Origin: Streptomyces sp. ICBB 8177
Lineage (GTDB): Bacteria; Actinomycetota; Actinomycetes; Streptomycetales; Streptomycetaceae
Length of the DNA stretch: 64,000 nucleotides
Assembly: GCF_003144095.1 (NCBI RefSeq)
Contig: NZ_NSKH01000018.1
Coordinates: 2,537,202-2,601,201 of the forward strand
Direction: 5' to 3'
The position numbers and the translations under genes are program-made. Every line of letters starts with the position of its first letter. Positions within the stretch are counted from its first letter, which is position 1. Shown in pieces: positions 1 through 64,000 of this stretch. Under the pieces are notes generated by a model, which saw nothing but the letters and a program-made list of their open reading frames with translations, did not search any database and was not told the DNA's origin.

Positions 1-3000
1 GTGGTTGGGGCCGGGGCCCTGGCTGTCAGTTGGGAAGGAGGTCGTTTCTGCACCCGCGCTGCGTCCTTGTTGGATGCCCCGCCGCAGGTTGCTCAACCTG
101 CCGCGGACGTCCTCCGGGGCGCGGGAGACCTGGGGGCCGTCCTGCGGGGTCTGCTGTGCGGCTCCGGGGACGAGGTTCGCCCGCGGTACCCGGCGCGGCA
201 GTCCTGATGGGGTGACTCCGCCCGCCTTGGGATCGCGGGCGCGCTCGGCCCGCTCCCAGTTGTCGTCGTTCGCGGAACGCCACTCGTCGGCGTCCTGGGC
301 CCCTCCCTGTTCCTGCGCGCGCTCCTCGTCCGGCACGTCCGGCTCGGGCTGCTGCCGCCACTGGGCGTCGCGGCGCGGCAGTCCGGCGTCGGTCACCGCG
401 GGCGAGCCGCCCACCGCGGCGTCCGGCGCGTCGTAGCCTACGCGTTCCGGGGCCTCCCGGGGCGGTTCCGGATCGACTGCGGCAGGGGCCGGGGGAGCCT
501 CCCAGCCATCCATGGAGTACCCCTGCTCCCAGCCGTGCCGGGGCGCGAAGGCGTCGGTTTCCGGCCGATCGGCCGGATACTCCGCTTGTGGGGCACCTGT
601 GACGGGGTGTTCGCCGGTTGTCTCGTACGCCGTCTGGTGCGGGATGCCGAAGGCGCCGTCGTCCTGGTGCGAGGTTTCCCCCGCCCGCTCCTCGTAGCCG
701 GGGTAGGCGGCCGGGTAGCCGGTGTCGTAGGGCTGCTCGTAGCCCTGCTCGTACGGCTCCCGGTACTCCTCGTCGTAGCCGGGGTACGGCTGCTCGTGCT
801 CACCGCTGGTCCCGTCGGCCGCGGGCGCCTCGTCGCGGAACAGGGCGCTGGTGTCCACCCGGCGCTCGCCTGCGGCGGCCTCCAGGGCGGCCCTGCGCTC
901 CTCGCGCATCAGCGAGCGGCCCACCGGGTCCAGGGAGCCGGCGTCGTCGGGGACCTCGTAGCGCCGGTCGTCGAAGCCGAGTTCGGCCGCGGTCAGCCCG
1001 CCACCGCGGACTTCGGGGGCGTCCGGCCCCGCGTGCTCGGGCACGATCCGCGAGACGGTGAAGTCGCGCGTCTCCGGCTCGTCGCCGCCACCGCCGTGGG
1101 TGATCGGCTCGGGCAGCATCACCAGGGAGGTGGTGCCCGCCTGCTCACCGGAGGGGCGCAGCTGCACCCGGATGCCGTGCCGGTCGGCGAGGCGGCCGAC
1201 CACGAACAGGCCCATGCGCTGGGAGACCGAGGCGTCCACGGTCGGCGGGTCGGCCAGCTTGTGGTTGATGTCCGCGAAGTCCTCGGGGGTCAGGCCGATG
1301 CCCTTGTCGTGGATCTCCACCATGATCCGGCCGTCCGGCAGCCGGGTCGCGGTGACCTTCACCCGGGTCTGCGGGGAGGAGAACGAGGTCGCGTTCTCCA
1401 GCAGCTCGGCCAGCAGGTGCACCAGGTCGGTGACGGCCGCGCCGTGGATGTCGGTCTCCGGCACCCCCGATATCTCGATGCGCTCGTAGTCCTCCACCTC
1501 GGAGGCCGCCGCGCGCAGCACGTCCACCAGCGGAACCGGCTGGTTCCAGCGGCGGCCCGGCTCCTCACCGGCGAGGACCAGCAGGTTCTCGCCGTTGCGG
1601 CGCATGCGGGTGGCCAGGTGGTCGAGCTGGAAGAGGTTCTCCAGCTGGTCCGGGTCCGCCTCGTTGTTCTCCAGGTCCGTGATCAGGCCCAGCTGGCGCT
1701 GGATGAGGCCCTGGTTGCGCAGGCTGAGGTTGGTGAAGATCGCGTTGACGTTGCCGCGCAGCAGCGCCTGCTCGGCCGCGAGCCGCACCGCCTCGCGGTG
1801 CACCTGGTCGAACGCGCGGGCGACCTCGCCGATCTCGTCGCCCGAGGTGATCGGGATCGGGGTCACCCGGGTGTCGACCCGTCCCGGGTCGTTCCGGGAC
1901 AACTGGTCGACCAGCGCCGGAAGCCGCTGCTCGGCGACGTCGAAGGCGGAGGTGCGCAGCTTGCGCATGCTGCGGCTCATCGAGCGGGCCATCAGCGCGG
2001 CCACCACGAAGGCCAGCAGCACTCCGAGCAGGACCGCGGCCGAGTCGAGGATCGCGTCGCGCTTGGCGCCGGAGGCGATGCCGGCCGCGTCGGAGGCCGC
2101 CTGGTCGGTCAGCGCCGACTCCACCGACCGGTAGGCGTCGAACGCCAGCGTGGTGGAGGCCATGTAGCTGTCCGGCGTGATGCCCTTGGCCTTCAGCGCC
2201 TCGGCGGAGGCGCCGGAGGCGATGTCCTGGGTCATCGTGTCGCGCGACGGCGGGGTGACGAACTGCTGCCCGGCCGCCAGCGCCTTGGCCTTGGCGGCGT
2301 CCAGCTGCTCCTTGCCCTGGGTGGTCGCCGTGGCCAGCGCGGCCTTGAGGCGGTCCATGTCCTGCGGGGTGCCGCCGTTCTGGTACTCGGCGAGCGCCAC
2401 GCCCTCCAGGAACGAGTACGACGACAGCGCGGTCTCCTGCTGCCTGAGCACGGACGACGGCACGTGGCCCTGCACCAGGATGTGGGTGCCGATGGAACGG
2501 GTCAGCGACTCGGCCGCCATCGCCAGCGACACCGCGTAGAGGGTGCGGCCGTAGGCGGCGACGTTGTTGCTGCCGTAGCCCAGCTCGTTGTCGAACTCCA
2601 TCAGCGTGTGCTGGATGTTGACGTACGCCTCTTCGGTCTGCGTACCGGTGAGCTTGGCCGTGTAGGCGTTCTTGCGGACCTGGGGGAGCGCGCCCTCGCC
2701 CTGCCGGAACAGCGCCAGACGGCGCTTGAGGCTGTCGGTCTGCGGCATCTGCTTGACCGCCGCGTCGAAGGCGGCGGCGGCCTGGTCGGTCGCCGCGCGG
2801 ACCTGCTTGACGACCGGGGAGTTGGTTTGTCCGGCCAGAAGGGGAACCACGCTCTGGTCCCGCTCGTCAAGAAGAGCGTGACTGTATGTGGCGGCGGCGC
2901 GGACGAGGTTGGCGGTGCGGACCGCGTCGTCGGCCTGCCGCCAGCGGTTGATCGAGTTGTCGACGTTGAAGCCGCCGACCACCAGGGCCACCAGGACCGG

Positions 3001-3180
3001 GATCAGCAGGATCGCGTTCAGCCGGGTGCGCACCCGCCAGTTGTTGGGCGAGAAGCGGCTGCCGGACGGCTCCGGGGGCGCGCTGGTGTCGGCCGGGCTC
3101 CCGGTGTCACGGCCGGGCGGGGTGAAGTTCCCCCGGGCCGGTCGCACGGGATCGGGCCGTGTCCGCGTCGTATTTCTCAC
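1..3180 (-). CDS. NIT-domain sensor histidine kinase, conservon CvnA-type (3' end beyond window)
   Basis: Start is GTG at 3180, and 1060 codons are open to the window edge. Visible order: a basic, Pro-rich N-terminus; a membrane helix near residues 55-72; an extracytoplasmic nitrate/nitrite-sensing-type helical domain; a second helix near 378-398; a HAMP-like stretch; then a HATPase domain with N-box LAELLENATSFS, G1 motif HDKGIGL and MGLFVVGRL. A disordered acidic, Tyr/Pro-rich tail follows. The last visible residues repeat the C-terminal motif of the kinase at 5083-9174, so only a few residues are probably missing. The gene lies downstream of the conservon but behind a terminator, and no roadblock, DUF742 or GTPase genes follow within the window. 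It is probably an inner-membrane signalling protein. The ligand and phospho-acceptor are not evident. Confidence 0.88.
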   Translation of the reverse strand, partial: MRNTTRTRPDPVRPARGNFTPPGRDTGSPADTSAPPEPSGSRFSPNNWRVRTRLNAILLIPVLVALVVGGFNVDNSINRWRQADDAVRTANLVRAAATYSHALLDERDQSVVPLLAGQTNSPVVKQVRAATDQAAAAFDAAVKQMPQTDSLKRRLALFRQGEGALPQVRKNAYTAKLTGTQTEEAYVNIQHTLMEFDNELGYGSNNVAAYGRTLYAVSLAMAAESLTRSIGTHILVQGHVPSSVLRQQETALSSYSFLEGVALAEYQNGGTPQDMDRLKAALATATTQGKEQLDAAKAKALAAGQQFVTPPSRDTMTQDIASGASAEALKAKGITPDSYMASTTLAFDAYRSVESALTDQAASDAAGIASGAKRDAILDSAAVLLGVLLAFVVAALMARSMSRSMRKLRTSAFDVAEQRLPALVDQLSRNDPGRVDTRVTPIPITSGDEIGEVARAFDQVHREAVRLAAEQALLRGNVNAIFTNLSLRNQGLIQRQLGLITDLENNEADPDQLENLFQLDHLATRMRRNGENLLVLAGEEPGRRWNQPVPLVDVLRAAASEVEDYERIEISGVPETDIHGAAVTDLVHLLAELLENATSFSSPQTRVKVTATRLPDGRIMVEIHDKGIGLTPEDFADINHKLADPPTVDASVSQRMGLFVVGRLADRHGIRVQLRPSGEQAGTTSLVMLPEPITHGGGGDEPETRDFTVSRIVPEHAGPDAPEVRGGGLTAAELGFDDRRYEVPDDAGSLDPVGRSLMREERRAALEAAAGERRVDTSALFRDEAPAADGTSGEHEQPYPGYDEEYREPYEQGYEQPYDTGYPAAYPGYEERAGETSHQDDGAFGIPHQTAYETTGEHPVTGAPQAEYPADRPETDAFAPRHGWEQGYSMDGWEAPPAPAAVDPEPPREAPERVGYDAPDAAVGGSPAVTDAGLPRRDAQWRQQPEPDVPDEERAQEQGGAQDADEWRSANDDNWERAERARDPKAGGVTPSGLPRRVPRANLVPGAAQQTPQDGPQVSRAPEDVRGRLSNLRRGIQQGRSAGAETTSFPTDSQGPGPNH

Positions 3181-3430
3181 TCGACCAACAACCTCTCGGC
3201 GCCGACACACCGACGTGCCGTGTCTACTCCCTGGTTCACCGAATTCCAGCACGTCACGGCGGTGGGCACCAAACCCCTGGCCGAATTCGCCGATTGACCG
3301 AGACGGCCCGCATAAAACGGTCATAAGTGGAATCCGGCGGCAAAACAAGGGCGCGATCTGAGCCGAACGGAACTGATCGTGTGCGAGCGGTGGCCACCCC
3401 GCCGCGATTGCCTGCCGAAACGTTATGAAG
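3181..3430 (-). promoter_or_regulatory. Upstream region of the distal kinase
   Basis: This non-coding stretch separates the conservon terminator from the GTG at 3180. On the minus strand a GAGAGG element lies about 10 nt before the start. A 12-mer, GTGCTGGAATTC (minus strand, 3252-3241), also occurs upstream of the conservon kinase at 9361-9350. Its GGAAT core resembles an ECF-sigma -35 element, and TAGACA lies 16 nt downstream of it. Promoter assignment is an inference only. Confidence 0.35.
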
Positions 3431-3470
3431 CAGCGGACCGGCCGTGTCTAACGACACAGCCGGTCCGCTG
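3431..3470 (-). terminator. Terminator after the conservon
   Basis: A 17-bp stem with one mismatch (3432-3448 with 3453-3469, closed further by C3431-G3470) has a 4-nt TAAC loop. It lies 44 nt beyond the stop of the GTPase gene and before the downstream kinase. It should end the conservon transcript and make the distal kinase a separate unit. Confidence 0.8.
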
Positions 3471-3513
3471 ACAACTCACAAGATCAAGCGCCTACTTGGC
3501 ACGATCGGACGAC

Positions 3514-4152
3514 TCACTTCAGTCGCGCCAGCAGCGCGTGCTCCACCAGCGAGATCAGCGTGGACTTCGCTTCGCCGCGGTTCCTGGCGTCGGTGGTCAT
3601 GATCGGGGTCTCGGGTCCGATCTGGAGCGCTTCGCGTACCTCGTCGGGGGTGTAGGGCTGGTGGCCGTCGAAGCCGTTGAGGGCGATGACGAAGGGGAGG
3701 CCGGAGTTCTCGAAGTAGTCGACGGCGGGGAAGCAGTCGGCGAGGCGGCGGGTGTCGACGAGGACGACGGCGCCGATGGCGCCGCGTACCAGGTCGTCCC
3801 ACATGAACCAGAAGCGGTCCTGTCCGGGGGTGCCGAACAGGTAGAGGATCAGGTCCTCGTCCAGCGTGATGCGGCCGAAGTCCATCGCCACCGTGGTGGT
3901 CGTCTTGTCGGCGACCTTGCTCAGGTCGTCGATCCCGGCCGACGCCGAGGTCATCACGGCCTCGGTGCGCAGCGGGTTGATCTCGGAGACGGCACCGACG
4001 AACGTGGTCTTGCCCACGCCGAAGCCGCCCGCCACCACGATCTTCGCGGAGGTGGTCGAGCGGGCGGGCTCCTGCCCGTAGGCCTGCCCCTGCGGCGCGA
4101 AGCCCGTGTACGGGTCGGCTGCCGCCTGCGGCCTAGAGCTTCCGAAGTCCAC
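3514..4152 (-). CDS. cvnD: Conservon small GTP/ATP-binding protein (CvnD-type)
   Basis: The product is 212 residues, the usual size for conservon GTPases. After about 35 disordered residues come the P-loop GGFGVGKTT (about 42-50), a switch II-like LFGTPGQDRF, and ALNGFDG in place of the usual NKxD base-recognition motif. Conservon GTPases are described as membrane-associated switches acting with the roadblock and DUF742 partners in a complex resembling eukaryotic GPCR signalling. The start overlaps the end of the DUF742 gene by 20 bp, indicating translational coupling as the last gene of the operon. A strong terminator follows. Confidence 0.9.
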   Translation of the reverse strand: MDFGSSRPQAAADPYTGFAPQGQAYGQEPARSTTSAKIVVAGGFGVGKTTFVGAVSEINPLRTEAVMTSASAGIDDLSKVADKTTTTVAMDFGRITLDEDLILYLFGTPGQDRFWFMWDDLVRGAIGAVVLVDTRRLADCFPAVDYFENSGLPFVIALNGFDGHQPYTPDEVREALQIGPETPIMTTDARNRGEAKSTLISLVEHALLARLK

Positions 4153-4540
4153 TGAGCACCCTCTCCAGCAAAGTCACGTCCGGCTGCCCGCCGGCCTCAC
4201 CGTTGCCCGGCTGGTGGATGGCGACCATGCCCGCTTCGGCGAGGTCGGCCACCAGGATCCGGGCCACGCCCAGCGGAATGGCCAGCAGCGCGGAGATCTC
4301 CGCCACCGACTTGATCTCCCGGCACAGGTGGCAGATCCGCTGGTGCTCCGGGAGCAGGGCACCGTAGCTCGACGGATCCGCCGTGGTACTGACCAGGGCC
4401 TCGATGGCGAGTTGATATCTGGGTCTGGTGCGACCACCGGTCATGGCGTACGGCCGCACCAGCGGCTGGTCGCCTTCGCCTCCGTACGGCGCGTGGTGGG
4501 CGGCACCGTACGGGCCGGGTGAGGCGGATGGCGGAGTCAT
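4133..4540 (-). CDS. cvnC: DUF742 conservon protein (CvnC-type)
   Basis: The product is 135 residues. A Gly/Pro/Tyr-rich leader of about 28 residues precedes the DUF742 core, which opens with LVRPYAMTGGRTRP and contains HQRICHLCREIKSVAEIS. The centre and C-terminus look like a winged-helix fold (AEISALLAIPLGVARILVADL). Family knowledge: DUF742 proteins are the third component of actinobacterial conservons. Their biochemical role is unsettled, though they are thought to bridge kinase, roadblock protein and GTPase. The gene lies 116 nt after the roadblock gene and overlaps the GTPase gene, consistent with fixed conservon order. The family call is firm and the molecular function is not. Confidence 0.9.
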   Translation of the reverse strand: MTPPSASPGPYGAAHHAPYGGEGDQPLVRPYAMTGGRTRPRYQLAIEALVSTTADPSSYGALLPEHQRICHLCREIKSVAEISALLAIPLGVARILVADLAEAGMVAIHQPGNGEAGGQPDVTLLERVLSGLRKL

Positions 4541-4656
4541 GGGTCAGGCCCTCCGAGCAGATGCGGATGTAACGGGTCCGGTCGTTGCGTGGGGGGAGGT
4601 GCGATGAAACTGGCGTACCGCACGGAGGGCGTCCGTGCGGTACGTGCCCGGCGGGG

Positions 4657-5082
4657 TCAGCCGCCGAGCAGGGTGCCCTGAAGCTCGGCGCGAAGGTCGG
4701 GGGTCAGGACGGTTCCCGCGCGGTCGACGAGGAGGGCCATTTCGTAGCCGACGAGGCCGATGTCGCACTCGGGGTGGGCGAGTACGGCGAGGGAGGAGCC
4801 GTCGGAGACGGACATGATGAACATGAAGCCGCGTTCCATCTCCACGACGGTCTGGTTGACGTTGCCGCCCTCGAAGATACGGGAGGCTCCCGCCGTCAGC
4901 GAGGTCAACCCCGAGGCGACGGCGGCCAGTTGGTCCGCGCGGTCACGGGGGAAACCGTCCGACATGGCCAGCAGGAGGCCATCGGCGGAGACGACCACCG
5001 TATGGGACACACCCGGGGTGTTGTCCACGAAGTTGGTGATCAACCAGTTCAGATTCTGTGCCGCCTGGCTCATCGGACTCAA
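4657..5082 (-). CDS. cvnB: Roadblock/LC7 domain protein (CvnB-type)
   Basis: The product is 138-141 residues, spanned entirely by one roadblock/LC7 domain (LNWLITNFVDNTPGVSHTVV; DGLLLAMSDG; TVLTPDLRAELQG). Family knowledge: such proteins act as scaffolds or regulators of the partner GTPase. Two starts compete. TTG at 5082 abuts the kinase stop codon and has AGGAG 6 nt upstream. ATG at 5073 (MSQAAQ) has only a weak GAG. I give the longer form because of its ribosome binding site. It is translated directly after the kinase, so coupled expression is likely. Sequence, length and position all fit the second conservon component. Confidence 0.92.
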   Translation of the reverse strand: MSPMSQAAQNLNWLITNFVDNTPGVSHTVVVSADGLLLAMSDGFPRDRADQLAAVASGLTSLTAGASRIFEGGNVNQTVVEMERGFMFIMSVSDGSSLAVLAHPECDIGLVGYEMALLVDRAGTVLTPDLRAELQGTLLGG

Positions 5083-8000
5083 CTAACGCTCCTGCTGGTG
5101 AGTGGTGCCGAAACCGCGGCCGTCCGTCTGCTGGGCGCCGGCGCTCCGGCCCTGCTGGATACCGCGGCGGAGGTTGGTCAGCCGGCCGCGCACGTCGTCG
5201 GGGGCGCGCGAGACCTGGGGACCGGTGTGCTCGCTCTGCTGGGCCGTGCCGGGGACGAGGTTCGCCCGCGGCACCCGGCGCGGCAGACCTGACGGGGTCA
5301 CGCCGCCCGCGGCCGGTTCACGGACCTGCTCGGCGCGGCGCCACCGCTCGTCGTTGGGGGAGACGCGCCACTCGCCGGTGTCGCCGGTGTCGCCGGGGCC
5401 GCGCTGCGGGGCGGACGCCTGCGGGTCCTGGTCACCGGCCGAACGCGCCGGGCCGCGCGGGGGCTCCGGCCGCTGCGGCGGGCCGGACTGCGCCGGTCCG
5501 GGCCGCGTCGACCCCGTATGGGGCGTCCCGGGCTGCGGCGGAGCGGACTGCTGCGGGGAGCGCTGCGGCAGCGGGGGCTGCGCGGCGGGCTGCCGCTGCT
5601 CACGGCGGGCCGGGGCCTGCGGGCCGCCGAAGGCCTGCGCGTCGTTGCCGGCCGGGCCGTCCGCGTAGCCGGTCGGCGCGGTGCGCTCGGCCTGCTGACG
5701 GAACCAGTCCGACTCCAGCGACTCGAAGATCGGCGAGCGGCCGTCACCCGGGGAGGTGGCGGGCGGCAGCGCCATCGGCTCGGCGGCGGGCGGCAGTTGG
5801 GGCTCGGGCCGCCGGCCCGCTGGGCGCCCCGGAGCCTGCTGCGGCTGCGGCACCTGCGGCGGTCGGGGGCCCTGCGGGGGCTGCTGCTGCGGCTGCCGGT
5901 CCCGAGGCGGGCGGCCCTGCGCCGTCTCGCCCGCGCCGATCGCCGGGAACTGCGCGGTCGAGGCCGCGTCCTGGTCGCCGAGCGAGCCGATCGCCGGGAA
6001 CTGGGCCGTGGACGAGGCGTCGTCGTAGGCCGGGGCGGGACGGCGCTCCTCGCGCGGGCGCCGCGGCGGCAGGCCCTGCTGCGGGCCGCCGGTACGCGGG
6101 CCCCGGGGACCCTGCGGGTTCTGGTTGCCCGGCGCCTGCGGGTTGTTGCGGGCCGGGGGCTGCTGGGGCCCGCGGCGCGGCGGCGTCTGGCGGCCGCGGG
6201 GGCCGAAGACGTCGGAGCCGGAGCCCGCGTGCTGCGGCGCGCGGAACTCACCGGTCGGCGCGTCCCCGACGAAGCCCGCCGAGGCCGGGCCGGCGCCCTG
6301 CGGCGCGTTCGGGGTCTGCGGGGCGTTCGGGCCTTGGGGGAGCGGGAACTCGCCGGTGGAGCCGGGGCCGAAGACGCCGCCGCCGAAGCCGTCGAATCCG
6401 CCGTCCTGGCGCGGCGCGTCCTGCCGCGGCTGCTGGGGCTGCCGGGGCGCGTGGAACTCCGCGGTCGTCGCGTTGTCGCGTCCGGTGCCGTGGTAGTCGG
6501 GGCGCTCGTAGCCCTCGGGGGCGTCCATGCCGAGGACGTCGTCGTGGCCGCGCGGGACGTCCGCGCCCGCCCGGTCGTCCGCCTGTGCCCAGCTCGGCGC
6601 GGGACGCTCGCTCGCCGCCGGCTGCGGCGCGCGCGGCGCGGTGTTCGGGCCCTGCCGGGTGGGCAGGCCCGCACCGCGCTGCTGCTGCGGACCGGGGACC
6701 GGGGCGCCGAAGGCGTTGGTGCCGCCGCCCGCGGCGGGAGCACCCGGGGCGCCCGGCCCGTTGCCCGGGCCGGAGTCGTGGTTGCCGGTGAGCGCCGGAC
6801 GCTGGGCGCCGCCGGGCACCTGGCCGCGCTGCGCGGCGCGGCCGATGGGCTGGCCCACCCCGCTGCCGGAACCGCCGGCGGCCGGGGCGCGCTTGGCCTG
6901 CGCCTGTCCCTGACCCTGCTGGCCGGGCGCGGACTTGGCGCCGCCCTGCGTGAGGTCGACCGGCAGCATGACCAGCGCGGTGGTGCCGCCGGAGTCCGAC
7001 GGGCGCAGCTGGATGCGGATGCCGTGCCGCAGGGACAGGCGGCCGACCACGAACAGGCCCATGCGGCGGGAGACGGAGACGTCCACCGTCGGCGGGTTGG
7101 CCAGCCGCTCGTTGATGTCGGACAGGTCCTCCGGCGACAGGCCGATGCCGGTGTCGTGGATCTCGACCAGCACGCGGCCGTCGGGCAGCGCGTGACCGGT
7201 GACCCGCACCTTCGTCTGCGGCGAGGAGAACGAGGTGGCGTTCTCCAGCAGCTCGGCGAGCAGGTGGACGAGGTCGTTGACGACGCGTCCTGCGACCTCG
7301 GTCGGCGGGACCGCGGTCAGCTCGATGCGTTCGTACTGCTCCACCTCGGAGGCCGCGGCGCGCAGCACGTCGACCAGCGGGACCGGGCGGGTCCAGCGGC
7401 GGCCCGGTTCCTCGCCCGCGAGGACGAGCAGGTTCTCACCGTTGCGGCGCATGCGGGTCGCGAGGTGGTCGAGCTTGAAGAGGTTGGACAGCTGGTCGGG
7501 GTCGGCCTCGCGGGACTCCAGCTCGGAGATGAGCGACAGCTGACGCTGGATCAGGCCCTGGCTGCGGCGCGAGAGGTTGGTGAACATCGCGTTGACGTTC
7601 CCTCGCAGCAGCGCCTGCTCGGCGGCGAGGCGGACCGCCTCGCGGTGCACGTCGTCGAACGCGCGGGCCACCCGGCCGATCTCGTCGCGGGTGTTGATGC
7701 CGATTTCCTCGACCGAGGTGTCGACGTCCTGCGGGTCGGACTCCGACAGCTGCTTGACCAGGTCCGGCAGGCGCTTCTGCGAGACCTCCTGCGCGGTGTC
7801 CTGAAGACGCCGCAGCGAGCGGATCATCGAGCGGGCCACCACGAACGCGCCGACCAGCGACACACCGAGGACCAGCAGGATCAGCGCACCGGACAGCAGG
7901 GCCTCCTGCTGCGCCGAGGTGCGCAGGGTCAGCGCCTGCTGCGACATCTGGTCGAGGAGTTCGGCCTCGATGCGGGACATCTCCTGCATCTTGGTGTCGT

Positions 8001-9174
8001 CCTCGTCGTACCAGTCGAGGTAGGACTTGGGCTGCTGGGTGATGCCGTCCGGGGTCTGCAGGACGCGTTCACGGTACTGGTCGGCCTGGGTGATGACGGT
8101 GTTGCCGCCGTCGAGGGCCTTCATCAGGTCCGCCGAGCCGTTGCCGTACGTCTCGATGAACCGCTTGATCTCCGAGTCCTCGCTGTCCGAGGCGCTCTGC
8201 GCGTAGAGCCGGTCGGAGGTGGACAGCTGGGGTCCCGAGGGGTTGGCGAGCGCGGCGCTGATCACCGCGCGCTGTATGGACTCGTACTCCTTGGCGGAGG
8301 TGAAGGCCGCGAGCGCGCGGGTGCTGCGGATCATGTCCGAGTTGCTGGTCGCCTGCGCCATGTCCTGGGAGAGCGACAGCAGCGAGGTGATCAGCTGGTC
8401 GTAGCCGGAGACCGTCTGCGAGATGTACTGCGTGTGGTTGTACGCGTTGTCACGGATCTGCTTGAGGGTCTGCAGCTGACGCGTGATGTCGATGACGGTG
8501 CTGCGGACGCCGACCAGCGACGGGTCGTTGCTGTTGATGTTGTCGGTGGCCTTCTGGAAGGCCGTGACCTCTCGGTCGGTCTCCTCGCGGGAGGCGACCA
8601 CCGAGTCGTCCGTGACGTGGCCGGAGGTGATCGGGCCCGCGGAGGCGTCGCGTTCGTCCTGGAGGGCGTCGGCGAGCTTGGTCGCGCTGCCGGTCATCTC
8701 GGTCAGCAGCTTCATGTGGTCCAGCTGGCTGACGTTCTCCAGCGAGCTCTGGATACGCAGCGCGCCCAGCGTGGTGGCCGCGACGACGGGCAGCGCCAGC
8801 AGCGAGACCAGACGGGTGCGGATGCTCCAGTTGCGCATCGCCAGCCGGGACGAGGCGTGCTTGCCCTGTTCCTTGCCGGTGACGGGTGGTTCGACGTCGC
8901 CGATGGCTGCGCCCTTGGCGGACGGGTCCTTGAGGCTCTTGGCACCCTTGCCGGACTTGCCGCCCTTGGCGTCGGCCGGGCCGGACGGCTTGGCGGCGCG
9001 TGGCGCGGCGGGACCGCCGTCCGCGGGCGCACCGGCCCTGGCGGCCTGCTGACCGGCCGGGGCGGAGTGCCCCGCGTCGTCGGCGGGGTTCCGCGGCTCG
9101 GGGCCACGGTCGGCTCCGCCGCGCGGCTCCGGGTCTCCCGCGGCGCCGCCATCCCTCTTGAAACGTCCCTGCAC
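5083..9174 (-). CDS. cvnA: Conservon sensor histidine kinase with NIT domain (CvnA-type)
   Basis: The product is 1363 residues with a GTG start. Order: a basic, Ala/Pro/Gly-rich N-terminus (1-120); membrane helix 122-142; an extracytoplasmic NIT-type sensing domain (about 150-420); membrane helix 425-448; a HAMP-like linker; a helical region with LDHLATRMRRNGENLL; and a HATPase with N-box LAELLENATSFS (about 635), HDTGIGL and MGLFVVGRL (about 705). About 600 residues of Pro/Gln/Gly-rich disordered tail follow. The final 60 residues form a conserved module (GVTPSGLPRRVPRANLVPG, then SRAPDDVRGRLTNLRRG) shared with the kinase at 1-3180. It heads the four-gene conservon. Position and content match what I recall as cvn1 of S. 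coelicolor. The signal is unknown. Confidence 0.93.
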   Translation of the reverse strand: MQGRFKRDGGAAGDPEPRGGADRGPEPRNPADDAGHSAPAGQQAARAGAPADGGPAAPRAAKPSGPADAKGGKSGKGAKSLKDPSAKGAAIGDVEPPVTGKEQGKHASSRLAMRNWSIRTRLVSLLALPVVAATTLGALRIQSSLENVSQLDHMKLLTEMTGSATKLADALQDERDASAGPITSGHVTDDSVVASREETDREVTAFQKATDNINSNDPSLVGVRSTVIDITRQLQTLKQIRDNAYNHTQYISQTVSGYDQLITSLLSLSQDMAQATSNSDMIRSTRALAAFTSAKEYESIQRAVISAALANPSGPQLSTSDRLYAQSASDSEDSEIKRFIETYGNGSADLMKALDGGNTVITQADQYRERVLQTPDGITQQPKSYLDWYDEDDTKMQEMSRIEAELLDQMSQQALTLRTSAQQEALLSGALILLVLGVSLVGAFVVARSMIRSLRRLQDTAQEVSQKRLPDLVKQLSESDPQDVDTSVEEIGINTRDEIGRVARAFDDVHREAVRLAAEQALLRGNVNAMFTNLSRRSQGLIQRQLSLISELESREADPDQLSNLFKLDHLATRMRRNGENLLVLAGEEPGRRWTRPVPLVDVLRAAASEVEQYERIELTAVPPTEVAGRVVNDLVHLLAELLENATSFSSPQTKVRVTGHALPDGRVLVEIHDTGIGLSPEDLSDINERLANPPTVDVSVSRRMGLFVVGRLSLRHGIRIQLRPSDSGGTTALVMLPVDLTQGGAKSAPGQQGQGQAQAKRAPAAGGSGSGVGQPIGRAAQRGQVPGGAQRPALTGNHDSGPGNGPGAPGAPAAGGGTNAFGAPVPGPQQQRGAGLPTRQGPNTAPRAPQPAASERPAPSWAQADDRAGADVPRGHDDVLGMDAPEGYERPDYHGTGRDNATTAEFHAPRQPQQPRQDAPRQDGGFDGFGGGVFGPGSTGEFPLPQGPNAPQTPNAPQGAGPASAGFVGDAPTGEFRAPQHAGSGSDVFGPRGRQTPPRRGPQQPPARNNPQAPGNQNPQGPRGPRTGGPQQGLPPRRPREERRPAPAYDDASSTAQFPAIGSLGDQDAASTAQFPAIGAGETAQGRPPRDRQPQQQPPQGPRPPQVPQPQQAPGRPAGRRPEPQLPPAAEPMALPPATSPGDGRSPIFESLESDWFRQQAERTAPTGYADGPAGNDAQAFGGPQAPARREQRQPAAQPPLPQRSPQQSAPPQPGTPHTGSTRPGPAQSGPPQRPEPPRGPARSAGDQDPQASAPQRGPGDTGDTGEWRVSPNDERWRRAEQVREPAAGGVTPSGLPRRVPRANLVPGTAQQSEHTGPQVSRAPDDVRGRLTNLRRGIQQGRSAGAQQTDGRGFGTTHQQER

Positions 9175-9739
9175 TAGCGTCGCAACCTCTGGACCAGGCG
9201 TCCCCCGCGCGGGCGGCGGACGGTGTCGAGTCTGTGGGGGCTCGCGCGGTCCCCCGGGGGGTAACGGTCGACCGGCGGATGCCCGAGCACCGCCGCTCGA
9301 CGCGTCTGCGCGCCCCCTGCGTGCCGGTCTTCAGTCGCGGCGGTCCGTGGAATTCCAGCACAGGCGCGGAAGTCCAACAAGGTCCGTAGACCAGCCTGTG
9401 ACAAGGGTTACGCAGTGCTGTTGCCGAATCACCGCATGTCGAGGAGGAGGGCGCCGATATCGGACTTATCCAGGCGAGCCCGGTGCGGGCTCCGGCTGTC
9501 CCGGTCGCGGCGTTCGGCGGCGAAACGCGGCAGTGGGTCCCCAATGTCCCATTCTCGTACGGAGGTTGGCAGGGGGAATTTGTCGCGAATCTGGGGGTGT
9601 TCGTGAGCAATATCACAGGGTGATCGTTGTCTGCGTCACGGAAACCGCCCGATGCCGCCGCCTAGCCTGATCCTTTGCAGAAGCCGAGTCGGCGACTGCG
9701 GAAGCCAAAGCTGACAACACCACACGAGGCCGGCACACG
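9175..9739. other. Divergent 565-bp spacer between cvnA and a small plus-strand gene
   Basis: I see no convincing coding sequence here. Contents: the kinase-upstream 12-mer GTGCTGGAATTC on the minus strand (9361-9350); a perfect inverted repeat ATCAC-AGG-GTGAT at 9612-9624; and a possible -10 (TAGCCT, about 9662) ahead of the 64-residue gene. The inverted repeat lies about 115 nt before that gene's start and could be an operator. The binding protein is unknown. Confidence 0.4.
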
Positions 9740-9934
9740 ATGAAGACGACCCTGCTGACGCGTCCCATAGCCAACCCCCGCCGGACCACCCTCGCGCACC
9801 TGAAGGACGCCGACGAGCGTCCGCAGGCCGCGGCGGCCGTGGCGGACGGCGAGCGCACCGAGCGCCCGGTGGAACTGCCCAAGCAGACCGCCAACCCGCG
9901 CCGCACCGTCCTGGACAAGCTGCCCGCCGCCTGA
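9740..9934 (+). CDS. Small protein with duplicated ANPRRTxLxxL motif
   Basis: The product is 64 residues, strongly charged, with no membrane segment, signal peptide or cysteine. ANPRRTTLAHL (11-21) and ANPRRTVLDKL (51-61) are near-identical modules separated by a variable Ala/Glu/Arg linker, so the protein looks like two short linear motifs on a flexible spacer. Start is ATG, with CGAGG about 10 nt upstream and a strong hairpin terminator right after the stop, so it is probably its own transcription unit. It is divergent from the conservon. I vaguely recall similar small proteins in other streptomycetes but know no function. A role as a docking peptide for a neighbouring protein is speculation. 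Confidence 0.65.
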   Translation: MKTTLLTRPIANPRRTTLAHLKDADERPQAAAAVADGERTERPVELPKQTANPRRTVLDKLPAA

Positions 9935-9942
9935 GGCACCCC

Positions 9943-9981
9943 GGGCCCGGCCCCCCGACCGAGACGTCCGGGGCCGGGCCC
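9943..9981 (+). terminator. Terminator of the 64-residue gene
   Basis: A perfect 12-bp GC stem (9943-9954 with 9970-9981) with a 15-nt loop begins 8 nt after the stop codon. No U-run follows, as is usual in this genus. Confidence 0.8.
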
Positions 9982-10042
9982 ACCTGCGCGATAGCCTGGA
10001 GCGTCAGTCTCCAGCCACCGCAGTGAGGGGCAGCAGCTTCCC

Positions 10043-10834
10043 GTGCGCATCGCCAGGTTCTCCATCGACGGCAATGTCGCCTTCGGCGTGGTCGAGGGCG
10101 AAGGGACCGGTCCCGACGGTCTCGTCCTCGACATCATCAAGGGCATCCCGTTCGCCGAGTTCGAACGCTCCGGCACCAAGGTCCCGCTGGACAAGGTGCG
10201 GCTGCTGCCGCCGGTGCTGCCCAGCAAGGTCGTGGCGATCGGCCGCAACTACGCGGAGCACGCCGCCGAACTCGGCCACGAGGTCCCCGACGCGCCGTTC
10301 GCCTTCTTCAAGCCCTCGACCTCGGTCGTCGGCCCCGGCGACGCGATCCCGTACCCCTCGTTCACCCGGGAGCTGCACCACGAGGCGGAACTCGCGGTGG
10401 TCATCGGCCGGATGTGCCGCGAGGTGCCGCGCGAGCGGGCCCACGAGGTGATCCTCGGCTACACCTGCGCCAACGACCTCACCGCGCGCGACGTCCAGCG
10501 CGCCGAGAAGCAGTGGGCCCGCGCCAAGGGGTTCGACGGCGCCTGCCCCCTCGGCCCCTGGGTGGAGACCGGCATCGACCTCGCGGCCGCCGGCGACCTG
10601 GCGATCACCTGCGAGGTCAACGGCGAGCTGCGGCAGGCAGGCCGGACCGGCCAGATGATCCACGGCATCGCCGACCTGATCGTCAACGTCACCGAGGCCA
10701 TGACCCTGCTGCCCGGCGACGTCATCCTCACCGGCACCCCGGCCGGGGTCGGCCCGCTCGACCCCGGCGACGAGGTCGCCGTCTCCATCGAAGGCATCGG
10801 CACTCTCACCAACAAGGTGATCAAGCGTGGCTAG
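10043..10834 (+). CDS. Fumarylacetoacetate hydrolase-family protein
   Basis: The product is 263 residues with a GTG start. An N-terminal lid-like domain precedes the FAH catalytic fold: [14 protein letters not shown] (about 68), the acidic metal-binding cluster [25 protein letters not shown]-like [13 protein letters not shown], and [10 protein letters not shown] near the C-terminus. FAH-fold enzymes cleave or decarboxylate beta-diketo acids or acylpyruvates using Mg2+. The sequence cannot separate acylpyruvase, oxaloacetate decarboxylase and catabolic hydratase-like activities. The last 8 bp overlap the start of gltX, so the two genes are co-transcribed and translationally coupled. This linkage to a tRNA synthetase probably reflects operon history, not a shared pathway. 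Confidence 0.9.
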
Positions 10835-12314
10835 CGCACCAACCGCGTCCGACGTACGCGTCCGTTTCTGTCCCTCCCCGACCGGCAACCCGCACGTGGG
10901 CCTGGTCCGCACCGCCCTGTTCAACTGGGCGTTCGCCCGGCACCACAAGGGCACCCTGGTCTTCCGCATCGAGGACACCGACGCCGCCCGCGACTCGGAG
11001 GAGTCGTACCAGCAGCTGCTGGACTCGCTGCGCTGGCTGGGTCTGGACTGGGACGAGGGCCCGGAGATCGGGGGACCGCACGCCCCGTACCGGCAGTCCC
11101 AGCGGATGGACCTCTACAAGGACGTGGCCCGCAGGCTCCAGGAAGCCGGCCACGCCTACGAGTGCTTCTGCACGACCGCCGAACTCGACGAGCGCCGCGA
11201 GGCCGCCCGCGCGGCCGGCCGCCCCTCCGGCTACGACGGCCACTGCCGCGAGCTGAGCGCGGAGCAGATCGAGGCGTACCGCCGCGAGGGCCGCGAGCCC
11301 ATCGTGCGCTTCCGGATGCCCGACCACCCGATCACGTTCACCGACCTGGTGCGCGGCGAGCTGACCTTCACCCCGGAGAACGTGCCGGACTACGGCATCG
11401 TGCGGGCCAACGGCGCGCCGCTCTACACCCTGGTCAACCCGGTGGACGACGCGCTGATGGAGATCACCCACGTCCTGCGCGGCGAGGACCTGCTCTCCTC
11501 GACGCCGAGGCAGATCGCGCTGTACGCGGCCCTGGCGCAGATCGGCGTCGGCAACGGCACGACCCCCCACTTCGGGCATCTCCCCTACGTCATGGGTGAG
11601 GGCAACAAGAAGCTGTCCAAGCGCGACCCGCAGGCCTCGCTCAACCTCTACCGCGAGCGCGGCTTCCTTCCGCAGGGCCTGCTCAACTACCTGTCCCTGC
11701 TGGGCTGGTCGCTCGCCGCCGACCGCGACATCTTCACCCTCGACGAGATGGTCGCGGCCTTCGACATCGACGACGTCAACCCCAACCCGGCGCGCTTCGA
11801 CCTGAAGAAGTGCGAGCACATCAACGCCGAGCACCTGCGTCTGCTGGACGTCTCCGCGTTCATCGAGGCGTGCGAGCCGTGGCTGCGCGCCCCGTTCGCG
11901 CCGTGGCGCCCCGAGGCGTTCGACCGGGCGAAGTTCGAGGCGATCGCCCCGCACGCGCAGACCCGGCTGACGGTGCTGTCCGACATCACCGCCAACGTCG
12001 ACTTCCTCTTCCTCGACGAGCCGGTGGACGACGAGGCGTCCTGGGCGAAGGCGATGAAGGAGGGCTCCGACGCGCTGCTGCGCACGGCCCGCGCCAAGCT
12101 CGCCGACGCGGAGTGGAACGCGGAGGCGCTGAAGTCGGCGGTCCTGGCGGCGGGTGAGGAGCACGGCCTGAAGCTCGGCAAGGCCCAGGCCCCGGTCCGG
12201 GTCGCCGTCACCGGCCGCACGGTCGGCCTCCCCCTCTTCGAGTCCCTGGAGGTCCTCGGCCGCGACCGCACGCTGGCACGTATCGACGCGGCGTTGTCCA
12301 AGCTGACGGCCTGA
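10827..12314 (+). CDS. gltX: Glutamyl-tRNA synthetase
   Basis: The product is 495 residues, the normal size for class I GluRS. The catalytic domain shows the HIGH-type motif NPHVGL (about 21-26, preceded by FCPSPTG) and the KMSKS-type loop KKLSKRD (about 261-267). An all-helical anticodon-binding domain follows. It charges tRNA-Glu in the cytoplasm. In most actinobacteria it also mischarges tRNA-Gln for the GatCAB route. A tRNA-Gln gene and two tRNA-Glu genes lie 2.6 kb downstream. The GTG start overlaps the FAH-family gene, and a terminator follows 19 nt after the stop. Confidence 0.97.
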
Positions 12315-12332
12315 CGCGACGCGTAGGCAGAA

Positions 12333-12368
12333 GGCGGCGGGCGGAGCCCTCGGGCCCCGCCCGCCGCC
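12333..12368 (+). terminator. gltX terminator
   Basis: A perfect 12-bp stem (12333-12344 with 12357-12368) with a 12-nt loop follows directly after gltX. Confidence 0.8.
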
Positions 12369-12417
12369 TCACGCGTCAGGGATAGCGCACCAGGCTGTGG
12401 GGGAGGAGGCCTTGGCC

Positions 12418-12638
12418 ATGGCCGTTGCGGATGACCGACCGCAGATGCTGGTCGAGGAGTTCGAGCAGGTCGCCGCAGCGATTGACGACCTGGGCGTCCG
12501 GCTGGAGTTGCTCCGTGGGCAGCGGACGGTGTGCGTTACGAGTCGGCGAAGACGGTGCCGTTCGGCAAGCGGATCGAACTGCCGGAGCCGGTCGGTATCA
12601 CCCTGGAGACGGAACCGCTGTCGCAGTGGACGCGCTGA
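12418..12638 (+). pseudogene. Gutted Uma2-family endonuclease gene
   Basis: Good ribosome-binding sequence (GGGGAGGAGG) leads into ATG at 12418 and MAVADDRPQMLVEEFEQVAA, then VRLELLRG, which is typical of the N-terminus of streptomycete Uma2 (DUF820) proteins. After about 35 codons the reading jumps frame near 12520. The next stretch, YESAKTVPFGKRIELPEPVG then ITLETEPLSQW to the TGA at 12636, is a typical Uma2 C-terminus. The central restriction-endonuclease-like core, normally more than 100 residues, is missing. An internal deletion with frame loss is the simplest reading. No intact frame spans the locus. Confidence 0.7.
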
Positions 12639-12816
12639 GGGTTTCGTGTCCCGTATCGGCTCTGACGGCCGACGGCCGTCGGCCGGGCACAGCTCTCCGG
12701 ACTCCTTTGTCACCCCCTTGTCCCCGGCAAGGGTTTCGTCAACCGAACTTGTTGCCGCAGACAAGGGTGAGACAAGCGATTCCGGAGGGGCGCGGTCGGC
12801 GGTGGCCGACTCGTAG
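12639..12816. other. Spacer with palindrome and long imperfect inverted repeat
   Basis: It holds a perfect 18-bp palindrome at 12667-12684 (GGCCGACGG then its complement), which may end transcription. It also holds two inversely oriented, similar arms at 12705-12722 and 12760-12776, both built from TTGTC and CCTTGTC blocks. No coding sequence is convincing. The repeat arms could be a relic of a transposed segment or an operator pair. Neither is demonstrated. Confidence 0.4.
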
Positions 12817-13539
12817 CTAGCTCAGATGCCGGGTCAAGAAACGGGCCCCGTCGTCCACCTCGAACCACGGGGTGCCGGTGTGGCCGCCCAGATTGGCGTG
12901 CAGCGTCTTCTCCCTGCTGCCGAAGGCGTCGAACAGGTCCAGGGCCCGCCCCCGGTCGTTCCCCTCGTCGTCCCACTGCATCAGGAACAGCAGCGGGACA
13001 CCGACCTGCCGGGCTTCCTCGCGCAGGGCGCCGGGCACGAAGCCTCCGGCGAAGAAGGCGGCGGCCGTCACGCGCGGTTCGACCGCCGCCAGCCGGATGC
13101 CGATGGCGGTCATGCCCGAGTACCCGACCGAGCCGCCGATCCCGGGCAGCGCGAGGAGGGCGTCCAGAGTGAGCCGCCATTCCGGGACGGCCTTCTCGAC
13201 CAACGGGAGGACGAAGCCGTCCACGATGTCGTCAACCGGCTCGCCGGCCCGCATCGCCCGGCGGAGATCGGCACGGGATTGCTCGTCGGCGGCGGAACGC
13301 GGCCGGTCGCCGTGCCCGGGAGCGTCGATCGCGGCCACCGCGAAGCCGTACGCCGCCGCGTAGTGCCGGGCCCGGGCCACCAGGCGGGCTTCCTGCTTGT
13401 GCAGGCCGCCGTTGTGACCCATGAGGATCAACGGGGCCGAAGCGGATCCGGGCGTCCACAGGACGCCGGGGATCTCGCCGAGGGTGAACTCGCGTTCCAG
13501 AACGCCCTCGTCCAGGGGCTGTTCTGAGATGAATCGCAT
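12817..13539 (-). CDS. Alpha/beta hydrolase with atypical nucleophile elbow
   Basis: The product is 240 residues with an ATG start and AAGGA about 11 nt upstream. The fold is readable: LILMGHNGGLHKQ (oxyanion strand), AIDAPGHGDRP, then GIGGSVGYSGMTAIG where the nucleophile turn should be, a WDDEGN acid region and a GGHTGTPWFE histidine region near the C-terminus. The canonical GxSxG is replaced by GYSGM. Relatives I know read close to GYWGLSMG here, so a short in-frame deletion may have removed the turn. It may be inactive or use an unusual geometry. It lies alone on the minus strand in the accessory patch between gltX and the tRNA genes. Confidence 0.82.
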   Translation of the reverse strand: MRFISEQPLDEGVLEREFTLGEIPGVLWTPGSASAPLILMGHNGGLHKQEARLVARARHYAAAYGFAVAAIDAPGHGDRPRSAADEQSRADLRRAMRAGEPVDDIVDGFVLPLVEKAVPEWRLTLDALLALPGIGGSVGYSGMTAIGIRLAAVEPRVTAAAFFAGGFVPGALREEARQVGVPLLFLMQWDDEGNDRGRALDLFDAFGSREKTLHANLGGHTGTPWFEVDDGARFLTRHLS

Positions 13540-13587
13540 GGTCGTGTGTGTCCTTCGGGAGTGCTCCGAACGGCGCTCCCGGACGAC

Positions 13588-14049
13588 CTATCGCCCGACC
13601 GTGGCCCCAGAGGGGAGCACCCATGTCGATACTGCGTTCACGGGTACCACCTCCTCGTTCTTGCGCACGGCCTCCGGCAAGGTAGCAGCGGCACGGCGCT
13701 CGGCCAACGGGTTTTCCGCCGGCCCACGTGTCGCGGTCGAGGCGAAGGGGTTGCGGGCTGCCTCGGCCCGTTCGCCGCCGCCCCGCGCGGGAATCGCGTT
13801 CTTGCGGTCGGTCAACACCCCGCCCGCTCCCAGCAGTTCGTCCGCCCGGTCGATCGTCTGCGGGCGGGCGATGCGTCTGTCCTGCTCGATGGACGCGATC
13901 TGCGCCTCGCCGTAGCCCGGTTGCTCACCCAGTTCCGCCTGCGTCAGTCCTGCCCGCTCGCGGAAGATCTTGAACCGGCGGCCGAACGACCGCACCAACT
14001 CGTCGGCGGGATCCTCGTTCCGCCCGCCCTGTCCAGGGGTCTGGGGCAT
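13588..14049 (-). CDS. Truncated XRE-family regulator
   Basis: The start is ATG at 14049 with GAGGAGG 5 nt upstream, a very good ribosome binding site. The product is 153 residues. Residues about 20-75 are a helix-turn-helix of the type paired with DUF5753 (FGRRFKIFRERAGLTQAELG, then QIASIEQDRRIARPQTIDRA). After LLGAGGVL, similarity to that family stops. The remaining 75 residues are Ala/Arg-rich with no recognisable DUF5753 ligand domain, and full-length family members are about 280 residues. A frameshift or truncation is likely. It is divergent from an RsbW-like ATPase, the usual neighbour of this class, and no DUF397 partner is present. Confidence 0.7.
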   Translation of the reverse strand: MPQTPGQGGRNEDPADELVRSFGRRFKIFRERAGLTQAELGEQPGYGEAQIASIEQDRRIARPQTIDRADELLGAGGVLTDRKNAIPARGGGERAEAARNPFASTATRGPAENPLAERRAAATLPEAVRKNEEVVPVNAVSTWVLPSGATVGR

Positions 14050-14236
14050 CGGTCGCCTCCTCGAACGCCACCCCGACGAGCCCGTACCCCGACCCCCGCG
14101 GAAACGCTCTGTACCGGGGTCGTCACTGGTCACCGTAGCGACGGCTGGCCACTCTCGACACCATGTGCAGCGAATCCCTCCATCGTGATCCCGTCCAGGC
14201 CGTCCCGACCAGCCCACCTGGGCACGGGAGTTCGCG

Positions 14237-14632
14237 ATGTCGTTCACCGCGACCGACCGGGGTCCGCGGCTCGCCCGGCGGCTGGTCACCCGGCGTCTGG
14301 AGGCCTGGGGGTGTCCCCGCGGCACGGAGGCGTCCGACTCCGTGACGCTGATCGCCGCGGAACTGACCGCCAACGCCGTCCGCCACGGGCACGTGCGGAG
14401 GCGGGAGTTCCGTCTTGTCCTCGGGCTGTGCGGGCCCGGTCCGGTCATCCTGCGCGTGGAGGTATCCGACGCCCGGGGCGATCGCCTGCCGCCGGAGCAC
14501 GCGTCCGCCGCCGCGCCGGACGCCGAGTCCGGTCGCGGCCTCTGGCCGGTCGCGTCGCTCGCCGCGCGCCGGGCCGTCCTCCCGCGCGCCGACGCTCCCG
14601 GCAAGACGGTCTGGGCCGAGGTGGACGCATGA
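14237..14632 (+). CDS. RsbW-like ATP-binding protein (HATPase_c_2)
   Basis: The product is 131 residues. It shows the single-domain GHKL fold of streptomycete anti-sigma-like ATPases: RGPRLARRLVTRRLEAWG, the N-box IAAELTANAVRHGHV, VEVSDARGD and the lid/G2 region ESGRGLWPVASLA, ending in PGKTVWAEV. Start is ATG with GGGAG 6 nt upstream. The sequence just before it (WAREFA) reads like the N-terminus of relatives, but a stop at 14186-14188 and the absence of another start codon force this shorter form. Such proteins are abundant in streptomycetes, usually beside XRE/DUF397 genes, and mostly of unknown target. An XRE gene is divergent here. Confidence 0.82.
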   Translation: MSFTATDRGPRLARRLVTRRLEAWGCPRGTEASDSVTLIAAELTANAVRHGHVRRREFRLVLGLCGPGPVILRVEVSDARGDRLPPEHASAAAPDAESGRGLWPVASLAARRAVLPRADAPGKTVWAEVDA

Positions 14633-14670
14633 CGACTCGGGAGTCCCGCCACTTCCCAGTGACTAACCCC

Positions 14671-14697
14671 GCCACCTCCTAGTGACCAGTAGGTGGC
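14671..14697 (+). terminator. Possible terminator after the RsbW-like gene
   Basis: Seven-bp arms GCCACCT/AGGTGGC (14671-14677 with 14691-14697) enclose a 13-nt loop, 38 nt after the stop codon. The stem is short, so the call is tentative. The rest of the spacer to 14841 shows nothing recognisable. Confidence 0.4.
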
Positions 14698-14841
14698 TTC
14701 CTGACCCGAACTCGGCTTCGCGCCCGACCGGATCGCGCGCGGCGGCGACCACCCTCGGCGCCGGCCGCGCTCCCGCGCGCCCCCCTTCGCGTGACGGCCA
14801 CGTCACCGGCCGTGCCGGACCTGGGGGCGGGGGATTCGGTT

Positions 14842-14870
14842 TTGGTGCCACGGCCCGCATCCGGTAATGT
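14842..14870 (+). promoter_or_regulatory. Promoter of the tRNA cluster
   Basis: TTGGTG (14842-14847) and TAATGT (14865-14870) are separated by exactly 17 bp. This is a good vegetative (HrdB-type) promoter about 80 nt before the first tRNA. The leader between has GGCC-GAAAG-GGCC and other small hairpins. Confidence 0.65.
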
Positions 14871-14956
14871 TCTTTCTGCGCCGCCCGGGCGGGCCGAAAG
14901 GGCCGGGACCGGGAGGCGCAAGCCGAGCGAAAGCCCCTCAGGGGGTTGAGTTCCGG

Positions 14957-15028
14957 TGGGCTATGGTGTAATTGGCAGCACGACTGATTCTGGTTCAGTT
15001 AGTCTAGGTTCGAGTCCTGGTAGCCCAG
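14957..15028 (+). tRNA. tRNA-Gln (CTG)
   Basis: A 72-nt cloverleaf: acceptor arms TGGGCTA/TAGCCCA, a D-arm with TAATTGGCAGCA, anticodon loop TTCTGGT (anticodon CTG) and T-loop GGTTCGAGTCC. Two nucleotides (CA) follow the discriminator G, so a full CCA is not encoded. Confidence 0.96.
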
Positions 15029-15050
15029 CAGGTCGAAAGATATCGATCAA

Positions 15051-15123
15051 GCCCCCGTTGTGTAGCGGCCTAGCACGCTGCCCTCTCAAGGCAGTAGCGC
15101 CGGTTCGAATCCGGTCGGGGGTA
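15051..15123 (+). tRNA. tRNA-Glu (CTC), copy 1
   Basis: A 73-nt cloverleaf with GCCCCCG/CGGGGGT acceptor arms, anticodon stem CTGCC/GGCAG around CTCTCAA (anticodon CTC), T-arm CCGGTTCGAATCCGG and discriminator A. It lies 22 nt after tRNA-Gln, probably on the same precursor. Confidence 0.97.
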
Positions 15124-15186
15124 CTGATCCTGACACCGTCACCATCCGGGTCGCTCCTGGAGGCGATGGGTCACGGATCGCCAAGG

Positions 15187-15259
15187 GCCCCCGTTGTGTA
15201 GCGGCCTAGCACGCTGCCCTCTCAAGGCAGTAGCGCCGGTTCGAATCCGGTCGGGGGTA
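15187..15259 (+). tRNA. tRNA-Glu (CTC), copy 2
   Basis: Identical over all 73 nt to the copy at 15051-15123, and 63 nt downstream of it. The spacers differ, so the copies are kept identical by function or gene conversion and not by a very recent block duplication. Confidence 0.97.
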
Positions 15260-15270
15260 CTTGATCGCGT

Positions 15271-15296
15271 AAGCCCTTCGCCTCGGCGAGGGGCTT
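15271..15296 (+). terminator. Terminator of the tRNA cluster
   Basis: AAGCCCTTCGCC pairs with GGCGAGGGGCTT (15271-15282 with 15285-15296, one G-T pair; the inner pairs open into the loop), followed by CTTCTTCG. It lies 11 nt after the last tRNA. Confidence 0.8.
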
Positions 15297-15343
15297 CTTC
15301 GCGTTCCAGGGGGCGGGTCCAGGTTCCGCCGCCGTGACCCGTC

Positions 15344-15985
15344 TCACAGGCCGTACCGCCGCGCGGACTCCTCCTCCTGTGCCAGCCGCCGCAGGCTCAG
15401 CAGTACGGGTTCGTAGAGCACCGCCGCCGCCACGGCCGCCTCGACCTTCTCCACCGGGGTCGGGTACTCGTCCAGCATGTCCAGGTCCAGCGCCGCGGTG
15501 CGGGCCATCTGCTCCGCGTACGGTGCCAGGTGCGCGGCGTCGCAGGGGTACCCGAGCCGGGTCAGCGTGGCCAGCGCGGCGACCAGCGTGCGGTAGGCGG
15601 GGGACAGGTCGCCGATCTCGCGTGACGTCGACCACCCCAGCTCCGCCAGCAGCCGGTCCACCTCGCGTGCGGCGGCCACCGCGTCCGGATCGTCCGGCTC
15701 GGGCCGCACGCCCTGCGGCAGCGCCCACAGCGCGGCGCCCAGCCGGATCGTCTGCCCGAGGCTGTCGTCGTCCACGGCCGCCAGCACCTCCCGTGCCGCG
15801 GCCACCGGCACCCTGCCGACCTGGATCAGAGCCCGCACCAGCCGCAGCCGCCGCAGGTGCGCCTCGCCGTACTCGGCCTGCGTGGCGCTGACCCGCTCGC
15901 CGGGCGGCAGCAGGCCCTCCCGCAGGTAGTACTTGATCGTCGCGGTGGGCACCCCACTGCGCTCGCTCAGTTCCGCCAGCCGCAC
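15344..15985 (-). CDS. MerR-family transcriptional regulator
   Basis: The product is 213 residues with a GTG start at 15985. The N-terminal 75 residues are a typical MerR winged helix: MRLAELSERSGVPTATIKYY, LREGLLPPGE and EAHLRRLRLVRALIQVG. A long helix follows, then an Ala/Leu-rich helical effector domain without a cysteine metal site, so a metal sensor is unlikely. It is divergent from a DUF4188 gene. The spacer holds a promoter with a long 20-bp spacer and a centred dyad, the hallmark of MerR-activated promoters. It most likely controls its neighbour and perhaps itself. The effector is unknown. Confidence 0.9.
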   Translation of the reverse strand: MRLAELSERSGVPTATIKYYLREGLLPPGERVSATQAEYGEAHLRRLRLVRALIQVGRVPVAAAREVLAAVDDDSLGQTIRLGAALWALPQGVRPEPDDPDAVAAAREVDRLLAELGWSTSREIGDLSPAYRTLVAALATLTRLGYPCDAAHLAPYAEQMARTAALDLDMLDEYPTPVEKVEAAVAAAVLYEPVLLSLRRLAQEEESARRYGL

Positions 15986-16017
15986 GCTCTCGCGCCCTTC
16001 CTCAGGGTCTCCGGGCC

Positions 16018-16049
16018 TTGTGCCCTCACTTGGGGAGTGCCACTATCCA
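16018..16049 (+). promoter_or_regulatory. MerR-type promoter with centred dyad
   Basis: TTGTGC (16018-16023) and TATCCA (16044-16049) are separated by 20 bp. In the middle of that spacer is CACT-TGGGG-AGTG (16027-16039). MerR regulators bind such dyads inside over-long spacers and untwist them. The geometry and the divergent MerR gene support the call. Binding is not shown. Confidence 0.6.
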
Positions 16050-16105
16050 ATCACTGGGCAGCGGGCGCCGCCCCATGGCGTCCGCGCGTCGAACGGGGGC
16101 CACCC

Positions 16106-16591
16106 ATGCCGCGAACGCCGATACCCGGCCGCACCACCGCCGCCGCCGAGGGCGACCTCGTCGTCTTCCTGATCGGCATGCGGATCAACCACTTGTGGGC
16201 CCCGCACCACTGGCTGCGGGTCCTCGTCGCCATGCCGCGCATGCTGCGGGAGCTGCGGCGCAGGCCGGACAGCGGACTGCTGGGATACCAGCTGCTCACC
16301 GGTTCGCCGCGCACGTACTACGTCGTGCAGTACTGGCGGACCAAGGAGCAGCTGCTGCGCTACGCCTCCGACCTCACCGGCCTGCACCGCCCGGCGTGGA
16401 CCATGGTCAACCGCTACGAGCGCAAGAAGGCACTGCACGTGGGCATCTGGCACGAGACCTACGTGGTGCCCGCCGGCAACTACGAGTCGATCTACGGCGA
16501 CATGCCTGCGTACGGCCTCGGCGCGGCCACCGGGGTCCGTCCGCTGCGGGAGGGCGTCAGCGCCCGGGCCCGCCTGGAAGGGCACCGCTGA
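16106..16591 (+). CDS. DUF4188 (monooxygenase-like) protein
   Basis: The product is 161 residues. Start is ATG at 16106, with a GGGGG element upstream. Recognisable stretches are VVFLIGMRINHLWAPHHWLR, SGLLGYQLLTG, YYVVQYWRTKEQLLRYA and WHETYVVPAGNYESIYGDMP, matching the DUF4188 family, which has an antibiotic-biosynthesis-monooxygenase-like ferredoxin fold (dimeric alpha/beta barrel). Enzymatic activity is unproven. Co-location with a divergent MerR regulator suggests an inducible detoxification role, which is inference. Confidence 0.85.
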   Translation: MPRTPIPGRTTAAAEGDLVVFLIGMRINHLWAPHHWLRVLVAMPRMLRELRRRPDSGLLGYQLLTGSPRTYYVVQYWRTKEQLLRYASDLTGLHRPAWTMVNRYERKKALHVGIWHETYVVPAGNYESIYGDMPAYGLGAATGVRPLREGVSARARLEGHR

Positions 16592-16623
16592 ACGCGGCGG
16601 CGGCGCCGGGCTGAAGGCCGCGC

Positions 16624-17343
16624 TCAGCCTCCGTTGCGCCGCAGGGCCTCCGTCAGCCGCGTCGCCGCGTCTATCACCGCCTGCGCGTGCATCCGGCCAG
16701 GGTGCCGGGTCAGGCGCTCGATCGGGCCGGAGACCGAGACCGCGGCGACCACGCGGTTGGAGGGCCCGCGCACCGGCGCGGAGACCGAGGCCACGCCCGG
16801 CTCGCGCTCGCCGATGGACTGCGCCCAGCCGCGCCGCCGCACGCCGGACAGCGCGGTCGCGGTGAAGCGCGCGCCCTGAAGCCCCCGGTGCAGCCGCTCC
16901 GGCTCCTCCCAGGCCATCAGCACCTGCGCCGCCGAGCCCGCCTTCATCGGCAGCGTGGAGCCGACCGGCACGGTGTCCCGCAGTCCGGACAGCCGTTCCG
17001 CCGCGGCCACGCAGATGCGCATGTCGCCCTGGCGGCGATACAGCTGCGCGCTCTCGCCGGTCACGTCGCGTAGGTGGGTGAGCACGGGGCCCGCGGTCGC
17101 GAGCAGCCGGTCCTCGCCCGCGGCGGCCGACAGTTCCGCCAGCCGCGGCCCGAGGATGAATCGGCCCTGCATGTCGCGGGCCACCATGCGGTGGTGTTCG
17201 AGTGCGACGGCGAGCCGGTGGGCGGTCGGGCGGGCGAGACCGGTGGAGGCGACCAGCCCGGCCAGGGTGGCCGGACCGGCCTCCAGTGCGCTCAGCACCG
17301 CGGCCGCCTTGTCGAGAACGCCGACGCCGCTAGAGTTGTCCAT
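16624..17343 (-). CDS. ndgR: IclR-family regulator NdgR
   Basis: The product is 239 residues from ATG at 17343. An N-terminal winged helix ([39 protein letters not shown]) is followed by the IclR effector domain ([40 protein letters not shown]). Length, sequence and divergence from leuCD match NdgR (also AreB), described in S. coelicolor as controlling leucine, other amino-acid and related metabolism. A putative -10 (TAAGTA, minus strand) ends 7 nt before the ATG, so the mRNA may be leaderless. The GTG 21 nt upstream in the same frame would fall within the promoter and is less likely. Confidence 0.93.
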
Positions 17344-17352
17344 GCAACGATA

Positions 17353-17379
17353 CTTACGTCTCACAGTGTGAAACGCAAG
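17353..17379. promoter_or_regulatory. Palindromic operator over the ndgR promoter
   Basis: CTTACGTCTCAC-AGT-GTGAAACGCAAG: the 12-nt arms match at 10 positions in inverted sense. On the minus strand it contains TTGCGT and TAAGTA, 16 bp apart, so the repeat covers the likely ndgR -35 and -10. It is the obvious site for NdgR autoregulation and leuCD control. Confidence 0.65.
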
Positions 17380-17483
17380 TTCAATTTTCTCCAGAAGCCG
17401 TCACGCTGGAGGACAACGCCGGATCGGCGTCCGCGAGTGGCCGCACACCACGGGGACCGGACGCCGCCGTACTCGGACGAGTT

Positions 17484-17503
17484 GGCCGGCGACGAAGCCG
17501 GCC
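17484..17503 (+). promoter_or_regulatory. Hairpin adjoining the leuC ribosome binding site
   Basis: GGCCGGC-GACGAA-GCCGGCC lies immediately before the GGAGGG Shine-Dalgarno of leuC. It could modulate initiation or mRNA stability. I see no leucine-rich leader peptide, so classical attenuation is not supported. Confidence 0.35.
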
Positions 17504-17515
17504 GGAGGGAAAGCG

Positions 17516-18940
17516 ATGGGACGGACACTCGCGGAGAAGGTCTGGGACGACCACGTCGTCAGGCGCGCCGAAGGCGAGCCGGATCTGCTCTACATCGATC
17601 TGCACCTGCTGCACGAGGTGACCAGCCCGCAGGCCTTCGACGGGCTCCGCCTGTCCGGCCGCACCGTGCGCCGCACGGACCTGACCATCGCCACCGAGGA
17701 CCACAACACCCCGACCCTCGACATCGACAAGCCCATCGCCGACCCGGTCTCGCGCACCCAGCTGGAGACGCTGCGCAAGAACTGCGCGGAGTTCGGCGTA
17801 CGGCTGCACCCGCTGGGCGACGTCGAGCAGGGCGTCGTGCACGTCGTCGGGCCGCAGTTGGGCCTGACCCAGCCGGGCACCACGGTGGTCTGCGGCGACA
17901 GCCACACCTCCACGCACGGCGCGTTCGGCGCGCTGGCCTTCGGTATCGGCACCAGCCAGGTGGAACACGTGCTGGCCACCCAGACGCTGCCCATGGCGCC
18001 GTTCCGCACCATGGCCGTCACGGTGGACGGCGAACTGCCCGACGGCGTCACCGCCAAGGACCTGATCCTTGCCATCATCGCGAAGATCGGCACCGGTGGC
18101 GGCCAGGGCCACGTCATCGAGTACCGCGGCTCCGCGATCGAGAAGCTGTCGATGGAAGCGCGGATGACCGTCTGCAACATGTCCATCGAGGCGGGTGCCC
18201 GGGCCGGCATGATCGCGCCGGACGCGACCACGTTCGCCTACCTCCAGGGGCGCCCGCACGCGCCCGAGGGCGCCGACTGGGACGCGGCCGTCGCGTACTG
18301 GAAGACGCTGCGCACCGACGAGGACGCGGTCTTCGACCACGAGGTGCGCATCGACGCGAGCGAGCTGTCGCCGTTCGTCACCTGGGGCACCAACCCGGGT
18401 CAGGGCGCGCCGCTGGCCGCCTCCGTGCCGGACCCGGCCTCCTTCGCCGACGCCGGCGAGCGCCTGGCCGCGGAGAAGGCCCTGGAGTACATGGGCCTGA
18501 CCGCCGGTACCCCGCTGCGCGAGGTCGCCGTGGACACCGTCTTCGTCGGCTCGTGCACCAACGGCCGCATCGAGGACCTGCGCAACGCCGCCGCCGTGGT
18601 CGAGGGCCGCAAGGTCGCCGACGGGGTGCGGATGCTGGTGGTCCCCGGTTCGGTACGGGTCGCGCTCCAGGCCGTCGAGGAGGGGCTGGACAAGGTGTTC
18701 ACCGCCGCCGGCGCCGAATGGCGGCACGCGGGTTGCTCGATGTGCCTGGGCATGAACCCCGACCAACTCGCCCCCGGCGAGCGCTCGGCGTCCACCTCCA
18801 ACCGCAACTTCGAGGGACGGCAGGGCAAGGGCGGCCGCACCCACCTGGTCTCGCCGCAGGTCGCCGCCGCCACCGCGGTGCTGGGCCATCTGGCCTCACC
18901 GGCCGACCTGTCCGACGTCCGCACCCCCGTGGAGGCCTGA
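17516..18940 (+). CDS. leuC: 3-isopropylmalate dehydratase large subunit
   Basis: The product is 474 residues. This aconitase-family catalytic subunit interconverts 2- and 3-isopropylmalate in leucine synthesis with a [4Fe-4S] cluster. Cluster ligands are visible as VGSCTNGR (Cys about 346) and [10 protein letters not shown] (Cys about 406 and 409). Other family landmarks are [14 protein letters not shown] and [15 protein letters not shown] is preceded by GGAGGG. leuD follows 5 nt after the stop, forming one operon. It is divergent from ndgR, whose palindrome probably regulates both. Confidence 0.97.
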
Positions 18941-18945
18941 GCATC

Positions 18946-19539
18946 ATGGAAGCGTTCACCACCCACACCGGCCGGGCGGTGCCGCTGCGCCGCGGCAACG
19001 TCGACACCGACCAGATCATCCCGGCGCACTGGCTCAAGAAGGTGACCCGCAACGGGTTCGAGGACGGGTTGTTCGAGGCCTGGCGCAAGGACCCGGAGTT
19101 CGTGCTGAACCAGCCGGAACGCCAGGGCGCCACCGTGCTGGTCGCGGGCCCCGACTTCGGCACCGGCTCCTCCCGCGAGCACGCGGTGTGGGCGTTGCAG
19201 AACTACGGCTTCGCCACCGTCCTGTCGTCGCGGTTCGCCGACATCTTCCGCGGCAACTCGCTGAAGAACGGCCTGCTGACCGTCGTGCTCCCGCAGGACG
19301 TCATCGAGGCACTGTGGAAGCTCACCGAGGCCGATCCGGCCGCCGAGATCACGGTCGACCTGGTCGCCCGCGAGGTGCGCGCGGAAGGGGTGACGGCGTC
19401 CTTCGAGTTGGACGACAACGCCCGCTGGCGTCTGCTGGAGGGGCTGGACGACATCAGCCTCACCCTGCGGCACGAGGAGGAGATCGCCGCGTACGAGGCG
19501 AAGCGCCCCTCGTACAAGCCGCGCACCGTGGAGGTCTGA
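18946..19539 (+). CDS. leuD: 3-isopropylmalate dehydratase small subunit
   Basis: The product is 197 residues, the standard length. It is the swivelling domain that pairs with Leu[34 protein letters not shown] and the substrate-contact loop [18 protein letters not shown] is 5 nt after the leuC stop, so translation is coupled. The heterodimer works in the cytoplasm. A strong terminator ends the operon. Confidence 0.97.
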
Positions 19540-19592
19540 GCCTCCCGCGGCCCGATCCGCGGCCTCGCACCGACCACTTCAGGCCATCGCCC

Positions 19593-19628
19593 AACGCGCC
19601 CCTCGCCCCTCGTGGCGGGGGGCGCGTT
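19593..19628 (+). terminator. leuCD terminator
   Basis: A 15-bp stem (19593-19607 with 19614-19628, one T-G pair) with a 6-nt loop, 53 nt after leuD. Confidence 0.8.
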
Positions 19629-19705
19629 CGGCGTGCTGGGACCCCCGCGGACTAGAGTTGCTCCCTGCGGAGGTGACAACTCGCCTCAGATGGCACAATT
19701 GGCGC

Positions 19706-19942
19706 ATGGATGGTGACGGCCAACTCGACCTGTACGCGAGGGTGGCCGCACGTCTCAAACAGGCGCATGCCCGCGTCGGCGCGGCGCAGCTGCCGGACGA
19801 CGTACGGGTGGCGCTCAGCCGCAAGTTGCTCGTCATCACGGCCGCCGCGAAGCACGACGCGGCAGGCGCCGCGGAGCGGTTGGAGCGCTTCATGAGGGAC
19901 TTCGACCAGGGCCGCTTCCCCGGCCAGGGAACTGACCAGTAG
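19706..19942 (+). CDS. Small conserved actinobacterial protein
   Basis: The product is 78 residues from ATG at 19706. It is predicted all-helical and amphipathic: LDLYARVAARLKQAHARVG, DDVRVALSRKLLVITAAAKH and AERLERFMRDFDQG. No known domain is recognised. The longer frame from 19658 has poor coding character before this ATG. A TAGAGT box lies upstream near 19652. I recall a similar short ORF between leuD and hupS in other streptomycetes, so it is probably real. No function can be given. Confidence 0.7.
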   Translation: MDGDGQLDLYARVAARLKQAHARVGAAQLPDDVRVALSRKLLVITAAAKHDAAGAAERLERFMRDFDQGRFPGQGTDQ

Positions 19943-20076
19943 CCGAGTCCGTTGCGGCACAAGGGTGATTCGCCCGTTTCGTATTTGATTTGCGGTATAT
20001 ATCTCCCTAACGTGCGAAAAAGCTCGACTGCTTGGACACACTTTTTCGTTCCAGCAAAGTTTCCGAAGGGGAAGAC

Positions 20077-20715
20077 GTGAACAAGGCGCAGCTCGTAGAA
20101 GCGATTGCCGACAAGGTCGGCGGGCGGCAGCAGGCCGCGGACGCGGTGGACGCCGTGCTGGACGCCATCGTCCGCGCGGTCGTCGCTGGTGAGCGGGTCT
20201 CCGTCACCGGTTTCGGCTCGTTCGAGAAGGTGGACCGGCCCGCCCGTTACGCCCGCAACCCGCAGACCGGTGAGCGGGTGCGGGTCAAGAAGACCTCGGT
20301 GCCCCGGTTCCGGGCAGGTCAGGGGTTCAAGGACCTGGTCAGCGGCAGCAAGAAGCTCCCGCGCGGCGGCGAGGTCTCGGTGAAGAAGGCGCCCAAGGGC
20401 AGCCTGAGCGGCGGTTCTTCCACCCGCACCACCGCCAAGGCCGCGGCGAAGAAGGCCACCGCCAAGAAGACCACGGCGCGCGGCACCGCCGCGAAGAAGA
20501 CGACGGCGAAGAAGACCACCGCCGCCAAGAAGACCACGGCGAAGAAGACCACCGCCAAGAAGACGACCGCCAAGAAGGCCACGGCCAAGAAGGCCACGGC
20601 GAAGAAGGCGACCGCCAAGAAGACCGCGCCGGCGAAGAAGGCCACCGCCAAGAAGGCCCCCGGCAAGCGAGCCAGCGCCCGCAAGACCACCGCGAAGCGC
20701 ACCGCGCGCAAGTGA
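20077..20715 (+). CDS. hupS: HU-type nucleoid protein with lysine-rich tail (HupS)
   Basis: The product is 212 residues from GTG ([20 protein letters not shown]) with GAAGGGGAAG upstream. Residues 1-94 are a complete HU domain, including [20 protein letters not shown] and the DNA-binding beta-arm. Residues 95-212 are a histone-H1-like tail of [10 protein letters not shown] repeats. This two-part build is that of actinobacterial HupS, which compacts sporulating nucleoids in Streptomyces. The AT-richer stretch just upstream, including TATATAT near 19998, is the likely promoter region. Two terminator hairpins follow. Confidence 0.95.
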
Positions 20716-20722
20716 CACCCGC

Positions 20723-20792
20723 GGGCGGCCGTACGCCGACGCGGGCCGCCCACCCACCGCGACGGGCCGGACTCCCCCGGGAGCCCGGCCCG
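20723..20792 (+). terminator. Tandem terminators after hupS
   Basis: The first hairpin pairs 20723-20730 with 20744-20751. The second, stronger one pairs 20764-20776 with 20779-20791 (13 bp, one mismatch, tight loop). Both lie between convergent genes. Confidence 0.75.
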
Positions 20793-20883
20793 CGCTGTGT
20801 TCCGGGGCGCGTTCTCCGCCGCCGCCCGCGCTGTCCGCCGGGGCGCTTCGCGCGCCGCCGTCCGCCCTGTCCCGCGGCGGCCG

Positions 20884-21105
20884 TCAGCCGCGCTCGGGGT
20901 CCGGGAAGGTCTGGAGGGTCACGAAGACCACCCGGCGGGCCTCGCCCTCGCCCTCGGTGCGGATGCGCACCCGCTGGCCCACCCGCAGCAGCCGCAGGCC
21001 CCCCGCGTCGAACGCCGCCGCGTCGAACGGCAGCGGGGTCCCGTCGTCCAGCAGCACGCTGCCGCAGCGCGTGTCCGGATCGTAGGTGTACGAAGTCGCC
21101 TGCAT
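20884..21105 (-). CDS. Small conserved OB-fold-like protein
   Basis: The product is 73 residues from ATG at 21105. The body (SYTYDPDTRCGSVLLDDGTP, LPFDAAAFDAGG, LRVGQRVRIRTEG, VTLQTFPDP) has the spacing of a small beta-barrel and looks remotely like a cold-shock domain, but lacks the RNP aromatic motifs. I recall a close relative at the same place in other streptomycetes. The longer frame extending to 21294 has poor coding character. No function is known. About 80 nt upstream there is an inverted repeat, TTACCG-CCGC-CGGTAA (21182-21197). Confidence 0.78.
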   Translation of the reverse strand: MQATSYTYDPDTRCGSVLLDDGTPLPFDAAAFDAGGLRLLRVGQRVRIRTEGEGEARRVVFVTLQTFPDPERG

Positions 21106-21316
21106 ACCCCGCAGCCTACCGGCGCGCCGGCCCGGACCGCCTTCCGCTCGCGCCCGGCCCCGACCGGCGCACCGGGCCCATTTACCGCCGCCGGTAATCA
21201 CGAAGAAGGCCCCGCGGGCATTACCGCCGAATTCACCGAACACGCCCGCGAAATCGCCGGGCAAAGCACGAACGCGAGCCCCGCCGCCGAACACGCGGCC
21301 CCCGCGGGGAACACCC

Positions 21317-21988
21317 TCACTCCGCCATCAGCAGGCCCGCCACCGCCGCCGCCGTGCGCGGCCCGACCCCCAGCGACAGGGCGACCCGCAGATCCTCACC
21401 GGTGTCCACGTCACGGCGTACCGAGTCCACCCCGAGCAGCGCGATCTCCCGCGCCCCCGAGGCGCGGTGCCGGGCCCGGGAGGCGCCGCCGAACCCCGGG
21501 GCCAGCGCGGCCCCCGGGGCGGCCGCCAGCAGCGTGGTACCGACGCCCGCGGCGTCCGCCAGGAACGCCCGCGGCGCGTCAGGCGCGTGCCCCGGCGCCC
21601 CTTCCCGCGCGGCGTCCGCCAGCACCAGGGCCAGTTCACCGGGGCGCAGCGCGGGCAGGTCCGCGTTGAGCGCGGCCACCGGCGCCCACGGGTCCTCCTC
21701 GCGCACCGCACGCTCGCCGTGCGCCAGCGCCGCGTTGAGCCCCGCGGGCGCACCGGGCACCACCCGGGCCCCCAGCGCCGCCAGCTCACGGGCGGCCAGC
21801 GGGTCGTCGGTCACCACCGCGACCGCCCGCACCGCGGGGCAGGCCAGCGCCGCGGACACGGTGTCCAGCGCGAACGCCAGCGCCAGCCGCGGCCGCACCG
21901 CCTCGCCGGCGGTGTCCGCGAGCCGGCTCTTGGCCGCGCCCAGCCGCTTGACCGGCACCACGACATCCCACACCCTCACGCTGCGCAC
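21317..21988 (-). CDS. cofC: 2-phospho-L-lactate guanylyltransferase
   Basis: The product is 223 residues from GTG at 21988 (an alternative GTG is at 21979). It is a nucleotidyltransferase fold: VVVPVKRLGAAKSRL, ALDTVSAALACPAVRAVAVV, VTDDPLAA and the metal-binding LNADLPALRP. CofC/FbiD-type enzymes activate phospholactate or phosphoenolpyruvate with GTP during coenzyme F420 synthesis. The rest of the F420 pathway is not in this window. It is divergent from the acyltransferase gene. Confidence 0.9.
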   Translation of the reverse strand: MRSVRVWDVVVPVKRLGAAKSRLADTAGEAVRPRLALAFALDTVSAALACPAVRAVAVVTDDPLAARELAALGARVVPGAPAGLNAALAHGERAVREEDPWAPVAALNADLPALRPGELALVLADAAREGAPGHAPDAPRAFLADAAGVGTTLLAAAPGAALAPGFGGASRARHRASGAREIALLGVDSVRRDVDTGEDLRVALSLGVGPRTAAAVAGLLMAE

Positions 21989-22169
21989 CGGCTCATTCTG
22001 CCCGCAGCCGCTGGTCCGCGCCGTGCGGCAGGGGGCTACGGTGTCGGTACGCGCCGGGCCGGTCCTGCTCGACAGGGCGCTGGGCCGGGGCCACACTTGT
22101 GCGGCTGTCCGATTGCCGGGGGCGCCCCGGCGCCGCGTCGAGACAGCGCCAATCGAGGAGGATGTCCTG

Positions 22170-22946
22170 GTGTCCCGCCGCAGAATCGGCTTCGTCTACC
22201 GCTTGGCCGCCGTCATCGCGAAGCCCATCCTGATCGCCGTGATCAACCGGGACTGGCGCGGTGTGGAGAACATTCCGGCCGAGGGCGGATTCATCACGGC
22301 CGTCAATCACAACTCCCACCTCGACCCGTTCTGCTACGCGCATTTCCAGTACAACACCGGTCGCGTCCCGCGATTCCTGGCGAAGGCGCCGCTGTTCAAG
22401 CCGCCGGTCGTCGGCTGGTTCATGCGCGGCACCGGGCAGATCCCGGTCTACCGGGCCACCACCGACGCCGCCCAGGCCTTCCGCGCCGCCGTGGCCGCGG
22501 TCAACGACGGGGAGTGCGTCGCCTTCTACCCCGAGGGCACCCTCACCCGCGACCCCGACGGATGGCCGATGACCGGCAAGACCGGCGTAGCCCGCGTCGC
22601 GCTGCTGACCAAGGCGCCGGTCATCCCGATCGCGCAGTGGGGCGCCAACGAACTGCTGCCGCCGTACAGCACGCGCCCGCGGCTCTTCCCGCGCAAGACG
22701 CACAGGGTGCTGGTGGGCAAGCCGGTCGACCTCGACCGCTTCTACGACCGGGAGCCCACCGCGGAACTGCTGAGGCAGGCCACCGACGCCATCATGGCCG
22801 ACGTCTCCGCGCTGCTCGGTGAACTGCGCGGCGAGAAGGCCCCCGCCGAGCGCTTCGACCCGCGCCGTCACAAGAAGGCGGCGAAGGTCAAGGGCGGCGG
22901 GACGGGCGCGAGCGGCGTCAACGACGCGGACGAGACGGCCGAGTAG
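22170..22946 (+). CDS. 1-acyl-sn-glycerol-3-phosphate acyltransferase (PlsC-type)
   Basis: The product is 258 residues from GTG at 22170, preceded by GAGGAGGATG. A hydrophobic N-terminus (FVYRLAAVIAKPILIAVI) anchors it to the membrane. Acyltransferase motif I is NHNSHLD, followed by PRFLAKAPLFKPPVVGWFM and motif III FYPEGTLT. The Lys-rich C-terminus is typical of actinobacterial members. It makes phosphatidic acid from lysophosphatidic acid. The next gene, gpsA, makes the glycerol-3-phosphate precursor, so the pair forms a phospholipid-synthesis unit. Confidence 0.9.
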   Translation: MSRRRIGFVYRLAAVIAKPILIAVINRDWRGVENIPAEGGFITAVNHNSHLDPFCYAHFQYNTGRVPRFLAKAPLFKPPVVGWFMRGTGQIPVYRATTDAAQAFRAAVAAVNDGECVAFYPEGTLTRDPDGWPMTGKTGVARVALLTKAPVIPIAQWGANELLPPYSTRPRLFPRKTHRVLVGKPVDLDRFYDREPTAELLRQATDAIMADVSALLGELRGEKAPAERFDPRRHKKAAKVKGGGTGASGVNDADETAE

Positions 22947-23005
22947 GCCCCGCGCGCGGACGCGGGCAGCAGGGGACAACCGGAGCGAAGGCAAGGGATC
23001 AGCAA

Positions 23006-24010
23006 GTGACGACGCGCTGCGCGGTGTACGGAACGGGCTCGTGGGGGACGCCGTTCGCGATGATCCTGGCGGACGCCGGCTGCGAGGTGACCCTGTGGGG
23101 CCGCCGCGCCGCCGTGGTGGACGCCATCAACACCACCCGCACCAACCCCGACTACATGCCGGGCGTCGAACTGCCCGCCGGCGTCACCGCCACCACCGAC
23201 CCCGCGCGGGCCGCCCGCGGCGCCGAGTTCGTCTTCCTCGCCGTACCGTCGCAGACGCTGCGCCGCAACCTCACCGAGTGGGCGCCGCTGCTGCCTTCCG
23301 ACGCCGTGCTGGTCAGCCTGATGAAAGGCATCGAACTCGGCACCGCCAAGCGGATGACCGAGGTCATCGAAGAGGTCGCCAAGGCCGGGCCCGAACGCGT
23401 CGCGGTGCTGTCCGGTCCCAACCTCTCGCCGGAGATCGCCGCCCGGCAGCCCGCCGCCGCCGTCGTGGCCTGCCGCGACGAGGACGTCGCCCGCCGCCTT
23501 CAGGCCGCCTGCCACACCGCGTACTTCCGCCCGTACACCAACACCGACGTGGTGGGGTGCGAACTCGGCGGCGCCGTCAAGAACGTCATCGCGCTCGCCG
23601 TCGGCATCGCGGACGGCATGGGGCTGGGCGACAACGCGAAGGCGTCGCTGATCACCCGCGGGCTCGCCGAGACCACCCGGCTGGGCCTGGCGATGGGCGC
23701 CGACGCGCACACCTTCGCGGGACTGGCCGGCATGGGCGACCTGGTCGCCACCTGCTCCTCGCCGCTGTCGCGCAACCACCGCTTCGGCATCAACCTCGGC
23801 CGCGGCATGACGCTCCAGGAGACCGTCGCCGTCACCAACCAGACCGCCGAGGGCGTCAAGTCCTGCGAATCCGTGCTGGATCTGGCCCGCAGGCACGGTG
23901 TGGAGGTGCCTATCACGGAGACGGTCGTCGGCATCGTGCACGGGGGCACGCCGCCGCTGGTCGCCCTCAAGGAGCTGATGTCGCGCTCCGCCAAGGCCGA
24001 ACGCCGCTGA
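23006..24010 (+). CDS. gpsA: Glycerol-3-phosphate dehydrogenase [NAD(P)+]
   Basis: The product is 334 residues with a GTG start. The Rossmann motif VYGTGSWGTPFA, the catalytic region GCELGGAVKNVIALAVGIAD, GLAGMGDLVATC and RNHRFG are all present. It reduces dihydroxyacetone phosphate to sn-glycerol 3-phosphate in the cytoplasm, feeding membrane lipids. It lies 59 nt after the acyltransferase gene and ahead of ddl. Confidence 0.96.
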   Translation: MTTRCAVYGTGSWGTPFAMILADAGCEVTLWGRRAAVVDAINTTRTNPDYMPGVELPAGVTATTDPARAARGAEFVFLAVPSQTLRRNLTEWAPLLPSDAVLVSLMKGIELGTAKRMTEVIEEVAKAGPERVAVLSGPNLSPEIAARQPAAAVVACRDEDVARRLQAACHTAYFRPYTNTDVVGCELGGAVKNVIALAVGIADGMGLGDNAKASLITRGLAETTRLGLAMGADAHTFAGLAGMGDLVATCSSPLSRNHRFGINLGRGMTLQETVAVTNQTAEGVKSCESVLDLARRHGVEVPITETVVGIVHGGTPPLVALKELMSRSAKAERR

Positions 24011-24103
24011 CGGCGCTACGGTGGGCCGCACGGCCGGTTTTCCCCGAACCCGTGGCCATGCGTCGGCGATGGCGCGGGAACCACCAGGTAGGGTCTCAGC
24101 GAC

Positions 24104-25255
24104 ATGAGCAACGTGCCTACTGACCAGAACCCCGAGCACCGCAAGCCCCGGGTCGCCGTCGTCTTCGGCGGCCGCAGCTCCGAGCACGGCATCTCCGTGC
24201 TCACCGCGGGCGCGGTGCTGCGCGCGATCGACCGCTCCCGGTACGACGTGCTGCCCATCGGCATCACCACGGACGGCCGTTGGGCGCTCACCGCCGACGA
24301 CGCCGACCGCATGGCGATCACCGACCGGGCCCTGCCCAGCGTCGAGCAGATCGCCGAGTCGGCGGAGGGCTCGGTGCTGCTGCCCGTCGCGCCGGACAGC
24401 CGCGAGGTCGTCCTCGCCGAACCCGGTTCGGTGCCCAAGGCGCTCGGCGACGTCGACGTCGTCTTCCCCGTGCTGCACGGCCCGTACGGCGAGGACGGCA
24501 CGTTGCAGGGCCTGCTGGAGCTGTCCGGCGTGCCCTACGTCGGCTCCGGCGTGCTGTCCTCCGCGGTCGGCATGGACAAGGAGTACATGAAGCGCGTCTT
24601 CACCTCCTTCGGCCTGCCGGTCGGACCGTACGAGGTGATCCGGCCGCGTGAGTGGGAACGCGACCAGGCCGCGGCGCGCGAGCGCGTCGTGAACTTCGCC
24701 GCGGACCACGGCTGGCCGCTGTTCGTCAAGCCCGCCCGGGCCGGCTCGTCCATCGGCATCTCCAAGGTCGACGACCTCGGCGGCCTCGACGAGGCGATCG
24801 AGGAGGCCCGCAGGCACGACCCGAAGGTGCTGGTCGAGGCGCTGCTGACCGGGCGCGAGATCGAGTGCGGCGTGCTGGAGTTCGAGGACGGCCCGCGCGC
24901 CAGCCTCCCCGCCTGGATCCCGCCCGTCACCGACCACCACTTCTACGACTTCGAGGCCAAGTACATCGACTCGGCCGAGGGCGTCGTGCCCGCCCCGCTC
25001 ACCGACGAGGAGACCGCCGAGGTGCGGCGGCTCGCGGTGGCGGCGTTCGAGGCGGCGTCCTGCGAGGGCCTGGTACGCGCGGACTTCTTCCTCACCGACG
25101 AGGGCGAGTTCGTGATCAACGAGATCAACACGATGCCGGGCTTCACACCGATCTCGATGTACCCGAGGATGTGGCAGGAGACCGGGGTGAGTTACCCGGA
25201 GCTGATCGACCTGCTGCTCCAGGCGGCGCTGCGGCGCTCCACCGGGCTGCGATAG
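24104..25255 (+). CDS. ddl: D-alanine--D-alanine ligase
   Basis: The product is 383 residues. An N-terminal VVFGGRSSEHGISV and an ATP-grasp domain (VKPARAGSSIGISKVDD; GLVRADFFLTDEGEFVINEI; NTMPGFTPISMYP) identify Ddl, which makes the D-Ala-D-Ala dipeptide for peptidoglycan. TAGGGT lies 9 nt before the ATG and could give a very short leader in addition to read-through from gpsA. A perfect palindromic terminator follows. Confidence 0.96.
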   Translation: MSNVPTDQNPEHRKPRVAVVFGGRSSEHGISVLTAGAVLRAIDRSRYDVLPIGITTDGRWALTADDADRMAITDRALPSVEQIAESAEGSVLLPVAPDSREVVLAEPGSVPKALGDVDVVFPVLHGPYGEDGTLQGLLELSGVPYVGSGVLSSAVGMDKEYMKRVFTSFGLPVGPYEVIRPREWERDQAAARERVVNFAADHGWPLFVKPARAGSSIGISKVDDLGGLDEAIEEARRHDPKVLVEALLTGREIECGVLEFEDGPRASLPAWIPPVTDHHFYDFEAKYIDSAEGVVPAPLTDEETAEVRRLAVAAFEAASCEGLVRADFFLTDEGEFVINEINTMPGFTPISMYPRMWQETGVSYPELIDLLLQAALRRSTGLR

Positions 25256-25273
25256 CCGGTACGGCCTGCGCTG

Positions 25274-25297
25274 GCCGGTACGGCGCGCCGTACCGGC
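25274..25297. terminator. Bidirectional terminator between ddl and the DUF3515 gene
   Basis: A perfect 24-bp palindrome built from GCCGGTACGGCG and its complement, between two convergent genes. A partial copy (GCCGGTACGGCC) precedes it at 25255-25266. Confidence 0.7.
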
Positions 25298-25338
25298 ACC
25301 GGCGCGAGGGAAGGGCGCCGGGCCCGGGCGGTCCGGCG

Positions 25339-25860
25339 TCAGACCCCGGTCGGAACGGTGCGGCTGACCGCGTTCGCCAGATCGGTGAGCGCGCTCATGT
25401 CGCCGTAGGGGCCCGCGTACTTCTCCGGGATGGTCACCTCGACGTACGCCTTGCGCAGCGTCGTGGTGCAGCGGACACTGCCGTCCGACTGCTTCTGCGG
25501 GAGCCAGTCCACGCCGTCGATCTGCGCCGCGTCCGCGGTCGGGTCGTAGTGCGGGGTGCCGGGGGTGAGCACCGCGGGCTGCGGGACGCCGCAGCGCAGG
25601 GTGATGGACGGGTCGCCCCAGGCGGCGGTGAGGTCGGACTCCGGCCGCGTCGTGTGCCGGGACTGCCCGTCGACCCTGGCGGGCAGGGCGGCGTGCAGGG
25701 CGCGGCAGAGCTTCGCCACGTCGGGGGAGGGGCTCGGCACGGCGACCGCGTACGTCGAGCCGCCGGAGGAACAGGCGGCCGCCGCCAGAAGGCAGGCGGC
25801 GGCCGACAGCAGACGCAGGGAGCGGGACCTCGGAAGCGGCCGGAGGGTGGAAGAACTCAC
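25339..25860 (-). CDS. DUF3515 lipoprotein
   Basis: The product is 173 residues. An N-terminal basic region, hydrophobic helix and lipobox LAAAACSS make it a secreted, lipid-anchored protein. The body matches DUF3515: LCRALHAALPARVDGQSR, AAWGDPSITLRCGVPQP, the DWLPQKQSDGSVRCTTTLR region and EVTIPEKYAGPYGDMSALTD. Two body cysteines could form a disulphide outside the cell. The family is actinobacterial and functionally uncharacterised. It is convergent with ddl. Confidence 0.88.
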   Translation of the reverse strand: MSSSTLRPLPRSRSLRLLSAAACLLAAAACSSGGSTYAVAVPSPSPDVAKLCRALHAALPARVDGQSRHTTRPESDLTAAWGDPSITLRCGVPQPAVLTPGTPHYDPTADAAQIDGVDWLPQKQSDGSVRCTTTLRKAYVEVTIPEKYAGPYGDMSALTDLANAVSRTVPTGV

Positions 25861-25879
25861 CGGCCGAGCATAGGCGGAG

Positions 25880-26113
25880 CTAGAGATGGACCACCGGACA
25901 GGTCAGGGTACGGGTGATCCCGTCCACCTGCTGGACCTTGGCGACCACCATGTGGCCGAGTTCGTCCACCGTGTCGGCCTGGGCGCGCACGATCACGTCG
26001 TACGGGCCCGTCACGTCCTCCGCCTGGATGACACCGGGAAGCTTGGAGATCACCTCCGCAACCGACGAGGCCTTGCCGACCTCGGTCTGGATCAGGATGT
26101 ACGCCTGTACCAC
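25880..26113 (-). CDS. Stand-alone Lrp/AsnC ligand-binding (RAM) domain protein
   Basis: The product is 77 residues from GTG at 26113, with a near-perfect GGAGGTTCC before it. The whole protein is one RAM domain: AYILIQTEVGKASSVAEVIS, KLPGVIQAEDVTGPYDVIVR and HMVVAKVQQVDGITRTLTC. The DNA-binding half of Lrp is absent by design, not truncation, since start and ribosome binding site are intact. Such proteins form oligomers that bind amino acids and may modulate full-length Lrp proteins. It is divergent from thiL. Confidence 0.9.
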   Translation of the reverse strand: MVQAYILIQTEVGKASSVAEVISKLPGVIQAEDVTGPYDVIVRAQADTVDELGHMVVAKVQQVDGITRTLTCPVVHL

Positions 26114-26334
26114 GGAACCTCCAGGGCGGCTACGAGGATCATGTGGAAGGGACGGCAACCGTACCGCGTCACGGCGTGGTGCGGGGAGACCCGCGCGGTC
26201 GGATCGGCGCGCCGGGGGCGCGCGGCGGGCGCCGTATTGACGAGCTTTGACCATCGTGACGGACGTGGTGCGGCCCCAGCGGGCCGCCGGGCGAAGGGGA
26301 CTGCGTTGCCGGCGTTGACTGAGGAGCGGGTCGG

Positions 26335-27294
26335 ATGAAGGGCACCGTGGGCGAGCTGGGGGAGTTCGGGCTCATCAGGGAGCTGACCTCCCGGCTCACC
26401 ACCACCGAGGCGGTCCGGCTGGGGCCGGGCGACGACGCGGCCGTGGTCGCCGCGCCCGACCGCCGGGTGGTCGCCAGCACCGACGTGCTGCTGGAGGGCC
26501 GCCACTTCCGGCGCGACTGGTCCACCGCGTACGACGTCGGGCGCAAGTCGGCGGCGCAGAACCTCGCCGACGTCGCCGCGATGGGCGCGGTGCCGACCGC
26601 GCTGCTGCTCGGCCTGGTCGTCCCGGCCAGTCTCGCGGCCACCTGGCCGGTGGAGCTGATGGACGGCATCCGCGACGAGTGCCAGGTCGCCGGGGCCGCG
26701 GTGGTGGGCGGCGACGTGGTGGGCGGCGAGGCCATCACCGTGGCCATCACCGCGCTGGGCGACCTGGGCGGACGCGCACCGGTCACCCGCTCCGGCGCGC
26801 GCCCCGGCGACGTGATCGCGGTGACCGGCTGGCTGGGGTGGTCGGCCGCCGGGTACGCGGTGCTGTCCCGGGGATTCCGCAGCCCGCGCGCGTTCGTCGA
26901 GGCGCACCGCAGGCCGGAGCCGCCGTACCACGCGGGCCCCGCCGCGGCCGACCTCGGGGCGAGGGCGATGACCGACGTCAGCGACGGCCTGGTGGCCGAC
27001 CTCGGGCACATCGCGGTGGCCAGCGGCGTCCACATCGACCTGCGCTCCGCCGACGTAGACGTGCCCGCCCAGATGCACGACATCGGCCAGGCGGTCGGCG
27101 TGGACCCGCTGCACTGGGTGCTGACCGGGGGAGAGGACCACGCGATCGTGGCCGCCTTCCCGCCCGACACCAAGCTGCCTGCCCGCTGGCGGGTCATCGG
27201 CGCCGTCTCGGCCCCCTCCGGGCCGCCGCGGGTGACGGTGGACGGCGCGCCCTGGGACGAGGCGGGCGGCTGGGACCACTTCACGCACGGCTGA
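26335..27294 (+). CDS. thiL: Thiamine-monophosphate kinase
   Basis: The product is 319 residues with GAGGAG 8 nt before ATG. AIRS-type fold: GPGDDAAVVA, VASTDVLLEGRHFRRDW, KSAAQNLADVAAMGA, MTDVSDGLVADLGHIA and WVLTGGEDHAIVA. It phosphorylates thiamine phosphate to the active cofactor with ATP. thiD follows 152 nt downstream, apparently with its own promoter. Confidence 0.95.
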   Translation: MKGTVGELGEFGLIRELTSRLTTTEAVRLGPGDDAAVVAAPDRRVVASTDVLLEGRHFRRDWSTAYDVGRKSAAQNLADVAAMGAVPTALLLGLVVPASLAATWPVELMDGIRDECQVAGAAVVGGDVVGGEAITVAITALGDLGGRAPVTRSGARPGDVIAVTGWLGWSAAGYAVLSRGFRSPRAFVEAHRRPEPPYHAGPAAADLGARAMTDVSDGLVADLGHIAVASGVHIDLRSADVDVPAQMHDIGQAVGVDPLHWVLTGGEDHAIVAAFPPDTKLPARWRVIGAVSAPSGPPRVTVDGAPWDEAGGWDHFTHG

Positions 27295-27417
27295 GCCGCG
27301 ACGGCCCGGCGCGGTGCGGCAGGCGCGGGCGAAAAGCGGGCGTGGGCGGATTCACAGCGGATCGCCGGGCAATCGCCGGGAAATCGCGGGCCGATCTTCG
27401 GCGGGCGTTGACCGGAC

Positions 27418-27443
27418 GGCAACCGGCCACCGGCTAGGTTGCC
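27418..27443 (+). promoter_or_regulatory. thiD promoter region with inverted repeat
   Basis: GGCAACC (27418-27424) and GGTTGCC (27437-27443) form a 7-bp inverted repeat overlapping a -10-like TAGGTT (27435-27440). The ATG of thiD is 6 nt after that -10 and there is no Shine-Dalgarno, so transcription probably starts at or next to the ATG. A TTGACC lies at 27408, with a long 21-bp spacer. Confidence 0.5.
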
Positions 27444-27446
27444 CGC

Positions 27447-28241
27447 ATGAGCATTCCGCCGCGCGTGCTGACCGTCGCCGGATCCGACTCCGGCGGGGGT
27501 GCGGGCATCCAGGCCGACCTGAAGACCCTGCTGGCCCTCGGGGCGCACGGCATGAGCGTGCTCACCGCCGTGACCGCGCAGAACTCGCTGGGCGTACAGG
27601 GCGTGTGGGAGCTGCCCGCCGAGGCGGTGACCGCGCAGTTCCGCGCCGTCGCCGACGACATCGGCCTGGACGCGGTCAAGACCGGGATGCTGTCCTCGCC
27701 TGAGCTGGTGCGCACCGTCGCCGGGCTGCTCGACGGCGTCGGCGTCCCCGTGGTCGTGGACCCGGTCGGCGTCTCCAAGCACGGCGACACGCTACTCGCC
27801 GCCGAGGCGCTGGACTCGGTCCGCACCCTGCTGCTGCCCACCGCCACCGTGGCCACCCCCAACCTCGACGAGGTCGAGCAGCTGACCGGGGTGCGGGTGA
27901 CCGGGGAGTCCGGGATGCGTGCGGCGGCCGAGGCGGTCCTGGCGTACGGCCCGCGCTGGGTGCTGGTCAAGGGCGGCCACCTCCCGGGCACCGGAAGCGC
28001 CGCCGACCTGCTCTTCGACGGCGCCGAGGAGCACTGGTTCCGGGCCGCCCGCAACGACAACCGGCACACCCACGGCACCGGCTGCACGCTGGCGAGCGCC
28101 ATCGCCGCGGAACTCGCCAGGGGCCGCGCGGTCCCGGAGGCCGTCGGCCGCGCCAAGGCGTACGTCACCGGCGCCATCGCGGGCGGGTTCGCGCTGGGCG
28201 CGGGCATCGGCCCGGTCGACCACGGCTGGCGGAACCGCTGA
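27447..28241 (+). CDS. thiD: Hydroxymethylpyrimidine/phosphomethylpyrimidine kinase
   Basis: The product is 264 residues. Ribokinase-like fold with the ThiD N-terminus [59 protein letters not shown] and the anion-hole motif [15 protein letters not shown]. It carries out two successive phosphorylations of the thiamine pyrimidine precursor. It is probably translated from a leaderless mRNA. A 14-bp hairpin terminator separates it from convergent rpmB. Confidence 0.95.
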
Positions 28242-28261
28242 TCCGGGTCCTGAGGGCATGA

Positions 28262-28300
28262 CGAAGGGCCGGTCCACCACAGGGGCGGACCGGCCCTTCG
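28262..28300. terminator. Bidirectional terminator between thiD and rpmB
   Basis: A perfect 14-bp stem (28262-28275 with 28287-28300) with an 11-nt loop serves both convergent genes. Confidence 0.85.
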
Positions 28301-28349
28301 AACAGCCGCAGGCTGCGCTACGACGACGTGTCGGACGTCAACGCGTCGA

Positions 28350-28535
28350 CTAGCGCGCGACCTTGCCGGCCTTGATGCACGAGGTGCAGACGTTGAGGCG
28401 CTTCGGCGTCCGACCGACCACAGCACGCACCGTCTGGATGTTGGGGTTCCAACGACGGCGAGTACGGCGGTGCGAGTGCGAGATGTTGTTGCCGAAGCCC
28501 GGCCCCTTGCCGCAGACGTCGCAGTTGGCAGCCAC
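28350..28535 (-). CDS. rpmB: 50S ribosomal protein L28
   Basis: The product is 61 residues with a GTG start and GGAG about 7 nt before it. [28 protein letters not shown] and [12 protein letters not shown] identify L28. Two CxxC pairs mean this is the zinc-binding (C+) form; zinc-free paralogues elsewhere in such genomes usually sit under Zur control. It is transcribed alone from a minus-strand promoter about 100 nt upstream. Confidence 0.97.
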
Positions 28536-28636
28536 GGGTCACTCCAAAGACTTCAGATGCACGTACGGTGAGATCCCACGCCGGACCGAAGGCCGGGACT
28601 GGGGGAATGGCCCGACTGGTGCCGGGCAACCGGAGC

Positions 28637-28666
28637 AGCATACAACGCCTGCTCCCGTACAACGAA
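28637..28666 (-). promoter_or_regulatory. rpmB promoter
   Basis: On the minus strand TTCGTT (28666-28661) and TATGCT (28642-28637) are 18 bp apart, giving a leader of about 95 nt before the rpmB start. Confidence 0.5.
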
Positions 28667-28800
28667 ACTACCATGGTCACGGCTCCGCCCGCCCCGGGCT
28701 GCCGGTCCCGGGGCCCGCCGCACTAAGGTCACGGCCAGATCTTCCGTCCACAGGTCTACGGGCCCGCAGACCACGGTCAGCGAGCCGCAGGAGGAACCCG

Positions 28801-30456
28801 GTGCCGCACACGCTCGACGCCGCCGCGGTCCGCGACTGGTGCCGCACCGCGCTGCGGGCGCTGGGCCGGGCCCGCGAGGAGATCGACGCGATCAACGTCT
28901 ACCCGGTCGCGGACGGCGACACCGGCACCAACCTCTACCTGACCATGGAGTCCGCCGCGCAGTCGGTGGACGCCGTGCTCGACGGCCACGCCGCCTCCGG
29001 CGGCCTGCCGGAGCCGACCGAGGCGGTGCGGGCGATGGCGCACGGCGCGCTGATCGGCGCCCGCGGCAACTCCGGGACGATCCTGGCCCAGCTGCTGCGC
29101 GGGATGAGCGAGGCCCTGGCCGACCGCGCCGACGCCGAGGGCCTGCGCACCGCGCTCGGTCTGGCCGCCGCCTCCGCCTACCAGGCCGTCGCGCACCCGG
29201 TCGAGGGCACGATGCTGACCGTCGCCACCGCCGCCGCCCGCGCCGCCCGGGACTGCGACGGCGACGCCCTCGCCCCGGTCGCCGCTGCGGCCCACGCGGG
29301 CGCCCGCGACGCCCTCGCCCTCACCCCCGGCCAGCTGGGCGTGCTGGGGCGGGCCGGGGTGGTGGACGCCGGGGGCCGCGGGCTGGTCGCCGTCTTGGAG
29401 GCGCTGGAGCGCACGCTGCGCGGCGACGCCGCCGAGCAGGACGGGGGCCGCGCCGCGCACCGCACCGCGCCCCCCGTCCCGTACGGCTGCGGGGCGCGGG
29501 GCGCGGGCGACCCGCACGTGGAGCGGGGCGGGCCCGCCTTCGAGGTGATCTACCTGCTGGAGGCCGCCGACGACGCGGTGGCCGCGCTGCGCGCCCGGCT
29601 GGACCGGCTCGGCGACTCCCTCGTGGTGGTCGGAGGCGGCGGGCTGTGGAACGTCCACGTCCACACCGACGACGCCGGGGCCGCGGTCGAGGCGGGCGTC
29701 GAGGCGGGCCGCCCGCACCGCATCCGGGTCACCCACTTCGGGGACGCGCGACGGCTGCGGGAGAACGCGGCCGCCGAACCGGGCCCGCAGCCGTCCGGCC
29801 GCGCGGTGGTCGCCGTCGTCGAGGGCGAGGGCCTGGCCGGGCTGTGCCTCCAGGCCGGGGCGACCGTCGTCGCCGTGCGCCCCGACGAACCGCTGGCCAG
29901 CGGCGACATCGCGGAGGCGGTCCGGCGCGGCGGCGCCGACGAGGTCGTGCTGCTGCCCAACGACGACGCGCTGCGCGACATCGCGGGCGCCGCCGCCCAG
30001 CGGGCCCGCGCCGAGGGCCTGCGGGTCGCCCTCATCCCGACGCGTTCCGCGGTCCAGGGCATGGCCGCGCTCGCCGTCCACCAGCCCAGCCGCCGCTTCG
30101 ACGAGGACGTGGTCGCGATGACGGCCGCCGCGGGTGCGACGCGGTACGCGGAACTGGCGGTCGCCGCGCGCGAGTCGTGGACCATGGCGGGTGTCTGCCA
30201 GGCCGGCGACGTGCTGGGCCTGATCGACGGCGACGTGGCGGTGATCGGCGGCAACCTGGTGGAGACCGGCACGATCGTGCTGGACCGGATGCTCGCGGCG
30301 GGCGGCGAACTGGTCACCCTGGTGCTGGGCGAGGGCGCCCCGCCGGACCTGGCGGACCGCCTCCAGACCCACGTCCGCGAGAGCCACCTCGCCGTGGACA
30401 CCGTGGTCTACGCGGGCGGCCAGCGCGGCCGCCCGCTGCTCATCGGCGTGGAGTAG
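28801..30456 (+). CDS. DAK2/FakA-like kinase-domain protein
   Basis: The product is 551 residues from GTG with AGGAGG 8 nt upstream. The N-terminal 200 residues are a DhaL/DAK2 ATP-binding domain: INVYPVADGDTGTNLYL, GARGNSGTILAQLLRG, HPVEGTMLTVA and AGVVDAGGRGLVAVLEALE. The C-terminal half matches the FakA/YloV type (VVVGGGGLWNVHVHTDD; GGADEVVLLPNDD). FakA phosphorylates fatty acids held by a DegV/FakB protein. No fakB gene is nearby, so the substrate is an inference. It precedes recG, the same order seen in many Gram-positives. Confidence 0.88.
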   Translation: MPHTLDAAAVRDWCRTALRALGRAREEIDAINVYPVADGDTGTNLYLTMESAAQSVDAVLDGHAASGGLPEPTEAVRAMAHGALIGARGNSGTILAQLLRGMSEALADRADAEGLRTALGLAAASAYQAVAHPVEGTMLTVATAAARAARDCDGDALAPVAAAAHAGARDALALTPGQLGVLGRAGVVDAGGRGLVAVLEALERTLRGDAAEQDGGRAAHRTAPPVPYGCGARGAGDPHVERGGPAFEVIYLLEAADDAVAALRARLDRLGDSLVVVGGGGLWNVHVHTDDAGAAVEAGVEAGRPHRIRVTHFGDARRLRENAAAEPGPQPSGRAVVAVVEGEGLAGLCLQAGATVVAVRPDEPLASGDIAEAVRRGGADEVVLLPNDDALRDIAGAAAQRARAEGLRVALIPTRSAVQGMAALAVHQPSRRFDEDVVAMTAAAGATRYAELAVAARESWTMAGVCQAGDVLGLIDGDVAVIGGNLVETGTIVLDRMLAAGGELVTLVLGEGAPPDLADRLQTHVRESHLAVDTVVYAGGQRGRPLLIGVE

Positions 30457-30542
30457 GACGAGCCGGCCGGACGTGGCGGGACGACTCACGGGACGGGAGC
30501 GGACGGCCGGTCAGAGGCCCGTTGTCCGAGACGTGCGCCAAG

Positions 30543-32792
30543 ATGGACAGCGTGTCCGCCCTGCGAGAGCCCCTGCGCAAGGTGGTCGGCGACCGCACCG
30601 CGAAGGTCCTGGCCGACCACCTCGACCTGCACACCGTCGGTGACCTCCTGCACCACTATCCGCGCCGCTACGCCGAACGCGGCGAGCTGACCCGGCTGGC
30701 CGACCTGCCGCTGGACGAGCATGTCACCGTCGTCGCGCGGGTGGCCAAGGCGGAGAAGAAGACCTACAACCACGGCCGCGGCGTGCGGCTGGAGGTCCAG
30801 GTCACCGACGGCAGCGGCACGCTGACCCTGGTGTTCTTCAACAAGGCCGCCCATTTCCACCACACCAGGCTGGTCCCCGGCAGCCGCGGGATGTTCGCCG
30901 GCAAGGTCACCGTCTTCAACCGCGCCCGCCAGCTCGCACACCCCGACTACCAGTTGCTGGACGACGCCAGCGGGCAGGAGGCCAGGGACGCGGTGGACGC
31001 GTTCGCCGGGAAGCTGCTGCCGCTGTACCCGGCGTGCAAGCAGATCGCCTCCTGGCAGATCGCGCAGTGCGTGCAGACGGTGCTGGACTCCATCGACTGG
31101 ACGGACGTCGCCGACCCGCTGCCGGAGCGGCTGCGCGAGCGGCGCGCCCTGGCCACGCTCCCCGAGGCGCTGCGGAAGGTGCACCGGCCGGCCACCAAGG
31201 CGGACATCGCCGCCGCCCGCGACCGCCTGAAGTGGGACGAGGCGTTCGTCCTCCAGGTCGCGCTGGCCCGGCGCCGGGCCGCCGACGCGAGCCTGCCCGC
31301 CACCGCCCGGGTCCCGCGGGCGGACGGCCTGCTGGCCGCGTTCGACGCCAGGCTGCCGTTCACCCTGACCGACGGCCAGCGGACGGTCTGCGCCGAGGTC
31401 TTCGCCGACCTCGCCACCGAACACCCCATGCACCGGCTGCTCCAGGGCGAGGTGGGTTCCGGCAAGACGCTGGTGGCGCTGCGGGCGATGCTCGCCGTGG
31501 TCGACAGCGGGGGACAGGCCGCGCTGCTGGCGCCCACCGAGGTCCTGGCCCAGCAGCACCACCGGTCGATCACCGAGATGATGGGGGACCTGGCGGAGGC
31601 CGGGATGCTGGGTGGGTCCGAACTGGGCACCAAGGTCGTGCTGCTCACCGGCTCGATGGGCGCCGCCGCCCGCCGCGCGGCGCTGCTGGACCTGGTCACC
31701 GGCGAGGCGGGCATCGTCATCGGCACCCACGCGCTGATCGAGGACAAGGTCGCCTTCCACGACCTCGGTCTGGTCGTCGTGGACGAGCAGCACCGCTTCG
31801 GCGTCGAACAGCGGGACGCGTTGCGCGGCAAGGGCAAGCAGCCGCCGCACCTGCTGGTGATGACCGCCACCCCCATCCCGCGCACCGTCGCCATGACCGT
31901 CTTCGGCGACCTGGAGACCTCCGTTCTCGACCAGCTGCCCGCCGGGCGCTCGCCGGTCGCCAGCCACGTGGTGCCCGCCAAGGACAAGCCGCACTTCCTC
32001 AGCCGTGCGTGGGAGCGGGTGCGCGAGGAGGTCGAGGGCGGCCACCAGGCGTACGTGGTCTGCCCGCGCATCGGCGACGACGAGGACGCTGCCGACGCGG
32101 AGGGCGCGCGGGGCGCGAAGGGCGCGAAGGCCTCGGGGAAGGAGGCCGACGCGGACGGTCCCGACGACGGTGAACGGCGGCCCGCGCCGGCCGTGCTGGA
32201 GGTCGCCGAGCAGCTGGCCGCCGGGCCCCTGAAGGGCCTGCGGGTCGAGGCGCTGCACGGCCGCATGGCCCCGGACGCCAAGGACGACGTGATGCGCCGC
32301 TTCTCGGCCGGTGAGGTGGACGTGCTGGTGGCGACCACGGTGATCGAGGTCGGGGTGAACGTGCCCAACGCCACCGTGATGATGATCATGGACGCCGACC
32401 GGTTCGGCGTCTCGCAGCTGCACCAGCTGCGCGGCCGGGTCGGCCGGGGCTCCGCGCCCGGGCTGTGCCTGCTGGTCACCGAGGCGCCCGAGGCGAGCCC
32501 CGCCCGCCCCCGGCTCGAGGCGGTCGCGGCGACCCTCGACGGCTTCGAGCTCTCCCGCGTCGACCTGGAACAGCGCCGGGAGGGCGACGTGCTGGGCCAG
32601 GCCCAGTCCGGCACCCGCTCCAGCCTGCGGATGCTCGCCGTCATCGACGACGCCGAGGTCATCGAGGCGGCCCGCGAGGAGGCCGGCGCACTGGTCGCCG
32701 AGGACCCGCGGCTCTCAGCCCACCCGGACCTGCTGACCGCGCTGGACGCGCTGGTGGACGCCTCGCGCGAGGGATATCTGGAGAAGGGCTGA
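30543..32792 (+). CDS. recG: ATP-dependent DNA helicase RecG
   Basis: The product is 749 residues from ATG at 30543; a GTG 9 nt later is possible. An N-terminal wedge/OB region (HTVGDLLHHYPRRYAERGEL) is followed by helicase motifs: Walker A GEVGSGKT (about 302-309), DEQHRFG (about 412), TATPIPRT, then motif VI HQLRGRVGRG. RecG remodels stalled forks and branched DNA. An Ala/Gly/Lys/Asp-rich insertion at about 515-546 between helicase segments is probably a surface loop, common in streptomycete versions. Confidence 0.96.
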   Translation: MDSVSALREPLRKVVGDRTAKVLADHLDLHTVGDLLHHYPRRYAERGELTRLADLPLDEHVTVVARVAKAEKKTYNHGRGVRLEVQVTDGSGTLTLVFFNKAAHFHHTRLVPGSRGMFAGKVTVFNRARQLAHPDYQLLDDASGQEARDAVDAFAGKLLPLYPACKQIASWQIAQCVQTVLDSIDWTDVADPLPERLRERRALATLPEALRKVHRPATKADIAAARDRLKWDEAFVLQVALARRRAADASLPATARVPRADGLLAAFDARLPFTLTDGQRTVCAEVFADLATEHPMHRLLQGEVGSGKTLVALRAMLAVVDSGGQAALLAPTEVLAQQHHRSITEMMGDLAEAGMLGGSELGTKVVLLTGSMGAAARRAALLDLVTGEAGIVIGTHALIEDKVAFHDLGLVVVDEQHRFGVEQRDALRGKGKQPPHLLVMTATPIPRTVAMTVFGDLETSVLDQLPAGRSPVASHVVPAKDKPHFLSRAWERVREEVEGGHQAYVVCPRIGDDEDAADAEGARGAKGAKASGKEADADGPDDGERRPAPAVLEVAEQLAAGPLKGLRVEALHGRMAPDAKDDVMRRFSAGEVDVLVATTVIEVGVNVPNATVMMIMDADRFGVSQLHQLRGRVGRGSAPGLCLLVTEAPEASPARPRLEAVAATLDGFELSRVDLEQRREGDVLGQAQSGTRSSLRMLAVIDDAEVIEAAREEAGALVAEDPRLSAHPDLLTALDALVDASREGYLEKG

Positions 32793-32932
32793 CAGCCGCC
32801 CGACGCACCTGGGGCCCCCGCCGGCGCACGGTTCCTGACGGCCCGTCATTGTCAGACCCCCCTGGGAGAATGAAAGCAGTTCGGCCGATCCGTCGATGGA
32901 TGGGCCGAGTTGGACCATTGGGGGCTGAAATC

Positions 32933-33460
32933 ATGGCGTTCCGTCATCTCAACGAACTGCCACTGGGCGAGCGGGTCTTCCGGATCGAACTCGCCAGTGA
33001 CGACGACACCACGGTGACCCTGGGGCTGGCCGGCTGGAGCGAGGCCGACCCCGACACCCCGCTCGCGTCCGGTGAGCTGCGCCTGCCGCTGCGGGACGTG
33101 GCGTCCCTGCGCATCGCCCTCAACCGCGCCCTGCGCGCGCTGGCCCTGGTGGCCGACGTCGCCGAGCCGATACCCGACCGGGACGTGCTGCGGGAGCTGT
33201 TCCCCGGCCACGGCGCGCCCTGGATACCGCAGCACGAGGAGGAACTCGTCCGCAGGTTCCACGACGGCGAGACCATCGCCCGCATCGCCGCCCGCTTCGG
33301 CCGTACCCCGGACTCGCTGCGCACCAAGCTGCGCGAGCTGGGGCACGACCCGCGCCGCCCGGAGCACTGCCCGCCGGACGGCTGCCTGTCCTGGTCCCGT
33401 TACGCGTCGGCCGCCGTCGTCGGCGCCGCCGGCACGGTGGAGGAGGGGAACGCCGAGTGA
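32933..33460 (+). CDS. Conserved protein with C-terminal HTH-like segment
   Basis: The product is 175 residues. I chose ATG at 32933 because GGGGG lies about 8 nt upstream; an ATG at 32871 in the same frame has its Shine-Dalgarno too close. The first 90 residues are predicted beta-rich (FRIELASDDDTTVTLGLAGW; GELRLPLRDVASLRIALNRA). Residues 104-137 read as a helix-turn-helix (ELVRRFHDGETIARIAARFG, RTPDSLRTKLRELG) resembling sigma region 4 or Gcr-type recognition helices. Cys146 and Cys151 follow. I do not recognise a named family. The stop overlaps a tiny downstream ORF. Confidence 0.8.
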   Translation: MAFRHLNELPLGERVFRIELASDDDTTVTLGLAGWSEADPDTPLASGELRLPLRDVASLRIALNRALRALALVADVAEPIPDRDVLRELFPGHGAPWIPQHEEELVRRFHDGETIARIAARFGRTPDSLRTKLRELGHDPRRPEHCPPDGCLSWSRYASAAVVGAAGTVEEGNAE

Positions 33461-33576
33461 CCATGGCCCACACGCCCAGCAGTGGTGACGACGACAACTG
33501 GCACAACGGCTTTCGGGGCGACGCGCGGCGCGGCAGGTTCGCGCCCGCGCGGGTCGAGCCGGTCGCGGCCGGGTGA
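33457..33576 (+). CDS. Possible 39-residue coupled small protein
   Basis: GTG at 33457 overlaps the upstream stop in a GTGA arrangement, with AGGAGG 8 nt before it inside the preceding gene; ATG at 33463 is an in-frame alternative. The peptide begins VTMAHTPSSGDDDNWHNGFR and is charged and probably disordered. Nearly all third codon positions are G or C, as in real genes of this window. A hairpin begins 7 nt after the stop. No family is recognised. Confidence 0.45.
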   Translation: MTMAHTPSSGDDDNWHNGFRGDARRGRFAPARVEPVAAG

Positions 33577-33583
33577 TGTACTG

Positions 33584-33614
33584 GTGGAACGGCGCTTCAG
33601 CGGCGCCGTTCCAC
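33584..33614 (+). terminator. Hairpin before rsmD
   Basis: A perfect 12-bp stem, GTGGAACGGCGC with its complement (33584-33595 with 33603-33614), and a 7-nt loop. It probably ends the upstream unit. rsmD starts 33 nt later. Confidence 0.7.
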
Positions 33615-33647
33615 CGCCCACCCGACCCTTGAGGACGTGACGACGAC

Positions 33648-34765
<1,118 letters not shown>

Positions 34766-34915
34766 CCGCGTCCGGCGCGGCACGGCCCCCGACCCGCGGG
34801 GGGCTGACGCCGCGTCAGTCACTGTGCCGGGTGTGCCCGGTGGTCGTAGAGTCTGCTTGACCCGTACGGCGACCGCCGGTCCGCGGGGTCCGGCCGAGGA
34901 GAGACTGACAGCACC

Positions 34916-36082
34916 ATGGACGTGCAGAAGAAGCTCGACGAGATCGTCGCGGCCGTCGAAGGCGCGCGCTCCATGCCGATGTCCGCCTCCTGCGTGGTCA
35001 ACCGCGCCGACCTGCTGGCCCAACTGGCCGAGGTCCGCGACGCGCTGCCCGACTCGCTCTCCCAGGCCCAGGCACTGCTGGGCGACCGCGACCAGATGGT
35101 GGCAGAGGCGCGCGCCGAGGCCGAACGGATCATCGAGTCCGCCCACCAGCACCGCGGCTCCCTGGTCTCCGACACCGAGATCGCCCGGCAGTCCCAGGAG
35201 GAGGCCGACCGCATCCTCGCCGAGGCCCGCCGCGAGGCCGAGGAGATCCGGGCCGAGGCCGACGAGTACGTCGACAGCAAGCTCGCCAACTTCGAGGTGG
35301 TCCTCACCAAGACTCTCGGTTCGGTCGACCGCGGCCGCGAGAAGCTGCTCGGCCGCGACCCGGGCGCCCCGCAGGACGAGGCGGACGACGAGGTGCCCGA
35401 GCGCAGCGCCGACCCGGAGGAGCTGCGCCGCCGCGCCGACACCTACGTGGACGCCAAGCTCGGCGCCTTCGAGGCGGTGCTCGCCAAGACGCTCGAGGCG
35501 GTCGGCCGGGGCCGCCAGAAGCTCACCGGCCACCGCCCGATCGACGACCTCGGCGCGCACCTGGCCGCCCAGGACGCGGCCGAGGGCGGCGCGGCCCACC
35601 AGAGCGACGCGGAGTACCTCGCCGGGCTCGCCGGAGCCCCGTTCGGCGGCGAGGACCAGGCGGCCCAGGCCACCCCGGTCGACCCCGGCGCCGGTTACGG
35701 CTACCCGGAGCAGCCCCAGCAGCCGTACGACCCGGCCGCGGAGTACCCGGCCGCGGCCGCCGCCCAGCCCGGCGCGGAGTACGGCTACCCGCAGGACGGC
35801 TGGGCCCAGCCGCAGCCCGGCTACGACGGCTACGGCTACCCGCAGCAGCCCCAGCAGCGGCCCGAGTACGGCACCGAGTACGCCGACCCGGCCGCGTACG
35901 GCTGGCAGGAACAGCCGCAGGGCTACGACCAGCCGCACGTACCGCACCAGCAGTCCCCGTACGAGCAGCAGGCGCACCAGCCCCACCAGGCACCGCAGCC
36001 GGCCGGGCTGGACGAGACGAGCTTCTTCGACACCGGCATGATCGACCTGGACCGGCTGCGGGAGCTGGAACAGGGCCGCTGA
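34916..36082 (+). CDS. DivIVA-like coiled-coil protein with Gly/Tyr/Pro/Gln tail
   Basis: The product is 388 residues. After a short helix, residues 30-145 form a long coiled coil (ALLGDRDQMVAEARAEAERI; EEADRILAEARREAEEIRAE). Two related 35-residue blocks follow: ADEYVDSKLANFEVVLTKTL (115 on) and ADTYVDAKLGAFEAVLAKTL (174 on), each ending in RGRxKL. Residues 230-370 are low-complexity, rich in Tyr, Gln, Pro and Gly. The C-terminus is a helical motif, MIDLDRLRELEQGR. Annotation tradition calls relatives cell division initiation proteins. The architecture resembles streptomycete polar scaffold proteins, but no function is established. A TAGAGT box lies upstream near 34847. Confidence 0.85.
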   Translation: MDVQKKLDEIVAAVEGARSMPMSASCVVNRADLLAQLAEVRDALPDSLSQAQALLGDRDQMVAEARAEAERIIESAHQHRGSLVSDTEIARQSQEEADRILAEARREAEEIRAEADEYVDSKLANFEVVLTKTLGSVDRGREKLLGRDPGAPQDEADDEVPERSADPEELRRRADTYVDAKLGAFEAVLAKTLEAVGRGRQKLTGHRPIDDLGAHLAAQDAAEGGAAHQSDAEYLAGLAGAPFGGEDQAAQATPVDPGAGYGYPEQPQQPYDPAAEYPAAAAAQPGAEYGYPQDGWAQPQPGYDGYGYPQQPQQRPEYGTEYADPAAYGWQEQPQGYDQPHVPHQQSPYEQQAHQPHQAPQPAGLDETSFFDTGMIDLDRLRELEQGR

Positions 36083-36114
36083 CCGGCCGGAGTCCGGGGC
36101 GGACGGGGGACGAG

Positions 36115-36143
36115 TTGGGTCTGCGACGCGCGTCCAGTATCCT
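36115..36143 (+). promoter_or_regulatory. Promoter of the DUF177-rpmF-rnc unit
   Basis: TTGGGT (36115-36120) and TATCCT (36138-36143) with a 17-bp spacer lie about 110 nt before the DUF177 gene. It is a good vegetative-type promoter for this ribosome-biogenesis operon. Confidence 0.6.
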
Positions 36144-36257
36144 GACACCTCCGGCCTGTGAACACGTGCCGGTTTTCGGCTGCCCGCTTTAACCCGGGCC
36201 CGCGCCGGACGGCACTCACCACGTCGTACGGCAAAGCACCAAGGAAAGCAGGAAGCC

Positions 36258-36887
36258 ATCAACGCCCGCCTCGACCATCGCGACCCGCTCGTGTTCGACA
36301 CGCGTGAGCTGGGTCGTCGTCCTGGCGCGATGAAGAAGGTCTCCCGCACGGCACCCGCACCGGCCGACCTCGGTCTCGCCGGGGTGATCGGAGTCCCGCA
36401 GGGGACGCCGGTCGAGCTCGACCTGCGGCTGGAGTCGGTCATGGAGGGTGTGCTCGTCACCGGCACCGCCCATGCGCCGGTCACGGGCGAGTGCGTAAGG
36501 TGTCTGGAGCCGATCGAGCGCGAGCTCGACACCGACTTCCAGGAGCTGTACTCCTACCCCGACGCCGGTGAGCGGTTCGGCGGCGAGTCCGCCGAGGCCG
36601 ACGGTGACGACGAGGAGGAGACGCTCTTCGTCGAGGACGACCTGTTCGACCTCGAACCCGTGCTGCGTGACGCGGTGGTGCTCGCACTGCCGTTGCAGCC
36701 GGTGTGCCGGGAGGACTGCCCGGGTCTGTGCTCCGAGTGCGGAGCGCGGCTCGCGGACGACCCCGACCACCACCACGACGTCGCCGACATCCGTTGGGCG
36801 GCACTGCAGGGACTCGCCGACACCCTCCAGGACGGCGAGAAGGACAACGCACCCCGCGCGAGCGGGGACGACCCACAGGAGAAGTAG
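36258..36887 (+). CDS. DUF177 (YceD) family protein, probable AUC start
   Basis: The body LVFDTRELGRRPGAMKKVSR, GVIGVPQGTPVELDLRLESV, GECVRCLEPIERELDTDFQE and the cysteine-rich CREDCPGLCSECG is DUF177, always next to rpmF and linked to large-subunit rRNA maturation. The first ordinary start is GTG at 36291, which has no Shine-Dalgarno. Eleven codons upstream, ATC at 36258 lies just after AGGAAG and gives xNARLDHRDPLV, the N-terminus I recall in orthologues. I therefore mark the AUC start (209 residues). The shorter form has 198. rpmF starts 3 nt after the stop. Confidence 0.85.
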   Translation: MNARLDHRDPLVFDTRELGRRPGAMKKVSRTAPAPADLGLAGVIGVPQGTPVELDLRLESVMEGVLVTGTAHAPVTGECVRCLEPIERELDTDFQELYSYPDAGERFGGESAEADGDDEEETLFVEDDLFDLEPVLRDAVVLALPLQPVCREDCPGLCSECGARLADDPDHHHDVADIRWAALQGLADTLQDGEKDNAPRASGDDPQEK

Positions 36888-36889
36888 CC

Positions 36890-37063
36890 GTGGCTGTTCC
36901 GAAGCGGAAGATGTCGCGCAGCAACACGCGCCACCGCCGTTCGCAGTGGAAGGCTGCGCCCGTGAGCCTGGTGGCGTGCGAGCGCTGCCACGAGCCGAAG
37001 CTCCAGCACATCGCGTGCCCGAGCTGCGGCACCTACAACAAGCGTCAGGTGCTTGAGGTCTGA
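36890..37063 (+). CDS. rpmF: 50S ribosomal protein L32
   Basis: The product is 57 residues with a GTG start. [20 protein letters not shown] is the L32 signature, and a zinc ribbon follows (CERCHEP, then CPSCG). It is therefore the zinc-containing form. It is spaced 3 nt from DUF177 and 19 nt from rnc, in one operon. Confidence 0.97.
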
Positions 37064-37082
37064 TCGGCGGGTGACAGGCTCC

Positions 37083-37892
37083 ATGTCAGACGCCACGTCG
37101 TCGGCAGACGCCGGTAAGGCAGCCTCGTCCCACACGCTCCTGGAAGGGCGGCTCGGGTACACACTCGAACCCGCCCTTCTGGTGCGTGCGCTGACCCACC
37201 GCTCGTTCGCGTACGAGAACGGCGGGCTGCCGACCAACGAACGGCTGGAGTTCCTCGGGGACTCCGTGCTCGGTCTGGTGGTCACCGACACGCTCTACCG
37301 CGCCCACCCCGACCTGCCCGAAGGCCAGCTGGCCAAGCTGCGGGCCGCGGTGGTCAACTCGCGTGCCCTCGCCGAGGTCGCCCGCGGTCTCGAACTGGGC
37401 AGCTTCGTCCGCCTGGGCAGGGGCGAGGAGGGCACCGGCGGACGCAACAAGGCGTCGATCCTCGCCGACACCCTCGAAGCGGTCATCGGCGCGGTCTACC
37501 TCGACCAGGGCCTGGACGCCGCCTCCGAACTGGTGCACCGGCTGTTCGACCCCCTGATCGAGAAGTCCTCCAACCTCGGTGCGGGGCTGGACTGGAAGAC
37601 CAGCCTCCAGGAACTCACCGCGACCGAAGGGCTCGGTGTGCCCGAGTACCTGGTCACCGAGGCGGGCCCGGACCACGAGAAGACCTTCACGGCTGCCGCC
37701 CGCGTCGGTGGTGTCACGTACGGCACCGGCACCGGCCGCAGCAAGAAGGAAGCCGAGCAGCAGGCCGCCGAGTCCGCCTGGCGGGAGATCCGCGCCAAGC
37801 AGGAGGAGACGGCCAGGCAGGCCGCGGCGGCGCAGTCCGCGCAGGCCGGCGCCGCCGAGCCCGCCGGCACCGCGGAGACCGCGGCGCAGTAA
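37083..37892 (+). CDS. rnc: Ribonuclease III
   Basis: The product is 269 residues from ATG at 37083; GTG at 37071 is possible. Catalytic domain with [14 protein letters not shown] and the signature [16 protein letters not shown] (about 53-68), [20 protein letters not shown], then a double-stranded RNA-binding domain ([37 protein letters not shown]). A disordered Ala/Gln tail ends it. It matures rRNA and, in S. coelicolor (AbsB), globally affects antibiotic production. A terminator follows. Confidence 0.96.
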
Positions 37893-37946
37893 CGGCCCGG
37901 CGCGGGCGTTCGCTCCCGCCGGCTCCCGTCCGCATCCGTACGGCAC

Positions 37947-37980
37947 CGGGCCCGCCCCCCACGCGCTGGGGGCGGGCCCG
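37947..37980 (+). terminator. Terminator between rnc and mutM
   Basis: A perfect 13-bp stem (37947-37959 with 37968-37980) with an 8-nt loop. Confidence 0.8.
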
Positions 37981-38007
37981 AGCCGGATCACCGTCCCGAG
38001 GAAGGTC

Positions 38008-38880
38008 ATGCCGGAGCTGCCCGAGGTCGAGGTGGTCCGCCGCGGTCTGGCCCGCTGGGTCAGCGGCCGCACCGTCGCCGACGTCGAGGTCCGGCACGCC
38101 CGCGCGGTGCGCCGGCACACCGAGGGCGCCGAGGACTTCGCGGCCCGGCTGCGCGGCGCGGTGGTCGGCGACGCGCACCGCCGCGGCAAGTACCTGTGGC
38201 TGCCGCTGGACGACGGCGGCTCGCTGCTCGGCCACCTCGGCATGAGCGGCCAGCTCCTCGTCCAGCCGCCGTCCGCGCCCGACGAGAAGCACCTGCGCGT
38301 CCGGCTGCGCTTCGCCGACGACGTCGCCACCGAACTGCGCTTCGTCGACCAGCGCACCTTCGGCGGCCTTTCGGTGCACCCCCGCGTTCCGGACGGCCCG
38401 GACGCCGCGCTCGGCCTGCCGCTGCCGCTCGCCCACATCGCGCCGGACCCGATGGAGGCCGCGTTCGACGAGGACGCCTTCCACGACGCGCTGCGCCGCC
38501 GCCGCACCACGATCAAGCGCGCCCTGCTCGACCAGTCGCTGATCAGCGGCGTCGGCAACATCTACGCCGACGAGGCGCTGTGGCGGGCCCGCCTGCACTA
38601 CGACCGCCCCACCGCGAGCCTGACCCGGCCGCGCACCGCCGAACTCGTCGGCCACATCCGTGACGTCATGACCGCCGCCCTCGACGTGGGCGGCACCAGC
38701 TTCGACAGCCTCTACGTCAACGTCAACGGCGAGTCCGGCTACTTCGACCGCTCGCTGGACGCCTACGGACGCGAGGACGAGCCCTGCCGCCGCTGCGGCA
38801 CGCCGATCCGCCGCCGGCCGTGGATGAACCGCTCCAGCTACTTCTGCCCGCGCTGTCAGCGCCCGCCGCGCGCGTCGTAG
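38008..38880 (+). CDS. mutM: Formamidopyrimidine-DNA glycosylase
   Basis: The product is 290 residues. It begins [18 protein letters not shown]: after Met removal, Pro is the Schiff-base nucleophile and Glu the acid. [10 protein letters not shown] carries the conserved lysine. [20 protein letters not shown] is the helix-two-turn-helix, and the C-terminal zinc finger has CRRCGTP and CPRCQRP. It removes 8-oxoguanine. Its last 25 bp overlap the convergent HxlR gene. Confidence 0.96.
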
Positions 38881-39329
38881 GCCTCACGCGCCGCCAGCAC
38901 CTCGGGCATCCGCCCCTCCACCAGGTCGAACAGCTCCCGCAGCCGCCGCACCACGTCATGCCCCAGCGGGGTCAGGCAGTAGTCGACACGAGGCGGGTTG
39001 GTCCCCTGCGACCTGCGGTTGACCAGGCCGTCGCGCTCCAGCGCGTGCAGCGTCTGGGACAGCATCTTCTCGCTCACGCCGTCCACCCGGCGCCGCAGCT
39101 CGTTGAAGCGCACCGTGCTGTCGCTGATCGCGGTCAGGGTGAGGCTTCCCCAGCGCCCGGTGACGTGCTCCAGCGTCTGGCGGGAGGGGCAGTGGCGGGC
39201 GAAGACGTCGTACGGCGAGCAGGGCTCCTCGGTGCGGGCGGCTTCCCGGCCGGAGGCCTCCCGGCTGGGGGCCTTCGGACCGGGGGCTGCCGGGGTGTGC
39301 GCCTTCGGGGTGGGGGCGGTCGCGTCCAT
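38856..39329 (-). CDS. HxlR-family transcriptional regulator
   Basis: The product is 157 residues from ATG at 39329. A Pro/Ala/Glu-rich leader of about 45 residues precedes the HxlR winged helix: [57 protein letters not shown] and [19 protein letters not shown]. Cys48 is in the position where oxidation-sensing HxlR proteins carry a reactive cysteine. It is divergent from a flavodoxin-fold gene, its likely target, and overlaps the mutM end. Confidence 0.9.
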
Positions 39330-39368
39330 GGCTCCAGCGTACTCCGACGCAGCGCTAACTAATGGGTT

Positions 39369-39389
39369 GCGCTTTCTTTTGGAAAGTGC
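39369..39389. promoter_or_regulatory. Candidate HxlR operator
   Basis: GCGCTTTC-TTTTG-GAAAGTGC is an inverted repeat with 7 of 8 arm positions matching, in the AT-richer middle of the 135-bp divergent spacer (39330-39464). TAACTAATGGG lies just to its left. The arrangement suits joint control of both genes. Confidence 0.5.
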
Positions 39390-39464
39390 TCTGATGTGGG
39401 AGCGGCGCCGCCAGGCCGTGCGCCGCGAGCATCCCGCCGTCCCGCCGCCTTCCGAGGAGCACCC

Positions 39465-40076
39465 GTGACCACCCCTGCCCCCGCCCCCGTCAACGCCGCC
39501 ACCCCCGTCGTCGCCATCGCCTACCACTCCGGCTTCGGCCACACCGCCGTCCTCGCCGAGGCGGTCCGCGACGGCGCCGTCGCCGAGGGCGCCACCGTCC
39601 ACCTCGTGAACGTCGACGGCATCACCGACGAGGGCTGGGCGCTGCTGGACGCGGCCGACGCCATCGTCTTCGGATCGCCGACCTACATGGGCACCGCCTC
39701 CGGCGCCTTCCACGCCTTCGCCGAGGCCACCTCCAAGCGCTGGGCCTCGCGGGCCTGGCAGGACAAGCTGGCAGCGGGCTTCACCAACTCCGGTTCCAAG
39801 AGCGGCGACAAGCTGCACACCCTCCAGTTCTTCACCGTGCTGGCCGCACAGCACGGCATGCACTGGGTGAGCCTGGGCCTGCTCCCCGGCTGGAACGCCT
39901 CCACCGCCTCCGAGAACGACCTCAACCGCCTGGGCTTCTTCCTCGGCGCGGGTGCCCAGACCAACAGCGACGAGGGCCCGGAGGGCGTGCACAAGGCGGA
40001 CGTCGCCACCGCCGAACACCTCGGCCGCCGCGTCGCCCTGACCGCGAAGCGCTACGCCCCGGCCGCGGCGGCCTGA
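39465..40076 (+). CDS. Flavodoxin-fold NAD(P)H-dependent oxidoreductase (WrbA-like)
   Basis: The product is 203 residues from GTG, preceded by GAGGAGC. VAIAYHSGFGHTAVLAEAV is the FMN phosphate loop, followed by ADAIVFGSPTYMGTASGAFH, KLAAGFTNSGSKSGDKLHT and a C-terminal helix. The family reduces quinones or other acceptors with FMN. Divergent HxlR regulators typically induce such enzymes under electrophile or oxidant stress, so that role is the likely one here. Confidence 0.88.
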   Translation: MTTPAPAPVNAATPVVAIAYHSGFGHTAVLAEAVRDGAVAEGATVHLVNVDGITDEGWALLDAADAIVFGSPTYMGTASGAFHAFAEATSKRWASRAWQDKLAAGFTNSGSKSGDKLHTLQFFTVLAAQHGMHWVSLGLLPGWNASTASENDLNRLGFFLGAGAQTNSDEGPEGVHKADVATAEHLGRRVALTAKRYAPAAAA

Positions 40077-40216
40077 CGGCGGTCCGTCGCGGGGGTCCCG
40101 GCGGCTCGGCGACGGCCTCGGCGGTTTGCCGAAACGGCAACTCCGGTCGCCTTCCCGGGCCGCCGCGCCGCATGATCAAGGCGTTTCACGGCCACCCGGG
40201 AGCCCAAGGAGAAGCC

Positions 40217-41224
40217 ATGCCCCGACCCGCCCCGCCCGCGCACCCGCGCCCGCACCACCGCACCGTCGACGCGCCCGCCGGACGCCTGCACCTGGTCGAG
40301 CAGGGCACCGGGCCGCTGGTCCTGCTCGTCCACGGCTTCCCCGAGACCTGGTACTCCTGGCGCCACCAGCTCCCGGCCCTCGCCGCGGCGGGCTACCGCG
40401 CGGTGGCGCTCGACGTGCGCGGTTACGGACGTTCCTCCAAGCCGTCCGCGATCGAGGAGTACCGGATGCGGGCCCTGGTGGCGGACAACGTCGCCGTCGT
40501 GCGCGCGCTGGGCGAGGAGACAGCGGTGATCGTCGGGCACGACTGGGGCTCGAACATCGCGGCCGTCTCCGCCCTGCTCCACCCGGAGGTCTTCCGCGCG
40601 GTGGGGCTGCTCAGCGTCCCGTACACCCCGCCCGGCGGCCCCCGCCCCAGCGACGTCTTCGCGCGGATGGGCGGGGACCAGGAGTTCTACGTCTCCTACT
40701 TCCAGGAGCCGGGGCGCGCGGAGGCCGAGATCGAGCCCGACGTCCGGGGCTGGCTCGCGGGCTTCTACGCGGCGCTGTCCGGCGACACCATGCCGGGCCC
40801 GCAGGAGCCCGACCCGCACTTCGTCAGCGCCGGAGCGACCCTGCGCGACCGGTTCCCCGCGGACCGGCTCCCCTCGTGGCTCACCGAAGCCGAACTCGAC
40901 CACTGCGCCGGGGAGTTCGAACGCACCGGCCTGACCGGGGCACTCAACCGCTACCGGAACATGGACCGCGACTGGGAGGACCTGGCCGGCCTCGACGGCG
41001 CCCCGCTCACCCAGCCGTCCCTGTTCGTCGGCGGTGCCCTCGACGCCTCCACCGTCTGGATGGCCGACGCGCTCGACGCCTACCCCGCCACCCTCCCCGC
41101 CCTGGTCTCCTCCCACATCCTGGACGGTTGCGGCCACTGGCTCCAGCAGGAACGCCCCGAGGAGCTCAACCGGCTCCTGACCTCCTGGCTCGCGGCGGTG
41201 TTCCGGCCCATGCCCCGGCGGTAG
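40217..41224 (+). CDS. Alpha/beta hydrolase, epoxide hydrolase-like
   Basis: The product is 335 residues. I chose ATG at 40217, behind AAGGAGAAGCC, over the upstream in-frame ATG. The oxyanion motif HGFPETWYSWRHQ, DVRGYGRSSKP and the nucleophile elbow GHDWGSNIA (Asp nucleophile) are those of epoxide hydrolases and haloalkane dehalogenases. The HGxP motif and tyrosines in the cap favour epoxide hydrolase. The catalytic His is in DGCGHWLQQERP. The substrate is unknown. Confidence 0.88.
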   Translation: MPRPAPPAHPRPHHRTVDAPAGRLHLVEQGTGPLVLLVHGFPETWYSWRHQLPALAAAGYRAVALDVRGYGRSSKPSAIEEYRMRALVADNVAVVRALGEETAVIVGHDWGSNIAAVSALLHPEVFRAVGLLSVPYTPPGGPRPSDVFARMGGDQEFYVSYFQEPGRAEAEIEPDVRGWLAGFYAALSGDTMPGPQEPDPHFVSAGATLRDRFPADRLPSWLTEAELDHCAGEFERTGLTGALNRYRNMDRDWEDLAGLDGAPLTQPSLFVGGALDASTVWMADALDAYPATLPALVSSHILDGCGHWLQQERPEELNRLLTSWLAAVFRPMPRR

Positions 41225-41307
41225 CGGGAGCGGAAGCGGCGGCGGAGGCCGGCACCGGCGGGACCGGCCCGGCGCGCCCGGCCCGGCGCGCGCCCGCCGA
41301 GGCCGGC

Positions 41308-42216
41308 TCAGAAGCCGAAGTCCTGGGTCCACCAAGGGCCGTCGGGGCCGTAGTACACGCCGATCCCGATGGAGTGGTAGTCGCAGCTGAGGATGTTGGC
41401 GCGGTGGCCCGGGCTCTGCATCCAGGCGGCCATGACCGCCTGGGCGTCGGCCTGGCCGCGGGCTATGTTCTCGCCGGCGAGGTTGCCGATCCCCAGCGTC
41501 TTCGCCCGGTCCCAGGGGGACTTGCCGTCCGGGTCGGTGTGGTCGAAGAACCCCCGGGTGCCCATCTCGGTGCTGAAGTCCTGCGCCAGCGCGGTCAGCT
41601 TGGCATCGGTGGCCAGCGGTTGGCACCCCGCCTTCGCCCGCGCCTGGTTGACCAGGGCCAGCACCTCGCCCGCCGCCACCGCGGACGCGCTCTGCGCGCT
41701 GGGCGTCGCCGTGGCGACCGGGGTGGCCGGACCCGACGCCGGCCCCGAGGAGGTCGCGCCGCCACTCGCGGTACCGGCGCCGGAACCGGACGGCGGCACG
41801 GTGACCGTCGGGCCCGGCCGGGTCGCCGTGCGGCCCGGGGTCGCGGTCGGCGAGACCGCGGGCGCGGGCACCGCGCCGCCGGTGGAAGAGCCGCCCCGGG
41901 TCTGTCCGCCGGGCGCGGTCGGGCCGCCGCCCGCGGTGGAGCCGCCGGAGTCCGGGCCGCCCAGCAGCGAGGTGGGCGTGCCGTCCGCCTGGGTGAGCCC
42001 GCCCGGCGCGTCGTCACCGCCTCCGAGGACGCGACCACCGCCCGGCAGGCCCGAGGGCGTCGGCAGCAGTCCGGTGGCCACCGCCACGGCCCCCACCGCC
42101 ACTGCCGCGGAGGCGCCCAACAGGCCGGTGCGCGCCGGGTGTTGCCGACGCCGGTGACCGGCGGGGCCGCGCGGGGCGGCGGCCGGGGCGGGCGGATCGA
42201 GTCGGTGGCGGCCCAT
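41308..42216 (-). CDS. Secreted or membrane-anchored CAP-domain protein
   Basis: The product is 302 residues from ATG at 42216; an in-frame GTG lies 15 nt upstream. An Arg-rich N-terminus and one hydrophobic helix ([20 protein letters not shown], about 31-50) direct export. A Gly/Ser/Thr/Pro-rich linker of about 125 residues follows. The C-terminal 125 residues are a CAP/SCP domain: [68 protein letters not shown] and [14 protein letters not shown]. His and Glu residues of the CAP cavity are kept. Extracellular role unknown. Confidence 0.9.
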
Positions 42217-42350
42217 GCGCACGGCCCTCACTTCCGGGTGTCGGCTTCCCGCAATCACCCGAACGGGTGAACGCAGTTGCGGCGCGACTGTACCGAACCG
42301 GCGCCGTGACGGGAGTGAGGCGTGCGCAATTGACGGGATACGGTGGCCTC

Positions 42351-42677
42351 ATGAACGGCTCCGCCCACACAGGTCACCAGGATGACCCGGACACCTCCGG
42401 CAGGCCCGTACGGCTGACCGCCTGGGTGCGCGGGCGGGTGCAGGGCGTCGGCTTCCGCTGGTGGACGCGCGCCCGCGCCCTGGAGATCGGCGGCCTCACC
42501 GGCTACGCGTCCAACCTCCACGACGGCCGTGTCCAGGTGGTCGCCGAGGGCCCGCGCGACGCCTGCGACCGCTTGCTGGCCTCGCTGCGCGAGGGGGCCA
42601 CCCCCGGCAGGGTGGACGGCGTGACGGAGATGTGGGGCGCGCCAGGCGGCGGGTACGTGGGGTTCACCGAACGCTGA
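42351..42677 (+). CDS. acyP: Acylphosphatase
   Basis: The product is 108 residues from ATG at 42351. [20 protein letters not shown] holds the catalytic arginine, and [20 protein letters not shown] the catalytic asparagine. It hydrolyses acyl phosphates. The stop codon lies inside the first unit of a tandem repeat. Confidence 0.93.
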
Positions 42678-42755
42678 ACGGCGGCGGGCCGGCGGGACGC
42701 GCTGAACGGTCGCGTCGCGCGGGCGGGACGCGCTGAACGGCGGCGGGCCGGCGGG
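42672..42755 (+). repeat. Three-unit degenerate tandem repeat at the end of acyP
   Basis: Units begin CGCTGAACGG at 42672, 42700 and 42731. The first and third share 25 identical bases (42672-42696 and 42731-42755); the middle unit is diverged. The first copy includes the acyP stop codon. Confidence 0.75.
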
Positions 42756-42777
42756 GAAGGGCTCGCGCCCCGCGCCC

Positions 42778-42795
42778 TACGTCATCCATGACGTA
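42778..42795. promoter_or_regulatory. Perfect palindrome TACGTCAT-CC-ATGACGTA
   Basis: Eight-bp arms around a 2-bp centre are followed at once by a half-site-like ACGACGT (42799-42805). Size and symmetry resemble a TetR- or GntR-type operator, but no adjacent regulator gene exists. The nearest genes are acyP (upstream) and the small ORF at 43172. Confidence 0.45.
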
Positions 42796-43171
42796 TCCAC
42801 GACGTGGGGGTCCCGCCCGCGTGAGGGGCGCGCGGGCGGCGCGACCAGCCGGGAAGGGTGCCGGTGACAGCTTCCTGCGGAACCTTGCCAAACGGCTCCC
42901 GCCGTGCCAGGCTGCGGCAGCAAGGATGATCTCCGAGCCCCCGCGGGTGCCTCCGCGGCGCGTCGCGCGCCGCGTGTCGTGACGGCACGCCGGACGAGTG
43001 GGGCGTGATCGTGTTGACCGTCAAACCATTTGGTGAGACGCTGGAAGCCCCGCGCACCTTAGCTGTTCGGTCGTCTGACAAGCAACGGCAGCGGCGAAAA
43101 CGGCGGGTGCGGCAGCCCCCTCACGACCCACACCGCACAGGTCGGTCACTCAGCGTGGAGGACCATCCATC
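42796..43171. other. Non-coding spacer before the small coiled-coil gene
   Basis: About 375 bp without a convincing gene. TTGACCGTCAAACCATTTGG (43016 on) contains a -35-like TTGACC and a small ACCA/TGGT dyad. Both are weak indications of the promoter for the 66-residue gene. Confidence 0.35.
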
Positions 43172-43372
43172 ATGGCAAAGGCGCTTCTCGGTTACGTCGG
43201 CGGCCCCGACCCGCGACTCCTCGCCGAGATGCGACGGCTTCAGCAGCGCGTTCAGGACCTGGAGTCCGAGCTCGTCCGGATCCAGGCCGAGAACGAAGCG
43301 CTGGTCTCGTCGCGCGAAGAGTCGCTGCTCGACAGCATTGACGTATCCCAGGCGGAGCCTGCTCTCGCTTGA
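43172..43372 (+). CDS. Small coiled-coil protein
   Basis: The product is 66 residues with GGAGG upstream of ATG. MAKALLGYVGGPDPRLLAEM leads into a heptad-rich helix (LLAEMRRLQQRVQDLESELV, RIQAENEALVSS), then a short acidic tail. It probably forms a dimeric coiled coil in the cytoplasm. I recall short relatives in other streptomycetes but no named function. It has its own terminator, so it is transcribed separately from smc. Confidence 0.75.
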   Translation: MAKALLGYVGGPDPRLLAEMRRLQQRVQDLESELVRIQAENEALVSSREESLLDSIDVSQAEPALA

Positions 43373-43429
43373 TCCGGTCCACGCCCCTCGGGCCGGATCA
43401 ACCACGTCAGCACCGCAGATGATTCTGCA

Positions 43430-43451
43430 AAGGGACGCTTCGGCGTCCCTT
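43430..43451 (+). terminator. Terminator of the small coiled-coil gene
   Basis: AAGGGACGC-TTCG-GCGTCCCTT, a 9-bp perfect stem capped by a TTCG tetraloop. The rest of the 43373-43709 spacer shows only a TAGAGT -10-like box near 43669 ahead of smc. Confidence 0.9.
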
Positions 43452-43709
43452 CGTCGTTTCCGGGACGCCCCGCTCGCCGTCCGCCGTCTCCATGACTTCC
43501 GTGCCCGGCGTCCACGCACGCCTCGCGGCGTGGCCGCGCCCGCTGAGTGACACCCCCGTCGCTCGCCCCCGTTTCACCGGCGGTCACCGGGTCTTCGCCG
43601 ACCCGTCCGCCGCCTTCTACCGTCTGATGTGCCCTGCGCCCTCCCCGGCGAAACCGTGGCCGAACTGTAGAGTCCGACTGCCCGGCAACCCGGAGGAGGA
43701 GAGGTCGGC

Positions 43710-46700
43710 GTGCACCTCAAAAGCCTGACCCTGCGAGGCTTCAAGTCCTTCGCCTCGGCCACCACCCTGCGTTTCGAACCGGGCATCACCTGCGTCGTCG
43801 GCCCGAACGGCTCCGGCAAGTCCAACGTCGTGGACGGCCTGTCCTGGGTCATGGGGGAGCAGGGCGCCAAGAGCCTGCGCGGCGGCAAGATGGAGGACGT
43901 CATCTTCGCGGGCACCACCGGCCGCCCGCCGCTGGGCCGCGCCGAGGTCTCCCTCACCATCGACAACGCCGACGGCGCCCTGCCCATCGACTACGCCGAG
44001 GTCACCATCACGCGGACGATGTTCCGCAACGGCGGCAGCGAGTACCAGATCAACGGCGACACCTGCCGCCTGCTGGACATCCAGGAGCTGCTGTCCGACT
44101 CCGGCATCGGCCGCGAGATGCACGTGATCGTCGGTCAGGGCCAGCTGGACTCGGTCCTGCACGCCGACCCGATGGGCCGCCGGGCCTTCATCGAGGAGGC
44201 GGCGGGCGTCCTGAAGCACCGCAAGCGCAAGGAGAAGGCGCTGCGCAAGCTGGACGCGATGCAGGCCAACCTCGCCCGGGTGAGCGACCTGACGGCGGAA
44301 CTGCGCCGCCAGCTCAAGCCGCTGGGCAGGCAGGCCGCCGTCGCCCGGCGCGCCGCCGTCATCCAGGCCGACCTGCGGGACGCGCGGCTGCGGCTGCTCG
44401 CCGACGACCTGGTGACGTTGCGCGAGGCGCTGCGGGCCGAGGTCGCCGACGAGGCGGCCCTGAGGGAACGCAAGGACGCCGTGGAGGCCGCGGTCGAGGC
44501 CGCCGCCCAGCGGGAGGCCCAACTGGAGCAGCAGGTACGGGAGATCGGCCCGCGCCTGGCCGCCGCTCAGCAGACCTGGTACGGCCTGTCGCAACTGGCC
44601 GAACGCGTGCGTGGCACGATCGGCCTGGCCGAGCAGCGGGTCCGGCACGCCACCGGCCAACGGACCGAGGAGCGGCACGGCCGTGACCCGGAGGAGCTGG
44701 AACGCGAGGCGGCACGGGTGCGCGAGCAGGAGGCCGAGCTGACCGCCGCGCTGGAGGCCGCCCGCTACGCGCTTCAGGACACCGTCGCGCACCGCGCGGA
44801 GCTGGAACGCGCCCTGGCTGCCGAGGAAGCGCGCCTGAAGGCCGCCGCCCGCGCCATCGCCGACCGCCGCGAGCTGCTCGCCCGGCTGCACGGCCAGGTC
44901 AACGCCGCCCGCAGCCGGGCCGGCGCCGCCGAGGCGGAGATCGGCCGCCTCACCGCGGCCCGCGACGAGGCGGCGGAGCGCGCGGTGAGCGCGCAGGAGG
45001 AGTACGAGCGGCTGAAGTCCGAGGTGGAGGGCGCCGAGGCGGTCGACACCGAGCTGGAGGCGGCGCACGAGACGGCCCGGCGGGAGCTGGCCGACGCCGA
45101 GGAGGCGCTGGCCGCGGCCCGCGACGCGGCAACCGCCGCGGAACGCGAACGCGCCGCGCTCGCCGCCCGGCACGAGGCGCTGGCGCTCGGCCTGCGCCGC
45201 AAGGACGGAGGCGCCGCCCTGCTGGCCGCCGCCGGACGCCTGACCGGGCTGCTCGGTCCGGCCGCGGAACTGCTGACCGTGACCCCGGGCCACGAGGCCG
45301 CGATCGCCGCCGCCCTGGGCGCCGCGGCCGACGCGGTGGCGGTCGCCACGCCGGCTGCCGCGGCCGAGGCGCTGCGGCTGCTGCGCGAGGACGACGCGGG
45401 CCGGGCCGCGTTGCTCGTGGGCTGCGGCGAGGGGGAGCGCGCCCCGGCCCGGGCGACGGGCGCCTGCGCCGCCGCGACGGCCCAGGGCGATCGCGCCGAG
45501 GCACCCGCGCCGCCCGCCCCCCGCGCCCCGGAGCCCCGCCCGGCCTCCGTCGGTGTTCCCCATCAGAGCCCGGCGGCCCCGGAGGCGCCCGGCGCCGTTC
45601 CCGCCGCCGAACTCGTCACCGGGCCGCCCCAGTTGCTGCCCGCGGTGCGCCGTCTGCTGCGCGACACCGTGGTCGTCGCCGATCTCGCCGCCGCGCAGGA
45701 GCTGGTCGCGGACCGCCCGCAGGCCGTCGCGGTGACCGCCGACGGCGACCTGCTCGCGGCGCACTTCGCGCACGGAGGCTCGGCGGGCGCGCCCAGCCTG
45801 CTGGAGACCCAGGCCGCCGTGGACGAGGCCGCCGCGGGCCTGGAGCGCCTCGCGACCCGTTGCGCGGCGCTCGCCGAGACGCAGGCCGCCGCGAAGGAGC
45901 GCCGCGCGGCGGCCGCCCGCCAGGTCGACGACCTCGCGGCGCGGCGCCGCACCGCGGACAAGGAGCGGTCCGCCGTCGCCCAGCAGCTCGGCAGGCTCGC
46001 CGGTCAGGCCCGCGCCGCGGCGGGTGAGGCCGAGCGCACCGCCGCCGCCGTCGTACGGGCCGAGGAGGCGCTGTCGCGGGCGAGCGGCGAACTGGCGGAG
46101 CTGGCGGGGCGGTTGAGCGAGGCCGAGGAGGAACCCGCCGAGGAGGAACCGGACACCGCCGCCCGCGACCGGCTCGCCGCCGACGGCGCCAACGCCCGCC
46201 AGACCGAGATGGAGGCGCGGCTGCAACTGCGTACCCACGAGGAGCGGGTGAAGGCGCTGGCCGGGCGCGCCGACTCGCTGGACCGCGCGGCCCGGGCCGA
46301 GCGCGAGAACCGGGCCCGAGCCGAGCGCCGCAAGGCCCGGCTGGCCCACGAGGCGCGCGTCGCCTCGGCGGTGGCGTCCGGGGCCCGCGGGCTGCTGGAG
46401 TACGTGACGGTCTCGCTGGAGCGCGCCGAGCGGGAGCGCGCCGCGGCCGAACACGCCAAGGCGGAGCGCGAGGCGGCGCTCGCCGCGGAACGGGACGCGG
46501 CCCGCGGCTGGAAGTCCGAGCTGGACAAGCTGACCGACTCGGTCCACCGCGGCGAGGTGCTGGGCGCGGAGAAGCGGCTGCGCGTCGAGCAGTTGGAGGC
46601 CAAGGCGCTGGAGGAGCACGGCATGGAGCCGGCCGGCCTGATCGCCGAGTACGGCCCCGACCAGCCCGTCCCCGCCCCGCTGCCCGCCGAGGGCGAGCAG

Positions 46701-47426
46701 CCGCACGCGGAGGCTCCGCAGGCCGAAGCGGAGGAGGAGACGCCGACGCGCCCCTACGTGCGCGCCGAGCAGGAGAAGCGCCTGAAGGCCGCCGAGCGCG
46801 CCTACGCGCAGCTGGGCAAGGTCAACCCGCTGGCGCTGGAGGAGTTCGCGGCGCTGGAGGAGCGGCACAAGTTCCTCACCGAGCAACTGGAGGACCTGAA
46901 GAAGACCCGCGCCGACCTGCTCCAGGTCGTCAAGGAGGTCGACGAGCGGGTCGAGCAGGTCTTCACCGCCGCGTACCACGACACCGCGCGGGAGTTCGAG
47001 GGCGTCTTCTCGCGTTTGTTCCCCGGGGGCGAGGGCAGGCTGGTGCTCACGGATCCGGACGACATGCTGGCCACAGGCGTGGAGGTCGAGGCGCGGCCGC
47101 CGGGCAAGAAGGTCAAGCGGCTGTCGCTGCTGTCGGGTGGCGAGCGGTCGCTGACCGCGGTGGCCCTGCTGGTGTCGATCTTCAAGGCCCGGCCGAGTCC
47201 GTTCTATGTGATGGACGAGGTCGAGGCGGCGCTGGACGACACCAACCTGCAACGCCTGATCGGGATCATGCGTGAGCTCCAGGAGAGTTCGCAGCTGATC
47301 GTGATCACGCACCAGAAACGGACGATGGAGGTCGCCGATGCCCTGTACGGCGTATCGATGCAGGGTGATGGTGTCTCGAAGGTGATCAGCCAACGGCTCC
47401 GGGAGAGCGGCAAGCGCCCCGCCTGA
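43710..47426 (+). CDS. smc: Chromosome segregation protein SMC
   Basis: The product is 1238 residues from GTG, behind GGAGGAGGAGAGG. Walker A is GPNGSGKSN (31-39), with long coiled coils around a hinge near 500-690, ABC signature LSLLSGGERSL (about 1140) and Walker B FYVMDEVEAALDD (about 1168). With ScpAB it forms the bacterial condensin that folds and segregates chromosomes, including during sporulation. The hinge contains an Ala/Pro/Glu-rich insertion at about 571-635 that looks disordered. The proximal coil of the C-terminal half has a similar Pro/Glu-rich stretch. Confidence 0.97.
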   Translation: MHLKSLTLRGFKSFASATTLRFEPGITCVVGPNGSGKSNVVDGLSWVMGEQGAKSLRGGKMEDVIFAGTTGRPPLGRAEVSLTIDNADGALPIDYAEVTITRTMFRNGGSEYQINGDTCRLLDIQELLSDSGIGREMHVIVGQGQLDSVLHADPMGRRAFIEEAAGVLKHRKRKEKALRKLDAMQANLARVSDLTAELRRQLKPLGRQAAVARRAAVIQADLRDARLRLLADDLVTLREALRAEVADEAALRERKDAVEAAVEAAAQREAQLEQQVREIGPRLAAAQQTWYGLSQLAERVRGTIGLAEQRVRHATGQRTEERHGRDPEELEREAARVREQEAELTAALEAARYALQDTVAHRAELERALAAEEARLKAAARAIADRRELLARLHGQVNAARSRAGAAEAEIGRLTAARDEAAERAVSAQEEYERLKSEVEGAEAVDTELEAAHETARRELADAEEALAAARDAATAAERERAALAARHEALALGLRRKDGGAALLAAAGRLTGLLGPAAELLTVTPGHEAAIAAALGAAADAVAVATPAAAAEALRLLREDDAGRAALLVGCGEGERAPARATGACAAATAQGDRAEAPAPPAPRAPEPRPASVGVPHQSPAAPEAPGAVPAAELVTGPPQLLPAVRRLLRDTVVVADLAAAQELVADRPQAVAVTADGDLLAAHFAHGGSAGAPSLLETQAAVDEAAAGLERLATRCAALAETQAAAKERRAAAARQVDDLAARRRTADKERSAVAQQLGRLAGQARAAAGEAERTAAAVVRAEEALSRASGELAELAGRLSEAEEEPAEEEPDTAARDRLAADGANARQTEMEARLQLRTHEERVKALAGRADSLDRAARAERENRARAERRKARLAHEARVASAVASGARGLLEYVTVSLERAERERAAAEHAKAEREAALAAERDAARGWKSELDKLTDSVHRGEVLGAEKRLRVEQLEAKALEEHGMEPAGLIAEYGPDQPVPAPLPAEGEQPHAEAPQAEAEEETPTRPYVRAEQEKRLKAAERAYAQLGKVNPLALEEFAALEERHKFLTEQLEDLKKTRADLLQVVKEVDERVEQVFTAAYHDTAREFEGVFSRLFPGGEGRLVLTDPDDMLATGVEVEARPPGKKVKRLSLLSGGERSLTAVALLVSIFKARPSPFYVMDEVEAALDDTNLQRLIGIMRELQESSQLIVITHQKRTMEVADALYGVSMQGDGVSKVISQRLRESGKRPA

Positions 47427-47540
47427 ACGGGCCCCGCGCCTTGGCCGCGTCCGTCCGATGGCCGATGGCATGCACCGCGATCTTCAACATGTGAACGCCG
47501 AGTGATGCGTCCTGTGTCCAAACAGACACCTGACCTCCTA

Positions 47541-47584
47541 TTGACTTCGAAACTTGAACGCATAGCCTCTGAAACGTCGTTTCA
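47541..47584 (+). promoter_or_regulatory. Sugar-porter promoter and palindromic operator
   Basis: TTGACT (47541-47546) and TAGCCT (47563-47568) are 16 bp apart. Immediately after lies TGAAAC-GTC-GTTTCA (47570-47584), a perfect palindrome that would cover the transcription start. This is a classical repressor arrangement, and the motif resembles LacI-family sites. The leader to the TTG start is about 110 nt. Confidence 0.6.
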
Positions 47585-47687
47585 ACCTTCGACGGATGGT
47601 CGAGTGGTGACGGTCGGTGGATCGCCTGACACTCGAGATCCAGGCCCACACACCGCAGGGCTCACCGACGAGCCCCAGGAGTTCACC

Positions 47688-49115
47688 TTGACCAGCACAC
47701 GACCAGGCGTGACGCCGGGTGGCCCGCAGGCCGCCACCGACCACCTCGGGCACGTCGTCTTCATCACCGCGGCGGCCGCCATGGGCGGTTTCCTGTTCGG
47801 CTACGACAGCTCCGTCATCAACGGCGCCGTGGTCGGCATCCAGGGCAAGTTCGGCATCAGCCACAGCCTGCTCGCGCAGGTCGTCGCCGCCGCGCTGCTC
47901 GGCTGCGCGGTGGGCGCCGCGCTGGCCGGACGGATCGCCGACCGCATCGGCCGTATCTGGGTGATGCGCATCGCCGCGGTGCTGTTCACCATCAGCGCGG
48001 TCGGCTCAGCCCTGCCGTTCGCCGTGTGGGACCTGACCATGTGGCGGGTGATCGGCGGCTTCGGCATCGGCATGGCCTCGGTGATCGGCCCCGCCTACAT
48101 CGCCGAGGTCGCGCCGCCCGCCTACCGCGGCAGGCTCGGCTCGTTCCAGCAGGCCGCGATCGTCGTCGGCATCGCCATCTCGCAGCTCGTCAACTACGGC
48201 ATCCTGCAGATGGCCAACGGCGACCAGCGCGGCAAGCTCGGCGGCCTGGAGGCCTGGCAGTGGATGCTGGGCGTCATGGTGGTGCCCGCCGTGCTCTACG
48301 GCCTGCTGTCCTTCGCCATCCCCGAGTCGCCGCGCTTCCTGCTGTCGGTCGGCCGGGACGACGCCGCCAAGAAGGTGCTCAGCGAGGTCGAGGGCGCCGG
48401 CACCGACCTGGACGCCCGCGCCGAGGAGATCCGGCACGCGATGCGCCGGGAGCACAAGTCCACCTTCCGCGACCTGCTCGGCGGACGGGGCGGCTTCCTG
48501 CCGATCGTGTGGATCGGCATCGGGCTGTCGGCCTTCCAGCAGCTGGTCGGCATCAACGTGATCTTCTACTACTCGTCGTCGCTGTGGCAGTCGGTCGGCA
48601 TCGACCCGACGAGCTCGTTCCTGTACTCCTTCACCACGTCGATCGTGAACGTGATCGGCACGGTGATCGCGATGCTCTTCGTGGACAAGATCGGCCGCAA
48701 GCCGCTGTCGATCATCGGCTCGGTCGGCATGACGATCTCGCTGGCGCTGGCCGCCTGGGCGTTCTCGTACAAGACCGGGCACGGCAGCAACATCCACCTG
48801 CCCAACACCCAGGGCACGGTGGCCCTGGTCGCCGCGCACAGCTTCGTGCTGTTCTTCGCGCTGTCGTGGGGCGTCGTGGTCTGGGTGCTGCTCGGCGAGA
48901 TGTTCCCCAACAAGATCCGCGCCGCCGCGCTGGGCGTCGCCGCCTCCGCGCAGTGGATCGCCAACTGGGTGATCACCGTCAGCTTCCCGACGCTGTCCGA
49001 CTGGAACCTGTCCGGCGCGTACGTCATCTACTCGTGCTTCGCGCTGCTGTCGATCCCCTTCGTCGTCTTCCTGGTCAAGGAGACGAAGGGCAAGTCCCTG
49101 GAGGAGATGGGCTAA
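47688..49115 (+). CDS. glcP: MFS sugar porter, GlcP-like glucose permease
   Basis: The product is 475 residues from TTG at 47688, which has AGGAG 7 nt upstream; the longer open frame from 47502 runs through the promoter. It has twelve membrane segments and all sugar-porter marks: GGFLFGYDSSVINGAVVG, DRIGR, IPESPRFLLSVGR, GINVIFYYSSSLWQSVG, DKIGRKP and the closing ETKGKSLEEM. Family and position directly after smc match GlcP, the main glucose/H+ symporter of S. coelicolor. The substrate is inferred. A repressor-type palindrome overlaps its promoter, suggesting sugar induction. Confidence 0.9.
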   Translation: MTSTRPGVTPGGPQAATDHLGHVVFITAAAAMGGFLFGYDSSVINGAVVGIQGKFGISHSLLAQVVAAALLGCAVGAALAGRIADRIGRIWVMRIAAVLFTISAVGSALPFAVWDLTMWRVIGGFGIGMASVIGPAYIAEVAPPAYRGRLGSFQQAAIVVGIAISQLVNYGILQMANGDQRGKLGGLEAWQWMLGVMVVPAVLYGLLSFAIPESPRFLLSVGRDDAAKKVLSEVEGAGTDLDARAEEIRHAMRREHKSTFRDLLGGRGGFLPIVWIGIGLSAFQQLVGINVIFYYSSSLWQSVGIDPTSSFLYSFTTSIVNVIGTVIAMLFVDKIGRKPLSIIGSVGMTISLALAAWAFSYKTGHGSNIHLPNTQGTVALVAAHSFVLFFALSWGVVVWVLLGEMFPNKIRAAALGVAASAQWIANWVITVSFPTLSDWNLSGAYVIYSCFALLSIPFVVFLVKETKGKSLEEMG

Positions 49116-49210
49116 CACCCCGCCGCCCGCTCCTCCAGCCCGCTGCCCCGGCCCGGCCGCCGTCCCCGGCCCCGAGCCGGGGCAGCTCATCGCCGTCACA
49201 GCGAGACGGC

Positions 49211-49271
49211 AACGGCGCGGCCCGGGGCCGCGAGCGGTGCGATTCCGCCCGCGGCCCCGGGCCGCGCCGTT
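49211..49271. terminator. Very strong bidirectional terminator
   Basis: A perfect 22-bp stem (49211-49232 with 49250-49271) with a 17-nt loop lies between the convergent sugar porter and NCS1 permease genes. Confidence 0.85.
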
Positions 49272-49288
49272 CGTCCGCCCGCCGGGGC

Positions 49289-50743
49289 TCAGACCGTGGC
49301 GGCGGCCTCGGTCACCTCGGCCGGCTCCGCGGCAGGGGTGCGCGACGGGCGGCGCCGGGGCAGCACGCCGTACAGCACCGCCGAGACCACGATGGTCACC
49401 GCCCAGCCGAGGCCGTTGCGGCCGGGCCAGCTGGACGCCAGCGGGCCGGAGAACCAGGAGATCGAGGTGAAGCACAGGCCGCAGGCCAGCCCGGCCGCCC
49501 ACGCGGTCATCGCCTGCCAGGCGAAGCCGCCCTTGTACCAGTAGGCGCTGGAGCGGGAGGTGTCCATCAGCGCCTTCGCGTCATAGCTCCTGCGGTGCAG
49601 CATGTCCACGCCGAACACGCCGATCCACGCCGAGAACGAGACCGCCAGCAGCGTCAGGAACGAGATGAACGAGCTGATGAAGCTGGTCGCCACGATCATC
49701 AGCAGCGAACCGAAGACCAGGCTGATCACCGCGTTGACGCTCACCGCCGCGGCGCGCGGGATGCGGAAGCCCAGGGTCTGCGCGGTGAAGCCGGCCGAGT
49801 ACATCGACATGCTGTTGATCAGCAGCATGCCGATCAGCGCGATCAGCAGGTACGGCACCGAGATCCAGGTCGGCAGCAGCTTGCCGATGAACGAGACCGG
49901 GTCGGTGGCCGACGCCAGGTCCGGCGTGCCGACCGCCATCACCGCGCCCATCAGCACCAGCGGGACCACCACGATCCCGGCGCCGCCGACGGTGTTGCCG
50001 ACGATGCCCTTGTCGGACGCCCGGCGCGGCAGGTAGCGGGCGAAGTCGGCGCCGGAGGGCGCCCAGCTGATGCCGCCCGCCGCTATCGTGCCGACGCCCG
50101 CGATCAGTGCGGCGGTGCTGCCGCCCGGCCGCGAGAAGACCTGCGACCAGTGGGTGTGCCCGACCAGGTAGACCAGCACCGCGACGCTGAACGCGCCGAA
50201 CAGGTACGCCGACCACTTGTTGCACAGCAGCAGCACGGTGCGGCCCATGCCGGAGACGGTGAAGGTGCAGCCGACGAAGAACAGCAGCGTGACGACGATC
50301 AGCACCGTGTTGCTCTTGATCCCGAACAGCAGGTTCAGGATGGTCAGCACCGCGTAGGCCCCGGTGACCGCGTTGATCGTCTCCCACCCCCAGCGGGCGA
50401 TCCAGGTGACCGCGCCGGGGAAGAGGTTGCCGCGCTGGCCGAAGACCGCCCGCGACAGCGTCATGCCCGGGGCGCCGCCCCGCTTGCCCGCGATGGCCAG
50501 GAAGCCCACGATGCCGTAGCTGGCGACCGGGGCGAGGATCGCGACCAGCAGTACCTGGTAGAAGTTCAGGCCGTTGGAGACCACCAGGCCCGCGCCCATG
50601 GTGAGCAGCAGCACGCTGATGTTCGCGGCGACCCAGGTCGGGAAGAGTTCACGGACACGGCCGCGTCGCTCGCTGTCGGGAACGGGCTCGATGCCCCGGG
50701 TCTCTATGGCGCTGCTCGCCTCGCCGGCGCGCGTGTGGTCCAT
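49289..50743 (-). CDS. NCS1-family purine/cytosine permease
   Basis: The product is 484 residues from ATG at 50743. Twelve membrane helices; family landmarks are LFPTWVAANISVLLLTMGAG near the N-terminus, the SRAVFGQRGNLFP segment, WARWGWE-like IARWGWETINAVTGAY, GGISWAPSGADFARYLPRRA and SFSAWIGVFGVDMLHRR. NCS1 symporters take up nucleobases, hydantoins, allantoin or related compounds with H+ or Na+. The substrate cannot be read. It lies alone between convergent glcP and divergent ftsY, with its own promoter. Confidence 0.9.
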   Translation of the reverse strand: MDHTRAGEASSAIETRGIEPVPDSERRGRVRELFPTWVAANISVLLLTMGAGLVVSNGLNFYQVLLVAILAPVASYGIVGFLAIAGKRGGAPGMTLSRAVFGQRGNLFPGAVTWIARWGWETINAVTGAYAVLTILNLLFGIKSNTVLIVVTLLFFVGCTFTVSGMGRTVLLLCNKWSAYLFGAFSVAVLVYLVGHTHWSQVFSRPGGSTAALIAGVGTIAAGGISWAPSGADFARYLPRRASDKGIVGNTVGGAGIVVVPLVLMGAVMAVGTPDLASATDPVSFIGKLLPTWISVPYLLIALIGMLLINSMSMYSAGFTAQTLGFRIPRAAAVSVNAVISLVFGSLLMIVATSFISSFISFLTLLAVSFSAWIGVFGVDMLHRRSYDAKALMDTSRSSAYWYKGGFAWQAMTAWAAGLACGLCFTSISWFSGPLASSWPGRNGLGWAVTIVVSAVLYGVLPRRRPSRTPAAEPAEVTEAAATV

Positions 50744-50834
50744 GGCGGAGGTACTCCGGAGGAAGGGGAAGGCGGTGGAACCGCGGAGCGGAACAATGCT
50801 GCCGCGCATGATCTACGCGCGTCACGGCCCCAGG

Positions 50835-50861
50835 ATCATATGCGCCTGAACAAAACGTCAA
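50835..50861 (-). promoter_or_regulatory. NCS1 permease promoter with flanking dyad
   Basis: On the minus strand TTGACG (50861-50856) and a consensus-like TATGAT (50840-50835) are 15 bp apart, shorter than usual. GCGCATGATC (about 50805) and GATCATATGCGC (about 50834) form an imperfect inverted repeat around the start region, a possible operator. Confidence 0.5.
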
Positions 50862-50987
50862 CCGTGAGCTTTGTCCCATTGTGCCGGATCTCCCGCCGTC
50901 ACCACGAGTCCCGGCCCGGCGACCCGGCCCACCGCCGCGCCGCCTGCGCACGGCGCGGCCGGGCCGTGGCCGATACTGGAGGGCGTT

Positions 50988-52208
50988 ATGGAAACCGTCA
51001 TCCTTGCTGTAGTCATCGCCCTGGTCGCGGTCGGCGCGCTCAGCGGTCTCGTGATCGGCAGCCGCCGTAAGAAGCAGCTGCCGCCCGCGCCGCCGTCGTC
51101 GGCAGAACCGAGGATCACCGCCCCTCCGGCCGAGCCCCACGTCGGCGAGGACGCGGAGACCCCACGTGACGAACCTCGCAGGACCATCGAGGAGGTGGGC
51201 CTGCCGGAGGCCCCGGTGGTCACCCTGCCGCCGGAGGCCGAGGAGCCCGAGGCCGCCGCCGCGCCGCCGGCCGTCGAGGTCCCCGAGCCCGCCGCGGGCC
51301 GCCTGGTGCGGCTGCGCTCCCGGCTGTCGCGGTCGCAGAACACCCTCGGCAAGGGCCTGCTGGCCCTGCTGTCGCGGGAGCACCTCGACGAGGACACCTG
51401 GGAGGAGATCGAGGACACCCTCCTGACCGCCGACGTCGGCGTCGCCCCCACCCAGGAACTCGTCGAGCGGTTGCGCACCCGGGTACGGGTCCTGGGCACC
51501 CGCACCCCGGCCGAACTGCGCACCCTGCTGCGCGAGGAGCTGCTGACGCTGGTCGGCACCGACCTCGACCGCACCCTGCACACCGAGAGCGTGACCGACA
51601 ACCCGGCCGTGCTGATGGTCGTCGGCGTCAACGGCACCGGGAAGACCACCACCACCGGCAAGCTCGCCCGGGTGCTGGTCGCGGACGGGCGCAGCGTGGT
51701 GCTGGGCGCGGCGGACACCTTCCGGGCCGCCGCCGCCGACCAGTTGCAGACCTGGGGCGAGCGCGTCGGCGCCCGCACCGTGCGCGGCCCCGAGGCCGGC
51801 GACCCGGCGTCGGTGGCCTTCGACGCGGTGAAGGAAGGTATCGCCGAGGGCGCCGACGTCGTGCTCATCGACACGGCGGGCCGCCTGCACACCAAGACCG
51901 GCCTGATGGACGAGCTGGGCAAGGTCAAGCGGGTCGTCGAGAAGCACGGTCCGGTCGACGAGGTGATCCTCGTCCTGGACGCCACCACCGGGCAGAACGG
52001 CCTGGTCCAGGCCCGCGTCTTCGCCGAGGTGGTCGACATCACCGGCATCGCCCTGACCAAGCTGGACGGCACCGCCAAGGGCGGCATCGTCGTGGCCGTC
52101 CAGCGCGAACTGGGCGTACCGGTCAAGCTGGTCGGCCTGGGTGAGGGCCCGGACGACCTGGCGCCGTTCGAGCCGGAGGCGTTCGTCGACGCGCTGATCG
52201 GCGACTGA
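50988..52208 (+). CDS. ftsY: Signal recognition particle receptor FtsY
   Basis: The product is 406 residues from ATG at 50988 behind GGAGGG. It starts with a genuine membrane helix (ETVILAVVIALVAVGALSGL), then an acidic Glu/Pro-rich linker, the N domain, and the SRP GTPase with G1 GVNGTGKTTTTGKLA (about 212), ADTFRAAAADQL, DTAGR (about 294) and TKLDGTAKGG. It receives Ffh-bound ribosomes at the membrane. The ffh gene lies 8.5 kb downstream in the same direction. Confidence 0.96.
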   Translation: METVILAVVIALVAVGALSGLVIGSRRKKQLPPAPPSSAEPRITAPPAEPHVGEDAETPRDEPRRTIEEVGLPEAPVVTLPPEAEEPEAAAAPPAVEVPEPAAGRLVRLRSRLSRSQNTLGKGLLALLSREHLDEDTWEEIEDTLLTADVGVAPTQELVERLRTRVRVLGTRTPAELRTLLREELLTLVGTDLDRTLHTESVTDNPAVLMVVGVNGTGKTTTTGKLARVLVADGRSVVLGAADTFRAAAADQLQTWGERVGARTVRGPEAGDPASVAFDAVKEGIAEGADVVLIDTAGRLHTKTGLMDELGKVKRVVEKHGPVDEVILVLDATTGQNGLVQARVFAEVVDITGIALTKLDGTAKGGIVVAVQRELGVPVKLVGLGEGPDDLAPFEPEAFVDALIGD

Positions 52209-52236
52209 GTCCGCGCGGGACCCGTGCGGACCCAGG

Positions 52237-52279
52237 ACGGGTAAGGGGTGCTCACCGTGGGCGAGCACCCCTTACCCGT
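52237..52279. terminator. Bidirectional terminator after ftsY
   Basis: A perfect 17-bp stem (52237-52253 with 52263-52279) with a 9-nt loop, between convergent genes. Confidence 0.9.
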
Positions 52280-52322
52280 TCCCGTAGGCGCTCAGAAGGC
52301 ACGGCACCCGTCCCGTAGGGGC

Positions 52323-52991
52323 TCAGGAGCGCACGGGCAGCCCGTGGCGGTGGCACACGTACGCCAGCGTCCCGAGCAGCAACCGGGCCTCCGGCGGCTG
52401 GCGGTCGGGGGAGGGAGGGCGCAGCCAGCGGACCGGGCCGAGCCCGCCGAGGTCGGAGGGCGGCGCGGTCACGTAGTCGCCCCGGCCCAGGCAGCGCAGG
52501 TCGAGACCGGTGTCGTCCCAGCCCATCCGGTACAGCAGGCTGGGCAGCTCCGCGGCCGCGCCCGGCGCCACGAAGAACTGCGCCCGGCCGGTCGGGGTGG
52601 CCAGCACGGGACCGAGTCGCAGGCCCATCCGCTCCAGCCGGACCATCGCCTGGCAGCCCGCCTCCTCGGCCACGTCCAGCGCGTCGAAGGAGCGCCCGGC
52701 GGGCAGCAGCACCGCGGCGCCCGGTGTCTCGTCCCACGCCTCGGCGACCCGGGCCGGCGAGGTGCCCGCCGGGATCTCGGAGGCGAAGCGCAGCGGGTGC
52801 GCGCCCGGCGCGGGGCAGCCGGGGTCGCCGCAGCTGCACTCGCCGCGCACCGCGCGGGCGCCGGGGGCCACCACCCAGCCGTACCGCCCGGTGTACTCCG
52901 CGACCGTGGCGCGCACCGAGGTACGGGTACGGCGGCGGGTGCCGGGCGCGATGTCCCGGATCTCCCGGAAACTGCCGATCGTGAAGCCCAT
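52323..52991 (-). CDS. Bifunctional DNA primase/polymerase-like protein
   Basis: The product is 222 residues with a near-ideal GGAGGTGAC before ATG. It matches the N-terminal prim-pol (AEP) family: VRATVAEYTGRYGWVVAPGA, the Cys/His cluster ECSCGDPGCPAPGAHP (Cys 52, 54, 59, His 65), the acidic SFDALDVAEE (Asp 103, 106) and GLDLRCLGRGDYVTAPPSD. Plasmid and phage prim-pols usually carry a helicase domain as well; this one is stand-alone. I recall the same gene beside nsdA in S. coelicolor. Whether it still polymerises is unknown. Confidence 0.85.
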   Translation of the reverse strand: MGFTIGSFREIRDIAPGTRRRTRTSVRATVAEYTGRYGWVVAPGARAVRGECSCGDPGCPAPGAHPLRFASEIPAGTSPARVAEAWDETPGAAVLLPAGRSFDALDVAEEAGCQAMVRLERMGLRLGPVLATPTGRAQFFVAPGAAAELPSLLYRMGWDDTGLDLRCLGRGDYVTAPPSDLGGLGPVRWLRPPSPDRQPPEARLLLGTLAYVCHRHGLPVRS

Positions 52992-53482
52992 GTCACCTCC
53001 AACACTCCTAAGGGGCCGTTGGTTACGTAATCGGCCGATAACCCCTGGGAACTGACGGGTCGTCCGGGGGCGGGACGGGCGGCGGGGTGGCGTACCGCCG
53101 CACCCGGGGTCGCGCGCCCCTCGTCACGCGCCGCCGAACGCTCCCCTCCGCTCCGGCCCGGTCGCCACGTGTCAAGTGAATCGCGCGCGACGGAGGAAGA
53201 GTTCATCCGCGGGGGTGGCGAATGGTGGCGTTTCCACGTCCGCCCTCGCCGGACGGGTGATCGGGGGGTTACTTTCGGTTCACCGGCCCTCGGGGCCGGT
53301 ACGCCCGGCGGGTATGCCAACGGCACTCCCCGCACACGTATTCGGCAACCAGGGTTGACGGATGGTGCGACAGGACCGCCAACCGGCGGCATGCTGAAGG
53401 CAGTTGACGGGGCGCCGAGGCGGCTGGGCAGCACAGCACGGGTGGCAACGGCACGGGGACACAGAACAGGGAGGCGTTCCGG
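52992..53482. other. Divergent spacer between the primase-like gene and nsdA
   Basis: About 490 bp with no credible gene. Near 53020 there are overlapping short palindromes TTACGTAA and ATCGGCCGAT flanked by GGTTA and TAACC. Two copies of GTTGACGG, at about 53354 and 53403, could be -35 elements for nsdA. All are weak. Confidence 0.3.
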
Positions 53483-55003
53483 GTGGGCGGCACCGACGAC
53501 ACCAGCGGCGGCACGAACGGCGGCGCGGGCGGGGGCAGCGAGAAGCAGGCCAACGCCAAGCTCGGCTCGTGGTTCGTACGCAGCGGCTGGTCGAAGGGCG
53601 AGCTGGCCCGGCAGGTGAACCGCAGGGCCCGGCAGATCGGCGCCACCCACGTGTGCACCGACACCTCCCGGGTGCGGCGCTGGCTGGACGGCGAGCAGCC
53701 CCGCGAGCCCATCCCGCGCATCCTGTCCGAGCTGTTCTCCGAGCGCTTCGGCGCGGTGGTCGCCATCGAGGAACTGGGCCTGCGCACCGCCCACCAGCCG
53801 CCCGCCACCTCCGGCGTCGACCTGCCGTGGGCGGCGCCGCAGACCGTCGAGATGATCAGCGAGTTCTCCCGCAGCGACCTGATGCTGGGCCGCCGCGGCT
53901 TCCTCGGCGCCTCCCTCGCGCTGTCGGCCGGGCCCGCCCTCGTGGAACCGATGCAGCGCTGGCTGGTGCCCACCCCCGGGAGCGGCGCGCCGCAGGGCCC
54001 CCTCGCCGCGGTCCCGGCCGCCCGGGGCTCCCGGCCGACCCGGCTGTCCGGCCCGGAGCTGGACCTGCTGGAGAGCACCACGGTGATGTTCCGCCAGTGG
54101 GACGCGCAGTGCGGCGGCGGCCTGCGGCGCAAGGCGGTCGTCGGCCAACTCCACGAGGTCACCGACCTGTTGCAGGAGCCGCACCCGGCGCCGGTGGCCA
54201 AACGCCTGTTCCGCGTCACCGCCGAACTGGCCGAACTGGCCGGGTGGATGAGCTACGACGTCGGCCTTCAGCCCACCGCGCAGAAGTACTTCGTGCTCGC
54301 GCTGCACGCCGCCAAGGAGGCCGGCGACCGCCCGCTCGGCGCCTACGTGCTGTCCAACATGAGCCGCCAGATGATCCACGTCGGCCGCCCCGACGACGCC
54401 CTGGAGCTCATCCATCTCGCGCAGTACGGCAGCCGTGACTCCGCCACCGCCACCACCCAGGCGATGCTGCACGCGATGGAGGCGCGCGCGTACGCCAGTC
54501 TCGGGCAGGTCAACAAGTGCCACCGAGCGGTGCGGATGGCCGAGGACGCCTTCAGCGACTCCCTGCCCGCCGAGGACCCGGACTGGATCCGCTTCTTCTC
54601 CGAGGCCGAGCTGAACGCGGAGAACGCCCACTCCTACCGCGACCTCGCCTACGTCGCCGGGCGCAGCCCCACCTACGCCTCGCTCGCCGCGCCGGTGATG
54701 AGCCGGGCCGTCGAGCTGTTCGCCGCCGACCCCGAGCACCAGCGCTCCTACGCCCTCAACCTGGTCGGCATGGCCAGCGTCCACCTGCTCAAGGCCGAGC
54801 CGGAGCAGGCGTCCGACCTGGCCGGACGGGCCATCGACGTCGCCAAGAAGGTCCGTTCCGAACGGGTCAACACCCGCATCCGCAAGACCGCCGACGCGGC
54901 GCTGCGCGACTACGGCACGGTGGCCGAGGTCATCTCGCTGCGCGACCGGCTCCGCACCGAACTGCCCGACGACGCCCAGGCGGCGGCCCGAACGGCCGTC
55001 TGA
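53483..55003 (+). CDS. nsdA: NsdA, regulator of differentiation and antibiotic production
   Basis: The product is 506 residues from GTG with GGGAGG upstream. An N-terminal helix-turn-helix-like part (LGSWFVRSGWSKGELARQVN; TDTSRVRRWLDGEQPREPIP) is followed by RRGFLGASLALSAG (about 137-150), which looks like a twin-arginine motif but is internal. A long TPR-like helical region comes next (LGAYVLSNMSRQMIHVGRPD; EARAYASLGQVNKCHRAV). Sequence type and position before amtB match NsdA of S. coelicolor, a negative regulator of sporulation and antibiotic synthesis. The mechanism is unresolved. Confidence 0.88.
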   Translation: MGGTDDTSGGTNGGAGGGSEKQANAKLGSWFVRSGWSKGELARQVNRRARQIGATHVCTDTSRVRRWLDGEQPREPIPRILSELFSERFGAVVAIEELGLRTAHQPPATSGVDLPWAAPQTVEMISEFSRSDLMLGRRGFLGASLALSAGPALVEPMQRWLVPTPGSGAPQGPLAAVPAARGSRPTRLSGPELDLLESTTVMFRQWDAQCGGGLRRKAVVGQLHEVTDLLQEPHPAPVAKRLFRVTAELAELAGWMSYDVGLQPTAQKYFVLALHAAKEAGDRPLGAYVLSNMSRQMIHVGRPDDALELIHLAQYGSRDSATATTQAMLHAMEARAYASLGQVNKCHRAVRMAEDAFSDSLPAEDPDWIRFFSEAELNAENAHSYRDLAYVAGRSPTYASLAAPVMSRAVELFAADPEHQRSYALNLVGMASVHLLKAEPEQASDLAGRAIDVAKKVRSERVNTRIRKTADAALRDYGTVAEVISLRDRLRTELPDDAQAAARTAV

Positions 55004-55247
55004 GCCCCAGACCCGCCCGTAAGCCCATCCCCGCGCTCCGGCCGCGGTGTCCTGCCGATCACGCCCGAACTGGCTCTCCCACGCCACGGTTCGACGCAGG
55101 ACGCCGCGGCCGGTTCTCCCCGCCGCCGCCTCGCACGGCTCTTTCGCGCCGCGCGCGCCTCACTCCCTCACCCCACGCGCCCAGCTCGTCCCGCTGTGCC
55201 CCGGCCTGCACCGGCGCACCCGGTGGCGTGCGGCGGTTCACCTCGCC

Positions 55248-55305
55248 GTAACACGGCGGCCGCCTTCGTCACGCCCGCGAAACACCGTGCTGCGACGCAG
55301 GAAAC
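55248..55305 (+). promoter_or_regulatory. GlnR operator upstream of amtB
   Basis: GTCAC (55268-55272), 6 nt, GAAAC (55279-55283), 6 nt, CTGCG, 6 nt, GAAAC (55301-55305). This reproduces the GlnR a-box/b-box pattern (GTnAC-n6-GAAAC, twice) with one weak a-box. An additional GTAAC lies at 55248. GlnR activates amtB-glnK-glnD on nitrogen limitation in Streptomyces. The rest of the 382-bp spacer shows nothing else. Confidence 0.8.
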
Positions 55306-55385
55306 CCGGCTGCGTCAGTCTCGTGGCGAAAACCGGCCCATCAGCTCCATCCCCTCGCGGGCCGTCCGACGACGAGGAGACGCCG

Positions 55386-57254
<1,869 letters not shown>

Positions 57255-57326
57255 CGCGATCGCTCTGCGGCGCGCGTGGCCGCAAAGACCTGAAGTCCGC
57301 CGTAGGGGGCCGCGTTGGGAGACCGG

Positions 57327-59816
57327 ATGACCGAGCACACCGAGACATCGGCCCCCTCCTGCCCGCCCCGCGGCGCGGCGGGCTCCGGCTACGCGGCGGA
57401 CCGGCTGGCCCTCCTCGCCGAGGACGTGCGGCCCGGGCCGTCGCGCCGCCGCGAGCTGGCCGCCCTCACCGACGCATGGCTCGCCCGGCTCTTCACGCCC
57501 GCCGTCCCGGGCACCGCGCTGGTCGCGGTCGGCGGCTACGGGCGCGGGGAGCTGTCCCCGCGCAGCGACCTCGACCTGCTCCTGCTGCACGACGGCTCGG
57601 CCCTCGCGGCCGAGGTCTCCGCCCTCGCGGACCGCGTCTGGTACCCGGTGTGGGACCTCGGTCTCGACCTCGACCACTCGGTGCGCACCCCCGCCGAGGC
57701 CCGGGCGACCGCCCGCGACGACCTCAAGGCGCAGCTCGGCCTGCTCGACGCCCGGCACCTCGCGGGCGACGAGGAGCTGACCGCCTCGCTGCGCACCGCC
57801 GTGCTCGCCGACTGGCGCGACCAGGCGCCGCACAGGCTGCCCGAGCTGCACGAGATGGGTGCCGAACGGGCCGCGCGGCAGGGGGAGCTGGCGCACCTGC
57901 TGGAGCCCGACCTGAAGGAGGCGCACGGCGGCCTGCGGGACGCCACCGTGCTGCGCGCGGTCGCCGCCTCCTGGATCGCCGACGCGCCCCGCCAGGGACT
58001 GGACGCCGCCCGCACCCGGCTGCTCGACGCCCGCGACGCCCTCCACCTGGTCACCGGCCGTGGCACCGACCGCCTCGCGCTCCAGGAACACGACCAGGTC
58101 GCCGCCCGCCTCGGCCTGCTGGACGCGGACACCCTGCTGCGCGAGCTGTACGAGGCCGCCCGCACCATCGCCTACGCCAGCGACGTCACCTGGCGCACCG
58201 TGGAGCGGGTGCTGCGCTCGCGCACCCGCCGCCCGCGCCGCCTCGGGCTGCTGGGCCGGGGACGCGGTGAGGCGGCCGCCGTGGAGCGCGTGCCGCTGGC
58301 CGAAGGCGTCGTGGAGCACGACGGCGAGGCGGTGCTGGCCCGGGCCGCCCGTCCGGAACGCGACCCGGTCCTGCCGCTGCGAGCCGCTGCCGCCGCCGCG
58401 CAGGCCGGACTGCCGCTGTCGCCGCACGCGGTGCGCGCGCTGGCCGCGGCCCCGCCGCTGCCCGAACCCTGGCCCGCCGAGGCGCGCGAGGCACTGGTGA
58501 CGCTGCTGGGCGCCGGACAGGCCACGGTGCCGGTGTGGGAGGCGCTGGAGGCGGAGGACCTGGTGACCCGGCTGCTGCCGGACTGGGAACGGGTGCGGTG
58601 CCGCCCGCAGCGCAACGCGGTGCACCGCTTCACCGTCGACCGCCACCTGGTCGAGACCGCGGTGCGGGCCAGCGAGCTGACCCGCCGCGTCGAGCGCCCC
58701 GACCTCCTTCTCATCGGCGCCCTGCTGCACGACATCGGCAAGGGATGGCCCGGCGACCACTCGGTGGCCGGCGAGGTGATCGCCCGCGACGTCGCCTCCC
58801 GCCTCGGCTTCGGGCGCGCGGACGCCGACACGCTCGCTGTGCTGGTCCGCCACCACCTGCTGCTCGTCGAGACCGCCACCCGCCGCGACCTGGACGACCC
58901 CGCCACCGTCGCCTCCGTCGCCGAGGCGGTCGGCTCGCGCGGGACGCTCGACCTGCTGCACGCCCTCACGGAGGCCGACGCGCTCGCCACCGGCCCCGCC
59001 GCCTGGAGCACCTGGCGGGCCCGGCTCGTCGCCGACCTGGCCGCGCGGGCCACGGACGCGCTGGACGGCCGCCCCGCGCCCGGCCCGGACCCGTCGGCGT
59101 CCGCACCGGACGCGCTCACCGCCGACCAGGAACGCCTCGCCGTGGAGGCCGCGCGCACCGGCGGCCCTGTGCTGACCCTGCGCTCCGAGACCGCCTCCAG
59201 GGCCCGGGAGGCCGACGGCGCCCCTGGCGGGCCCGACGACCCCGGCACCGAGCCGGTCGGCGCCGAACTGCTGCTCGCGGTGCCGGACCGCCCCGGCCTG
59301 CTGCCCGCCGCGGCCGGACTGCTGGCGATGCACCGGCTGACCGTGCGCGGCGCCGACCTGCGCACCTGCGACCCGATCGACGCGGGACCGGTGACGCTGC
59401 TGAGCTGGCGGGTGGCGGCGGAGTACGGGCCGCTGCCGCAGGCCGCCCGGCTGCGCGCCGACTTCGTCCGCGCCCTGGACGGCTCGCTGGACATCGCCTC
59501 CCGGCTGGCCGAACGAGAGGCGGCCTACCCCCGGCGGCGCGGGGTGCCGGCGCCCCCGCCCCGGGTCACGGTGGCGCCGGACACCTCGCGGCTGGCCACC
59601 GTGATCGAGGTCCGCGCCCACGACGCCCCCGGGCTGCTGTACCGCATCGGCCACGCCCTGGAGGCGGCGCGCGACGTCACCGTGCGCGCCGCCCGGGTCA
59701 GCACGCTCGGGGCGGACGCCGTGGACGTCTTCTACCTCGTCGGCCCGGACGGCGCCCCGCTGGACCGGGACCGCGCGGCCCAGGTGGCGCGCGCGGTCGA
59801 GAAGGCGCTGGCCTGA
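57327..59816 (+). CDS. glnD: [Protein-PII] uridylyl/adenylyltransferase
   Basis: The product is 829 residues from ATG at 57327 (GGGAG 6 nt upstream); TTG at 57315 is less likely. Nucleotidyltransferase motif GGYGRGELSPRSDLDLLLL (about 69-87), then KEAHGGLRDATVLR, an HD domain (FTVDRHLVETAVRASEL; LLHDIGKGWPGDHS, about 468) and two C-terminal ACT domains (from about 645 and 755). In actinobacteria it adenylylates GlnK. It is separated from glnK by 217 nt containing repeats, and followed by a strong inverted repeat. Confidence 0.95.
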   Translation: MTEHTETSAPSCPPRGAAGSGYAADRLALLAEDVRPGPSRRRELAALTDAWLARLFTPAVPGTALVAVGGYGRGELSPRSDLDLLLLHDGSALAAEVSALADRVWYPVWDLGLDLDHSVRTPAEARATARDDLKAQLGLLDARHLAGDEELTASLRTAVLADWRDQAPHRLPELHEMGAERAARQGELAHLLEPDLKEAHGGLRDATVLRAVAASWIADAPRQGLDAARTRLLDARDALHLVTGRGTDRLALQEHDQVAARLGLLDADTLLRELYEAARTIAYASDVTWRTVERVLRSRTRRPRRLGLLGRGRGEAAAVERVPLAEGVVEHDGEAVLARAARPERDPVLPLRAAAAAAQAGLPLSPHAVRALAAAPPLPEPWPAEAREALVTLLGAGQATVPVWEALEAEDLVTRLLPDWERVRCRPQRNAVHRFTVDRHLVETAVRASELTRRVERPDLLLIGALLHDIGKGWPGDHSVAGEVIARDVASRLGFGRADADTLAVLVRHHLLLVETATRRDLDDPATVASVAEAVGSRGTLDLLHALTEADALATGPAAWSTWRARLVADLAARATDALDGRPAPGPDPSASAPDALTADQERLAVEAARTGGPVLTLRSETASRAREADGAPGGPDDPGTEPVGAELLLAVPDRPGLLPAAAGLLAMHRLTVRGADLRTCDPIDAGPVTLLSWRVAAEYGPLPQAARLRADFVRALDGSLDIASRLAEREAAYPRRRGVPAPPPRVTVAPDTSRLATVIEVRAHDAPGLLYRIGHALEAARDVTVRAARVSTLGADAVDVFYLVGPDGAPLDRDRAAQVARAVEKALA

Positions 59817-59909
59817 GCCCGTACGAATCCCCTCGCGTCCTCCGCGTCTCGCGCCGCCGCACTACGTACCGGAATTCACGACGCGGCACGGCGGCGAAAA
59901 CGGGAACGC

Positions 59910-59951
59910 GAATTCACCGCCCGGCTGACAGGAATGCCGGACGGTGAATTC
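59910..59951 (+). terminator. Probable terminator after glnD
   Basis: GAATTCACCGCCCGGC pairs with GCCGGACGGTGAATTC (59910-59925 with 59936-59951), 15 of 16 positions, with a 10-nt loop. It lies 93 nt after glnD and before the convergent His-rich gene. It may instead be an operator, since its outer arms are unusually AT-containing. Confidence 0.6.
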
Positions 59952-60038
59952 GTACAAGAGGCAGATCATGCGGTGCCGTGCGGCGGTCCCTGCGCCGTCA
60001 CGGCCCCACGTCCCGCCGTCGCCCCGGACGGGCGGCGG

Positions 60039-60305
60039 TCAGCGCACCCGCAGCACGGCGGTGGTCGAGCGCACCACCTTGGTGCCCTTGACCACGAACA
60101 GCCCGGCGCCGCGCGCACCGGTGTGACGCACGTGCTTCCAGTGCCGGTTGCCGCAGTGCCGGTGGTGCCTGCCGTGGTCCCCGCGGTGGCTGACCGGCGC
60201 CGGGTGGTGGCCGGCCTCGGCGGCACTGGCCGTGGCGGCGGTGCCCGAGACCACCGCGAGCGAGGCGACCGCGGTGACCAGTCCGCGCTTGAGGGCGAGC
60301 TTCAT
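60039..60305 (-). CDS. Small secreted histidine-rich protein
   Basis: The product is 88 residues. I chose ATG at 60305 because GGAAAGGA lies 9 nt upstream; an in-frame ATG at 60314 sits directly against it. The signal peptide is clear: KLALKRGLVTAVASLAVVSG, then TAATASA, with cleavage near residue 28. The mature peptide of about 60 residues has ten His between 33 and 61 plus one Cys (HRGDHGRHHRHCGNRHWKHV), then a beta-like tail VVKGTKVVRSTTAVLRV. Metal binding is an obvious possibility. I do not recognise a family. It is alone between glnD and ffh. Confidence 0.75.
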   Translation of the reverse strand: MKLALKRGLVTAVASLAVVSGTAATASAAEAGHHPAPVSHRGDHGRHHRHCGNRHWKHVRHTGARGAGLFVVKGTKVVRSTTAVLRVR

Positions 60306-60702
60306 CGTCGTCATTCCTTTCCGGGCCGGACTTTCCGGCACGAAGCGGATGTCTGTCCCGGAAAAGCCGTCCGATAACCACCCAGAGGACTCCCTGAAGT
60401 GAAATGCGGAGAAGTCGCGAAATGCGCTGTCCGGGTGGCCGCGGGGAGTCGTTAAGTGAATTCTCATCCCGTTCATCGGGAATCCTCATTCACGGTCATA
60501 CGGAAGGCGGTCGGCGGCCGTCCCGGGCGGAGTACGCCCTTACGCCGCCCCTACCGGGCCGCCCGCCGCGGCCGATCGCCCGAGATCACCCGGTCGGCCC
60601 CCGCGCGGGCGCCCGTACCGCCGTGCAGACCGCACCCGGACCGGCCGGATACCCTGGGGGACGACCGATGCCCGCCCCCCGACACGAGGATCCGCGACCG
60701 CC
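60306..60702. other. Divergent spacer between the His-rich gene and ffh
   Basis: Nearly 400 bp without a credible gene. TTTCCGG occurs twice close to the His-rich gene start (about 60318 and 60329). CCCG-TTCAT-CGGG within a larger imperfect dyad lies near 60470. No promoter is clear for ffh. Confidence 0.3.
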
Positions 60703-62250
60703 GTGTTCGACACTCTTTCCGACCGCCTCGCAGCGACGTTCAAGAACCTGAGGGGCAAGGGCCGCCTGTCCGAGGCGGACATCGACGCCACGGCGCGTGA
60801 GATCCGCATCGCGCTGCTGGAGGCGGACGTCGCGCTGCCCGCGGTGCGGGCGTTCATCAAGCAGGTCAAGGAGCGGGCGCTCGGCGCCGAGGTCTCCCAG
60901 GCGCTCAACCCCGCCCAGCAGGTCATCAAGATCGTCAACGAGGAGCTGATCGGCATCCTCGGCGGCGAGACCCGCCGCCTGCGGTTCGCCAAGAACCCGC
61001 CGACCGTGATCATGCTCGCCGGTCTCCAGGGCGCGGGCAAGACCACGCTGGCCGGAAAGCTCGGCCGCTGGCTGAAAGGCCAGGGCCACGCGCCGCTGCT
61101 GGTCGCCTGCGACCTCCAGCGCCCGAACGCGGTCAACCAGCTGTCCGTCGTCGCCGAGCGCGCGGGCGTCGCGGTCTACGCCCCCGAGCCGGGCAACGGC
61201 GTGGGCGACCCGGTCAAGGTCGCCGAGGACTCCGTCGAGTACGCCCGCTCCAAGCAGTACGACGTGGTCATCGTCGACACCGCGGGCCGCCTGGGCATCG
61301 ACCAGGAGCTGATGCGGCAGGCCGCCGACATCCGCGACGCGGTCCGCCCCGACGAGATCCTCTTCGTCGTCGACGCCATGATCGGCCAGGACGCGGTCAA
61401 CACCGCGCAGGCCTTCCTCGACGGCGTCGGCTTCGACGGCGTGGTGCTGTCCAAGCTCGACGGCGACGCGCGCGGCGGCGCCGCGCTGTCGGTGGCGCAC
61501 GTCACCGGCAAGCAGATCATGTTCGCCTCCAACGGCGAGAAGCTGGACGACTTCGACGCGTTCCACCCGGACCGCATGGCGTCCCGCATCCTCGGCATGG
61601 GCGACATGCTCACGCTGATCGAGAAGGCCGAACAGACCTTCTCGCAGGCCGAGGCCGAGAAGATGGCCTCCAAGCTGGCGTCGAGCAAGGGCAAGGACTT
61701 CACCCTCGACGACTTCCTGTCGCAGATGGAGCAGGTCCGCAAGATGGGCTCCATCTCCAAGCTGCTCGGCATGCTGCCCGGCATGGGCCAGATCAAGGAC
61801 CAGATCAACAACCTCGACGAGCGGGACGTGGACCGCACCGCCGCGATCATCAAGTCGATGACCCCCGGTGAGCGCCAGGACCCGACGATCATCAACGGCT
61901 CGCGCCGGGCCCGTATCGCACGCGGCTCCGGTGTCGAGGTCAGCGCCGTCAAGAACCTCGTCGAGCGGTTCTTCGAGGCCCGCAAGATGATGTCGCGGAT
62001 GGCGCAGGGCGGCGGGATGCCCGGCATGCCCGGCATCCCGGGCATGGCAGGCGGTGGCGCCCGCAAGAAGAAGCAGGTCAAGCAGGCCAAGGGCAAGCAG
62101 CGCAGCGGCAACCCGCAAAAGCGCCGCGCCGAGGAGGCCGCCGCGGCGGCCCGCCGCGAGCAGCAGTCCGGCGGCGCCTTCGACCTTCCCGCGGGCAGCG
62201 ACGGCCAGAATTTCGAACTGCCCGACGAGTTCAAGAAGTTCATGGGCTGA
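60703..62250 (+). CDS. ffh: Signal recognition particle protein Ffh
   Basis: The product is 515 residues from GTG with GAGGATC about 10 nt upstream. N domain, then the SRP GTPase with GLQGAGKTTLAGKLG (about 106), CDLQRPNAVNQL, DTAGR (about 192) and SKLDGDARGG. The M domain follows (FTLDDFLSQMEQVRKMGSIS; LPGMGQIKD; RRARIARGSGVEVSAVKNLV). It ends with a Met/Gly/Pro stretch (GGGMPGMPGIPGMAGG) and a Lys/Arg/Ala tail. It binds signal sequences and SRP RNA and docks on FtsY. Confidence 0.97.
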   Translation: MFDTLSDRLAATFKNLRGKGRLSEADIDATAREIRIALLEADVALPAVRAFIKQVKERALGAEVSQALNPAQQVIKIVNEELIGILGGETRRLRFAKNPPTVIMLAGLQGAGKTTLAGKLGRWLKGQGHAPLLVACDLQRPNAVNQLSVVAERAGVAVYAPEPGNGVGDPVKVAEDSVEYARSKQYDVVIVDTAGRLGIDQELMRQAADIRDAVRPDEILFVVDAMIGQDAVNTAQAFLDGVGFDGVVLSKLDGDARGGAALSVAHVTGKQIMFASNGEKLDDFDAFHPDRMASRILGMGDMLTLIEKAEQTFSQAEAEKMASKLASSKGKDFTLDDFLSQMEQVRKMGSISKLLGMLPGMGQIKDQINNLDERDVDRTAAIIKSMTPGERQDPTIINGSRRARIARGSGVEVSAVKNLVERFFEARKMMSRMAQGGGMPGMPGIPGMAGGGARKKKQVKQAKGKQRSGNPQKRRAEEAAAAARREQQSGGAFDLPAGSDGQNFELPDEFKKFMG

Positions 62251-62317
62251 GCCGGCCCGTGACCGACGGCAGCCCGAGAAGAAGCCCCGCCCGCGACGCG
62301 ACCCCGACGGGACCTCG

Positions 62318-62833
62318 ATGAGAGTCCACATCCGCCCGCCGCGGCCCTCCGACGTGCCCGCCTACGCCGAGGCCGTGCTGCGCTCCGCCGACCACATCGG
62401 CACGTGGAACCCCGTCGAGCCGGACGGCCTGCCGGACCTGCTGCGCCGGCAGGGCCCGGCGATGCGCAGCTTCCTGGTGATCGACGACGAGAGCGGCGGC
62501 ATCGTCGGCAAGTGCAACGTCACCAACATCGTGCGCGCCCGGTTCGGCAACGGTGTCCTCGGCTACGACTCCTACCTGCCGTTCGCGGGCACCGGGCGGA
62601 TGACCGAGGGGATGCGGCTGGTCGTGGACCGCTGCTTCCAGGACATGCCCGACGGGCTCGGGCTGCACCGGCTGGAGATCAACGTCCAGCCGGGCAACGA
62701 CCGGTCCATCGCGCTGGCGAAACGCCTGGGCTTCCGCCACGAGGGCTTCTCCCCGCGCATGCTCTACCTGAAGGGCGCCTGGCGCGACCACGAGCGCTTC
62801 GCCCTGACCGCCGAGGAGTGGCCCGGCGCCTGA
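62318..62833 (+). CDS. GNAT-family N-acetyltransferase (RimJ/RimL-like)
   Basis: The product is 171 residues from ATG at 62318, 67 nt after ffh. [60 protein letters not shown] and [20 protein letters not shown], then [20 protein letters not shown], follow the GNAT order of the ribosomal-protein acetyltransferase group. The acceptor is unknown. It is probably co-transcribed with ffh. Confidence 0.88.
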
Positions 62834-62939
62834 GGCGCGAGGCGGTCGGGGGGAGGCCGTACGGCCCCTGACGCCCCGCGCGGCCCGGGGCCTGCGGGCG
62901 TCCCGCGCGACTGTCGGTGTCATTACGTATGGTCGAGCC

Positions 62940-64000
62940 ATGACCAACGCCGTACCGCCCCGCCAGGACCCGGAGCAGCCGTGGCGCTCCGAGGGCGCCC
63001 CGCCGCCCCGGCCGCCCCGGGGTCCGCGGCGCGGCATCGGCGTCTGGGGCGGCATGATCGTCGCCGCGATCGCCGTGTTCCTGATCACGGACCTGCTCCT
63101 GTCCGTCTTCGGCGGCAGCAGTACGCGATCGGTGCCGTACACGGAGTTCAGCAAGGAGCTGTCGGCGGGCAACGTCACCAAGATCTACGCCAAGGGCGAC
63201 GCGATCCAGGGCGAGCTGCGCAAGCCCGCCCGGGTCCCCGGCGGCAGCGGCACCTACCGCGAGTTCAGCACGCTGCGGCCGTCGTTCGCGAACGACCCCG
63301 TCTGGTCCGAGCTGACCAAGCACGACGTCACCGTCACCGCGGAGCCGGTGGTCCAGCAGCGCAGCTTCCTCGCCAACCTGCTGATCTCGCTCGCCCCGAT
63401 GCTGGTGCTGGTCGTCCTGTGGGTGCTGATCGCCCGCAGGATGGGCGGCGCGCTGTCCGGTGGGCTCGGCGGCCTCGGCCGCAAGGCGCCGCCCAAGCCG
63501 GTGGTGCCCGGTGAGGACAGCAGGCGCACCACGTTCGAGGACGTGGCCGGCATCGACGAGGTCGAGGCGGAGCTGAGCGAGGTCGTCGACTTCCTCAAGC
63601 GCCCCGACGCCTACCGCAGGCTCGGCGCCCGCATGCCGCGCGGCGTGCTGCTGTCGGGCCCGCCGGGCACCGGCAAGACGCTGCTGGCCAGGGCGGTGGC
63701 CGGCGAGGCGGACGTGCCGTTCTTCTCCGCCTCGGCGTCGGAGTTCATCGAGATGATCGTCGGCGTCGGCGCGGGCCGGGTGCGCGAGCTGTTCGCCGAG
63801 GCCCGCAAGGACGCGCCGTCGATCATCTTCATCGACGAGATCGACACCATCGGGCGGGCCCGCGGCAGCGGGGGCGGGCTCGGCGGCCACGACGAGCGCG
63901 AGCAGACCCTCAACCAGATCCTCACCGAGATGGACGGGTTCTCCGGCTCCGAGGGCGTCGTCGTGATCGCCGCCACCAACCGCGCCGACGTCCTGGACCC
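62940..64000 (+). CDS. ftsH: ATP-dependent zinc metalloprotease FtsH (N-terminal part)
   Basis: ATG at 62940; 353 codons are visible before the window ends. A Pro/Arg-rich N-terminus, membrane helix at about 36-57, an extracytoplasmic domain of about 85 residues ([20 protein letters not shown]), a second helix at about 140-162, then the AAA module: [20 protein letters not shown], Walker A GPPGTGKT (about 240-247), Walker [12 protein letters not shown] (about 295) and AATNR at the edge. The HExxH protease domain lies beyond the window. It degrades membrane and regulatory proteins. Confidence 0.93.

Follow-up and report, generated by a model that had tools for sequence, protein, structure and literature searches.

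The window, that is, the whole 64,000-nt stretch of Streptomyces sp. ICBB 8177 DNA under analysis, contains a small gene that lies divergently beside the conservon cvn1 and is followed by a FAH-family hydrolase gene, with a further gene downstream on the same strand which we take to be gltX. The features of the locus, in window coordinates, are the following.

3514..4152, minus strand: cvnD1, which matches PF03029 (ATP_bind_1) and is taken as the conservon GTPase from its position
4133..4540, minus strand: cvnC1 (DUF742, by Pfam)
4657..5082, minus strand: cvnB1 (Roadblock/LC7, by Pfam)
5083..9174, minus strand: cvnA1, NIT-HAMP-HATPase sensor kinase-like (by Pfam), the divergent neighbour of the small gene
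9603..9616, no strand assigned: GTGAGCAATATCAC, Crp/GlxR-type palindrome GTGA-N6-TCAC
9663..9668, plus strand: TAGCCT, which lies 46 bp past the palindrome and is presumed to be the -10 box of the small gene
9726..9729, plus strand: GAGG, presumed ribosome-binding site read from the sequence, 10 nt upstream of the ATG
9740..9934, plus strand: the small gene, a 64-aa ORF from ATG to TGA taken as the SCO5545 orthologue; its product carries two motifs of the TANPRRTxL type and has no confidently predicted fold
9767..9793, plus strand: motif 1, I-ANPRRTTL, codons 10-18
9794..9886, plus strand: inter-motif linker, variable and partly acidic
9887..9913, plus strand: motif 2, T-ANPRRTVL, codons 50-58
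9943..9981, plus strand: GC-rich, terminator-like hairpin just 3′ of the stop codon (folded for the window sequence)
10043..10834, plus strand: FAH-family hydrolase, the downstream neighbour, not strictly linked

The sequence-only reading of this DNA had proposed a 64-residue gene with a start, proper codon use and its own terminator. The coordinates were confirmed, and the GC content at the three codon positions (0.74/0.55/0.92) is as expected for coding sequence in such GC-rich DNA. A hairpin with a 12-bp stem is indeed found 3′ of the stop codon, but without a U-run; the folding energy of the region 9925-10000 is -43.8 kcal/mol (z -2.6). The encoded protein (MKTTLLTRPIANPRRTTLAHLKDADERPQAAAAVADGERTERPVELPKQTANPRRTVLDKLPAA) has a net charge of +4 and contains no cysteine, and its motif copies occupy residues 10-21 (IANPRRTTLAHL) and 50-61 (TANPRRTVLDKL). 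In line with the earlier statement that it carries no known domain, no fitting family was found: Pfam returned only a chance match to Herpes_UL42 (E 0.15, 12.4 bits against a cut-off of 27), NCBIfam and PHROGs returned nothing, and neither the protein nor profile A1 matched any PDB sequence. Among 21 diverse members of the family, DUF7344 alone came up in Pfam at E 0.01 or better; it was hit by one member (E 0.0043) and treated as chance. AlphaFold2 run with 29 sequences gave a pLDDT of 61 and a pTM of 0.15 with no secondary structure reported, a result that is consistent with a disordered protein and that would fit a shallow alignment as well. Two other candidate identities were rejected, namely a twin-arginine (Tat) signal, given that there is no hydrophobic segment and that the first arginine is replaceable, and the NPRR loop present in APC permeases, to which no homology was found.

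The conservation of the protein was assessed on 118 distinct coding sequences, identical ones being merged; three loci (L128, L130 and L137) and seven BLAST-negative ones (L118-L122, L134 and L135) stand outside this set and were read separately. The A, N, P, second R, T and L of both motif copies are identical in 99-100% of the 118 sequences, as are codons 11-18 of motif 1 in 98-100%. The first R is the exception: it is R in 98% of the sequences in motif 1 and in 86% in motif 2, where it is otherwise mostly K, and the position also accepts Q and V, in contrast to N, P, T and L, which are nearly fixed. At motif codons whose residues stay invariant, third positions vary. Raw pN/pS values, which are uncorrected counts over all pairs and thus over pairs that are not independent, were 0.015 for motif 1, 0.20 for motif 2 (codons 51-58, free x position included), 0.61 for residues 2-10 and 0.94 for the linker (codons 22-30 and 38-45). 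The small gene is therefore under selection as a protein, and the two motifs are its conserved core; conserved motifs amid a diverging remainder are what one would look for in a bivalent motif ligand. That the motifs should be conserved among orthologues was one of the points on which the sequence-only reading had staked its proposal, and this one has held, as has its description of the linker as variable, since the length of the linker changes across relatives in addition to its sequence. The claim of two ANPRRTxLxxL copies needs trimming: the two copies are real, but the core that they share is the shorter (I/T)-A-N-P-(R/K)-R-T-x-L, the trailing xxL being conserved solely in motif 1 of the large clade. 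As to chance repetition, 110 of 200,000 shuffles of the protein contained any repeated 6-mer and 1,496 of 20,000 any repeated 4-mer, and conservation is stronger evidence for the motif pair than these statistics.

The loci read individually give the same picture at larger distances. In the most divergent genera (g2 and g5; L118-L121, L134, L135 and L159, compared by reading and not by a tree) the pattern TANP(R/K)RTx(L/V) occurs twice and little else is recognisable. The copy in L122 (5983-6150), from a genome that is 76% complete, has a damaged motif 1, with QPRRTTL soon after an upstream stop codon; its motif 2 ends in RRI, as does that of L124. Motif 2 of L129 has NVRR, and L130 ends in TVR instead of TVL. 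Two peculiarities of codon usage were also observed. Ile10 (codon 10, window 9767-9769) is encoded by ATA in 59 and by ATT in 17 of 101 Ile codons, as compared with 1.4% and 1.0% of 6,817 in neighbouring genes, and the most deviant of 28 control Ile sites had 2 non-ATC codons out of 30; this looks like a constraint at the nucleotide or translational level. Codons 3 and 4 (window 9746-9751) favour ACG, which accounts for 99 of 107 and 104 of 117 Thr codons, respectively, against 28% in neighbouring genes.

The gene is nearly universal in the family. At E 0.01 or better it was matched in 147 of 150 sampled genomes of this family, taken here as Streptomycetaceae, the loci behind weak matches (G004, G010, G018, G020, G028, G030, G037 and G073) being read individually. 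One of the three misses, G001, does have the gene on reading, whereas in G015 (98% complete) no small gene could be recognised on reading while cvn1 is kept. At least 148 of the 150 genomes thus carry it, a lower bound that leaves G137 (71% complete), the third miss, uncounted. A pattern scan of genome contigs confirmed at least 155 relatives, of which 80 were kept, and the genera named among the matches listed are Streptomyces, Streptantibioticus and Actinacidiphila, together with one record labelled 'Actinobacteria bacterium'. In a sample of the order, 104 of 104 Streptomycetaceae genomes matched and 1 of 15 from sister families (E 0.059); 394 genomes of the class gave 48 matches, 40 of them in Streptomycetaceae and the other 8 weak (E 2.8e-4 to 0.01); and 396 genomes of the phylum, searched with the broader profile A2, gave 17, of which 12 were in Streptomycetaceae and 5 weak (E 5.2e-4 to 0.004). 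The 8 class, 5 phylum and 1 sister-family matches were judged to be chance from their E-values and partial extent, their alignments being unread, so that no convincing relative was found outside Streptomycetaceae among the 394 class, 396 phylum and 15 sister-family genomes. The plasmid collection likewise gave no match to the small protein.

Nor was a paralogue found in the window's own genome, where the protein search returned only the gene itself below E 0.08. A DNA pattern for the motif matched that genome 19 times, against 13 for a reversed control pattern; 10 of the 19 matches were inspected as loci, two of these being the gene's own motifs, and nine were unread. The ANPRRTxL core is absent from all four open-frame NPRRT matches among the eight other loci read. 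That is, L138 has ANPRRTRG immediately behind a stop codon, which leaves it without a preceding start, L140 has NPRRT within an arginine-rich frame, and L142 and L147 have ENPRRTV and RNPRRTV, respectively, in hydrophobic sequence; all four were rejected as further motif carriers.

The position of the gene is also highly constant. A match to cvnA1 (E 0.01 or better) was present in 129 of 129 loci (L009-L137), the NIT domain of the window CvnA1 itself being matched at E 8.6e-43. Of 147 genomes, 146 have the small gene, by coordinates, directly beside cvnA1 and divergent from it, the gap to the search segment being 742-1055 bp; in the 147th (G028), reading of its locus L120 places the cvnA1 match on the other strand, with FAH following the small gene. 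The earlier observation that the gene lies divergently beside a conservon hence extends to all 147 genomes checked, and it displays the fixed linkage that would be expected of a conservon accessory. Against a strict dependence, G015 retains cvn1 and FAH in their usual order with no recognisable small gene, indicating that Cvn1 can do without the small protein. FAH, on the other side, went undetected in 10 of the 129 loci. At least 4 kb of downstream sequence is available for half of them, namely L017, L033, L063, L087 and L132, and the other five have shorter flanks from which FAH was possibly cut off. Since FAH is sometimes missing and cvnA1 always present, the strict link is to cvn1. In the five loci with long flanks, neither FAH nor gltX was seen in the 4-6 kb of sequence downstream. 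In G506 and G513, two of the three sister-family genomes inspected, the best cvnA1-like match lies far from FAH, and in the third, G505, it is on a different contig; the surroundings of FAH showed no NPRRT-type frame in any of the three. A TAGCCT element lies 3′ of the hairpin and before FAH, which suggests that FAH has its own promoter.

The region between the small gene and cvnA1 contains a candidate Crp-type site (GTGAGCAAACTCAC). All 123 upstream regions compared, namely that of the window and those of 122 loci in which BLAST detects the small gene and which extend at least 400 bases further upstream, contain a strict GTGA-N6-TCAC palindrome. Elsewhere the pattern is rare: in 1.17 Mb of these loci it occurs 167 times in total, about 123 of them at the small-gene promoter. 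The palindrome is also present in L122 and is absent from the most divergent genera (L118-L121, L134, L135 and L159); the promoter site is thus conserved in most of the family. Of the 125 sequences with a palindrome, which comprise these 123 together with L122 and L158, 101 have a TAGNNT element 45-47 bp past it, so that the spacing to the presumed -10 is nearly constant. The exact form GTGAGSAAAMTCAC was found once in G009 and once in G079, both at this locus, and twice in G014, once at this locus; the window's own genome has no exact copy and carries a variant instead. The palindrome fits the GlxR motif GTG(N)8CAC and agrees with the strong S. coelicolor Crp motif GTG(N)6GNCAC except at its G, both motifs being as quoted in the available text of PMC10033298. 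The conserved palindrome upstream of the small gene is new here.

In G015, where no small gene was recognised, the palindrome is kept (L158, 8689-8702), 139 bp before FAH, so that it may serve cvnA1 as well. The shared region is otherwise a busy one. According to the available text of the respective papers, the cvnA1 promoter or gene is bound by BldC and BldD (PMC5859096, PMC6428758), by WhiA/WhiB (PMC6428758, and a figure-list entry in PMC4850268) and by WblC (PMC7157823), and an EMSA table reports ScbR2 binding at the cvnA1 promoter (PMC4595836). A block at about window 9500-9560, covering the position of the published ScbR2 site, is highly conserved in 113 aligned upstream regions and diverged in the window.

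The gene itself is not new. In S. coelicolor it is annotated as SCO5545, listed in the ScbR2 table of PMC4595836 as a 'putative uncharacterized protein' and as the divergent partner of cvnA1 (SCO5544), the same arrangement as in the window. The published ScbR2 site matches the intergenic DNA with 2 mismatches in L029, L042 and L015 and with at most 4 in 21 of 129 loci (a count with no control), and it is this match that ties SCO5545 to the small gene; the two are taken as orthologous. In the same table SCO5545 has an expression value of 0.952, inside that paper's no-change range, and this hyphenated entry is its sole mention found in main texts. It is not named in the available text of PMC3224560, PMC3765725, PMC3123327 or PMC4255298. 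No published functional study of SCO5545 was found in the main-text literature, and supplementary tables may hold ChIP or RNA-seq values for it. The motif strings gave no match in the literature searched, which bears out the earlier remark that no description of the motif was known.

What could such a protein do? The reading that we favour, with rather less than even confidence, is that it is a disordered bivalent ligand which probably serves the Cvn1 G-protein system as an accessory factor. We infer that the small gene is translated into a short, intrinsically disordered peptide ligand in which each (I/T)ANP(R/K)RTxL motif would be one docking peptide and the freely evolving linker the tether between the two. 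The pair would then bind either one partner that is a dimer or oligomer or two partners together, and the sequence-only reading had similarly suggested that such a carrier could bridge or titrate a partner; two near-identical peptides on a flexible tether would suit a symmetric or paired receptor, and dimerisation is common among roadblock proteins and sensor kinases. The constant divergent position next to cvn1, with a regulatory region in common, makes a Cvn1 component the most likely partner, whether the kinase CvnA1, the roadblock protein CvnB1, CvnC1 or CvnD1. The small protein would assist or modulate that system, and a Crp-type transcription factor would drive its production. Several observations weigh against this assignment. 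G015 keeps cvn1 and the palindrome without the small gene; the lack of a detected paralogue in the window's genome means that the other conservons there seem to have no such gene; the most divergent genera have no palindrome; and the synteny could be held by the shared promoter region alone.

Comparison with known systems gives a partial precedent. Conservons do have accessory proteins: in the available text of PMC13343842, CvnF8 binds and stimulates CvnA8, and CvnE and CvnF accompany CvnA proteins that lack a sensor domain. The small gene resembles those of CvnE (a P450) and CvnF (a GAF protein) in being an accessory-like gene kept with a conservon, but it is divergent from the conservon and outside the operon, its product has no P450 or GAF match (Pfam and NCBIfam for the window protein, Pfam for the 21 diverse members), and the neighbouring CvnA1 has a sensor (NIT) domain, a difference that also counts against an accessory role. 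It was accordingly rejected as a CvnE or CvnF. The other likeness is to tandem short-linear-motif ligands, a general class with which the protein shares two conserved copies of a short peptide and the lack of a confident fold. In contrast to the known members, TANPRRTxL matches no motif known to us, and PDB sequences, which might have pointed to a receptor, gave no match.

A partner outside Cvn1, for instance a dimeric regulator or a chaperone, is nearly as likely as one within it. The protein would again be a bivalent linear-motif ligand, for which the two-motif evidence is identical, and its neighbourhood would reflect a shared regulated promoter region only. The targeting of the cvnA1 promoter region by BldC, BldD, WhiA/WhiB, ScbR2 and WblC, as described in the available text cited above, could alone hold the gene order, and the persistence of cvn1 in G015 points the same way; the linkage in 147 of 147 genomes checked, divergent genera without the palindrome included, is harder to reconcile with it. 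The three remaining possibilities are less likely than either kind of partner. Nucleic-acid binding, in which the N-P-R-R-T turn would sit in a DNA or RNA groove and be doubled for affinity, is improbable. Each copy does offer a basic RR pair, the window protein has a net charge of +4, and the geometry of an Asn-Pro turn resembles that of Ser/Thr-Pro, SPKK motifs forming DNA-groove turns that are similar in spirit. Nevertheless, the first R tolerates K, Q and V where N, P, T and L are near-invariant, which suggests specific rather than charge-based recognition, and the linker is often acidic.

A role of the sequence as RNA or DNA and not as protein, e.g. as a leader peptide, attenuator or regulatory codon, could account for the rare ATA at Ile10 (59 of 101 against 1.4% of 6,817) and the unusual preference for ACG at codons 3 and 4. 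We regard it as very improbable, given that the motif residues are invariant where third positions vary, that motif 2 lies near the C-terminus, that FAH seems to be served by a separate TAGCCT element beyond the hairpin and that Rfam had no match over window 9000-10100. Least probable of all is a RiPP-like precursor of a modified or processed peptide with two core repeats, in keeping with which short units are repeated in a small protein, but which would have neither cysteine nor a secretion-like segment, whose recurrent neighbours are cvn1, FAH and gltX, and for which no modifying enzyme was found among the seven window genes scanned (two of them without a family match).

Returning to the Cvn1-accessory reading, its most specific form is one that we consider possible but doubtful, judging from sequence and gene order: the small protein would be a new kind of accessory of a Ras-like G-protein system, acquired near the base of Streptomycetaceae and mostly placed under a dedicated Crp-type promoter, in which a disordered tether with two TANPRRTxL motifs clamps a dimeric Cvn1 component or joins two components. 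If this is true, TANPRRTxL would be a new bacterial docking motif whose receptor fold is still to be found. We regard the small protein as one of the linear-motif kind and possibly a conservon accessory. The inputs and outputs of conservons are poorly known, although in S. coelicolor both aerial growth and the production of antibiotics depend in part on CvnA1, according to the available text of a review (PMC9739842). A gene that nearly the whole family carries, that is locked to cvn1 and whose short motif is easy to mutate would give a direct handle on conservon signals and targets, and if the motif is a docking motif its receptor could be fished out with a peptide of about 10 residues.
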